From NCBI GenBank assembly GCA_030272155.1, contig CP126192.1, forward strand, positions 3,134,501 to 3,198,500: a DNA stretch of 64,000 bases. The letters run 5' to 3'. Shown here in pieces: positions 1-64,000 of the stretch (positions are counted from its first letter, which is position 1; every line of letters begins with the position of its first letter). This stretch comes from Tetradesmus obliquus (taxonomy: Eukaryota > Chlorophyta > Chlorophyceae > Sphaeropleales > Scenedesmaceae). The translations under genes were made by a program, and so were the position numbers. The notes beneath the pieces are model-generated. The model ran no database searches, was not told the origin of the DNA, and was given only the letters and a program-made list of their open reading frames with translations.

Positions 1-1141
1 GAGATGCCGGTGGTGTCTGCCATCTGCGAGCCAGCAGAAGGAGCTGAGGTCAGCACATACGACGGCGAGGTGAACACATATGAACACATATGCATGTGTC
101 AGGATGTTTGTGTGCCATATCATACGCCTGCCTGGCACACCTCCCGTTGCCTCAGTGACTGTGGTGATGGGATTGCTGGTCTTCATGACAAGGGTCAGCT
201 GTTGTTGCTTGGCAGGTGGCTGCAGCAATGTGCATGTACGCTAGCTGCAGCAGAGCAAGCGCTGCAGTTTCATTTCGCGCTGATGGCGCCTGTGCTACGT
301 GCTGCGACGTAGCCAGCTGCACCCAACAGCACAAGGCAACCTGCGCTGACCTGCAGCGTGCATTTTCTCTTCTCTTGCCCATGAGCATGCATCCTTATCT
401 GTTCTCGTGACCCGTTGCGTGGCCTTGGCAGGTCACCATCAAGGGGTACGCGTGGAGCGGCGGCGGCCGTGACATCATCCGCGTGGACGTCTCTGCCGAT
501 GGCGGCAAGACCTGGTCGCCAGCCAAACTCAGCAAGCACCCGCACAGCCGCCCCTCGCGCGCGTGGGCGTGGACGCTGTATGAGGCCACGCTGCCGCTGC
601 CGGAGGGCTTCAAGGGTCAGCTGCAGCTGGCCTGCAAGGCCACCGACCAGAGCTACAACACGCAGCCGGAGGACGTGAGCAGCATCTGGAACATCCGCGG
701 CCTGGTCAACAACGCGTGGCACAAGGTGCGCGCGTGGCTTGCTGCACCTGTCGAGCAGGCCCTGGCGGTGCCAACGCAGTGTGCTGCTAGCGGCAGCGGC
801 CTGCATCACTACCAGATATACGCCAGCTGTGCTTTGCCTGCTGGGCAATACATTGGGAGGGTGTTGTGGCGGCTGGGGTGGGCATCGTCTTGCGCTCTAG
901 CAGGTGGAGGATTGCTGCACATAGCTGGAGCATTCATCAACTAAATATGCAGCAGGCCTAGAGCGGTCTTCTGTTGACAAGCGCTCAATGCCTTGTCAGG
1001 ATCATAATCCCTAACCAAATACGTTTGAAGCTAGGATGTCTGGTGCAGTGCTTTGGCGCCTTTGTGCCTAAGCTGGCTAACAACTGTCCACTGCTGCTGC
1101 TGCTCTCATGCTGACAGGTGAATGTGTCTGTCGTGGAGTGA
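1..1141 (+). CDS. SUOX: Sulfite oxidase, C-terminal part (5' end outside window)
   Basis: Molybdenum-cofactor enzyme that oxidises sulfite to sulfate; the plant form is peroxisomal. Only the C-terminal Mo-co dimerisation domain is present. Exons are 1-69, 432-725 and 1118-1141, all GT-AG and in phase. Exon 1 encodes EMPVVSAICEPAEGAEV. Exon 2 encodes VTIKGYAWSGGGRDIIRVDV, then a segment ending SIWNIRGLVNNAWHKV, which follows the order of animal and plant sulfite oxidases closely (KGYAWSGGGR, the VDVSxDGGxTW motif, WNxRGxxNxAWH). The last exon adds only seven codons (VNVSVVE) before TGA at 1139-1141. There is no cytochrome b5 or FAD domain after it, which argues against nitrate reductase. If the exon 2 donor at 726 were not used, the frame would stay open to 944 with unconvincing residues. 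Confidence 0.9.
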
Positions 1142-1388
1142 GGCGCACTTCACCCCCATCAGCAATTATTGCTGTCCGTGACTGCTGCGGACCCAAATTG
1201 CCTGGGCGTGACTACTTGTGCGTTCTCATGGGAAACATGCCGCTGGCAATGGTGGCACCCTGGCAACGCTTTCTGGTCCCTTTCTGCAACGAAGCGCTGT
1301 CACACGCTGCCACCTGAGCTTGAAGGGCAAGCATGTTCATCGACTTTCTGGAGCTGAGCCCTGCCGCATGCGCTGAAAAACTGCGCAG

Positions 1389-1393
1389 TGTAA
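1389..1393 (+). terminator. Candidate TGTAA poly(A) signal of the sulfite oxidase gene
   Basis: TGTAA lies about 250 bp after the sulfite oxidase stop codon, a normal 3'-UTR length for chlorophycean genes, which use TGTAA rather than AATAAA. The motif is short, so chance occurrence is possible. Confidence 0.4.
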
Positions 1394-4010
1394 ACAAAAT
1401 TGCCATGGTGGTTCCTTCTAGCACATGTTAGAAGCAGGGCTTTGCTAGGTGCAATGCTAACTATCTTACTCATGCTGACGTCACTGCAGTGCCTGCGAGC
1501 ACGTGATTGTCAGTCAGTGAAAGGAGTAGGGATGCTCCCTCTTGCTGCTGAGCGGGCCGTGGCGTGTATTGTTGCTGTGGCTTAATGACATCAATTACGG
1601 GAGATGGCCCGGAAGATCTATCTTATCTGTACATGCGAGCACAAAAGTTACAAGGCAATCAGTGACGAGCACCAAAAAAAGAATGCTGGTCAAATGAAAC
1701 GAAACACATCAGCTCATGAGTCACTGCAACAACTGAAACGCATAGACCGTCGCACACCAATTTGGCAGCCTGCTGGGCAGCACTGCTGCTTGCACCTGAG
1801 CATGCTCAGGTATGCTGCGCAGCACAGACCTGCTGCAAGAAAGAAGGCGCTTGAGTCACTGTGATGACCAGACTGTGCACTTCGTGAGATACGAATGTAA
1901 AGCATACATCCACCACTCAATGTTATGGCCACACGTGTGTACGAACAGCCTGCCAGTGGCTGTGCTACCACAGGCTGCATTCAGGCGCCTATCCATACAT
2001 GCCTTCCATCCAGCACAGCACGCAACACATGCAAGACCGTCCTTGCATGGCGCATTGCGTCTACACTGTTAACACGAGTCAAGGCAACTTCTGTTGCTTC
2101 AAGGGCCGCAACGCTGCCAGCGGTAGTGAAGCAACCCTTGCATAACCCCTGTGCATACCCTGTATTCAACCGGTACTGCTGGTGTCATTACTGATACGAT
2201 TGCGATGCATGAATAAACACACCAGGGTGGAAACTGCATGCATCCCACGTAACAGCAGTGCTCACCACAACACATCAACCTGTTACCAGCTGCAGCACTC
2301 AGTGCCTGCTCGCTGCAACAAAGGCTGGCGTGCGCAACCAGGTGTGCAGACGACATCCCATGCCATGAATGCCTACCCTCAACATGTCTATTTGAGTCTT
2401 AGCCTTGCAAAAATGTGTGCCCAATCCTGGCCCAGTGTTGATTCAAGCAACGAAACCGATGACATGCGGTGGTAAAATAGAGGACAACCCAAGTATCTAG
2501 GCTGTAAGTGGAGTGCAAAGTCAGCCCAGACCAATGTTGGGCCTGCACATGCTGCCCCACCAACGCCAGCCCACACCCATCCTGACATTAAAACACAAGA
2601 GGGGAAAAGAGGGGGAAAACTCTGCAACATTCAAACCTTGCAATCGAACATTGCAACCTAGCAGTAGCGCGCGTTCAGCAAGATGAGACCACCCTCCAGG
2701 GTCAGATCAGAGCACCGGATTGGGACAAGCAACAGAGGCAGCAAGCACCTCCAGACTGGTGCATGAAACATAGACCACTTTTAAGAGAAGTATTGGTCAC
2801 ACCTGCCGAGAGATGCTGAAGGCCGCCACAGCAGCATGTTGCAAAACCAGCCATGCACAAAAAGAAAGATCCTGAGGTCACACGCTGGCTCCACGCGGTC
2901 AAACACAACGCAATGGCTGCACACAGCATCCCAGAGGCAAGTCAAGTGCACATCATGCGCGCTGAGCGCAATGCTAGTAGTGCTGCAATGATGTGCACTA
3001 TGTGATTCAAGTTATCACTGTGTCAGCACTGTCTACAGAGTCAAAGGTAGACACATACCCATGTTCTTGTATCCTACAGTGCGCACTCAGCAACCACGGG
3101 AGGTGAGGCAGTTCTTGAGAAACAGCTGTAACCCACTCCTGCACCCAGTACGACAGCTGTCACTAACAACAATCCTGCAGAGACACGCACATGCCCTGGC
3201 ATGCAATGACAATGAAAGTATTACACCAGCCCCTGTGTTGCATGCAAGGCGCGGCGCAGCCTGTGACTGTGGCATCACAAAATCACAGCTTGAAAACAAT
3301 TCATTCAGCATTGCTGCTGGATACTGACAGGCCTGTAAACAAGCCCTGCAGAGGATGCTGGCCGGATGCATCTCAGCAACCAGACCAACATTCACTGTAT
3401 ATCCTGCGACACAAGTGTTTGGTGTGAAGGGCAAAACTACCCTTTCACATAACGTGCGAACAGCATCTGCCGAAGCGCTGTTGCCACATGTTAAGCACAT
3501 AGGCGAGATCTGCCGCTCACTAACTTAGTATCTGGTGGAAGTGCGTAATGCAAATGGCGGGGTTGTCATCGCGCCACGTATACGCTCCGCATCTGGGGTA
3601 AGTGCAAGCATTGCAGTCGCACAAACACAAAGCAGCACTTGTGGCGGCAACGAGGGCTGCTACCACAGCACCTGCAACGTGCTACTGCACTTCAGCCCTG
3701 GGCATTGCATTTTTACAGCTCCCTGGAAAGCACACGGCTCTGAAAAAGAGTAGAATGCAGGTACGGACACACCATGGCAGCAGATCTGCCATCAGAGGCC
3801 GACCTGCGCTGACGGGTCCACCTGCTGCTGAATGCAGAGCAGCAGGTGAATTTCACTGCAGATAGGCTGATGCGAGCTACCAGATTGACAACACGCATGC
3901 GAACCAAGAAATAACTGACCCCAGGCTCAGCAATGGAGAATCATTGCCCGCCAGCGCAGCAAGGCGCTGGGATGCACAGCGCCACCGGAAACCCATTTAA
4001 TGTCGTGAAG

Positions 4011-4068
4011 GATGCGTCTGCAAGACCTTTGATGGCCTTGATGCGTCTGCAAAGCCTTGTCTGGCCTT
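4011..4068. repeat. Two-copy 29-bp imperfect tandem repeat
   Basis: Units at 4011-4039 and 4040-4068 both begin GATGCGTCTGCAA and end TGGCCTT, with a few mismatches in the middle. A third partial GATGC follows at 4069. It lies in non-coding sequence. Confidence 0.7.
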
Positions 4069-4279
4069 GATGCAGTTGTTGACTGTTTGGTGTTTACTCA
4101 GACTTGGTGCCATCCTGGCTGTCGGAATGCTTCAGTGCCTGCAAGACCAGCAACAGCAGCGCGAGAGCAACACAAGGTGAGCTTGCAGTTGTTCTGCAAC
4201 AGGCTTTCATGCCGCGTCACAACCTTTTGTAACTAGCTACGCAACACGGCACGTGCATGCTGATCACCAGCGCCTTAGG

Positions 4280-5920
4280 TTAACTGCATCGCAGCAGGCG
4301 CCTCACCAGCAGCTCCCCGCTGAGGCCGCAGCTGAAGGACAGGAAGGCAGTGGCCAGGCTGGCCTTGTCAGCCAGCGCCAGCAGGCCGGCAGCGCTGACC
4401 AAGCCAAAGCCCAGGTTGGCGTGCGCAAGTCTGCGAAGCAGCAGCGCAGCAGCGGGTGAGCAGCCGTGATATTTGATGATGCTGAAATTTGCTTACGCGC
4501 AAAGACTTGCAGTCCAGCGCTGCACAGGAAGAGGGCACAGCCGCATGCGTTGGCCAGCACGTTGCTACTCTCCACGACAATTCGTATGACTTGTCATAAT
4601 CACATGTTGATGCAAGAGTGCACAGATTGAAGACAAAACGAACTCACCCGCTGATCACAGTGAACTGTGCTGCCAGGTCCAGCACATCTGCTGCCAGCGC
4701 AGTAGCAAACAGTGCAGACACTCCTGTCTCGCCGTTGGCATACTCGGACTTCACACGCGCAAGGTCCTTGACCATCAGCTTTGACACGAAGTAGAAGCCT
4801 GCAGCATCAAGTGTGTTGCAGGGGCTGATCAAAGGATTGTGCATGTTACGTACGCTGCAGAAGCTCTGCCTGATGACTAAAGAGGCCGGCACAAGGCCAA
4901 GCAGGCACATGTTTGCATGGTGGTGCACAACTGCACACAGTGTGCAGGACTCGCTTGCAGCTTGACGCATGAATCAGCAGCAGCACACAAGTGCCATACA
5001 GCATCGCGCACTGTCCTGCATGACTCATAACCACAAGCACATACCAGTGAATCCAAGCGCATGCACCACGCCCTGAACACTTCTAGGTGCAGTTGGCAGC
5101 ACATGCAAGGCGCCAAAGCACTGCTGGCATCACTTGCCACCTCATCCCACTCACCCAGCACGGGGATGCCGATGGTGAACCTCCTGGCCACGCGTGCGAT
5201 GATCTTCCTGTTGACCTGGCGCAGTGCCAGCTTCCTGCTGAAGCCCTGCAGTTAAGAGCCAAAATGCAGGCAAATGTATTGTGAGTCGTCAATGCTCAGG
5301 CAACATGCATCCACAGGCAGTAGATCACTAGAGCGCACCAGGCGTTGCTGCAGCCCTATGGAAACAACCACTGAAGAGGCTGCAAGTAAGCTCCTTACCT
5401 TCATGCGCGGCTGTGTCTTGGCAAACCACTTTGACAGCACGCCCTCCGCTTCCTGCGAGGGCAGCTCTAGAACAGCTGTGGCGGCATGCTTCTGCTGCTG
5501 CGCCTGCAGGCCTGCCAGTGCCACCGACTGGGAGGCAAGGTTTTGAGAGGCTGATCGCGGCATGACGCTGTGGTGGCGCACCAGGCAGTAACTCAAGGGT
5601 GCTGTCGTCATCAGGTTGGCGTGGTCAAGCAGCATGGATGAGCCATGCGAGCCAAGAGGGTACCGGCGCGGGCCCTCGAAGCCACCAGCCTGCCTGGACA
5701 GCTCGCGCAGCTCAGGCGGGAAGGTTGACCAGGGGGTGCGGCTGGAGCTGCTGATGTTCTTGCCCTCGTCCTCCTTGACAGGGTGAGGGGCGTGCAGGTG
5801 CAGGTAGGATGAGGAGCGGGCAAATGCCCGCATGCCAGCACAGGCTGCAGCAGGCAGGACGCCGCTGGTTGTCAGCGCCCTCAGCGCTGATGGTGCCACA
5901 CTTGACAGCATCGACGACAT
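4280..5920 (-). CDS. Unrecognised organelle-targeted membrane protein
   Basis: I do not recognise the family. Proposed exons (minus strand, 5' to 3'): 5920-5399, 5245-5155, 4798-4648, 4567-4497 and 4430-4280. The first four join in phase with GT-AG borders. The start MSSMLSSVAPSALRALTTSG has the Arg/Ser/Ala composition of a mitochondrial presequence; another ATG lies upstream at 5950. A basic stretch (GFSRKLALRQVNRKIIARVA) is followed by hydrophobic segments: GIPVLGFYFVSKL, VSALFATALAADVLDLAAQF, NVLANACGCALFLCSAGLQV and FGLVSAAGLLALA. So two to four membrane helices at the C-terminal half are likely. The last junction (4497 to 4430) is out of phase by one base for the most protein-like reading, so the final intron or a sequence error needs checking. 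An unspliced alternative reads to 4303. Confidence 0.55.
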
Positions 5921-7193
5921 GATGAACTGCTCTCGAAAACCTGTGAGCATGGCAGAGGAGCGGCGGGCAGCGAAGGTGTTGGTCAGGGTGGCAGAACAAG
6001 AGTCGGGTGGGTGTGCATGCTGTACAAGTGAATCCCGGAAAGGCGGGAACAGTCAAGGAGTACGTGGTTGCCAGCCAAATGCACAAAATATGTGCAAATT
6101 ATATGTTTTATTCCTCTCGACATGTACTACCACAGCTCTGCATGCCGCTGTGCCATCCCGCCGCGACAGTGACGTGCTCCTTCACAAGGAACGCAGCGTA
6201 AGGTACCAGAGCTCTCGACCACCCCTTATAGCTAAGCACCCTGCTATCTGACTGTGATGTGAGCAGAAAGCAGCAGACATGCAAGCCTCTAGCCGGAGCG
6301 AGAGCTGCACAGCTCCGAGGCAGCTTCAGCAGGCAACTGGCACACAGCGGCCACTCAGCCAGCAAAGCAACCTCAGCGGCTTGTCACACCCATGCACAGC
6401 ATCAATTAATTTTTGTCTGAAGCGACACCACTGGGACCACTGTCTTGCCCGGCAGGCCCCGGGTCAAGTTGACCACCCACCTCTTCAAGTGAGACCGCAA
6501 GTATACACAACACGAAGCTATTGATGGCTTAGTTTGTAGTGGGAGTCGTGTGCTTCGGTGGTGCCGTGTCTTTGCACTTTATGTGTCGGAACTCCGGCTT
6601 GCTACGTGGAGAAGGTTACTTGGTACTAGACATAGCTGTGTGGAAACCTCATAATATTGACGGGCTCTCAGCTGGCGTTTTCAAGCGCCAGAGGCCTCCG
6701 CCACACCGCGAACGACAAGTGTCATGTAACAGGGCATCATTGACGAGAAGGTCAGCAGCAGGGCACCGCAAGGGTGCTTGATAACGTTGTGGATCGTAAT
6801 ATTCTGCTTTGTTTGGCGTCAGCAACAGGTGTGGACAGCAGCAACGGCAGCAGTAGTGAGAGTAGACCAGACCCTGCTGACAGGCAGTTGAGCGCTATCG
6901 ATCGACAAGAACAAGATGCAGACGTGTCTTAGCACCGGCAGGGCACCAGGCACTGCTGCAGGGGCTCAGGGCGTGTGCAGGATGCAGACCACAGGTGTGC
7001 CTGTTGTAGTGGCTGTGGGCCTGGCAGTAGTGCGCGCACAGGCGCCAGCTGCTACATGACTCTGCATTGATGAGATCACCTGGCACAACCCAACAAATGT
7101 GAAAGTGATTGGTGTTAGCATGCGTGCTTTGTGGTTGCTGCAGGCCGCAGCCATGCACCAGTGCAGCGCACGCTGGCTGGCAGTGCAGCTGCA
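5921..7193. promoter_or_regulatory. Divergent intergenic region between the membrane protein gene and glutathione reductase
   Basis: The gene ending at 4280 starts at 5920 on the minus strand and the glutathione reductase ATG is at 7194 on the plus strand, so this 1.27-kb interval must hold both promoters and 5' UTRs. It is more AT-rich near 6080-6120 (for example AAATTATATG). No conserved coding exon was found in it. Confidence 0.4.
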
Positions 7194-11419
<4,226 letters not shown>

Positions 11420-12004
11420 GGAGCAGAGCGAGGCAGCGCTCAAGTAATGGCCTGGGAGTGCTACTCTGAAGCGGCATGGTGGTTTACTAATGGTTTGTGG
11501 TTCTGAGGTTGTTCAACTCGGCTGACGGAGGCATCACGGGAACAGCAAAATGTCCACTGGGCGCGCGCGGGAATCGGGTTGTGCCGCGCCGGTCTCTCCT
11601 ATCACTGTTGTAGCCTTGTGTGCACCGCGTGGCTGCCATCGACAAGGAAGCTTCTCATTATCAAATAGTTCTAGTTTCTACATACCAGTGCACACTGCAG
11701 CCGGCTGGGCTGAGCCCTGATCCGCAGATGCGAGCCTCACAGCCCACCTCTAATCCAGCTCAACAACGGACAACAACGGCATCCAAACTCACTCCCCGGT
11801 CCTGGTTGTTGAATTGTTTCATCCTCTCCCCTCCTTCGCCTCCTCCACGCCCCCTCCCCCTTCGCGCCTCACCCCACGCTTCCTCCTCAGCACCTCACAT
11901 ACATCACGGGTCTTTGATACTTCTTACACTTACCAGACAACTTGTCGTCAGCGTTACATCGCCGCAGCGGTGCTCCAGCCTGCTCTGCTGCATCTGCTTC
12001 CGAG
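11420..12004 (+). other. GR 3' UTR and 3-ketoacyl-CoA synthase promoter/5' UTR
   Basis: Tandem same-strand genes separated by 585 bp. The right half (about 11800-11930) is strongly pyrimidine-rich (CCTCC/CCCC runs), as in many algal 5' regions. No TGTAA was seen after the GR stop in this interval. Confidence 0.4.
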
Positions 12005-15000
12005 ATGGCTACGAGCGATGTGCTGGGCTCCCTGGTTCAGCTCACCCGCCTGGCTCCAGCAGTCGTGATAGCTGCCGTGGCAATGGGAGCCTGCTCGCAG
12101 GTCAGCAGCGCGGACGGAGCCAGGCTCATGGAGTGGCTGCGCAGCAGCTACGAGATCAACATGGGCGCCCTGCTGGTGCTCGCACTGGCAGCCGGGCTCT
12201 ACATCCTGAGGACGGCAGTGCCCCGCAAGCCCAAAGTATCCGTTCTGGACTTCGCTGTGCACAGGCCTCATGAGAGGTGGGCAGGCTGGTGGCTGCACGG
12301 CAGCTGACATGCTAGCGCTCTGTCAGGCCAGTGCAGCAGCAGTGCCGGCCAACAGCATGCCTCCATGGGACAGACAAGTTCGTGTCAATGAAGCACATCT
12401 CTAAAAAGAGGATTAGTTGCAGCTGGCATCTCAGAATCACCATGCTGGTCAGCGCGACTCCAACAGCGGCGCAATGACAGCAGCAGCAAACAGCAGCAGT
12501 AGCTGCATGGGCCTTGTGGGTGCAGCACGGGCCATGCAGCTTCTATCTATGAGACCATTCACCATGTTGCCTGCTCAGCAGTAGACATGCGCATGCAGCT
12601 TAGCCATAGCCAACGATCATTGACGCATACCAGGCAGCGCTTTGACACTGTCACTGCACCTGTGCCTGCCACGCGTATTCTGCAGCTGGCGCTTCCCCCG
12701 CTCTGCGCTGCGTGACCTGTGTGAGCGCAGCGGGCACTTCACGGAAGAGGACATCCAGTTCCAGGAGAAGATCGCATACAGGTGCGGGCCACGGCAGTGG
12801 TTGGGTTACGCCATAACTAGGATATTGTTTATCACAGTTGCAGCACCCTGACTATCTGGCTGACAGCAGGCGTGCAGCAATGTATTTATAGCATGGTTGC
12901 AATGCATGTTCCTGACGCCCGGTGCAGCCACCCGAGGAATGCAGTGTGCTCTGTACTGTTGCTTACACGCTGCACACCCGCCTGCTACTGCTGCTTCTGC
13001 TGCTCCCGCAGGACTGGCCTGGGTGACGAGACAGGCGTGTGCCCCGCCATCCAGGCAGGCATGGATGAGGCCCTGGGCATTGAGCCGGCACGCTTTGAGT
13101 TCAGTGCCACCTGCTTCCCCGCCATCGAGGACCTGTTTGCCAAGACGGGCGTGACGCCCCAGCAGGTCAAGTTCATCGTGACCAACAGCAGCCTGTTTAA
13201 CCCCACGCCCAGCCTGAGCGCCATGATCATGAACCACTTCAAGATGGGCAGCGACACCAAGAACTACTCGCTGGGAGGCATGGGCTGCTCAGGTAGGCAC
13301 TGCAACAACAATAACATATGCGCATTGTTCTTCATGCTGTCCATGCTGCAGCACCCAAGACTGCTGCTGCATACATGGCCAGGTCAGCCAGAGTTATGCT
13401 ACGGCAAGCTTGCTGTCATGCTGTGTGGTTGCTGCTGCTGCTGCTGCTGCCGCAGCGGGCGTGATTGCGCTGGACCTGGCCAAGGAGCTGCTGGAGCTGC
13501 ACCCGGAGAGCTACGCGCTGGTGGTCAGCCACGAGAACATCACCAACAACTACTACGGCGGCAAGGACAAGTCCATGCTCATCTGCAACGTGAGTCATAA
13601 CAGTTGTTGATGACACATGCACAGCTGGCATGTGCATGCAATGCTGCGTGTAATCAGCAGGCTACTCCTTCTTCGTGCTGAAGCCAAGGGCGCATGCACG
13701 CATTGCGAAGCGACGACATCACGTATGCAAAATCGAGTCTGACCTCTGCTGCTGCTGCTGCTGCTGCTGCTGTCATGATGTGCCCGCAGTGCCTCTTCCG
13801 CAGCAACGGCGCCGCCATCCTGCTGAGTAACAAGGCCGCCGACGTGAAGCGCGCCAAGTACAACATCCGCAACATCGTGCGCACCAACATGGCAGCCGAT
13901 GACGTGGCCTACAACTGCGTGGTGCAGGTGAGCACCAGCAAGGCCCCACACAACGCAGCCGCTGTGCCAACCACCTGCAGCACTCACCTCAATCTGCCTT
14001 GCCTTGTTTTGGTGTCTCTCAGATGCACTAGGATCTGCGTGCCAGCTCTGCTGCTTCAACTCCCTGCCCTGCCCGCTGCTGCCACACTAACGCAGACTGA
14101 GGACGCGGAGCGCAAGGTGGGTGTGCGCCTCAACAAGGACCTGGTCAAGGTTGGTGCGCGCGCGCTGCGCCAGAACATGACAGCGCTGGGGCCCAAGGTG
14201 CTGCCCTGGAGCGAGCTGGCCAAGTTTGGCGCCAACTCTGCGCTGCGCAGCGCCGCCAAGCTGTACAAGCCGCTGGCGGGCATGCTGCCGGCTGGCTGGC
14301 TGGACCCCTACACACCAGACTTCAAGACTGCCTTTGAATTCTTCTGCATTCACACAGGTGCGCTGCTGTCAGGCTGCTGCTGACTGTTATGCGTAGCATA
14401 TTCATGCATGGCATTGCCAGTGTGCTTGTGGACCTGCTGAGCTCATTGGCTGACGCTGCATGCCTGCCATGTTCTGCACCGCTGCTGCTGCTGCTGCTGT
14501 TGCTGCTCCACCACCTCAGGCGGCCGCGGCATCATTGACGGGCTTGAGAAGGAGATGCAGCTCAACAGGCGCCAGGTGGAGCCCAGCAGGGCCAGCCTGT
14601 ACCGCTTCGGCAACACCAGCAGCACCAGGTGAGGCCACAGCCTGACAGCAGGATGAACAACGGGTTGCACATGCAATCCAGGGACGAGGGTGATGAGATG
14701 TGCCAGACGCCAGCCCCGGCGCATGCAGCATAACTTGCAGTGTCTGCTCAGCACAGCAGAAAAATGATTCTGGTGTTCCCCAAAACACTGCCTGCTGCTG
14801 ACGCTGCTGCTGCTGCCATGCTGGCGTGTTGCTGCCTGCAGTGTGTGGTATGAGCTGGCGTATGTGGAGAGCACGCAGGAGGGCGTGGGCAAGGGCCAGC
14901 GCGTGTGGCAGCTGGCCTTTGGCAGCGGCTTCAAGTTCAACAGCAGCGTGCTGGTGGCCAACAGGCCGGTGCGCGAGCAGCACACGGCATGGGAGGTGAG

Positions 15001-15342
15001 ACGCTGCTGGGGCTGCTGCTGCTGCTGTGTTTGCTGTTTGTTGCACAGGATGTGGACACCATATACTGTTCATGGTTGGTGACATGACTGAGTGCATGGC
15101 ACAGAACATGCAAATCTGCATCCTGCCGCGTTGCTTGCAGGATGTGCACAACTGCCATGCGCACTTGTAGTCCGGCGGCATTTGACATGGCTGGTGTGCC
15201 TTTAGTTGCCATCATGCTGACAAACCGCTGCTGTTTTGTGCTTGCGCAGGGCTTTGACGCCACTGCCATGTGGGCAGACCTGGACAAGCTGGAGGCAGCT
15301 GCGCAGGCTGCACGCGCAATGAAGGAGAAGCTGAGCTCGTGA
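12005..15342 (+). CDS. KCS: 3-ketoacyl-CoA synthase (FAE1-type very-long-chain fatty acid elongase)
   Basis: Condensing enzyme of the ER fatty acid elongase: acyl-CoA plus malonyl-CoA gives 3-ketoacyl-CoA. Nine exons, all in phase: 12005-12276, 12686-12781, 13012-13292, 13456-13589, 13790-13927, 14096-14357, 14520-14628, 14842-14995, 15250-15342; 512 residues, the usual KCS length. Two N-terminal hydrophobic segments ([14 protein letters not shown] and [16 protein letters not shown]) anchor it in the ER. Family landmarks in order: [29 protein letters not shown], the active-site Cys215 in GGMGCSAG, His393 in FCIHTGGRG and Asn426 in [15 protein letters not shown]; Cys/His/Asn is the known KCS triad. 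[17 protein letters not shown] closes the thiolase fold. The last exon is a poorly conserved Ala/Lys-rich tail. Introns 3, 4 and 6 end in CTG-rich tracts. Confidence 0.95.
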
Positions 15343-17179
15343 GCAGCAGCAGCAACAGCAGCAGAAGAGCAGGGTGCGGCAAGACTCGGCACCGCTGCAG
15401 CCCTGCGTGTGGGCTGTGCTTAGCATACAGACTAGCACTAGGAGCACTGCACAAGTGTTCTGCTGACAGCAAGGTGCAGCTGTTGCAGCTGCAAGATTGC
15501 TGCATCGCTGCACCCTACTCTGTTGCGTAATTTTGGCATGGGCATGGGGACTCAGGTACAGCACAGGAGAACTGCATAGGGCAGCTGCTGAAACAGCGCA
15601 GCTAGGGCACCAGCGAAGAGCCGTGTTGGCTGATGATGAGGACTGTGAAGAACACTGGCATTGGCCACGAGTGCAGCATATGAGTGGTGTCCATGTGTGT
15701 GTGGATGCTTCACTGCTGCAGGTTGCGTGGTGTGTCTGTGTGTGTAGAGCTGTCAAGTTTGTGACTCATAAACTCTGTTTTGAACTCCGGTTGGGAGTGT
15801 TGAAGGTTTGTCGATACACCGTCTGTGTAGGACAGCTGAGGATTAGGGAAGTGTTTTGGCGCCTGATGGCCGACAAAGTTGTGTGCTGTGATGTTTTTGC
15901 AGGATGCAGTGCAATACAGCCACAGCAATGAGATGCAAGGGTGAATGCTGCGCTGCAGAGCATTGGACTGTTGGCCGCATACATAGGTGGCCAGGTTGGA
16001 GCTAGTGCTCTGTTTTTAGGCGGCTTGTTCTGCCCACTCAGGCACCCTGTGCACCAATTTTGTCTGTACTTTAAGATTCTAAGGTTTTCGTTGGATGCAG
16101 CAACGCTGCCGGCGATAGTGTGAGGCAGTGTCTGCTGATTAGTGAGGCGGATGAGAGCGCACGTTCACATATGTATAGTTTGGTGTTGTTGCTGCCCTCT
16201 GCAGCCATGCATTTGTTTGTGTGTGTACATCGCCTGTGAGGGATGAGCTACTGGCTTGTTTCACCACGTCACGTTGCAACGCAGCAAACATAAGATTCAA
16301 CCTCTTGCGTATACTACGTAGTACCGCCTGTACATGTGCTGCCTCCACTGGCATGACATGCTGCAAAGCATGCACAGGGTTTACAGGAGCAGTTGATCTG
16401 AGGCTGCAGCCATGCAGTGCGTGATCAGTGCACCTTGATCACGAGGCGTGTTGTGACCTGCTGAAGCACCTTGTAAGAGATATGCTTGTTCTGCCTGTCT
16501 CTTCGCGCCTATCAAATATTTTGGCATGCAATTCGGCAACTTTCCTTATATATTTTGGCATGTTAAATGTCACAGTCCAGCAGCAGATTTGAGAGTCGTT
16601 GCGACCTTCTGCTGCTTGTACACAGTGCAGCATGCCAACGGGAGGTCCAGTGCGGATGAGATGCCGACTCAGCTGAGTTGCTGACAGCCGGTTGCCCCCT
16701 AGATCTTGCTGCTGTGCAGCAGCCTGTTGAGTTACAGCTTGCAGTCGCTGAGCGGCTAGCATGATGCAGGGGTACATCTGAGAACAATGTCTCAACGAGG
16801 TGGTGCTGAGCGACACAACATATGCAAACTCTCTGTGAACAGCATATCTACGGTCAATGCAGGTGGTTATGCCGTGCCAGCTGATACCATGGTCAAACAG
16901 TGCGGCCAGACCGTCAACCTCCCCGACTGCGTGTCTAGCCCTCAGGCTTGACTCGGACCAGCTGCAATTGAGGTTTTCAAGCATACGAATGATTATAAAT
17001 GCCTATGTAGCGCTTTCATTTGATCTATATATGCTCTTACTCACGGTGAGCAATCACCGGACAAACATTGCAGGCAGCACTTCAACACCGACCCGGCACC
17101 AACGCATCATCAATCTTCTTCCAACAATTCGAGTCTAGTGACGTCTTGCATCACCCAGTGTAGCCGATCCACCTCAACC
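15343..17179 (+). other. Intergenic stretch without recognisable genes
   Basis: Holds the KCS 3' UTR and the upstream region of the gene starting at 17180. I saw no conserved protein segment or RNA gene on either strand. The region from about 16480 to 17120 is more AT-rich (for example ATATTTTGGCATG twice near 16510 and 16550), which would fit a promoter-proximal region. Confidence 0.45.
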
Positions 17180-18996
17180 ATGATGACAACCGTGGCCTCT
17201 CGTGTGCTTGGACGCCTCACACACAATGCGGCAGCTGGATGGCAGGTGCAGGTGAACTGCCTATGCAGGGGCAGCTACTTGTGTTGTCTCGCAGAGTGTT
17301 GAAGTTAGGTGATGAAACAGGCAGCTGGGTCGCACACAGCCAGCTGACACAGCTAGCTGCTTGCCAAGTGCCCCACGCAGCTGTCTTCGCAGGAGCCCCT
17401 GATCTGCGGTGCAGCAGCCACCAACAGATAAATATAATATTGAGTGCAATAATCACAGCTCAACAGTAAGCTGGCCACAACTCTTTGCTGGTATGCAACA
17501 TACATGTAACTGCAGACTGCAGACACTGTAACAGCAACAACAGACAGCGGCTATATCTGCCATGCCACCACCTCACTGGCCAGCCCACCCTGCCCTTGTG
17601 CAGGCGCATCTGCGTCCATGATCCTATGTGCAGCAGTTGCAGGCTATGTTGGTAGCACCTTCAGAACACACGTGTGGTCTATCAGCAACACCAGTACAGC
17701 AAGGACACTGGCAGCGTGTAACCAGTGCAGCTCAAACAGCTGCTGGCATCATGCCTGCAAGATGCCCTGCTGATGCAAACGTCATTGCTACTGCTGCTGC
17801 TGCTGCCGCCGCCAGGCCAGCCGCACCGTGTTCAATGCCGGCAACAAGGACAGCGAAGAGCCCGCAGCCTCCCCCTGGGTGAAGGTGCTGCGGCGGCCAG
17901 GCGATGCTGACGCCAACAGGAGCGAGGCGGCGCCCGTGGTGCGCGAGGGCGAGACGCCCATGTCCACCGACGTCAGCTTTGATGTGCCTGAGAAGGTGGG
18001 GCTGCGATGTGCTGGGATTTCGGAATATGGAACGCATCAGCTGTGATTGCCGTGTTGAATTTTGCGCTGCTGGTGCTGCAGCAACAAGGGGAGACATTGC
18101 GACCTGTACAGCTGCCGCAATGGAGCAGAGCTGCACTGGCTGCAGCTGAACAGAGGCTCAGGAAGGCACAGCATAAAGAGCATACGTTGGTTACAGTATG
18201 ACGGTGGCAGCTAGCCGGTCTCTCTATGCACTGCAACCCGGTGCAACCCTTGGAGTTTGCTGGTCGCCGGCCACTCAGCTCCCAGCCACTGCTGCTGCCG
18301 CCTGCTGCCGCAGAACCCTGACAAGTTCGAGCAGCAGCCGCTGGACCCTGCGCTGGTGGCCAAGAGCGAGGCCAACACCAGCCAGGACTCGGTGCGCTTC
18401 ATGGCAGACAAGCTCAACCAGGCGGTGGGCGGCGGGTGAGCACGCTGCCAGCACAGCCTTTTGTCAGCCTGGACCAAGATGGTGGACAATGGGTTGAGTT
18501 GAAGGCGCCGTGAGCTGAATTAAGTGGTGGGGATCGAAGCAGTGCGGTGGCGGCTAGAAGAGGTCGATACATCACTAGGCACTTGCCGTGCTGGTTTGTG
18601 AGGTAGTGCATGCGCATCTGTCATGTTGCAGCTGCAGCACACAGCAGACAGCAACTTGCTGCCCTTTTAATGTTGCTTACTGGTTGTCCTTGCTAACAGC
18701 AGTGTGCCAGAGCATGTGGCTCCTAGCGCACCATGTAGCGCTATGAGCTTCAATCCCTCACCGCGCCGTGCGGCTGCTGTTGCTGCTGCCGCCGCCGCTG
18801 CTGCCGCCGCCGCTGTTGCAGTGCCGACTTCCCCAAGACCGGAGGCGCGTCGCTGCGCGAGATGGCCTCAGAGATCGGCGACAGCATCAGCGAGTCAGTG
18901 GGCGGCAAGTCGGGCCCACACGGCAGCGACAGTGGTGCCACCACGCCAGAGCAGCAGGCAGCCACGCGTGCGGTGGAGCAGGCCAAGTCAAAGTAG
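17180..18996 (+). CDS. Small unrecognised protein, probably mitochondrial
   Basis: Four exons join in phase: 17180-17245 (or to 17251 using the second donor), 17816-17995, 18314-18435 and 18822-18996, giving about 180 residues. The start MMTTVASRVLGRLTHNAAAG is a convincing amphipathic, acid-free mitochondrial presequence. The body is hydrophilic: FNAGNKDSEEPAASPWVKVL, then VSFDVPEKNPDKFEQQPLDP, ALVAKSEANTSQDSVRFMAD and an Ala/Ser/Gly-rich tail ending EQAKSK. There is no membrane segment, Cys motif or nucleotide-binding motif. I cannot assign a family; Ala/Lys/Glu-rich parts give a faint LEA-like flavour but no LEA repeat is present. Exon choice rests on phase, codon bias and conserved-looking charge patterns. 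Confidence 0.7.
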
Positions 18997-19642
18997 GCTG
19001 CCGCTAGCTGCAACAGCCCTGAGGGTGTGGCCGCAGCAGGCAGTGTATTGCTGCTGTGCCGCGGCACGTGCTGAAGCATGTGCAGGCAGTTCAGTACGGT
19101 GCGGGTAAGCTGCACCAGGAAATGGTTGGTACCATTCGCCCAGGGCGTGCCGCTGCAGTCGTTGTACACTCAAAGCATGTTGTTTTGTCTGCTGTCCGCA
19201 GAGGAGTGGCATCCGAAAGCTCAGCTTCTGTGAAACTAGACACACTAGAGTAGTTGCAGGATGCTGTCGTTGCGTTGTAGTTGAACGCAGTTATGATGGC
19301 TGTCGGGTTAGTCAAGGTGGTGTGCAGTGCTGGTGCGATGTGACAGTTTCAGGCATGGTAAATGCACAACCGTTCACCTGCAAGCAATGCTGGTGCCCAA
19401 TCCTTCTGGGTGAGCATGTAAAGTAAAGTGAGTTTGAGGTGCCAGGAGTCCTCATCACAGCGTTGCGGGCCATGAGCTGAAGAGCGGCTCAGGTGTTTCC
19501 TGCAGCATGTCGCTGCACCCATGCTGGTTGAGTATGGCACTATCAGGTGTTGTAATCAGCACCACCGCCTTTGTCTTCACAGCAGATACCTGTTGGTATG
19601 AACCCCCGGAAAGTTTCGTGATGTAAGACACCGCAAAACAGA
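18997..19642 (+). other. 3' flank up to the retroelement array
   Basis: 3' UTR and flank of the small mitochondrial protein gene. No coding potential seen. The LINE array starts at the GCGCC-containing junction near 19643-19650. Confidence 0.45.
19417..19421 (+). terminator. Candidate TGTAA poly(A) signal
   Basis: TGTAA about 420 bp after the stop at 18996. Plausible 3' UTR length, but a five-base motif proves little. Confidence 0.3.
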
Positions 19643-19650
19643 AACGCGCC

Positions 19651-19816
19651 GAGAGAGAGGCTTGTTACAGGAGAAGGCAAGCTATCACCCGAGAGTGAGT
19701 CACTCGCCCTGCTTTCAGCTCACATATCGTATGAACTCGATAGCAAGCCACAAGACGCCACCAAAGAAAACTCCAGAGGCGTCTCGCAGCCCCTATCTCC
19801 CCATAAACGAACATGT
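19651..19816 (-). mobile_element. LINE 3'-end fragment, type X (array unit 1)
   Basis: 166-bp fragment nearly identical to 23432-23597 (about two mismatches plus the tail). Read on the minus strand it ends in a CT-rich tail (CCTCTCTCTC) that abuts GGCGCGT at 19643-19650. It is 5'-truncated where it meets the next junction at 19817-19824. It matches the 3' end of the reverse-transcriptase element at 23422-27010, so it is a severely 5'-truncated copy of that family. Confidence 0.75.
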
Positions 19817-19824
19817 ACACGCGC

Positions 19825-22373
19825 AGAAGAAGAGGGGTTGCACGGTGTGCACAGGCAACTACGTTGCAACGAACACCCGAAAATCTGGAACGTCGCAGAT
19901 GAATCAGCAAAACAGGCTGTCACTCAAGGAGACTCACCCCAGAAAGTCTCTCTGTGTGTGTAACTTGACATAAGGCCTTGCAGGCAAAGCCGTCAGTCAC
20001 AGCACACGCAGTGTTGATGCTAAACAAAGGCAGGACTAGTGTAAACAGTGTCAGTGACAGCAAGCTGCACTTTATGCAGTGCAGCGGGCGGGCTGAACCC
20101 ACAGAACAACACCCACCAGCAGAAACACAGCCTGGCAGGCGCGCCACCGCGCGGTGGCCTGAGGCGACAAACTGGGGAGAGAGAGCAGAGAACAAGCCAG
20201 CTGCTGCAAGGGCCGCACAACTACATTTTGCAGCAACGATACGGTAACTCACAGCTCCTGCAAAGCAAGACGGCTAGCTCTGGCGTGTCAGAAGCTCACA
20301 GAGAAAGCATGTACACACAGTGAGAAGAAGGCCATGGCCATCACCACCGCACCACACACAAACCATTGCCACGCAACACAGTATGCCAGGCAATAAAAGG
20401 CTGTTGTGTGAGCAGCCGATTTCTATACCGTGACGGCACCCTAGCCGTAGCAGCAAAGTCCGCCAGCGCATCCCAAAAAGCACCTACTGCTGCTCTCACA
20501 GCCACTTGCTCCACCAGCTGGGGTACCCCAAGGTCGCTTGACACAGCCCACGCTGCCCTGCGGCCTTTCTCAAAAGCATGCACTGCTGCAAGACAGACCA
20601 TGTCCCACACGAACGGATGTACAGCGTTATGAGGGGGGCACGCCAACCACATAGCTCGGCACGGCAGTACAGCACCTGCCGGCAACAAGTCGAACGCCCT
20701 TAGTTGACTTTCCACCTCACGCCGCACCGCCACAGCAACATGACATGTCCCAAAATGATGCTCCACCCCAGGCCCTGCAGCAGAACATGCTGCACACGCA
20801 GCAGTAGTCTGCATACGTTGAGCAGTAGGGAATGCATCCAAAGCCAAGCGCCACGCCGCTTCCTTGTACATGTTAGCCACCCGCACCTGCCACCAACGAG
20901 ACAACACCGACTGCACTGCAGGCAGGCTAACTGCCATCGGCAGGGCATCCAGGGCTCTAACCCGAGCAACAAAGGCAGCATGGCGGGGTGCAATGGCATC
21001 AAGCGCAGCAAGACGTTGTAGCTTCGTGGCATCAGCAACCTGCAGATAAGCCAAACGTATAAAACCGTCTGCCCCTGGCCGCTGCCAACCCAAATCAGCA
21101 CACAACTGTTCGCGCGCAATCAAAATGTCCACAGGAGAAACAGAGGATAATTGTGCAACGCTCGTACCGGTAGCTTGGGCAGCCGCCAGGTGCGCGCGTG
21201 CTGCAGTATGCCACACAGACGGCACAAACGACAGCAGATGCTGCACATGCTGCCGAGCCTGCTGCCGATCACCATACTGCGGTCTACTGCGCAGCCACGG
21301 GCCCCATATCTCGCGCTCATAAGCAGAGCGCTGAGCAGAAAGCCCTGGCAAGGCACAGACACGTTCAAGTTCTGACAACAGCAACACTGCCTGACCCAAA
21401 CACTGCAGCTTGGGGAGCTCCAGCAGGCCACACGGCGCCACCTGTTCCAAGCCCACCTCCACCTGACGCTGCTGATCAAACCATTGCCATGACTGTACCA
21501 CTGTAAACAGAGGATTGGCCCACAGCGGAGCCTCCCAGCACAAACCATCCACGTCCAAAGGCTGGTTTCCCACATGACGCAACGGTGGCAGGGCACGCAA
21601 ACCCATCGCCAAAACACGCAAAGGCGATGGCAAGCAGGCATCCGCAGGAGCTGCAGGGAAGATATGATGACGGGCACACATCGCAAGGCCCCAAGGGCTG
21701 CTAGCAGCAGCGCGCGTGAAACAATCCACAGCGCTAGCCCACTGTGCCCACAACTCCCGTCCCACTGTCACCCACGGTGCAGCACCGCCCTGCAGGAGGG
21801 GGATTGCTTCACAAGCCCAGCGAGACAACAAGTGATGGTGAACGGGCAGAAGGCCAAACCCACCACACCTAGGATGTGCAGCCATACTGTCCCCAGGGAT
21901 GCCAGGGGCACGCCTAAGATCATCCTCAGGCCCCAAGCCAGCATCAACAAGCGCTGCCGTCCACCTGCTGAGCTGTTCTGACACATTAGCTGGCAACTGC
22001 CCGGCAAACTGCGCTGCATATAGGATGGTGGACAGAGCATATGCATTAGCAGCGAAGGCCCTGCCAAACGCAGACAGCTTGGAGATGCGACTGATATTTT
22101 GCATGCGGTGGCGCACTGTCTCCAGCCTGCCCTCCCAATCCACGCTGCTATTGCCGCGCACACCAAAAAACACTCCTAGAGATTTGGCGCGCTGCACAAC
22201 CTGCATGCCGCCCACATTCTGCGCTGCCCCACCCGGCCCAGCTGCCGCTGCTGGCTGTCGCCCAACATGCAGCAAGTGCGACTTGGATGGGTTCAACCGC
22301 TGCCCTGACGCTTCTGCAAAATCCTCCATGCAGCTAAGGAAAGTGGGGACATTCGCAAGCGACAGCAGATGTA
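19825..22373 (-). mobile_element. 5'-truncated LINE with partial ORF2 (array unit 2)
   Basis: Minus-strand element. It begins at 22373, immediately after the junction motif, inside ORF2 just downstream of the catalytic FADD region; the ORF stops at 20341. A 3' region of about 515 bp follows and ends in CCCCTCTTCTTC. The terminal 288 bp (19833-20120) are nearly identical to 23013-23300, with about three differences. Classic 5' truncation with a short simple-repeat 3' tail indicates target-primed reverse transcription. Confidence 0.85.
20341..22370 (-). pseudogene. LINE ORF2 C-terminal fragment (reverse transcriptase core missing)
   Basis: Open frame of about 675 codons. It starts in the thumb region after the RT active site (FAEASGQRLNPSKSHLLHVG, then KSLGVFFGVRG) and continues through the long C-terminal part of L1-like ORF2. 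Near the end is a Cys/His cluster (CAACSAAGPGVEHHFGTC) resembling the zf-RVT domain of plant LINEs. The apparent upstream part of the frame (22371-22446) comes from the neighbouring element, not from this one. There is no RT palm and no endonuclease, so it cannot be active by itself. Confidence 0.85.
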
Positions 22374-22382
22374 CACGCGCCC

Positions 22383-22990
22383 GAAGAAGAAGAGGGGTTA
22401 CACGGTGTGCACAGGCAACTACGTTGCAACGAACACCCGAAAACACAGGAAAACTGCAGGAAGCTCAGCACAGGCCGTCACTCATGTAAGGCCCAACCCC
22501 AGAGAAATGGCCCCCGTGTGTAAGTTTCGGCATATGGCCATGCTAGCACAGCCGCCTTCCTTACTCCACACAGTTCGCCCCCAGAAAATGTATCCTCATA
22601 CGAGAAGTGGAAAATCAAGTGCTGCCAGCAGGGTCAATGACGGCAAGCAATGCAGAGAGAACACAGGGCCGCCATGCACTAATTGCATTGCGGGCGGGCT
22701 GAGCTCACCAAGCCGCAGCTCAGCCTGGGGCGGAGCGCAGCTTGGGCAGTGAAAAGATGGCTGGAAAAATGCAGAGCTGCCCAAAGGCACAGAAACACAA
22801 CTGCATGTCACAGCGGCCTGTCAGCAGCCACTCAGCAGACCAAACAAGCTTCCACCCAACGGGCAGGTCAAATAGCAAAGGCAAGGCACTATTGTGCAGA
22901 ATTACAGCGCCAGCGCCCAAATTTGATGCACTACCTTGGGCTGCCAGCGTAAACACGGCATGGCCCCAAAAGCAGTGGCAAGGCATGGGA
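22383..22990 (-). mobile_element. LINE 3'-end fragment, divergent subfamily (array unit 3)
   Basis: On the minus strand it runs from 22990 to 22383 and ends in the shared 50-bp terminus (ACGTAGTTGCCTGTGCACAC ... CCCCTCTTCTTCTTC). Upstream of that terminus it differs from the type at 19833-20120 and shares only scattered words (CAGCCCGCCCGC, GTGTG). It is flanked by the junction motif at both ends (22374-22382 and 22991-22999). Confidence 0.7.
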
Positions 22991-22999
22991 CACGCGCCC

Positions 23000-23299
23000 G
23001 AAGAAGAAGAAGAGGGGTTACACGGTGTGCACAGGCAACTACGTTGCAACGAACACCCGAAAATCTGGAACGTCGCAGATGAATCAGCAAAACAGGCTGT
23101 CACTCAAGGAGACTCACCCCAGAAAGTCTCTCTGTGTGTGTAACTTGACATAAGGCCTTGCAGGCAAAGCCGTCAGTCACAGCACACGCAGTGCTGATGC
23201 TAAACAAAGGCAGGACCAGTGTAAACAGTGTCAGTGACAGCAAGCTGCACTTTATGCAGTGCAGCGGGCGGGCTGAACCCACAGAACAACACCCACCAG
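23000..23299 (-). mobile_element. LINE 3'-end copy almost identical to that of unit 2 (array unit 4)
   Basis: 300 bp matching 19825-20120 with about three substitutions. It ends on the minus strand in CCCCTCTTCTTCTTCTTC, one more CTT than its sister. It is truncated at its 5' side exactly at the next junction motif (23300-23308). The very low divergence indicates a recent insertion. Confidence 0.8.
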
Positions 23300-23308
23300 C
23301 ACGCGCCC

Positions 23309-23412
23309 ATTAAGAAGAAGAGGGGTTACACGGTGTGCAAAGGCAACTACGTTGCAACGAACACCCGAAAATCTGGAACGTCGCAGATGACTCAGCAAAA
23401 CAGGCTGTCACT
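23309..23412 (-). mobile_element. Very short LINE 3'-end copy (array unit 5)
   Basis: About 100 bp, two or three mismatches to the last 90 bp of units 2 and 4, ending in CCCCTCTTCTTCTTA. It is bounded by CACGCGCCC at 23300-23308 and 23413-23421. Confidence 0.8.
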
Positions 23413-23896
23413 CACGCGCCCGTCGCGCCGGAGGAGAGGCTTGTTACAGGAGAAGGCAAGCTATCACCCGAGAGTGAGTCACTCGCCCTACTTTCAGCTC
23501 ACATATCGTATGAACTCGATAGCAAGCCACAAGACGCCACCAAAAAAAACTCCAGAGGCGTCTCGCAGCCCCTATCTCCCCATAAACGAACATGTACATG
23601 CAGGGCAGCAAGTGCGAAATGCAGCACGAAAAAGCAGCATGTGCTCCACGCACCAGGCAAAAAGCGCACAGGGAAGGACAAGCATGGTCCAAACAGTAAG
23701 CGGGGTGCACAAAGGTGCTGCTCACCATAAATGTCTGGCATGATTGCATCAAGGCACTGCTGTACTCACCAGACTGCAGCAAGCAGGAGCATGCGTAACT
23801 GACGCGGTGCACGACTGACAGGCAAATCAAAGCAAACTAAGGCAAACTAAGGCAAACTAGGGCTCTGCTGCTTCTGCAATCCTTACTGCTGAATGC

Positions 23897-23980
23897 AAAA
23901 GGGCGCAGCGCTTTTGTTCAAAGAACAAAAGGGCGCAGCGCTTTTGTTCAAAGAACAAAAGGGCGCAGCGCTTTTGTTCA
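23897..23980. repeat. 30-bp tandem repeat, nearly three copies, containing an inverted repeat
   Basis: Unit AAAAGGGCGCAGCGCTTTTG plus TTCAAAGAAC at 23897-23926 and 23927-23956, and a partial third unit at 23957-23980. The AAAAG...GCGC...CTTTT core is nearly palindromic and could form a hairpin. It lies in the 3' region of the RT-bearing LINE. Confidence 0.85.
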
Positions 23981-24114
23981 CAAGGACAGAAACATGCAGC
24001 ACGGAGGAAAGAGCTGAGAAACCAGCGCTGCGACACCCACCACATGCAACATGCCCTTGTCAGAAACTGGAAAATCGACAACTGCTGACAGCACAACATG
24101 CAGAGGCAGGAAGG

Positions 24115-27003
24115 TCAACCAGAGCGGGGCGCCAGTACAATGCGCAGCTGCGCTGGATCAGAGCACAGAAACGGGTGATTGCCAGGCACCGCAACCCGCC
24201 AAGTAGCGGGCGCTGCCTCTGCTGCCACAAAATCAGCAAGCAACTCCCAAAACCTTAACACCGCTTGCTGCTTAGCCTCCTGTAACATCTGCGCTACTAG
24301 CTGTTGTCGCTGTTGTTGTTGATGCAGCTGCTGCTGCTGCCGGCGCTGCTCTACCAGCTGATTATGCTGTTGCTGCGCAGCAGTGAGAGCTGCATGCTGT
24401 GGTGTATCAGTAATAAGCGCCTGGCCCGCCGGCAGCGGCGGTGGCTGCTGCACGGCCAGGGTGGGCGGCGGGATGCTCAAATTATTAGCATGTCGTCTGC
24501 CAACATCCATGGCATTCAGAGCAGCTAGACAGACAACCTTCCAAACGCCCATGTGGAGCTTGGTAGGGCCAGCTGGCGGCTGCATCAACCAAACATGCCG
24601 CATAGCAAGCGGCGGGCGGCCTGCAGCCCGCGTGCACCAAGCAGCAGGCAACTCAGACAGCACACTATCAATCACTGCTACCGCAACAGGGCACTCCCAA
24701 AAATGATGAACCCAACCAGGACAGGCAGCGCCACACATGCAAGTGTCACCCGACTTGTGCATACGCTGCGATGTCGGCAGGCCATCCATAATAAGCCGCC
24801 AGTACAACTCTTTGAAATTATTATCCCAGCGCATCTTCCAAAGCATGCTCTGGTTAGCTGCCACCCACTTCAAGCCATCAATCACTGCTGCTGGTGCAGC
24901 ACCTGAGCCCAGCGCAGCCTGGACAAACCTAGTGCGCTTCTCACGGCGCTCAGCACGCAGCGCACCAAGCTGCAGTGAGGTGGCTTCACTAACAGACAAT
25001 TTTGCAACAGGAACAGCCTTGCCTCGGACATTTTGCCAACCCAGTCGAGCCACCAACATGGCCTCAACTTGCTGTTCTGCTGCAGAAGGTATACATGGTG
25101 GGTCCGGCACAGCCGCAGGCGGCCAAGGCCGGTCTGCGGCAGGATGCTGCACAACAGGCAAAACAGCCATAGTCCATGCAATGGGCAGTTTATCAACCAG
25201 GCCTTGCAAATCCTCAGCCTCGTTGTCAGCATTGCTGTAGTTGGACCCGTAAGGCAGCAACGGGTGCGGCATCTGTTGCTGAACAACACGCTGAATGAGA
25301 TACCACGCCCGAATAAGATCAGCCACAGTGCGAAGACGCGGCCTGCATTTGCCGCCACGACACTCATGCTCCCTGCGCTTAGCGGGCACCGGCAGGCACT
25401 GCAGCCCGCCCGGCACAAACCCAAGCCCAGCTTGCAGGAAGGGGTTGGCAAACACTGGCGCCAAGCTGCACCAAGCCCCAGGCTGCAGCACTGGCGCGTC
25501 CTGCACAGCCTGCAACTGCTGCCGCAGCTGCTGCATGTCTGACAGCTGCTGCGGATGCGGCAGGGGCAGCACAGGGGAGGGCGCGGCTGGTGCCAGCGCC
25601 TTCACATCACGGACTGGGCCCAGTGCTTGAAGACCAGCAATCATGTGGCGCAGCGGTGGGGGAGGGAGGGACTGCTGGGGAAACGCCTGTGGCAGGTCCA
25701 TAGGCGTGTGCGTGTCTGAGCTGCTGTCAAACACGGACAAGGGGCCACACCACTTATGCTTGGAGCGCAACAGCGCCCGCCCAATGCGGATCCAGGGCAG
25801 CTCAGTGTCAGGCGGCGCAGTAGCAAACTGCGCGCCCCACCAAGCATGCCGTGCACGTATGTGTTCAAGCCATGGCAAAGCACCAAAACCCCCTTCAGCT
25901 GGCCTGCCCGCCAGCAGGCGAGCAGCTACACCAGTAAAACGCCGTTCGGTTGACGCAGGCGCCAACCCTCTATCCACTAACTTCCCAACCGACGCAACAA
26001 GGTGCTGCCGATCAACATCTGCCGGTATATATGAAAATTCAGCTGCATACAACAGGGTGCTGACACCATACGCTGCGCTACCCATGCCTCTGCCAAATTG
26101 TGGTATGTGTGACAGCCGCGCAAGCGCGGCATCCACTGCAGCCAGCTTCTGACTCCAGTCTACAGGAGAGTCAGAGCCCACACACCCACCCAGCACATTG
26201 GCCTGCAGCACAGGACAGAAGGGCAGCACACCCGCTGCATGCTGCTGCGAGAGCGCTGTTTGCTGCTGCCGCGCAGCAGCACCTAGCAATAGTAACTTTG
26301 ATTTATGCAGATTGAGCTGCTGCCCAGACGCGGCTGCCATAACCTGCATATGTAGCAAAGAACTGTGGGACCTGTGCAGGTGACTGCAGGTGACTGCAGG
26401 TGGGACCTGTGCAGGTGACTGCAGGTAGACCTGCGTGTCATCCGCAAACTGCGTCGCTGACAATTTGATGCCTTGCACGCTGATGTCAATGCCTTTCGAC
26501 TGCAAGAACCTCAGCAGGGCTTCACCAACAAACAGGTACAGCAGTGGAGACAAGGGGCACCCCTGCCGCACACCAGCATCAAACCTGCGCATGCCGGAAA
26601 CAAAGCCATTCATGCAAGCACACGCATGCGTGTTAGTAAGCAACAGTTCCACCCACTTGCAGAACTCTGGCCCCACACCCATAGCACTCATGACAGACAG
26701 CAGGAAAGGCCTGTCCAAGGTGTCGTATGCCTTGGCAAAATCCAGCAGCGCCGCCACCACGGTGCTGTCTGCTGGCAGCGCATGCAGCAGCAGCTGCACG
26801 GTGATGATGTTGTGCCCAATCCTGCGCTGTTTAATGAACGCTGTTTGGGTAGGGGAGATCGCCTGGTCCAGCACTTGCTGCAGGCGGGACGCCAGGATTC
26901 TCGCCAAGAGCCTGTAGTCTGTGTTCAGCAGTGTGATAGGGCGGTAGTTGGCAGCAAGGGTAGCATCGCCAGCTTTGAAGATGCCAATCACCACACCATC
27001 CAA
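24115..27003 (-). pseudogene. LINE ORF2 fragment: reverse transcriptase and C-terminal region
   Basis: Continuous frame of about 960 codons with L1-type RT blocks in order: YRPITLLNTDYRLLARILAS, FAKAYDTLD (motif A aspartates), GVRQGCPLSPLLY (motif B) and ATQFADDTQVYL (motif C, catalytic FADD). Directly after motif C a run of 11-12-bp minisatellite units (26376-26430) adds about 20 residues. The C-terminus has a zinc-knuckle-like CMCGAACPGWVHHFWEC, as in zf-RVT, and a Gln-rich stretch. The RT residues are intact, but the element lacks its endonuclease and 5' end, so I class it as a truncated copy. Confidence 0.88.
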
Positions 27004-27019
27004 GAAGCCAGTGCTGCCC

Positions 27020-27310
27020 GTTTAGAGAGAGAGGGGTTACACTGGTGTACTCACGCGGCATACGCCACCACTAACACCTGAAAGGATTTGAAGCTGCAAA
27101 CAGCTCAGCTCGGGCTGTCACTCAAATGAGGTTCAACCCCATGAAAAACCTCTGTGTGTGAGATCAACTTTGGTCATGCACGCATAACCGTCTCTCCCAT
27201 CACACACAATTCTGGTGCAATCAAAAAGTTTTCGTGTCCGAACATGAATGCACTTTTCTAAACAGTGTCAGTGACAGCACACTATACATATTGCAGTACA
27301 GTACAGCAGG
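27020..27310 (-). mobile_element. Divergent LINE 3' end (array unit 7, outermost)
   Basis: Roughly 290 bp sharing spaced words with units 2 and 4 in the same order (AGAGGGGTTACAC, CTGTCACTCA, AACCCCA, CTCTGTGTGTG, AAACAGTGTCAGTGACAGCA, GCTGAAC). On the minus strand it ends in a CT tail at about 27024-27034. More diverged than the other copies, so probably older. Confidence 0.65.
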
Positions 27311-27526
27311 CTGAACTCAAGCCGCTGATTTGATTAGGCAAATCATGGCAAGGCAGCATGCAGACTGCGCAGTCTGAAGGCAGGCTGTCTGTTGAGGGTC
27401 AGTCATGGCTGCATGTTGCAGCAGACATGTAAGGATCCTACAACACCTGCCAAATGTGATAAGTATAGGAGGTGATAGAGCATGTATAGACATGCATATG
27501 CACACGTCTCATCTGCGGATCACACG

Positions 27527-27590
27527 TAAGCCATTGCCACGTAACACAGTGTGCCAGCAATAAACGGCTGTCGTGTGCTGCCCGTCAGGA
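27527..27590 (-). mobile_element. Solo remnant of a LINE ORF2 3' end
   Basis: About 60 bp similar to the end of the ORF2 fragment at 20353-20420 (shared CCATTGCCACG, AACACAGT, TGCCAG, CAATAAA, GGCTGT). Translated on the minus strand, QPFIAGTLCYVAMAYV parallels QPFIAWHTVLRGNGLCVV. No matching upstream or downstream LINE sequence surrounds it. Confidence 0.6.
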
Positions 27591-27680
27591 TTCGAGAAGA
27601 GAGGGGTGGAGAGAGAGAGAGATTGGAGAGGGGTGGGAGAGAGGTCTGTGGGGTAAAGAGAGAGAGGTCTGTGGGGTGGT
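27588..27680. repeat. GA-rich simple-sequence stretch with a short duplication
   Basis: Runs of GAGAGAGG/GGGTGG, including a repeated segment AGAGAGAGGTCTGTGGGGT. Non-coding, between the LINE remnant and the tRNA gene. Confidence 0.7.
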
Positions 27681-27768
27681 CAGGATTCGAACACTGAAAT
27701 GTACTCGCCGTTACGTTGTTACTTGGCTGCTGCAGTTGCATATCGGAATGAAGGTTCCCTGGTACCAG

Positions 27769-27841
27769 GGGGATTTAGCTCAATTGGTAGAGCGCTCGCT
27801 TCGCATGCGAGAGGTCGGGGGTTCGATTCCCTCAATCTCCA
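27769..27841 (+). tRNA. tRNA-Ala, anticodon CGC
   Basis: 73-nt cloverleaf: acceptor GGGGATT pairs with AATCTCC (one G-U), D stem GCTC/GAGC, anticodon stem CTCGC/GCGAG with loop TTCGCAT giving anticodon CGC, five-base variable loop, T stem GGGGG/CCCTC with loop TTCGATT, discriminator A. Internal promoter A and B boxes (TAGCTCAATTGGTAGAGC and GGTTCGATTCC) are intact. There is no intron and no encoded CCA. It reads GCG alanine codons, common in this GC-rich coding sequence. Confidence 0.95.
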
Positions 27842-28081
27842 AGCATTTGGACAGGCCACTTCAAAGTGATGTACACAGCGTGCACCTATAAGTGAGGCCC
27901 CACTGTTGCAAAGTGTTTTAGATGCGTAGCTGGCACGAAAGAGTCATGTGAGCAGCAGGCCTGGCCGTGTTGAGGCTGTCACTCAGCTGCAGCAGTTGCA
28001 GCAAAGGCTCCTATGTGCCAGGTTTTCAGAATGAGACGATAGTATTATAGTTTATTAGCTTAGGCCCAAAGGAGCTGCAGC

Positions 28082-31000
28082 ATGGACGTCTCCGGTGTTA
28101 CACACCGCTTCCACCGTATCCTGCTCTCCTGGGATTACTTCGCCCTCTGCAAGAGAGCTGATGAGGGCAAAGGCGTGTATGACACTCTTCGAAGTGTACC
28201 GAACACGTTCTCGTCCATCCAGGTGAGGCACAGGCACAGCTGTAGCTGCAGCAGCAACAGGGCCGGCAGCAGCAGCAGCAGCAGCAGCAGCAGTGGCAGC
28301 GGCAGCAGCCAGGCATGCTGCTAGGGTCACCACCAGGCCTTCATATGCACTCAGCCAGGCTCATGCTTACATCATGTTTGCTACTATCACCTGGGCACCT
28401 GCGCAACGCCTGCAGGAGTACAAGGAGGTGTTTGAGCCGCTGCTGCTGGAGGAGGCTGGCGCGCAGGTGCTGCGCGGCATAGAGGAGGGCGTGGTCATCG
28501 AGCCACACGAGTCAGTGGTGGCGGCATGCAGCAAGGTGGGCAGCTCCTGCTGTGTCAAGACCTGCTGCGCAGGCAGTTGCCGCAAGGGCACCCGCAGCAT
28601 GGTGCTGGGCAGCAGCTGTCAGCCCTGGCTTGCAGGATGTGCCGTATTTGCATAGCTGCGGCTGGTGCTAAGTGTGTTGGTAGCAGCTGTTATATGCTGC
28701 CGCTGTAGCTGACACGTTGCTACGGCTGGTGCCACACCTGTCAGGCAACCCGAGAAGTGCCTGGTGCATGCTGCCGCATACAGCAGCTGCTGCAGCAGGT
28801 GGAGTGGATGCAGCAAGCAGCAGCAGTGCGCATAGGCTGCTGCCTCATGCCGCGCGCAGCAGCAGCAGCTGTCACATCAGTACCCGGCTCTGCAGTGCTA
28901 TGCAGCTGCGGTTATCACTGGACTCTGCAGTGGAATCCACACCAACAGCAGTCGCCGAAGTAGCAAAGGTGCCAGCAGCAGCCAAAGCAGCGGCAAGCAC
29001 TTTGGTGCGAGTAACAGCTGCATCAGCCACTCATCAGCACCCAACGCTCACTCTTGAATCATCTCAGCGGTGAATGCTTGCAGGAGTAATACAGCAGTTG
29101 CACACAGATGACACCTCCTGTGCTGTCATCAACATGCCACCCCCCTGCGGTTGCCCCCTGGCACCCCCTCCCCGCAGGACACTGACTTCCACGTGGCGCG
29201 CATTAGCGTGAAGCCTGTACGCACGTAACGCCCTTCCGTACTGTGTCCAACACACTGCTTACCACACACGCTGCCCCTGCACCTCCCCTCTTAACAGGAC
29301 ACCGACTTCCACGTGGCGCGCATCAGCGTGAAGCCCGAGGTGGCGTCGCAGATGAGCGACAACGACCTGCTGCTGCTGACCAAGGACCACCCGCACAGCG
29401 AGGGCTGCCGCGAGCAGCTGCACGCGCTGGGCTTCATGGAGGGACACGAGGGAGGGCAGAGCCTGCGGGTCAAGTTCTTCCTCTCCGACGACAGCCAGGC
29501 GGGGCGACCCGCGCAGCTGGAGCGGTGCGCAATAGCATGGTGTAGCACGCATGGTATAGCATGCGCGGCAGCATATTTTGCAGCACACATGGGTGCATCA
29601 TGGCACAGCATGCACGGCACCACACATGGCAGCACGCCTAGCGCTGCACAACACGCGGGTGGTTGCGCAAAATGTGCTGCGCACATATACGTGTGCCCGC
29701 TACCAGCAGCTGGTGATGGACCTTTGCAAGGTGCTGTACTGCGGTGCTTGCTGCTGTTGCCGCCTGCTGCCACGCTGTTGCTGCTGCACAGGGTGCGCGC
29801 CATGCGTGCGGGTATTGAGGCGCGCGACAGCTGCTGGTGGGTGCAGCGTCTGTTCAACATGTCCACCATCACGCGCGAGTGGGTGGCGCTGCAGCACGCA
29901 CACCTCATGCCCTTCAGGTGCGTGGCGGGAGGAGCGCCACACTGGCAGCAGCAGCAGCAGTGGCGCCAGCTGGGCGCTGAAATGACACCAGCATTCATGC
30001 TGAGGCTGCGGTGCTGAGCAGGGGTCACGCACCCACAGCAGTGCTAGAGCTTCACGGACGTGTCTAGGCCAACTGCGTGCCTCACAGGCCTGCAGCTGCT
30101 GCAAAATCGCACAGGATGCCCCAGGTGCAACCGCAGGTGCCTTGGAGAGATGCCGGCCATGCCGCTGTTTGCCAAGCAGCTGCGCTTCTGTGCTGCTGGT
30201 GTTGTTGCTGCGCTGCTGCTGGAGCAGGGACACGCTGCTGCACGGGCAGCCGATGCGCCGGCCCAGCATCAAGTCCATGGACATTCCCCCGGGCATGCGC
30301 GCAGTGGTGGAGCAGGAGTGCAACAGCTCGCAGGTGAAGCGCGGCAGCGGGGTCCCAGCGCATGCAGACAGCAGCACACAGCATGCCTCACATTAGCTGC
30401 AGCGCACGCTTATGCGTGACTGTATGTGGAAGCCGAATCACACAGCATGAGCTTCCTCGCCACCCTGATGCTGCCCGAACCAAATGTTCACCGTGTTTCC
30501 TCCTGGGCTGCCGGAACATGCTCACGCCCACATGACTACTTGCTTTTGCAGATGGCTGCGCTGCGAGCTGGGCTGGACGGCACGCCCCTGGTGCTCATCC
30601 AGGGACCACCAGGCACAGGCAAGACGCGCACCATCCTCAACCTGCTCAGCGTGGTCATGCACTCCGCAGCCAAGGGCAGCCTAGAGCTCGTGCCCAAGGC
30701 GGCAGGCAGCAGCGGCAGCACGCAGCCGCGGGCAGCGGCGGCGGCAGCAGCAGCAGCAGCAGGGAGTAGCGCGGAGGCGGCAGCAGCAGCGGAGCGGCAG
30801 CGGCTGTGGCGGCTGCAGAGCCCGTGGATGTTTGGGCAGCCCACTGCAAGGGACCTGGTGGGGCCCAGCAAGGACACTGGTGCGTGCTGAGGCATGATCA
30901 TCAGTTGGTTTCTGGATTCTGTGTTTTGTTTGTTGCGGCCCTCGTTCTGGATGGTCTGTGTAGACGAGGTTAGCGGGCAGTGACTGTTGGTTCGAATTGT

Positions 31001-34000
31001 TTTGCGGTAGCAGGGACTGCGTGTTTGGCCGTGCAGCTGCGGACACAGGTGTTTGCTCCTCGCTGTTGTACAACACTATAAACAATCCTGCATGTGCTGC
31101 ACCTTTGTTCTTGCAGGCATGCCCATGCACAGCCCAGACTGCTTCGGGCTGCTCAACCGCCGCCCCCCAGCAGTGGTGGGCAAGGCGCAGGGCCCCCGCG
31201 CACACGTGCTGGTGTGTGCCCCCTCCAACGCAGCACTGGATGAGGTGGTGCTGCGCATCCTGCAGCATGGCTTGCTGGATGGCAGCGGGGCGCGCTATGA
31301 CCCCAGCATTGTGCGCATCGGTGTGAATGTGCACCACAGCGTCAAGTCGGTGTCGCTGGAGAAGCTGGTGGATGCCAAGCTGGGAGTGACTGACAGGGTG
31401 GGTTTGGGTTTCAACGCATGGGCGCTCATTATGTTCCCACGGTGGTGCTATCGCGCTGAGTGCTGTCGCGTGTCTATGAGCTGTGCAGTGGCAGACGCCT
31501 GGTGGACTGACATGTGTCAAGCTTGATACACACGTGCTGCTGCGTAGTTTTGTGCGGCTTGCTGCAGCGTGTGCCGCGTCCCTCACCACGCCTGCTGCTG
31601 CTGCTGATGTGCCCTGCCTGTGCGCCCTGCCCGCTGCTGCTGCAGTCCCAAGTGTCTGGCCTGCAGCGTGAGCGGGCCAAGCTGTCCATCCTGCAGGACG
31701 CAGTCATCGTGGCAAGCACGCTCAGCTTTGCAGGTGCGACAGCGCTGCAGCTGCAGGGCAAGGCTTGCACAGCGCAGCGTGCATACGGCAAGTGCCATGC
31801 CAATGCTGGGCATCTGCTGCCCAGCATCTCGTCAGCACTCACTGGCCGTGATGCGCTGCTGAATTGCACTCAGTCTTGGCTGGCATGTATGCACGTGGAG
31901 ACTAGGGCAGGGCTTGCAGGGCGTGCAACGTATTGCTGCTGCATTTGCTTGCACTCCTGCACTGGGCTGGACTGCGACCAGCCGAACACACCGTCCATGC
32001 ACTTCCACCCGCACCAACACCTGCCCACTGCTGCTCAACCTCGGCCCTGCCGCAGGCTCCGCTGTGTTCCACCGCCTGGCCAAGCACTTTGACGTGGTCA
32101 TCATCGACGAGGCGGCACAGGCGGTGGAGCCCTCAGTGATGGTGCCGCTGGTCATGGGCTGCAAGCAGGTGCGCCCTGCCAGCACTTGGGGATGTGCGGA
32201 ACGTCTGGCTGGTTGAGTGCCGGCGCAGCGCACACACATGCATGCCTGCCATCCGCCTGCTAGGGCAACAGTGCTTGATGTCCGTACTTGGCCCCTTGTT
32301 GCCCTCCATGATCCCGCTCAACCATGTGATCGACATGTGAGCTCAGCACAAACAATTCATGCATGCATCATGCAAATTGCCGCGCGCCTCCCTCGCCCTC
32401 TGCTGTGCAGGTGTACCTGGTGGGTGACCCCGTGCAGCTACCCGCCACTGTCATCAGCAGCACAGCACTAGAGCAGGGCTATGACGTGAGCATGTTCAAG
32501 CGGCTGCAGGCCAGCGGCTACCCAGTCAATGTGCTGGACGTGCAGTACCGCATGCACCCCGCCATCAGCGCCTTCCCTAGCGCAGAGTTCTACCAGGGAC
32601 GGCTCAAGGACGGCGAGGTAGGCGTCGGAGGTGGAGAAGGGGGATGCAATGCAGGGGCAGTGTGTGCTATGGATTTGCAGCTTGCAGAAAGCAAGGCCAA
32701 TGCATCACAGCACGGGCACTCCTGCTTGTGCCTGTTGCTGTGTTGTCTCTGTTCACGATATAGCTAGCGCCGAAGTGCCCACACACATCTATGTTGCAAA
32801 CTTCGCTTGCACCCTGCCATGCGGATGACAGATCACCCCTCAGCCACATACCAAGCATTGTATGTGTACCCTGCTGCTGCTGTCTGCCGCGCAGGGTGTG
32901 CTGGCTCAGACCAGCCGCCCCTGGCACTCGCTGCGCTGCTTCGGGCCCTTTGCCGTGTTTGACCTGCACGGCAAGGAGGACGTACCTGAGGGCAGCGCCA
33001 GTATGCTCAACCGCGCAGAGGCGCAGTTTGTGCTGTGCCTGTACAAGGACATGCAGGCGGCAGTGGCTGAGCTGAGGGACGGCACAGCCAGCGTGGCAGT
33101 GATCTCCCCCTACAAGGCGCAGGTGGGTGGGGAGCCTCAGGCTAGCATGTGTTTTAAACATGCGCCAAAAGCGGTAGCAGCCTCGTTATAGCGTGAGGAG
33201 CGGGGGTTGGCAGGGTGATGATAAGGCTGTTTGCGGCGGTGGGTCGCTAGCGCTGCACAGGGTGCTGCAAGTGTCGCATTGATCTGCTTGGTGTCCAGTG
33301 CGGGCGGGAGAAATTGAGTGGTGTCACACAGAGACCGCTGCTTGCCTGTGCATGTGCACTCGCCTTGGTGTGGAACAGTGCTGATGCTTAACATGCTGCA
33401 AGCACAGGCACTTTTGACATGACCCCTGCTGCTGTGCGTGACTGCTGGCGGGTGCCCCCCTCAGGTGCAGCTGCTGCGCAGCCTGTTTGAGCAGGCGCTG
33501 GGCGAGGAGGGCGCAAAGCACGTGGACATCAACACCATAGACGGCTTCCAGGTGGGCGCGCCATGCCCTCACAAGGATACCTGCAAATAACAAGCTCTCA
33601 AAGGCAGGCAGAACAACATTCTGTGCACACGGGCAGAACATGCCTGGCACGCGCCAGCAGGGAGCAGCCTTTCAAGTGCCTGTTTGTGACGCACTGCAAA
33701 TAATACATGCACCACGCAAGGTTTGCCCTGGCAGGTCTATTTGACGCTCCCGGCTACGGCACCTTGTTGTGATGCGCGCGCAGGGCCGCGAGAAGGACAT
33801 TGTCATCTTTAGCTGCGTGCGCACAGCCGGCGTGCACCGCCGCTCCATCGGCTTTGTGGCTGATGAGCGCCGCATCAACGTGGGCATCACGCGCGCACGC
33901 TGCGCGCTGCTCATCATCGGCCACGCCGCCAGCCTGGCCACCGATGAGCGCTGGCGCAACCTGGTGCGCAGTGCGGTGCAGCGCGACTGCATGTACCAGC

Positions 34001-34651
34001 CCAGCAAGCCCTACAGCGCCTACATGAAGCAGGTGAGGCGGCATGGGGCGTGGTGGCGCTCACAGCTGCACTTGGTGTGGTGTCATTGCCGTGTAGATTG
34101 AAGTCGAAGGATCTGCAGGCATGTGCTGCCAGCCTGGGGTCAACTGAACAGCAGATTGTTGTAAACAACAGCAAGCTGAGATGGACCAAAGTGGAGTCAC
34201 TGAGGGCTGCTGCTGCTCTCCCCTTACCCTCGAGCCTTTGTAGTCGACACGCACAGCACTGTGTACGTGCACCTGAGTTCCTCACAGCCCATCTACTTCG
34301 GGGCTTTGGCAGAAAGTGGTGCAGCTGCCGCTTGGCACGACTGCCGGTGCACAGGTGACCGTTGCTGTCACCGACTCGTGCCTTCAAAGCTCCTCTTTGT
34401 GGCTGAACCTGTGAGCTGCTGATTGCTGCATGCAGGTGGTTGCTGGCGAGATCGGCACCTGCCACCTCAGCTACAAGATGAAGGAGCAGCTGGGCATGGC
34501 AGATGAGCCCCAGGAGGATGAGTGGGTGGCTGAGGGCGCGCGGCCCGTGGACGCAGCAGTAGAGTACGACCTAGCAGCACCAGCAGTAGCGCAGGCGGCC
34601 GCGGCAGCGGCAGCAGGACAGCCGCCGCCAGCCAAGAAGCGGAAAAAGTGA
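28082..34651 (+). CDS. SEN1/UPF1-like superfamily 1 helicase
   Basis: ATP-dependent RNA/DNA helicase of the SEN1-senataxin/IGHMBP2 type, with roles in transcription termination or R-loop removal; nuclear by its C-terminal PPPAKKRKK signal. Fourteen exons, all in phase: 28082-28222, 28416-28535, 29298-29524, 29792-29917, 30228-30333, 30552-30879, 31117-31397, 31646-31733, 32056-32168, 32411-32617, 32895-33122, 33465-33551, 33784-34032, 34436-34651; 838 residues. Helicase motifs: I GPPGTGKT (258-265), Ia VCAPSNAALDEVV, II DEAAQAVEP (from 490), III GDPVQLP (515-521), IV VQYRMHP, V INTIDGFQGREKDIV, VI INVGITRAR. An Ala/Ser-rich low-complexity insert follows motif I. A duplicate of the start of exon 3 lies in intron 2 at 29178-29216. 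It is much shorter than yeast Sen1, having only the helicase core and a short N-terminal domain, like plant MAA3-type proteins. Confidence 0.93.
29178..29336 (+). repeat. Duplicated start of SEN1-like exon 3: possible 39-nt in-frame mini-exon
   Basis: 29171-29216 repeats the acceptor region and first 13 codons of exon 3 (real copy from 29298). Both encode DTDFHVARISVKP. The upstream copy has a CAG acceptor, no stop, and a GTAC donor right after codon 13, so its 39 nt could be spliced in without changing frame. Only two silent differences were seen. The spacing between copies is 120 bp. Confidence 0.8.
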
Positions 34652-37073
34652 GGCGGCTGTGCTGACAGTGGCATTTGAACTAGGCTGGCGGCAGCTGCGC
34701 TAGTGTGCTAGCTCCAGCTGGAGCTCTGCAGAGCTGTGGTTTGTGTTGGTCTCTATAAACAGTCGATGTGCTTGGCCCAGTAGCGACACTGTGACACAGA
34801 CAAGGCTTGTCTTGCGTTTGGGGATGGGTTCATGTGTTGGAACGTCGTGTTAAACGTGCAAACAGCAGCTTGCCGTGGATGATACTCAAGACACGTCCAC
34901 AAAACGTGTGTGCAACGCGGTCTTGAACTACAGCATCACACCACTGCTAGTGGTACTAGTAGTACCCTCTGATACAGCAACTGCCCGCGCCAGCAAGTTA
35001 TCATGGTGACTTTTTGCTCAACACTGCGTATGAGGATAGATGTGAATGTGCCCCACGCAAGCAAGCATAACACAGCCCCCACGCCTGCTTGCTGACAGCT
35101 TGCCGAAGCAGCTAGTGCACACAAGCACATGTGAGCAGCGATACGCGCTCACGGCTTGTTGCTCATCATCATGTTACCCATCAAGCCATAGCATCAACGC
35201 CATCGGCCCCGCGCCCCAATGGAGCGGCAACAGAAGGGACTACACCATCATGTTTGCTAGCATTACGCACACCCCAAGCCTTTTCAACGGCTTGTTGCTG
35301 TACCACCCCTGCCCGGCTGTTGCCGCCCCCAACACAGAGCAGTTCTGTCGAGATCACATGGGGCTCCTGTAGATGAGCCAGTTGAAGCAAGTGTACGCTG
35401 CCAATGCATCCTGACCACCATCACACCCCACATCCTACCGCTCTCACTCCACCATCACAGCAAGCACCAGCAGGGGCGCCAAGAAGCAACCCCTTTGCAG
35501 GCTTGCCGCTGCATGCACATGAACATCGCTGCTCATGATCCATATGCGCTGCTGCATCATGCACTGCATGATCCTAGTAGTAGCTTGGCTGCTTTGCAGC
35601 AGACGAGACGTCAGCAAGCAGACAGTCCACGCACTGATCTTCTCGGGTGTCCACATGAGGGACAAACCACGCGCCACATCCTGCCCAGGCAGCAGCCGAC
35701 ACACTCTCAGAATGCAGCCCTTCCACCAGACTATGTCAGCACCCTGCAACCCCTGCAGCAGCAGCTGCTGCTTCAGTGCATAGTAACGCACAGCAGCATC
35801 ACTGCAAGTCCATGCACCTCTTCGACAGAGCTAAGCGCCCCCATGCAGCACCACAACCCCTGCACCTGCCGACCTGACGGATCTAGCTCATCCCAACCCA
35901 GCCAAAGCTACACCTAAAAATTCCTGCCTAGTAGCAGCCCACTTCCGGGGCGCACACCACCCCTGCCATGCCGACAGGCTGATACAGCCCACCACAATTA
36001 TCAGCTGCGGATGAGCACCACAACACTGCGCACAGAGCGCTGCAAATGCTGATCAGTCAGCAGTCGCTTTACACTGCACGCATCACAATCGCATCCTGTA
36101 GGAGCTGAATCACTGCAGTGGCCATGCTTGAGCAGCATGACCTGTGCATGCGCCTCCCGGCAAGCCAGCGGAATGTTGACATTGTCAACTGCACAACCAA
36201 GCAAGCAGGAACAGCTGGAACAGACACCAGCAGCCGATGCCAGCATCTCATTCTTCTTCTTGCTCATTCACAAGACAGCATGCAGCAACAAGCACCTGCA
36301 GGTGGCAGGTGCGGCGGCACCCACACCTTACAACTCTTCTGCCACCCTACAGAGGGTGAGACAGAACATCTGGGGCAAAGCAGAACCTTGGTTCGCCACA
36401 AGCTCCCAACAGCATGCGAGCTGAGAGGCACATCAACACCCATGCTGCAGCATGAACACAGCGGCATACATCAGCGAGCACAGACCAGCACAAAGGCTGT
36501 TGAGTGTGCTGCTGAGCCAGCGTGACCTGCCGCAGGCCCTGCCCGGGCAGCTGCAACCCAGCATATCAAAACGCAGAGTCAGGGCAGAGCCGTTGGTATG
36601 CAGCTCTGCCTTGGGCTGACTGCAAGCTGGAAGCTCAGAAGGCGCTGAATTCCGCAGGCCATCCTGTGCAAACGTCAAAACCGCTTCCAAGCGTTGGTCC
36701 GTCAAAACCCCTGTCACAGGATGAGTATGGAAGCAAGGGAGCACCCCAATACGCGGGTTGCCAGACATGCATGTCGAGCAAGACATGCGTGATCTGCAAT
36801 GGCGCTAAGGTCAGTCACACCTGATACGACGCCTTGAGCAGTGAGACGGATCTGCAGTCACACACCACGACACCCTCTCTCGCCTGCACACCTTCCTCAA
36901 CAGATATACAACGCACACACCACTCATAGAACACAAACACTATATGCTGCACCCCTGCCTCTACTACAACAATAGCAGCAGACAGCAAGGATGCAAAGTC
37001 GTTACTGTACACGATTGCCGGTCGGCACCAGCTGTGAAGCTGCAGACGCCACCCTCATACACGGCGGCATGAG
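34652..37073. other. Convergent intergenic region without recognisable genes
   Basis: Both flanking genes end here (SEN1-like on plus, ABC transporter on minus), so it holds two 3' UTRs. I found no conserved peptide, tRNA or repeat family on either strand. The sequence is CA-rich, and the open frames look like chance. Confidence 0.5.
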
Positions 37074-43306
<6,233 letters not shown>

Positions 43307-44400
43307 TGTGCTGAACTTTGGTGCGGTATATTTTCACGCCTGCTGCATGCTGACAACGACCCGCAGAAGCCCTTCAATTTCGACTCTCACGATTCTCAGT
43401 GATAGTGTTTGACACGGTGCAGCGTCAAAATAGCCACAGCAGCAGTGGAGCGTGAACAATCACGTTCGTTCAAATTACGCTGAAGAAACGAGCCACTTTT
43501 CAATCAGTAGGTCATCAATTATGCATGTAGAAAGCAACGTGAGCGCCTTACGCTTATCAACGCAGACAGCGAAGGGAGCTAACACTTGGTTTCACTCGAA
43601 TATCATCTGTGATGGTCCTGCTACCCGTCTAATTTTGTAGTTCTGCAGTTAGATTGGTATTGCAAGCCTGGCAGCGTTTGCTGTCCGTTTTCCTGATCCC
43701 GCCAAATTCCTGACACCCACCTGCCCCAGCTGTTGAGCACCCACGTATGATGGAGTTGCTTACCCAGGACGGCTAAACATGTTGCATCTCACTGTTCAGG
43801 GGGTGAAGGCGCACATCGACTAGTCTGGGCAGCCACTGACGCTGCATTCTAGTCTGTCTGCCAGCCTGGCGCATCTGCTGGTGCATCCGGCTGTCCAGTG
43901 TTGGTAGCACCTGGATCACAAAGATGTGGGAGTATCTTGAGTTCAAGATAACCCAGTGTTACACGTGCGCACATGCCAGACACTGAGCTGCTTGAACGAT
44001 CCAGGGTAGAATTTGCCACACAGCACCAGTTATCACAGTGATGTCAGTGTCGACAACGTAGCAGCTGTCCAACAGACTGTGCATACCCACAAGCATGCCA
44101 GCTGCTTCAGCTGAAGCAACCTCACGCATTCTCATTTTGAAACACTTTGTCATTTGCACGGGCCACGCGATGCAAGTTTAAGCTGTACAGCTGGCACCTC
44201 AGATGCTGCATGGGAGACATCAATGACACCCAAAGCCCCATCAATTGTTGTCCCAGTGAGCGGTTACCCCTAAATGGCACTGGCTTTTGTTCGTTCTCAT
44301 GCATACTCGCAGTCCTTGCGCATAACCTTCACCCAGCTTGCGATGCCACTACCTCACCAGAGCAACGCACACTACAGCCTCACACCTTGTGGCAGATTTT
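43307..44400 (-). other. ABC transporter promoter region and vasohibin 3' flank
   Basis: Both flanking genes are on the minus strand, so this 1.1-kb interval carries the 3' UTR of the vasohibin-like gene (right) and the upstream region of the ABC transporter (left). It is relatively AT-rich around 43450-43660. No coding signal seen. Confidence 0.4.
43959..43963 (-). terminator. Candidate TGTAA poly(A) signal of the vasohibin-like gene
   Basis: Plus-strand TTACA, i.e. TGTAA on the gene strand, about 440 bp after the stop at 44401. Short motif, so only suggestive. Confidence 0.3.
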
Positions 44401-44513
44401 TCAAGCCTGCACCCAACCCATCACCTCGCTATCGCTGTCGAAATCTGCCTCATCCTCGCTGCTGCTGTCACACTCATGTTGGGATGTGGGTGTGGGCGGC
44501 TGCAGATGCGCAC

Positions 44514-44559
<46 letters not shown>

Positions 44560-47001
44560 AGAACACACAGCAGCCTGGTGAGGCTCAGGCCCTGCACCAA
44601 TGACTGTCGCTGTTGGTCTAGATCGAACTGGACTGCTGCTGCGGCTGCGACTGCAAAGGCTACTGCACACTCCGCAACTGTTGGCGCTACCACTGCCTAC
44701 AACGGTATGCCCTGCATCCCCGAGTTTGGCAGTCGCTACTGCATGCGCGACAACAGAGCGCAGCCTCCTGGGGCTTGCAGGCATTTCAATGGTGCTGCTG
44801 CTGCTGCCTCCAACAACTCTTTGCACAGCAAGACCGCTGCCCAGTGCTGGTACGCCAGCCGGCATTGCTGCAGCTGCTGAGCTTGTGTGCGGCCTGGTTA
44901 TGTGTGGCTGAGGCAGTGCAGAGCCACAGCTGCTGGCTGCAGTGCTGGCTGCTGCCACTGCAGCTCTGAACTTGGCCTGCAGCTTAGCAGCAGCTGCTGC
45001 ATGCTGGTTGAGGATGTTGGCAGTCACTTCTGCTGACCGCTTCTGGGGGTTGAGTGTGCAGTACCTGCAAGCCAACGGGGACAACAACCTTAGCAGGCCT
45101 TCCCTGCATGCAGGGAACTCTACCTGCGCAGGTAGAAGGCCTGCATGCACATGACAAGGCTGCACCTCTTCAGGAGGGAAAGCGCATGCCCTGCATGATG
45201 CAGGCCGCACGTTGACAAAACATGCAGTCCATGTGTGCTGTGGCACAGGTGCTGCTGACAGGGGCGGCGGCTGTGCAGCATGGTGGCAGCCGCTGCACCA
45301 GACGCAGCAACCGCCTCACCTCCAGCACACAGGCCCTATGTAGCTGGCGTCATGCTCCACTGGCAGCCCCACGCGCACCTTGACCACGCTGTGGCCCCAG
45401 CCCCTGCACCACAAGGCAAAAAACAACGTTCTGTGCGCTGAGGCGCGTGATTGGATGAACACATGGTGACATCATTGTTGTGGCACTCTACGATTGCAGA
45501 TGGCGTGCGGTGCAAGGATACTGCTACTGTGACGCTGTGTAGCTGGCAACTTGACCCAACCCAGCAGAGATGCAGCAGGCATGACATGGCAGCATGCAGA
45601 GTGCACTGCTGCTTGTAGATTTGATCTAACAGTAGCGCTGCTCATGCCTTGATGGCAAGGTAGCTGAAGTGGCGTGAAGGCATCATGCATCATCATGCAT
45701 CTGAAGTGGCGTGAAGGCATCATGCATCATCATGCATCATCATGCATCTGAAGTGGCGTGAAGGCATCATGCATCAGCCCACACGCAGCTTGCCTGTACG
45801 CCTCCTGGTAGTCTGCCAGCAGCGCCGCGAGGCTGTCAAAGGCGAGCGGCTTGTACATCAGGTTTGCACGGCGGCTGATGCCCAGCGCACCAAAGAGGCC
45901 GCTGCTGGGGTCGTGCACAGCCAGCACGATGTGGCGGTACACCTGCAGCAGCAGCCAACCAACCACACTTGCTGACGCACTCACATTGCCACCTGGGCAG
46001 TCTGCCTCTGTTATTCTGTCCCCTTGCTCTCCTGGAAACCCAGTGCAGTGATACTGCCTGTTTTCCGGCATAAACCAATCATTGTGGCGTGGCAAATTGA
46101 GCACGCGGCGTGCGTCAGCGCTGCTGCTGCCGCTGCTGTTGAGCTTTTTACATGTACTTGCTGCTTGGCTAGTTTTGTGCATGTTCACCTGCCTGTTCGG
46201 CCCCATGCTCTTGAAGCCCACAGGCAGCCGCTGCAGCTCCCCTTGGTCCCAGCCCTGCGTCAGCAGCAGGCCTAAGAACACTGCCTCTATGCACTTGATG
46301 GGCAGTGGGTCGCTCAGGATGCCAGCAGCAGTTGCCAAGATGGCAGACAGCGGCCGGGCCTTGGACACATCGTAGTAGTAGCCATGCGCATGGTTGTACT
46401 GCAAGGAGCTGATGAGCTCCTGCAGCAGACGCGGCAGCAACGGGCAACCTTTTGCAGGGCACGGCCGGCACAATGGCAACAGCAATGACAGCTCGCGATA
46501 TTCAAGTAGGTGGAGGGGCTATCGTTGATGACTGCAACACCTGGGAGGCTATTTGGGCCTTGAACATTGCTCTTCAAGTTTGGCTAGACTGTATTACTGC
46601 ATAATCTGAAATTGTCATGAACATGTGACTGGCCTGAGCATGGTCACTGAGTGCACCTGTACTGCCTGCAGTCGTGCCGCAATGGGCTGCTGGCTGTCGT
46701 CCACGGCAGCTGCAGGCACAGGTGGGGCAGGAGCCTGCAGCCCTAGAGCAGCCAGCTCATCTGCGCTGCAACCCTTGATGAGCTTGAGCTGCAAAGACAC
46801 CCGCAGCAGAAGAATGTTCGCAGCAACAGCTTCGATGTACTGCTACTGCCCTGATGGTACATTCACTTGATAGCACGCAGCTGGACGTTAGCTCACCGCT
46901 TGCTTTACGCCGTCTTCCTGAACAGGCAGCTTGTGAATGAGCTGCCTCAGCCTCTCTGCAGGGCCTCCCAGCTTTGCCTTGCGGGGAACAGCAGGCAGCA
47001 T
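44401..47001 (-). CDS. VASH: Vasohibin-like tubulin carboxypeptidase
   Basis: Vasohibins remove the C-terminal Tyr of alpha-tubulin using a transglutaminase-like Cys-His-Ser triad. Six exons: 47001-46909, 46788-46657, 46419-46189, 45942-45794, 45403-45320, 45064-44401; about 450 residues. Landmarks: LQYNHAHGYYYDVSKARPLS, then PLPIKCIEAVFLG with Cys118, YRHIVLAV with His156, FGALGISRR with Ser175, then LMYKPLAF and YQEAYR. Spacing (38 and 19) is close to human VASH1 (35 and 17). The long C-terminal exon is low complexity: Ala/Ser-rich, a 14-Gln tract from (CTG)14 at 44515-44556, and an acidic end SSEDEADFDSDSEVMG. Exon 1 most likely ends at a GTAAAG donor (46908) because the nearer GTGAGC breaks phase. 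The exon 4 donor appears to be GC (CAG|GCAAGC); a GT alternative two codons further on would insert two or three residues. Confidence 0.9.
45664..45775. repeat. Minisatellite (37-47-bp units) next to a vasohibin splice donor
   Basis: Units starting CTGAAGTGGCGTGAAGGCAT at 45664, 45701 and 45748, each followed by CATCATGCAT repeats of varying number. It ends 18 bp from the exon 4 donor of the vasohibin-like gene, inside intron 4. Units are direct and adjacent, without spacers, so this is not a CRISPR array. Confidence 0.9.
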
Positions 47002-47304
47002 TCATGACTTTGGCCTGGCACGCCAACCTCCTGCAACTAGAAACAGGATGAAGTGGCAACAGGTGGTCGCGATTGGTTCGCCAACGACAAGCATAGCTCG
47101 CTGCCTTGTGTTAGCCGTGTGTAATAGGGTTTTTCAAATGTTGCAATCAACAGAAGCAGCTACCAGCGTGGCCCAGCCTCCGCAGTGCAAAACGAAGGAA
47201 TAAATATTCTTACATCAGCATGCTGAGTGTAGTCACTGCAGACCTTGAATGCCATCATGTTGATCTCTCTCCTGGCTGAAGCTACGCCGGGGTAAAATGC
47301 CGCA
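47002..47304. promoter_or_regulatory. Short shared upstream region of the head-to-head vasohibin and ZRANB3-like genes
   Basis: The vasohibin start codon (47001, minus) and the ZRANB3-like start codon (47305, plus) are only 303 bp apart, so both promoters and 5' UTRs must fit here, consistent with a bidirectional promoter. The right part is AT-rich (AATAAATATTCTTAC near 47200). No clear TATA box could be assigned to either gene. Confidence 0.6.
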
Positions 47305-47894
47305 ATGGACGAAGATGATTACATTGCTTCAATTGATTGGTAAGCTACATACGCATAGATGCAGGAAGGCCCAAGTGGTGCCCGACACTAGTGTGCAGCA
47401 TGTGCACTCTTGCTGCTCTGAATGCTCTTGTCGCTAGATTCATCGGCCCGACGGCAATAAAAAGCAGCAATGGGACGAACCGTGTGCAGGGACAAGTTTG
47501 AGAAGGACGTATTGGGCAACAGCAAAGGGCATGAGCAGCTGGTGCACCAGCTGCAGCACCAGCAGCAGCAGCTGCATACTGCGGGTGTGCATGGAGCTTT
47601 TGATGGCTACAAGTTCTGTCCAGACAACGGCAACCAGCAGGGTCAGGCCTATCAGCAGCAATGGCATTCCGGCCAGCAGCAAGACCGCCATGCTGCTGCA
47701 AGTGCACAGCATGGCATAGCACAACCAAACGGCACATGGGCAGCAGCCAGCCAGAGCTGGCAGAACCACATACAGCAGCAGCAGCAACAAGCCTGTCAGC
47801 CACAGCAGCAACAGGTGCAGCAAGCTTGGCAGCAAGCAGAAACATGGCAACAACAGAGATGGCTCAACCCTCAGCATCATCAGCAGCAGCAATG

Positions 47895-47930
<36 letters not shown>

Positions 47931-48121
47931 GCAAAATTGGCAGCGTCCGCCGCATGTACCGCAGCAACTGCATCCTGGCGACTGCGTGCAACACCAGCAA
48001 CAGCAGCAGCAGCAGCAGGACCACGGGTATAATCAACAACTGCAGAAGCAACAACTGCAGAAGCAGGAGCAGCAGCAGCACTACTACCAGCAGCAGCCAC
48101 AGCACCAGCAGCACCAGCATC

Positions 48122-48152
<31 letters not shown>

Positions 48153-51100
48153 AAGGGCAGCGGCAGCCAGCATCGTCCCGCGCTGTCCGTACAAGATGTG
48201 CCCAGGTGTGTTCAACACGTGTGGCGCCACCCTGCACTGGCGGCAGCTAGGCAACAGTGGCAACGGCTTCTGGGGATGCTGCCTGTACCCGCAGTGCGAG
48301 TACAGGTGCGTGCAGCGCTGCAAGCGCTGGTAGCCAATTCTTGGGTTACGCAGCAGCCTAAATTGAGGCTTGCATGCTGGGCGCAGATGCAGCCGCCCCT
48401 TTGATGGGACAGCTGCAGCAATGTGCACATGCGTAGCATTGAGTTGCATTGAGTTGTGGCTGCCTGTATCTCATGTTGAGCAGTGCACTATGTATGTTGC
48501 CGACTGCTGTCCAGCAATTTGCTGGTGCAACATTGCTGCTGCTGCTGCTGCTGGCTTCCTGTTGCAGGTACTTTCCTGCGCAGCAGCTGTCGCGGCCTGA
48601 GCTGGGCTGTGAGGTGGTGGATGGGGCCACTTTCAGGCTGGTGCCGCAGCCAGGTGGGACGGCAGCACAGCGCTTGGCTGCTGACGGACAGCAGCAGCTG
48701 GAGCAGCAGCTGCAATGGCGGCAGCATTATCAGCCCTTGCGCAAGCAAAGCAGTTGTTTTGCCCAGATTTTGATCATCAGCATGCCAACTGCAGCACACA
48801 CACCCATCACTATCTTCAGCTGCACACAGCAAGTCATGCTCATGAACCTGAGCTGCCTCTTGTGGCTTCAGCAAATCATGGTTGACTGGCCACGCGTCTT
48901 GGCAACTGCAGTGGAATTGTACAGCTTCTTTGTGTGGGGGAAGGTAGGGGTTAGGGAACTAATCAAGCCGCTAAGATGGCTGCTGCGGTTGCTGTTGCTG
49001 CTGCTTATTCTGCTGCAGCGGCTGAGGTTGCCGTTGCGGCTGCTGGTGGGCTGAGGGCGGTGCTGGCAGCAGCGGGCATCAACCTGTCACGCCTGGAGTT
49101 GCCAGCAGCAGCTGCGGCAGAAGTAGCCGCAGAAGCAGCGACAGCAAACATGCGTGCTGCTGGTGATACAGCAGCACCTGCTGCAGATGATGCGCAACCA
49201 GGTGATGCGCAACCAGGTGCTGGTGATACAGCAGCACCTGCTGCAGATGATGCGCAACCAGCAGCAGCTGGTGCCTGTAGCAATGACGGTCCAGCAGCAG
49301 CCGCATCAGGTGGCGGCAGCAGCAGCGCTGAGCCTGGCCTGGCTGCTGGCCCGGACTGGTCCTGGCCTGCTGCGCTGTGCATGCTGCTGCGGCTGGCCGA
49401 CTATGAGCTGGTGGCGGGGTTGCTGGGCAGCTGCAAGCCGCCGCTGCTGGGGAGGGGAGGGGCCATCCCGCCAGGCATACTGGCAGCTTTCAGGTGGGTG
49501 GGGGGCAGGGGCAACGCAAATCAGCTCACAATGCTGTTGATGGGGGTGCTGTGTGTGTTTGTGAAGTGTCGCCGCCTGTCGCTGGTTTATTTGGTGCGCA
49601 AGCAGCATCATTGTGCAAAGGGTGACACTTTTGCTGCGGCAACCGTGTCCGGTCTCGTCGTATGTCCCTTGCAGCAGCTGTTGTCACAAGTACACCCTGT
49701 TGTTTCAGGACCGATCCTGTGCTGTCCACCATCAGTTTGTGGTGCGCTGTATTACCACTACAACATACTGTGACACGCTACTTGTGCTGCACTCCTGGCG
49801 CTGCCCTGCCCACCCCCAGGGACCCGCAGCAAGGCGCCGCGCCTGCTGCCGAGGTGGCTGCGCGCTTTGCCGCCATGCCCGCCTCGCTGCGTGGCGCGCT
49901 GATGCCCTTCCAGCGGCAGGGCGTGGCGTACGGCCTGGCGCGGCGCGGGCGCGTGCTCATTGCTGACGAGATGGGCGTGGGCAAGACGGTGCAGGCGCTG
50001 GCGCTGGCCGCGTGCTACCAGGTGCTTGGCTGTGGCTGTGGCGATGTGGCATGCTGCTGTTTCAAGAGGCTTGTGTGGCAGGGGCTGCAGCCAGGTGGCT
50101 GGATGCATCCTGGTGTGGACATTGTCAACAGCCAGCGACTCTTCTGTTTGTCTCAACGCCAACGGGAAGTTGAGCTTGCATTTTTGTTGAGGGAGAAGGG
50201 CCGATTCAAGGTGCTGCTGCTGGTTTGCCTGCCTGGCTGTGTCGTGCAACGCATCCCATCCTGCAGGACGAGTGGCCGCTGCTGGTGATCGTGCCCGCCA
50301 GCCTACGGCTGGTGTGGGCGGAGGAGGTGGAGCGCTGGCTGCCGCATGTGCGGCCCGGGCAGGTGACAGTCATCGAGGGCAAGGAAGACAGGCTCTGCGA
50401 CCTGCCGGAAGTGGGCCGGCGCGCCACGCTGCCGCAGATAACGATTACTAGCTATGAGATGATGAAGCGCCTGAGCTGCCCCGCCTGTCAGAAGCTGCCA
50501 GGGCACAGCGGCAGCGGCGGCGGCAGGGGCGGTGGCCGGGGCGGTGGCCGGGGCCGGCGCGGCGGCAGGGGTGCTGCTGCTGCTGCTGGTGGTGGTGCTG
50601 GTGCTGCGGAGGGGGTGGATGCAGCGTCTGCGGCAGCAGCGGCAGCAGCAGCTGCTGCAAGCGGAGGGCGGGCAAAACATGGTGGCGGCTGCACAGGTCC
50701 AGGTGAGAGCCGTCACATGTCGTGCCTTGCGGTTGCAGCCACAAATGACCACAAACGTATGTGATGTGTAGCTGCTCTCCTGCTGCATATTTCCACAGTT
50801 TGTGGTGACATGCCTGTCGTGGATGCCACTGGTGTTTGCATGTGCAGCCGCCGCTGCCCTCCTTTGCCGCTGTCCTCTTGGCGCCTGCGAGCCCTGCTGC
50901 CACACACTTTGCCGCCCTCTGCCCCTGCTGCCGCACCTGACCCCGCCGCCTGACCAGACCACTGCATGGCAGCGCTGCCCTGGGGCGTCATCATCATGGA
51001 TGAGAGCCACAACCTGCGCACCACAAACTCACGCGGTGCTGACTCGCCGCACACTGAGGCTGCGGTGGCGGCTGGTGCTGCTGCGCGGCGGCTGATCCTG

Positions 51101-53870
51101 CTCAGCGGCACGCCCAGCCTGAGCCGGCCCTACGACCTGTTCAGGCAGGTTGATGTGCTGGTGCCGCGGCTGCTGGGCAGGAGCAAGGAGGAGTTTGCAC
51201 ACAGGTGAGGCGCAGCAGGCGTGCTGTGCATGCCAATGTGTTAATTTGCTGTGCCGTGTTGCTGCAGGTTTTGTTGGAGCGCTTGTATCATGCTTTTGTT
51301 GGCATTTGCAGTATGCAGATTGAAGCTGAGCCACTCTGTTTTTATTAAATCTGTGCATGCTGCCCTGTTGACAAGTGCTGCGCTGAGCAATCTTCTCGGG
51401 CTGCTGCTGCTGCGTCAGGTACTGTGACCGGCGGCTGGTGCCTGTGGCGGGCAGCCACGGCGAGGGCCGGCTACGCTGGGACAACCGCGGCGGCTGCAGG
51501 CTGGGCGAGCTGCACGGGCTGCTGGTGCGCTCGCTGATGGTGCGGCGGCTGAAGCGCGACGTGATGGCGCAGCTGCCACCCAAGCGGCGCCAGGTGGGTT
51601 GAGGCGGCTGGCTGGGTTACAGCTGTACTTTAGTACTTTACAGGACCTCTTAGTAGTAGTGTTATGTGTGGTGGCGGTGATCGTGTGCAGCAGATAGGGA
51701 AGGTGATTGCATGATGCGAGAGACAGCTGGCAATCAATTGCTGCTAGGAATGAGGCAGAGGGTTGGCAGGGACAGAGCACGTGCAGGAGGAGGAATAATC
51801 GAACTTTGCTCATCTTATGTCTGTTGGCTGCTGGTGTCATTGGTGATGTCAGCGTGGCTCCTGCTGTATAGTTGTTAGCGACTGCTTTGGTGAGGGCTCA
51901 GGATGTCATTGTGCTGCACAGTGGGGAGGTGGCAGGGGGAGCACTGCTTGCTGCCGGCAGGGCAAGTTGACCAGGCGCGCCTTCCCAGTGTGTCAGGTGT
52001 CACTGCTGTCAACGTCCCGACATGTGTATTGTTGCAGTCGCATGTGTGTTGACAATGCTGGGTGCTCTGCTGGGGTGCTGCACAGGTGGTGCGGCTGCCG
52101 TACCCACCGCCTCATCGCTGGCCCAAGCAGCAGGAGCCTGGCAAGGACAAGCAGCACAACGCAGCTGCAGCAGCAGCAGCAGCAGCAGGCGCCAGTGGTG
52201 CACCTGGCGCCGCGGACACAGCAGACAAAGCTGAGTCGGCGGGCGTCATGTCTGTTGCGCACCGCACAGCGCTTGCGAAGTTGCCTGACGCCATTGACTG
52301 GCTCATTGCAGCACTTGGGGGCGGCGGGGAGGACGGCGAGGAGGGCGCAGGGCCTGCCGCGGGTGGCAGCCGAGGTTCAAGCCGAGGGTCTAAGGGCCCA
52401 CTGGTGCCAGCCTGGAAGGCCAGCAGCGGCAGCAGCAGCAATAGCACTGATGGCGGCGGGGCAGCGTGTGACCAGCAGCAGCAGCAGCAGCGTGATCAGG
52501 AAGAGGCTGGGGAGGAGGCAGATGGTGATGATGAGGGTGCAGCTGGTGATCGTGGCAGCGGCGGCGGCTCTGGTGGCAGCCCTGGGCCGAAGTTCCTGGT
52601 GTTTGCGCATCACAGGTGGGCCCTGGCTGCAGCTTGTTACTTACAGGTTGACACATCCTGCACTTCTTGTTGCATTGCATGCACAGCTGCTCCTGAGCCA
52701 GCCTGTTTGCATGGAACATCTTGCAGGAGTGGAGAGCAGTACTGCTGCTGGCACTCCTGCGCTTTCACCTGCCGGTATCAATCCACTGCAGCCAGCCAAG
52801 GCCAGCTGAATACAGCATCAACCAAACTGTTTGATGGTGTCTTCCTGCAGGGATGTGATGGACCAGCTGGCAGCAGCACTGGCAGGATACGGCAGCCACG
52901 TCAGCAGCAGCAGCGATGACCACCCTGACGAGGTGGAAGCAGCAGCAGCAGCAGCAGCAGGCGGTGCTGCAGGTGGCCGCCGCCGCTGGCGTGGCGTGGG
53001 CTACGTGCGTGTTGACGGCAGCCATGACAGCACGGAGCGGCTGGCTGCGGTGCGCCGCTTCAAGGCCGACCCATCTGTTCGTGTTGCGCTGCTGTCCATT
53101 ACTGCGGCTGCTGTGGGTGAGTCGCGCTATGCAGCGCGAGGTTGCTGCTACGGTTCGATGGGCGGATGGCATCCTTGCCGGCTCACACACTTTGCTGCAT
53201 GCCCGGTTGCATGTGTGCGTGCTCACACCCTCATTGTTCTTCACATTCCAACATTAAGTTGCGCCGCCACCCCTCCCCCCCGTCCCCCCCGTCCCCAGCC
53301 GGCCAGGCCTGGACTTCAGTGATGCGTCCATGGTGGTGTTTATGAAGCTGCCTCCTGCTTGCTTTTAACCATTTGCCCCGCCTGTTCCGCGCCGCTTTTC
53401 ACCCACCAGGCCTGGACTTCAGCGCCGCGTCCATGGTGGTGTTTGTGGAGCTGCCCGCTGAGGTGGCGCTGGTGCGGCAGGCGGAGGACCGCGCGCACCG
53501 CAAGGGCCAGGCGGCCAAGGCGGTCAACGTGTACTTCCTGTGCGCGCAGAGCACGCAGGACGACAAGCAGTGGCAGGCGCTGAACACCAGCCTGGCACAC
53601 ATCAGCCAGGTGGGGTGCAACGACTTTGCTTGGATGTAACACACAGAGGCCAGCATTTAGGCGGCAGCGAGGTGCTGATCGGTTTGATTTCGTGCTTGCA
53701 GCCTGTACTACTGCTGTCATAGCCACAGTGACGTGTTCCATGAGTTGGTTGGCAAGCGAATACTGTGCGAGCTGGTGGCTTTGGCGTGATGCATGCTGCT
53801 GCTTGTGGCTTGCAGGTGCATGACGGCCAGGCAGAGATGCTGCCCCAGCCATGTGAGCCAGCAGCAGCAG

Positions 53871-53907
<37 letters not shown>

Positions 53908-54065
53908 AGCAGAGGAGCAAGAGTCCAAGCAGTCGCAGCAAGATGGTGCAGACAGCAGAGAGGCAGCTGATGAGCATCCGCAGGAACTACGGCAGCAGCT
54001 GCAGCTGGAGCAAGGTGCTCCCCAGCAGGTTGCTCCGCCGGCTGCACAGCTGTTTGCAGTGCAGG

Positions 54066-54098
<33 letters not shown>

Positions 54099-56273
54099 TG
54101 CCGGCAGTCAGGAGCGAGCCATGTACTGCTGCTGATGCCAAGCAGCAGTCGCGGCAAGCTGCTGCTGACCAACCAGATGGGCAGCCAGCGCCAGATCAGC
54201 AGCACAGCACATTGCAGCACACACCGGCTGGCGTCACTGTAGTGGCAGCAACACCGGATACAGACCTGGCGGCAGCTGCGGCAGCAGCTACCACAGAGCA
54301 GGCTGCGCAGCCGGCAGATGCTGCTGCTGCTGCTGCTGCCAGCGGCACACCCGCAGCAGCTGCCACGCCCTTCACGCCTGCTGTCCCAGCCGCAGCCGCT
54401 GCTGCTGACATCAGCGCTGGCTGTGCAGCTGGCTCCCAAGGGGAGCAGGTGATTGACCTTACGGCTGACTCGCCTGCCGTGCCGCCCAGCAGCAGCAGGC
54501 CTGGCAGCGCTTCAGCTCCTGCCAGTGGCGGCAGGAAGACGCAGCGCAGGCGGCCACTGTCACTCTCACCCAGCAAGGCGACACTGGCAGCAGCAGCAGC
54601 AGGGGAAGCGGCGGCAGGACATGCAACCACTGCAGAGGCGTCTGTCAAAAACAAAACTGCTGATGCGGCAGGCGCTGTGGTTGCTAGCAACACGCTTGCA
54701 CTCCACGGGCAAGATACAGCAGCTGCTGCAGCAGCAGCAGCAGCAGCAGCAGCGGCGGCGGCAGAGCCTCCCCCTCCCGAGGTGTGGTTTGAGGTGAGTG
54801 GCCACACCAACCGGCTGCACTACCACCTGGCCCCTGATGGCTGCCAGCCGCTGGGGCTCAACCTGCCCCTGGAGTGGCTCAGCCTGCCTGAGGAGGCAGG
54901 CACACTGCAGCAGCTGGTGGCGGCCTGGCAGGCAGCATGGCAGCAGCAGCAGCAGGAGCAGGAGCAACAGCTCCAGCAGCAGCAGCAGCTTGAAGATCAG
55001 CCACATCTATTGGAGCAGCTGGTGGAGCCAGCAGCGGCCGAGGATGAGCATGGATGTATTGTGTCGCCAGTGCCACAGCATACGCCACGGGCTGCGCCAA
55101 TGTCATCACAGCAGCAGCAGCAGCAGCAGCAGTCAGAGCAGCTACAGCAATCACAGCTGCACTTACAGCAGCAGCAGCAGTCACAGCAGCATCATTCTCA
55201 GCAGCAGGCCTTGCTTCAGCCTTCGTCTGCACAGCAGACTGGCAGTGGCCGTGGCGTGGCCAGGTCAGCCCTTGCCTGCCTCAACTTGCCGTTCCTCAGC
55301 CCTGCGCCAGCAGCAGTGGCTGGGGCAGCAGCACTTGACGCTGCAGCAGCAGCAACAGTGCGGCTCTGCACACATGACAGCGGCTCCCAGCAGCTTGGCA
55401 TGTCGTCACAGCAGCAGGGTACATCAGCTGCAACAGGAACAGAGGCAAATGGCAGGGCTATGTGCTCGTCCCCTGCACTGATTGCGCGCCTGCGCCGCCA
55501 CCTGCACCAGCAGCCAGAACAGCAGCAGCAGCAGCAGCAACAGTCCAATGAGAGTGCAGAGTGCAGGCAGCTGTGTGACGTTCAGGTCATTCCTGACTCG
55601 CAGGACGAAGGCGCAGTTGACGCGACAGCAGCGGAGGAGCAGGGCCAGCCGCAGCTGCAGCTGTTGTTGTGCTCCCAGGAGCAGCAGCTGCAGCAGCCAA
55701 ATGAGCACCAGCAGCAGCAGCAGCCTATTGAGCAGCAGCAACACGAACAGCAGCTCGCAGCAGCAGGCTCCCAGCCGCAGCCCCCTGTGCCTTCAGCAGA
55801 TGCAGCTGAACCAGCAGCAGCAGCAGCAGCAGCAGCGCTGCCGGATTGCCGGCGTGCCCCTGGCTTCCTGGGCCCCTGCGGGCTGGCCTGCCTGGCGCTG
55901 CCGCTGAGCCGTGGGCAGCTGCTGGAGCTGCTGCGGGTGGGCGCAGCCTTTGCTGCTGACTGGGGCGAGCTGCGCAGCATCACACGCAACAGGCTGGCCG
56001 GCAAGGTGCGGCAAGGGGCTGCAGGGGCGGCGGGGGCTGCGGCTGTGCATTTGTGCAGTGCTGCTGTAAGGGTGCGGCATGGTGTGTGGTGTGCTGCGTG
56101 GACCGTGCAGTTGTGTACTACGAGTGACATTGGCAGCAGGTTGACTGCGTGATGCATACCTTGCATTTACCTTGGACAAAGCGCGGCACAGCAACGTGCC
56201 TGAAGTGGCCTGCTGCCATTGATGCCTGGCTAGCTGCCTACCTGTGGTCAAGCATCTGCTTTTGGGTAACATG

Positions 56274-56310
<37 letters not shown>

Positions 56311-58145
56311 TGGCTGGCCACCTGCAGGTGATCCCTCCTGACATGTCTGCTGCTGTCGAGGCTGTGTCTGCTGCTGCTGCCAGCAGCGGCGCGTTTGGTG
56401 TGGGCGTGGTGCGCTACATGCGCGACATCCAGGAGGGGGACCCCTGCCTGCCTCCCGGCGCTAAGCTGGTGCAGGTGGGCCTGGTGTCGTACCTTTTGTG
56501 CAGTCTTTTGTACAGCCTGGGCTGGCGCACGAAACATGCCTGCAATGCATGCCATGGCGTGCACATTCCGGACCTGCATTGCGTTCAATGATGTAAGTTA
56601 TGTTGTGCTGTGCGGTGCGATGTTGCTGGTGTGCGCAGGTCACGGTGCACTACCCGCAGGGCCGCCAGCCGCTGGTGGTGTACCGCCAGGCCTTCACCGG
56701 CCCCTGCGCCCGGCACTGCGTCAACTGTTTCAGGCTGGTGGAGGGCTGCAGCCTGCCGCAGGACGCGGTGCTGCAGGGCAGCCTGGACCTGTTCTGCAGC
56801 CTGGACTGCGAGCGGCTGTTCTTCATCAAGAACAGCTCCAGTGAGCGGCGGCATGTGGCATGTGGCCGTGCTTAAAGGCAGTGTGGTGTGCGGACGGTGT
56901 GGGGTTGTGCTGAGGGATGGTATGACCATCGTGAGTGGTGGCTGCCAGGAGGGGCAGCTGCTTGCTTGAGTGGAAGGCTGAATTCATCAATTTGCCAGCA
57001 TCACTTCCTGTTGAGCATTGCTGCTCCTGGCGGCGCTCCTGACGCGAATGCTTACTGGATCCTCTGCTACTGTGCTGCTGATGCTGCCAGGTGGCATCAG
57101 GCGTGCGCTGTTCAAGCTGGAGCGGGGCGTGTGCCAGGCCTGCCGGCTGGACTGCCATGCGCTGGTGCAGCAGCTGCAGCAGATCTCCAAGGACACCCCG
57201 GGCTGGCAGGCGCAGCGCCGCGCAGTGGTGGCGCACCGCGCGCCCGCCTTCCTGGCACGCGGCTGCACCGCCTACCTGGACAAGCTGCTAGACCAGGTGC
57301 GGCTGACACGTGTGGTGGTGCTGGGGTGCTGCTGCTAGTGTCATTGCTAGGCTGGTTATTGTTTCCACCTGCTACCTCTTTACCATCAGCAGCAAGGACA
57401 AGCTGCTGGACCAGGTGTGGCTGTGAGGCCTGGCTGGCAGGTGACGGGTTTTGGATGTTGCTGCTAGTGCACTGCCATGTGCTGCATCAGCAGCTAGGAC
57501 TTGCGTTGCATCACGCTGCCAATCTTGCTCTGCATGTCTCCATCAAATGCATGCCGCCCCCACCCTTTGCACCTGCGGCTCCTCCATCCCACTCAACCGC
57601 CCCTGCAGGCAACAGAGGGCCATGCCTGGCACGCCGACCACATCCTGGCAGTGTATGAAGGAGGCGGCGGCTGCGACATGGACAACCTGCGCACACTGTG
57701 CGTGCCCTGCCATGCGGCAGTCACCAAGCGCCAGGCCGCAGCACGTGCAGCGGAGCGGCAGCGGCGGCGCCTCAACACACACGACATACGCTCGTTCTTT
57801 GGGCCGGGTGGCGCTGCTGCTGCTGCTGCTGCTGGCGCGGACGGCGCTGTGCGCCAGGCGCAGCTCAAGCGCAAGCGGCGCGGCAAGGCGGAGGGTGCCA
57901 GGGTTTACGTGGACGACCTGACCACACCTGAACCTTGCGGCAAGACAGCCAAGAAGACAGCCGGTGCACCACCAGCAGCAGCGGCGGCGGCAGCAGCAGG
58001 GGGCGGTAAGAGGGCCCGCAAGGAAGCTGACGCGGCTGCTGCGGCAGCTGCTGCTGCTGCTGCTGCAGGCAAGCCTGAGGGGTTGGTGGCTTGGGCGCTT
58101 GGAGGCGCAGCAGGCAGCACAGCCGGGGCAGCAGCAGCCTCAGGC

Positions 58146-58181
<36 letters not shown>

Positions 58182-59135
58182 TCACCGCGCCCTGCTGGAA
58201 GCAAAGGCGGTGTGGAAGTGATCAGCCTGACCAGCAGCCCAAGCACATCGCCCCGCGCTGCTGCTGCTGCTCCTGCTGACGCCTTGCAGCCGCTGATGAA
58301 CGCACTGCATGCTTCGGGCAGCCAGCAGTCGCTGCAGTGTGCAGGGACGCCAGGTCGCGGCAGTCAGGGCGGCAAGACAGCAGCAGCTGGGGGTACACCA
58401 GCCGCTGCTGCTCGAGCTGCCAGGGCTGCAGCTGCGGCAGCAGCAGCGGCAGCAGCAGGCAGTAAAGGTGGTATTTTGGCAGTGTTGGACCAGTTTAGGT
58501 TTGGCAGCCAGAGCAGCCAGGGAGAGCAGCAGCAGCAAGAGCAGGAGCAGCAGGTAGATAAACCAGTCGGCAAGAAGAGGGGCAGACCGCGCAAGAAGCA
58601 GCCAGGGCAGGGGGACGATAGTGCGATCAACACAGGCAGCAGAGTAGAAGGTGCAGAGTTAGGTAGCAAGGACTTGTGTAGTTACAGTGATGACGAATAC
58701 AGTGTCGGGCTTTCTGCTGCTGAAAGAATGCAGCTGGCTGCCGACAATGCAGCAGGGGGCGCGACGGAGGCAGCTGCAGCGACAGCTGCGACGGAGCGCG
58801 GGGGTGGCAACCGCAACGCCAGGCGTGCTGCACTTGCTGCTGCCGCTGCAGTACAGCAGCAGCTGGCTGCTACTGCAGACGGCTCAGGTGACGAAGTGGC
58901 TCCGCAGCATCCTGGGGATCAGCAGGGGCAGCAGCGTGTGAGGGGTGTGCGGGCAGCTGCAGCAACAGAGGCAGCAGCCAGGGAGGCCAGGAGCAAGCCT
59001 GCTGGCAGAAGAGCAGCATCAGGCGTGAACGCCGCGCCACAGCTGCCAGAGCAAGCACAGCAGCAGCAGCAGCAGCAGCAGCCGGTCAGGCGTGCACGGG
59101 GCGCCAAGCGTGTGCGCAGCCACCTGGACTCCTGA
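47305..59135 (+). CDS. ZRANB3: ZRANB3-like SNF2 annealing helicase/HNH endonuclease, giant form
   Basis: ZRANB3/AH2 remodels and cuts stalled replication forks using PCNA-bound SNF2 ATPase and HNH nuclease. Sixteen in-phase exons: 47305-47339, 47490-48305, 48568-48653, 49019-49493, 49820-50021, 50267-50702, 50958-51204, 51419-51593, 52086-52615, 52851-53116, 53410-53609, 53816-56005, 56328-56474, 56639-56840, 57091-57296, 57609-59135; about 2579 residues, over twice human ZRANB3. Order: [12 protein letters not shown] start; Gln-rich region; C4 zinc finger (244-284) ending [13 protein letters not shown], as in topoisomerase I; SNF2 motifs DEMGVGKT (520-527), DESH (698-701), [17 protein letters not shown]; 730-residue Gln/Ala-rich exon with SUMO-binding-like VIDLT (about 1368) and [15 protein letters not shown]; Cys-rich segment; HNH His2082/Asn2097/His2106; PIP-like THDIRSFF (2128-2135); AT-hook KKRGRPRKK. 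Exons 3-4 are the least certain. Confidence 0.88.
49160..49260 (+). repeat. In-frame tandem duplication in ZRANB3-like exon 4
   Basis: A 41-bp block beginning CTGGTGATACAGCAGCACCT occurs at 49160-49200 and again at 49220-49260, with a short GATGCGCAACCAGGTG duplication between them. The protein reads [13 protein letters not shown] twice with a partial GDAQP in between. The frame is kept. Confidence 0.9.
53301..53464 (+). repeat. Duplicated start of ZRANB3-like exon 11 (broken copy upstream)
   Basis: 53301-53355 repeats the acceptor and first 15 or so codons of exon 11 (real copy from 53410). The upstream copy reads [15 protein letters not shown] against [15 protein letters not shown] and then meets a stop (TAA, about 53366). 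It has its own CCAG acceptor, so mis-splicing to it would truncate the protein. Confidence 0.85.
56277..56308 (+). repeat. CTG run near the 3' end of ZRANB3-like intron 12
   Basis: About ten CTG units, ending 20 bp before the CAG acceptor of exon 13 at 56328. Another example of CTG repeats close to a 3' splice site. Confidence 0.85.
57278..57425 (+). repeat. Duplicated end of ZRANB3-like exon 15 in intron 15
   Basis: GGACAAGCTGCT(A/G)GACCAGGTG occurs at the exon 15 end/donor (57278-57300) and again at about 57396-57418, followed by a similar (C/T)GGCTG. The second copy includes an intact donor-like CAG|GTGTGG. It is not needed for the frame. Confidence 0.8.
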
Positions 59136-60264
59136 CACCACCAACAGCAGCAGCAGCAGGGGTGTACGGCACTTGAAAGGCTGGCGCAGGCTGGGGCAGC
59201 TGACTGGTGATGTGACGAGCTTTGTTGGGCGGCAAACTCATCACATCATGCTGGTAGGGGCCAGGGCCGCCGCGGCCCTGCGCATCACACCATGCGGCAT
59301 GATGACGTGGTGCAGTCACACGGTGTTTGGTTCGCATCGGGCGTTAGATGCGTGGGGCCGCGGTGCAGTGGCCTTGGCAGCAGCTGCTCTGGTGTAGCCG
59401 CGCTGTGCTGCTTGTGAATGGCGCGCCGCACCTCCGAGTCAAGAGTTTGTGGACGCCAACTTTGACAATTTCTTGCTCTGGCTCTGTTGCCACGCATGTG
59501 AACTGCCTGCCATGTGCATGTGCGCATCTTGAGTGCCAGCACAGGTGTGATGGGATGTCTTGCATTGCCGCACAATCACAATTGGCGCCCCATAAGCCAT
59601 GGATCGTGGAGACCACCGCAAGAGCTGCAGTCAGGGACATGTCACTGACATTGTAACATTGCCAGACACTACAACAGTGCTGAGCTGGCACCACTGCACG
59701 TGCCAATTTTTATTGCTAGTCGATACTTGACGCAGTACACCGTTCGCCTTGCTTGCAGCATCCTCAGTAGCTTTGGTGCTTTGCAGTGCTGCTCAAACGG
59801 GCCAGTGAAACTTGGCTGCCAGTTGCTTTACTTGTCTGAAAGCATTTCATAATACTTATATATCTCTTTGAGTATTCATACACTACCTGAAGCGGAGCAC
59901 GTCGACCAAGAGATATCAACACCTGCTCTGTGAGTCCGTGGCTACCCGAGCACGTGTTTGAATATGAAATGCAATGCGTAAAACACGTCGACGCAGTGTA
60001 CGTTGTACGTTTCGGTACGTCAGCAGCCGTGCTTTCATGCAGTATTGGAAGCAAGCCAGTGAACTTTCGACAGTGCTGAAGGCGGCAGGCATCGCACATT
60101 GACGCTAAGTCTCCTGCTTAAAAATGTTAACTTCCATCTTTGTCTTGTTGTAACCATACAGAGCAAGTAGGGCTTCAGCAGGGCTGCTCAGTCCCAACAC
60201 AGCAGCACAGCCGTAGCAGCAACCTGACGGCACCCATCAGGCAACAGTAGCAGCAGCAGCAGCC
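59136..60264 (+). other. ZRANB3-like 3' UTR and Mpv17 promoter region
   Basis: Tandem same-strand genes. The part from about 59780 to 60170 is AT-rich (TTATATATCTC at 59857) and is the likely promoter/5' UTR of the Mpv17 gene. No coding exon seen. Confidence 0.45.
59652..59656 (+). terminator. Candidate TGTAA poly(A) signal of the ZRANB3-like gene
   Basis: TGTAA about 515 bp after the stop codon at 59135. Suggestive only. Confidence 0.35.
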
Positions 60265-61505
60265 ATGCATAACGCATCACTCATTTTCAACCCGCTAAAG
60301 CAGCTCTGGGGCGCCTATGAGCGGCAGCTGGAGCGGCGGCCAGTGCTCACGCAGATGACCACCAGCGCAGTGCTGTGGTGCAGCGGCGACGTCATCGCAC
60401 AGCGCTTGGAGCACTGGGAGAAGCAGCAGGAGTTCGACGAGAAGCGAGCAGCAGCAGCTGCAGCAGCTAGCAGCAGGACGGCGGTAAAAGGAGCACACCC
60501 CAGCTCAGCAGAGGTCGGCAGCAGCGATGATGCACTGCCACCGCTGGATATTGACTGGCGGCGTGCAGTCATGACTGGGCTGTTTGGCTCCACGTTTGTT
60601 GGGCCTGTGGGGCACTTCTGGTACATCAACCTGGACAAGTGGTGTGCCAGGGTCTTCCCAGGGGGCGGCGCAAAGTTCATTGCTGCCAAGGTGGGTGCGG
60701 CAGCACTGCTGAGCTGTCGAGCTGTGTGCAGTGCTGGCATCTGCCTGTAGCACAGCAGTGGCTTGCACTTGGAGCAACCTGCGTGGTGTGGATACCTGCA
60801 AGCAGCTGCAGCATCCATGTTTGCGGTAGCGCAAGGTCAAGTGTAGGGCAGCAGAGTGATGACGGGCCAGGCAGGGTCAGGCAGGCAGCAGCAGCAATGC
60901 ATCTGCTGCAGTAGCATTGGATCGAGGCGTTGCACAACCCCCACCACAGCCCCTGGCGGTCACACTTGCTCCACTGCCGCCACCACCTTCCTGGTGTTCT
61001 TAGCGCAGGCATCAGACTTGTTTGGTTACTGTGTGTCGCCTAATTGACCTTGCGGCATTTACCCGACATGTTTAAATTACTGCAGGTGCTGCTGGACACC
61101 GCGGCCATGGGGCCCTTCTACGTGGCCGCCTTCTTCGCGTGGGGCTGCGCGCTGATCGACTTCAGCGGCATGGCCGAGTTCAAGCGCAAGATGGCGGTGG
61201 ACTTCCTGCCCACACTGGCGGCCGAGGTCACGCTGTGGCCGGTCATCCAGGGCATCAACTTCACCTTTGTGCCGCTGAAGCACCAGCTGCTGGTGGTCAA
61301 CACCATGACCATCTTTGATGCGTGCTTCATGAGCTGGAGCCGCAACCAGGACGACTGGCTAGCCAAGGTCAAGGGCTGGATCGGGGCGGATGGGGCAGTG
61401 GTGGCCGAGGAGCAGCAGCAGCAGCAGGGGAAGAAGGGCAGCACGAAGCAGCAGCGGCAGCTGGAGGTGGCGCCTCTAAGGCTGGAGGGCCCAGGCAAGC
61501 GCTAG
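60265..61505 (+). CDS. Mpv17/PMP22 family membrane protein
   Basis: Small integral membrane protein of the Mpv17/PMP22/Sym1 family, found in peroxisomal, mitochondrial or plastid inner membranes; the molecular function is a proposed channel role. Two exons in phase, 60265-60690 and 61086-61505; 281 residues. The N-terminus has the family pattern WGAYERQLERRPVLTQMTTS followed by LWCSGDVIAQ. Exon 1 continues GPVGHFWYINLDKW. Exon 2 holds GPFYVAAFFAWGCAL and the diagnostic block LWPVIQGINFTFVPLKHQLL followed by SWSRNQDDWL, matching WPxxQxxNFxxVPxxxR with His-Gln replacing the usual Arg. A Gln/Lys-rich tail of about 40 residues and an Ala-rich insert after the first helix extend it beyond typical members (about 180-200). 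The start codon follows a (CAG)n 5' UTR and is the first in frame. Confidence 0.93.
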
Positions 61506-63467
61506 TACCCGTGGCTGCGCTTGCTGCGGCTTAATGGTGCTGCTTGTTGTTACCTAATGGTGCTGCGGTGGCGTACTCATGGTGGTGGCGGCAGGGTTTG
61601 TGCGTGCAGCAGCAGGGTTAGCTACTCCCTACAGGCACCTGGTGGTGGTCGGTGGTCAAGTGTATGGTGTACATCAGCCAGACCAGGCACCTGCGACACT
61701 GCAGTGTAGCTGAGGCGTGGAGTCCCAGGCAGGTGCAGGTGTCAAGCCTTGTGTGCAGTAATGACAGCACATGGTGCAGGCGTGTCAAGGTGTGTGACTC
61801 CGTTGAATGGCGCACCTGCAAGCAAAAGAGGGTGGAGTCCTGCCTGTACAGTGGCACATATATCCCACACCTATGCTGTCAAGCTGCAGCTGTGTTATGA
61901 TTGGTTGCTTTGCTTCAAAGCAAATTTGCTGCTGCTGGTCATCTGTTGAGGGGAGCTCGTCAGCTGGCTCATTTTGTGCGATGTGATCGGCATGAGTTGC
62001 ATTTGGCGTGCCCTTGTCTGCTGACCAGCATTTCTCGAGTTTCTGGCGCATGACTGGTGTGGCTAGCACCTTGCACCTTGCAAGGAACGGCCCACTCAGA
62101 CCGTCCAGGGTCAGGAATTGGCAGTGTGGTAGCATGCAGGCAGAGAAGACAAAGAACACGTCCTGCTGCTTGCACTGAACGACAGTACATGGGGTGCTAT
62201 TGTTGGACAAGAGCAAGCATTGAGTGCCATGCTGGGTGGTGCACAACACCCAGGGAATTTCAGTGGTGTACTCACTGCAATGGCCTTCCCTGCAGGTGTG
62301 CTTGCCGATAGCCTGCTTTGATCGCAGCTGCTCTTTGATGTGATGTTTGGCAGACTTCCCAACTGAATGGGATGAAGGTGTTGCTGCCTGCGGATGCCAA
62401 GAACAGCTGAGTGCAGTTCAGTCCTGGGTTTGGAAGCTTGCTAGTGGGCAGCAGTTTCATGGTGTTGGGGTTTTTAGACTGTGCTTATGGCACAGACGGT
62501 TGTGTGTTTGTGACTGGACTGCCGTGATACTGCTGCCTATTGACAGCTTCCCGGTGATGTGCTGGGGCGATGCCTGCATCGGCTTGGCGAACTGACTGTG
62601 TCACATCTGTAAGCCCTAGTTATCAAGAGCAATGCCGAGGCTTGCTTGATTCTGGCAGCAGAACAACGAAAGCTGAAAATCAAGCATATTACGCGGGCAT
62701 CATCACGTGATCCTGCCCGCTTGTGGATTGTTGGCCGGAATGTGGATTCAGATGGCCGGCCGGCAGCGGATTGCTGACAATTTCGCTGTTCGGACTGATG
62801 AAAGGTTTGAGATCATGTCGGTTGCTCTATTGAAGCTGAGCACCTCGACATGGAGCTGGACAAGGACACCTTCTGCCAACCAGCAGCTGTTGCAGCATCC
62901 ATAGAAAGAGATGCAGCACCAACACTATGGCACGCCTTCAGGTGTGTTACACTGCTCTGGTATATTTAAGGTGTCTTCTTTCAACAACGGCCCTGCTTTG
63001 GGTGGCCAGCTGGCAGCAGTGCATAGATGGCGGCAAGGAGAGATCATCACTCGAAGCTGCCCTCGTGCTTGCATCTGCTGCGTCCAATGGCTATCAGACC
63101 CTACGCCACTCTCAGCTGTCGTGAAAATTGGCTGGGTGTAAGTGATACAGATGCAACCGCTGGCATCTGCAGCTGGCTTCACAGCCTACATATTGCAGAG
63201 CTCTTTCATTCACCAGGTGATGTACCAATGTCAGTGGTAACATTGGCCATCACCTTGGATTCGCACCACATCCCAACGGTAGACTGCTATCACTCACAAT
63301 GCATGTGGTGCCTGATATCAACAACCAGCCACACGGTGTGCGATCCTGCTAACATATTGCCGCAGGTGGATGTCGTGACAAGACGTGACAGATTGGCTTA
63401 CAGACTGATAGCTGCATGCATGCCTGTATTGAAGACAGGCTCAACTCTATGTGCCGCTTCAACGCAG
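61506..63467 (+). other. Intergenic and/or upstream part of the BASS-like gene
   Basis: Starts with the Mpv17 3' UTR. The 5' exon(s) of the BASS-like gene must lie here, because the exon at 63468 starts inside a codon. The only phase-compatible candidate I found is 62752-62804 (MAGRQRIADNFAVRTDER), which would join in frame to AFYLRNHLL with a weak GTTTGA donor. I do not consider it established. No other gene was recognised. Confidence 0.35.
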
Positions 63468-64000
63468 GGCATTCTACCTGCGCAACCACCTGCTGGTGGG
63501 GTTCTGCGCCTCGTCAGTGGTGGCGCTGGCCTGGCCGCTGCCAGGCCGCGTGCTGTATGCGCCCGCAGTGGCAGGCGTGCATGTGCTGCCGTTCGTGGCT
63601 GTTGCGCTGGTCTTCTTCATCTCAGGGCTGACACTCAAGACAGACGAGCTCAGGACAGCGTTCACTCGTCGAGCCGCTGCGGGTGAGTGGCAGCAGCACT
63701 GTGACTGACAGTGGCAGCAGCAGCACCAGCACAGCAGCAGCAGCAGCAGCAGCAGCCGTGTTTGGGCTGACGGGTGCAGCACTGTGTTTGGGCTGGGGAC
63801 CGTCCTGGGCGTCACGCGTCTAAGATATTCCGTGTATGCACGCTGACCTGCCTGCTGGTCCAGGCACGCTGTTTGGGCTGGTGTCCATCCTGGGCATCAC
63901 GCCGCTGCTGGGCTTTGGCCTGCGGCTGCTGCCGCTGCAGCCCGTGGAGCTGGTGGTGGGGCTGGTGGTGGTGGCGGTGATGCCCACCTCGCTGGGGGTG
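63468..64000 (+). CDS. BASS4/SLC10A7-like bile acid:sodium symporter family carrier (partial, runs off window)
   Basis: Membrane carrier of the SBF-like branch of the bile acid/sodium symporter superfamily; plant BASS4 is plastidial and SLC10A7 is ER/Golgi. Exons seen: 63468-63682 and 63864 to the window end, in phase. Predicted segments: HLLVGFCASSVVALAWPLPG, VLPFVAVALVFFISGLTLKT, GTLFGLVSILGITPLLGFGL and PVELVVGLVVVAVMPTSLGV. FFISGLTLKTDEL and GLFGLxSIL...VxGLxxxxxMPTxL are the recognisable family blocks, closer to BASS4 than to BASS1-3. The 5' exon(s) are uncertain (candidate 62752-62804). Partial copies of the second exon start lie just upstream at 63758 and 63782. Confidence 0.85.
63758..63900 (+). 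repeat. Partial duplicates of the BASS-like second exon start
   Basis: TGTTTGGGCTG occurs at about 63759, 63784 and 63869 (the real exon). The middle copy extends through GGGGACCGTCCTGGGCGTCACGC, against GGTGTCCATCCTGGGCATCACGC in the exon. The upstream copies lie in the intron and lack a clear acceptor. Confidence 0.8.

Follow-up and report, generated by a model that had tools for sequence, protein, structure and literature searches.

A LINE array beside a tRNA gene

The stretch of DNA analysed here (the window, 64,000 nucleotides) corresponds to C2:3134501-3198500 of the 104.66-Mb, 17-contig genome of Tetradesmus obliquus, in which 52 chlorophyll a/b-binding matches are consistent with a photosynthetic eukaryote. 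Direct reading of the interval 19643-27310 reveals seven 5′-truncated LINE units (A, B, D, E, F, G and H), all on the minus strand and joined head-to-tail, with tails of the form AACCCC(TCT/TTC)n or AACAAGCC(TC)n. An earlier note on this DNA had described retroelement pieces placed end to end on the minus strand with CT or CTT tails, and had reported the same word at five or six of their junctions. Both descriptions hold. Specifically, GGGCGCG, whole or as a part of 5-6 nt, is present at six joints (19645-19650, 19820-19824, 22376-22382, 22993-22999, 23302-23308 and 23415-23421; minus strand throughout).

At the host side of the array, the outer copy of the target-site duplication (TSD), GGCGCG (19645-19650), is followed by TTTCTGTTTTGCGG, which is unique in the data examined. 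Next to it lies unit H (19651-19819), the 3′ end of an element of the AACAAG family that we take to be the oldest unit, and then the word in the form GCGCG (19820-19824). Unit G (19826-22369) encodes the C-terminal part of ORF2 in a 707-codon frame that continues into unit F, and the word GGGCGCG (22376-22382) stands between the two. Unit F (22390-22987) represents a second 3′ family. Between it and unit E (23005-23301), which shares 99% identity with the 3′ end of unit G, the word GGGCGCG (22993-22999) is followed by TGT; the same word (23302-23308) separates unit E from unit D (23312-23414). The joint between units B and D (23415-23430) reads CGGCGCGAC-GGGCGCG and contains two partial copies of the word, the second at 23424-23430. 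Unit B (23431-27010) is a 5′-truncated L1-like LINE that carries a reverse transcriptase domain (RVT_1, within a 968-codon frame at 24115-27021) and a 3′ UTR, and it contains a piece similar to 19645-19822.

Unit A (27021-27575, minus strand) has the tail CCCCTCTCTCTC. The joint at 27024, described earlier as wordless, carries a repeat of its own, since CGGGCAGCAC at 27011-27020 has a second copy at 27575-27584, where the 5′ end of unit A lies. This repeat and the word of the other joints have CGGGC in common. Two further features were absent from the earlier note. An 84 bp insertion on the minus strand (27595-27678), taken as the youngest of the array, is flanked on both sides by the direct repeat TCGAATCCTGAC and was judged by eye to consist of extremely truncated CT-tailed LINE ends of the CACCCCACAGACCTCTCTC type. 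The tRNA-side copy of its TSD (27679-27690), together with the preceding T, forms the B-box-like sequence TTCGAATCC. Adjoining this insertion is a tRNA-Ala(CGC) gene on the plus strand (27769-27841; found by ARAGORN, Rfam tRNA score 71.6 bits), which anchors the array from its 5′ end and is oriented divergently to the LINEs.

The joint word is a locus-specific target-site duplication

Within the window, ACGCGCCC occurs five times (2.04 expected), and four of these occurrences fall exactly at joints. Because nine of 100 shuffled sequences also reach five copies, the count by itself is weak evidence. Stronger evidence comes from a genome-wide test of junction pairs. Among 79 adjacent pairs on the same strand and at most 4 kb apart, 48 share a word, as against a mean of 2.9 of 79 (maximum 11) in 200 draws of control pairs from different arrays; some of the shared strings are unit starts rather than words, and the regular-expression tail lists hold false matches such as AACCCATC in coding sequence. 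The test was failed by 31 pairs. When the two junctions have different tail types, a word is common to both in 13 of 25 pairs, which indicates that different LINE families insert at the same place.

In all, 68 loci surrounding LINE matches were read, each 3.0-3.7 kb long and some overlapping in part. In the genome, a 26-base motif from the 3′ end of one LINE family occurs 233 times and the tail TGTAACAAGCCTCTCTC 146 times. The words found in other arrays are GCTGACAACAT at C1:370-374k, AAATTTGCCC at C1:5.02M, CCGCCTTC at C1:8.01-8.02M, CGATTGTC at C7:3.42-3.43M, CGCATTTTTCA at C10:564-565k and CCCACTCCTGG at C16:2.44M. Moreover, where the 5′ flank of an array was examined, the word in most cases recurs there, for example GCTGACAACAT at C1:374k and AAAAAATCTCGC at C2:4072k, and a single 70 bp insertion at C1:864k likewise carries CTTTACCGCTTC on its 5′ side as well. 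No duplication is visible at C1:4215k. Two words are found both at the tRNA end and far from it: CCGCCTTC at C1:8021931 and again about 7-11 kb away, and CCCACTCCTGG at C16:2439419 and again 4-5 kb away.

Two paralogous tRNA loci represent empty sites (L074 versus C2:4072292; L105 versus C10:543955/565187). The empty flank at C2:4065680 reads GTTTTCCGG-AAAAAATCTCGC-AAAATACAG with no insert, and at C2:4072292 two copies of AAAAAATCTCGC enclose 3.1 kb of LINE sequence. Similarly, the flank at C10:543139 runs from TTTAGCC through GGCGAATTTTTCAG to TTTTCTCATAATATACGC. At its partner tRNA (C10:543955) LINE sequence follows, and the distal host sequence resumes at C10:565187, at the far end of a 21-kb interval that was read outside 544478-560226. 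The word is thus a local TSD that is re-used by several LINE families, and the earlier proposal of repeated target-primed insertion at one site with target duplication is supported.

The elements are L1-like LINEs

The array at C1:8.01-8.02M includes a LINE extending from C1:8021720 to about 8014950 with an intact ORF of 1518 codons. The 1518-aa product of one copy matches an endonuclease domain (PF03372, E = 8e-6) and a reverse transcriptase domain (PF00078, E = 2e-29). When the first 979 of these 1518 residues were searched, the closest solved relative was human L1 ORF2p (1.5e-40), with R2 at 1e-11 or weaker. As for an ORF1, the product of which binds TFIIIB in TRE5, the longest ATG frame seen ahead of ORF2 in one copy encodes 153 aa. 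An ORF2 with an N-terminal apurinic/apyrimidinic-type endonuclease (APE) and a reverse transcriptase (RT), coupled with 5′ truncation and TSDs, identifies the elements as L1-like APE LINEs. Ten endonuclease matches with frames of 1516-1518 codons are present on C1, C5 and C8, most of them in or beside LINE clusters, which makes it likely that the LINEs have been active recently.

Many LINEs lie upstream of tRNA genes in divergent orientation

ARAGORN detects tRNAs in nine of 38 merged stretches around LINE loci, and at ten tRNA genes, that of the window included, LINEs begin on the 5′ side and on the opposite strand. These ten were used for anatomy only. Since the loci had been selected for LINEs, the association was tested again from the tRNA side, with Rfam tRNA matches taken irrespective of LINEs (a partial list of 62 matches, from 63 of 1714 candidates scored). 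Four of the 62 were already known through LINE loci and were kept out of the 57 flanks counted; in addition, L099 proved to be a CAG match and is not among the positives, L121 with 27 nt of LINE was scored as a miss, and L081 (134 nt, beside a second tRNA) was left out. A flank was scored as positive when 60 nt or more of LINE sequence lay no farther than 450 bp from the tRNA, with CAG runs masked. By this measure LINEs are present in 34 of 57 tRNA 5′ flanks, all 34 in divergent orientation only, and absent from 23. In contrast, they are present in one of 20 tRNA 3′ flanks (370 nt each; Fisher p = 1.4e-5) and in none of 122 window tiles. For the same 20 tRNAs the comparison is 13 versus one.

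The same relationship is seen from the LINE side. Of 100 LINE 3′ ends listed, 24 lie no more than 5 kb from a tRNA of the list, in every case with the tRNA on the 5′ side and on the opposite strand. Such tRNAs outnumber all others by 32 to 1 within 10 kb and by 39 to 4 within 20 kb, and 57 of the 100 ends have no tRNA of the partial list within 20 kb. Upstream of 28 tRNAs, own-strand LINEs number one within 5 kb and four within 10 kb, versus 9 and 13 for divergent LINEs. One arrangement runs contrary to the rule: tRNA-Pro at C1:4948343 has a divergent stack upstream and also a two-unit, same-strand stack at its 3′ end, whose own 5′ end is within about 10 bp of the tRNA 3′ end.

Decoding by eye placed the nick 61-134 bp upstream of the tRNA (median 83) at 20 sites. 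These sites were chosen for a visible repeated word, with words of 5-14 nt picked by eye. No sequence consensus at the nick is obvious by eye in the 20 sites. TTCGAA occurs 3-8 nt before the nick at seven of them.

Ten flanks were fetched as a prediction, and four of them contain a tRNA gene whose position and orientation agree with it. Two others seem to be LINE throughout, as judged by BLAST (L156) or by eye from an RT-like reading frame (L151), and so are uninformative. The remaining four (L153, L154, L155 and L157) have no tRNA detectable by ARAGORN or Rfam; on the expected strand, L154, L155 and L157 contain a B-box-like motif (no more than one mismatch), which L153 lacks. By the same definition, neither a tRNA nor a B box is found within 300 bp at C1:864k, C1:1072k, C1:4215k, C17:2973k or L153. 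Searches with Rfam of loci without a visible tRNA recovered two tRNAs in 14 loci and two in 7 loci. A B box (at most one mismatch, expected strand) is present in four of nine tRNA-less flanks, compared with 187 of 2000 window pieces, an excess that is suggestive only. We conclude that in most decodable cases the insertion site is set by the neighbouring tRNA gene.

Stacks probably grow at the tRNA side

When the TSD of a unit holds the first bases of an older unit, the stack has grown at its tRNA side. This pattern is seen in the window, where unit G is preceded by TGTACA (22370-22375), the bases with which the next unit, H, begins. These bases are not native to unit G, because in the best-matching copy the sequence before TCTGCTG is GAGGTGTT. 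The arrangement suggests that the TSD of unit G reached into unit H, and that unit G was inserted on the 5′ side of unit H after a top-strand cut inside it. Weaker marks are present in two other arrays. At C10 the ending CAAC is found in four internal words, its AC being the first two bases of the 3′-most unit, and the host-side copy has CAGT; at C16, two internal words have CTGG versus CTGA on the host side, a difference of a single base. Growth at the 5′ end is therefore clear in the window array and weaker at C10 and C16, and is firm in one array only; we infer that it is general to the arrays. The opposite polarity signature was not seen in the arrays read by eye. A further candidate, C1:8012445, was set aside as ambiguous, since the unit there is a SINE-like piece derived from a tRNA, and its start may have come from elsewhere.

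The nick can apparently shift so as to fall within the first bases of the older unit, and the word then changes. At C1:5.019M, GGCGCT is both the native start of one unit and the word of the units nearer the tRNA.

A model for stack formation and its alternatives

These arrays are very probably the product of TRE5-like targeting of L1-like APE LINEs to the region upstream of tRNA genes, combined with R1-like re-use of the TSD. An L1-like LINE with an APE endonuclease and RT would insert upstream of a tRNA gene in divergent orientation, and target-primed reverse transcription would duplicate 5-14 bp, which become the word. The copy on the tRNA side would still adjoin an unaltered tRNA flank, so that the same nick is offered anew. 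The next LINE would then land between the tRNA and the older LINE and regenerate the word. Iteration would yield a polar head-to-tail stack, with the youngest unit beside the tRNA, the oldest beside distal host DNA and the locus-specific word left at the joints. From the position and orientation of the insertions, and by analogy with TRE5, the LINE particle might be recruited by the Pol III factors TFIIIC and TFIIIB.

The earlier note favoured one short target, CACGCGCCC, as the sequence recognised by the LINEs, whose endonuclease would re-insert them wherever it occurs. The six joints of the window at which the word or a part of it stands agree with this reading, but no other array read has CACGCGCCC, an outcome that the note itself had named as refuting, the other arrays have words of their own, and the word behaves as a TSD with a single copy in empty sites. 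The array-specific words thus rule out CACGCGCCC as a recognition sequence, a reading we consider exceedingly improbable. An assembly artefact, which the repetitive sequence might invite, is harder still to credit, because the words differ from locus to locus, host DNA flanks the array on either side and two loci have corresponding empty sites. An array could also come from one insertion amplified by tandem duplication or unequal crossing-over, and the arrays are indeed tandem; at C7 there are two 1395 bp copies with 100% identity. Adjacent units are nevertheless often of different families and have different truncation points, which makes this origin highly improbable overall; such duplication is unneeded for most joints and could explain a few.

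A stack might also arise in one event, if RT switched templates to chain several RNAs and copied the target overhang between them. This would fit the way units abut at the joints, the microhomology seen at their 5′ starts, and the micro-units of 27595-27678, which no word separates. However, an internal TSD in the window holds six bases of the 5′ start of the neighbouring unit, and one at C10 holds two, which implies that the neighbouring unit was already in the genome. A single event is accordingly very unlikely, and we reject both it and tandem duplication as main mechanisms. Quite unlikely, too, is nesting of the Zepp type, in which LINEs target the ends of existing copies, the clusters mark centromeres and tRNA genes are bystanders. 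Head-to-tail clusters of 5′-truncated copies are what the Zepp reports describe (PMC8226300, PMC3446292), very large clusters exist at C1:4.95-5.02 Mb and C7:3.41-3.44 Mb, and some insertions have no tRNA. Yet the narrow distance and divergent orientation relative to tRNA genes, the joints at the TSD, the empty tRNA sites (L074, L105) and one apparently single-unit site (L123) all argue against it. The published Zepp picture, which the earlier note had invoked, thus fits less well, with stacks at many tRNA loci and joints at the TSD; self-targeting by LINEs may add to stack growth.

Relationship to known systems

Targeting of tRNA genes by L1-clade elements in Dictyostelium and re-use of the TSD by R1 are both already known. 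Among the matches listed from the open-access literature, none points to LINE stacks anchored at tRNA genes in algae or plants, and neither behaviour is linked there to a genome of this kind. The combination of tRNA targeting with TSD re-use unites Pol III-gene targeting (TRE5, Ty3) and TSD re-use (R1) in one system. It also offers a mechanical account of how mixed-family clusters of truncated LINEs arise at one point, predicts the order of unit ages within a stack and makes testable an origin at tRNA genes for algal LINE clusters, including those taken as centromeric. As a tentative extension, which we hold possible but doubtful, tRNA genes might act as immortal docking sites, where each insertion regenerates the nick beside the Pol III complex and builds stalagmite-like LINE stacks that keep a dated order of insertion; the large green-algal clusters taken as centromeric (Zepp/ZeppL) may owe their start and their growth to the same process.

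The available sections of the reports on Dictyostelium TRE5 describe L1-clade LINEs that are targeted to tRNA genes and insert about 44-54 bp upstream of them in opposite orientation, with a requirement for the B box (PMC5911963, PMC5391098). The elements described here are likewise APE- and RT-containing LINEs located upstream of tRNA genes in opposite transcriptional orientation, a likeness that we assume to be convergence. They differ from TRE5, as portrayed in those sections, in their insertion distance (61-134 bp, median 83, rather than 44-54 bp) and in having CT or CTT tails instead of oligo(A); stacking is unmentioned there for TRE5.

In tandem R1 arrays of Drosophila 28S genes, a TSD is reported to separate the units, and further elements go into the duplication that borders the resident copy on its 5′ side (PMC2718515). 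A TSD between units and growth at the 5′ TSD (in the window array and, more weakly, at C10 and C16) are features shared with R1 as described there. In contrast to R1, which uses one 28S sequence, each tRNA locus here has its own word; several families contribute to one stack, truncation is severe in most units, and a stack can extend over kilobases, possibly tens of kilobases. For Zepp and ZeppL of green algae, the published descriptions are of nested insertion into existing copies and one cluster per chromosome (PMC8226300, PMC3446292). Those elements resemble the ones described here in being L1-type LINEs that form clusters of 5′-truncated copies. Whereas Zepp forms one cluster per chromosome, the stacks of T. 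obliquus occupy many loci per contig, most of them anchored at tRNA genes. In the window array, new copies appear to have been added where a resident copy borders on its TSD.

Short motifs upstream of tRNA genes

Among the 57 tRNA 5′ flanks tested without regard to LINEs (loci L069-L126, read in LINE orientation), TTCGAA is present in 13, versus a shuffle mean of 1.3. Two other motifs, GCAAAAnTGTnA and TTTAGGGTT, are found upstream of the tRNAs in 7 and 4 of these flanks, respectively. LINE nicks, the points of insertion, frequently lie just past one of the three motifs, which are possible candidates for external Pol III promoter elements.

Long LINE stacks and their contents

LINE runs of great length, each in a single orientation, occupy C1:4948343-5021111 and C7:3410863-3440790. 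The start of the C1 run is adjoined by a tRNA-Pro gene and, among the matches listed, one LINE tail motif within C1:4951696-5020635 lies on the plus strand in every case. From the part of this run that was read, it is possible that the whole constitutes a single 70-kb stack. At four places two tRNA genes stand inverted to each other, and LINE stacks lie either between the members of the pair or to their outside (C3:4325254/4341922, C4:3844216/3858448, C1:8021931/8029850 and C14:1133115/1137646).

The C7 and C1 arrays have a stretch in common (C7:3427980-3432017 versus C1:5005719-5007679; L060, L055, L068). The two are 100% identical over 1961 bp, and this identity runs through a junction, tail|GCGCTGGG, that carries the word (the local target-site duplication) of the C1 array; the stretch looks like a retrotransposed read-through transcript of a stack, or else a recent duplication.

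By eye, a tRNA-derived SINE-like unit, GTGGTGTAGTGGTTAGGGTGCTCGCC...GTTTCGAGCCCC, lies inside a LINE stack from C1:8012445 towards 8012060 (L029, L028), with the tail CCCTATCTTCTTC and an identical word on either side. Judging from this unit, SINEs seem to use the same insertion sites as LINEs.

Variation among LINE copies

Further endonuclease matches, in frames of 1712-1898 codons on C10, C11, C12 and C14 (e.g. C12:3716802, C14:1476240), probably represent a separate LINE family. The 3′ UTR of unit B (window 23431-27010, minus strand) contains a tandem repeat of 3 x 30 bp (23896-23988) that none of the other copies in the comparison has, and the RT frame of this unit contains a repeat insertion (26375-26433) relative to the intact 1518-aa ORF of the C1:8.01-8.02M array. 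The lone insertion at C1:4215779 (L016) has a CTT tail of great length, and no target-site duplication was visible at either end. The unit at C1:372548 (L012) has an inverted piece at its start, CCTAGGATG ... CATCCTAGG, an arrangement that resembles twin priming.
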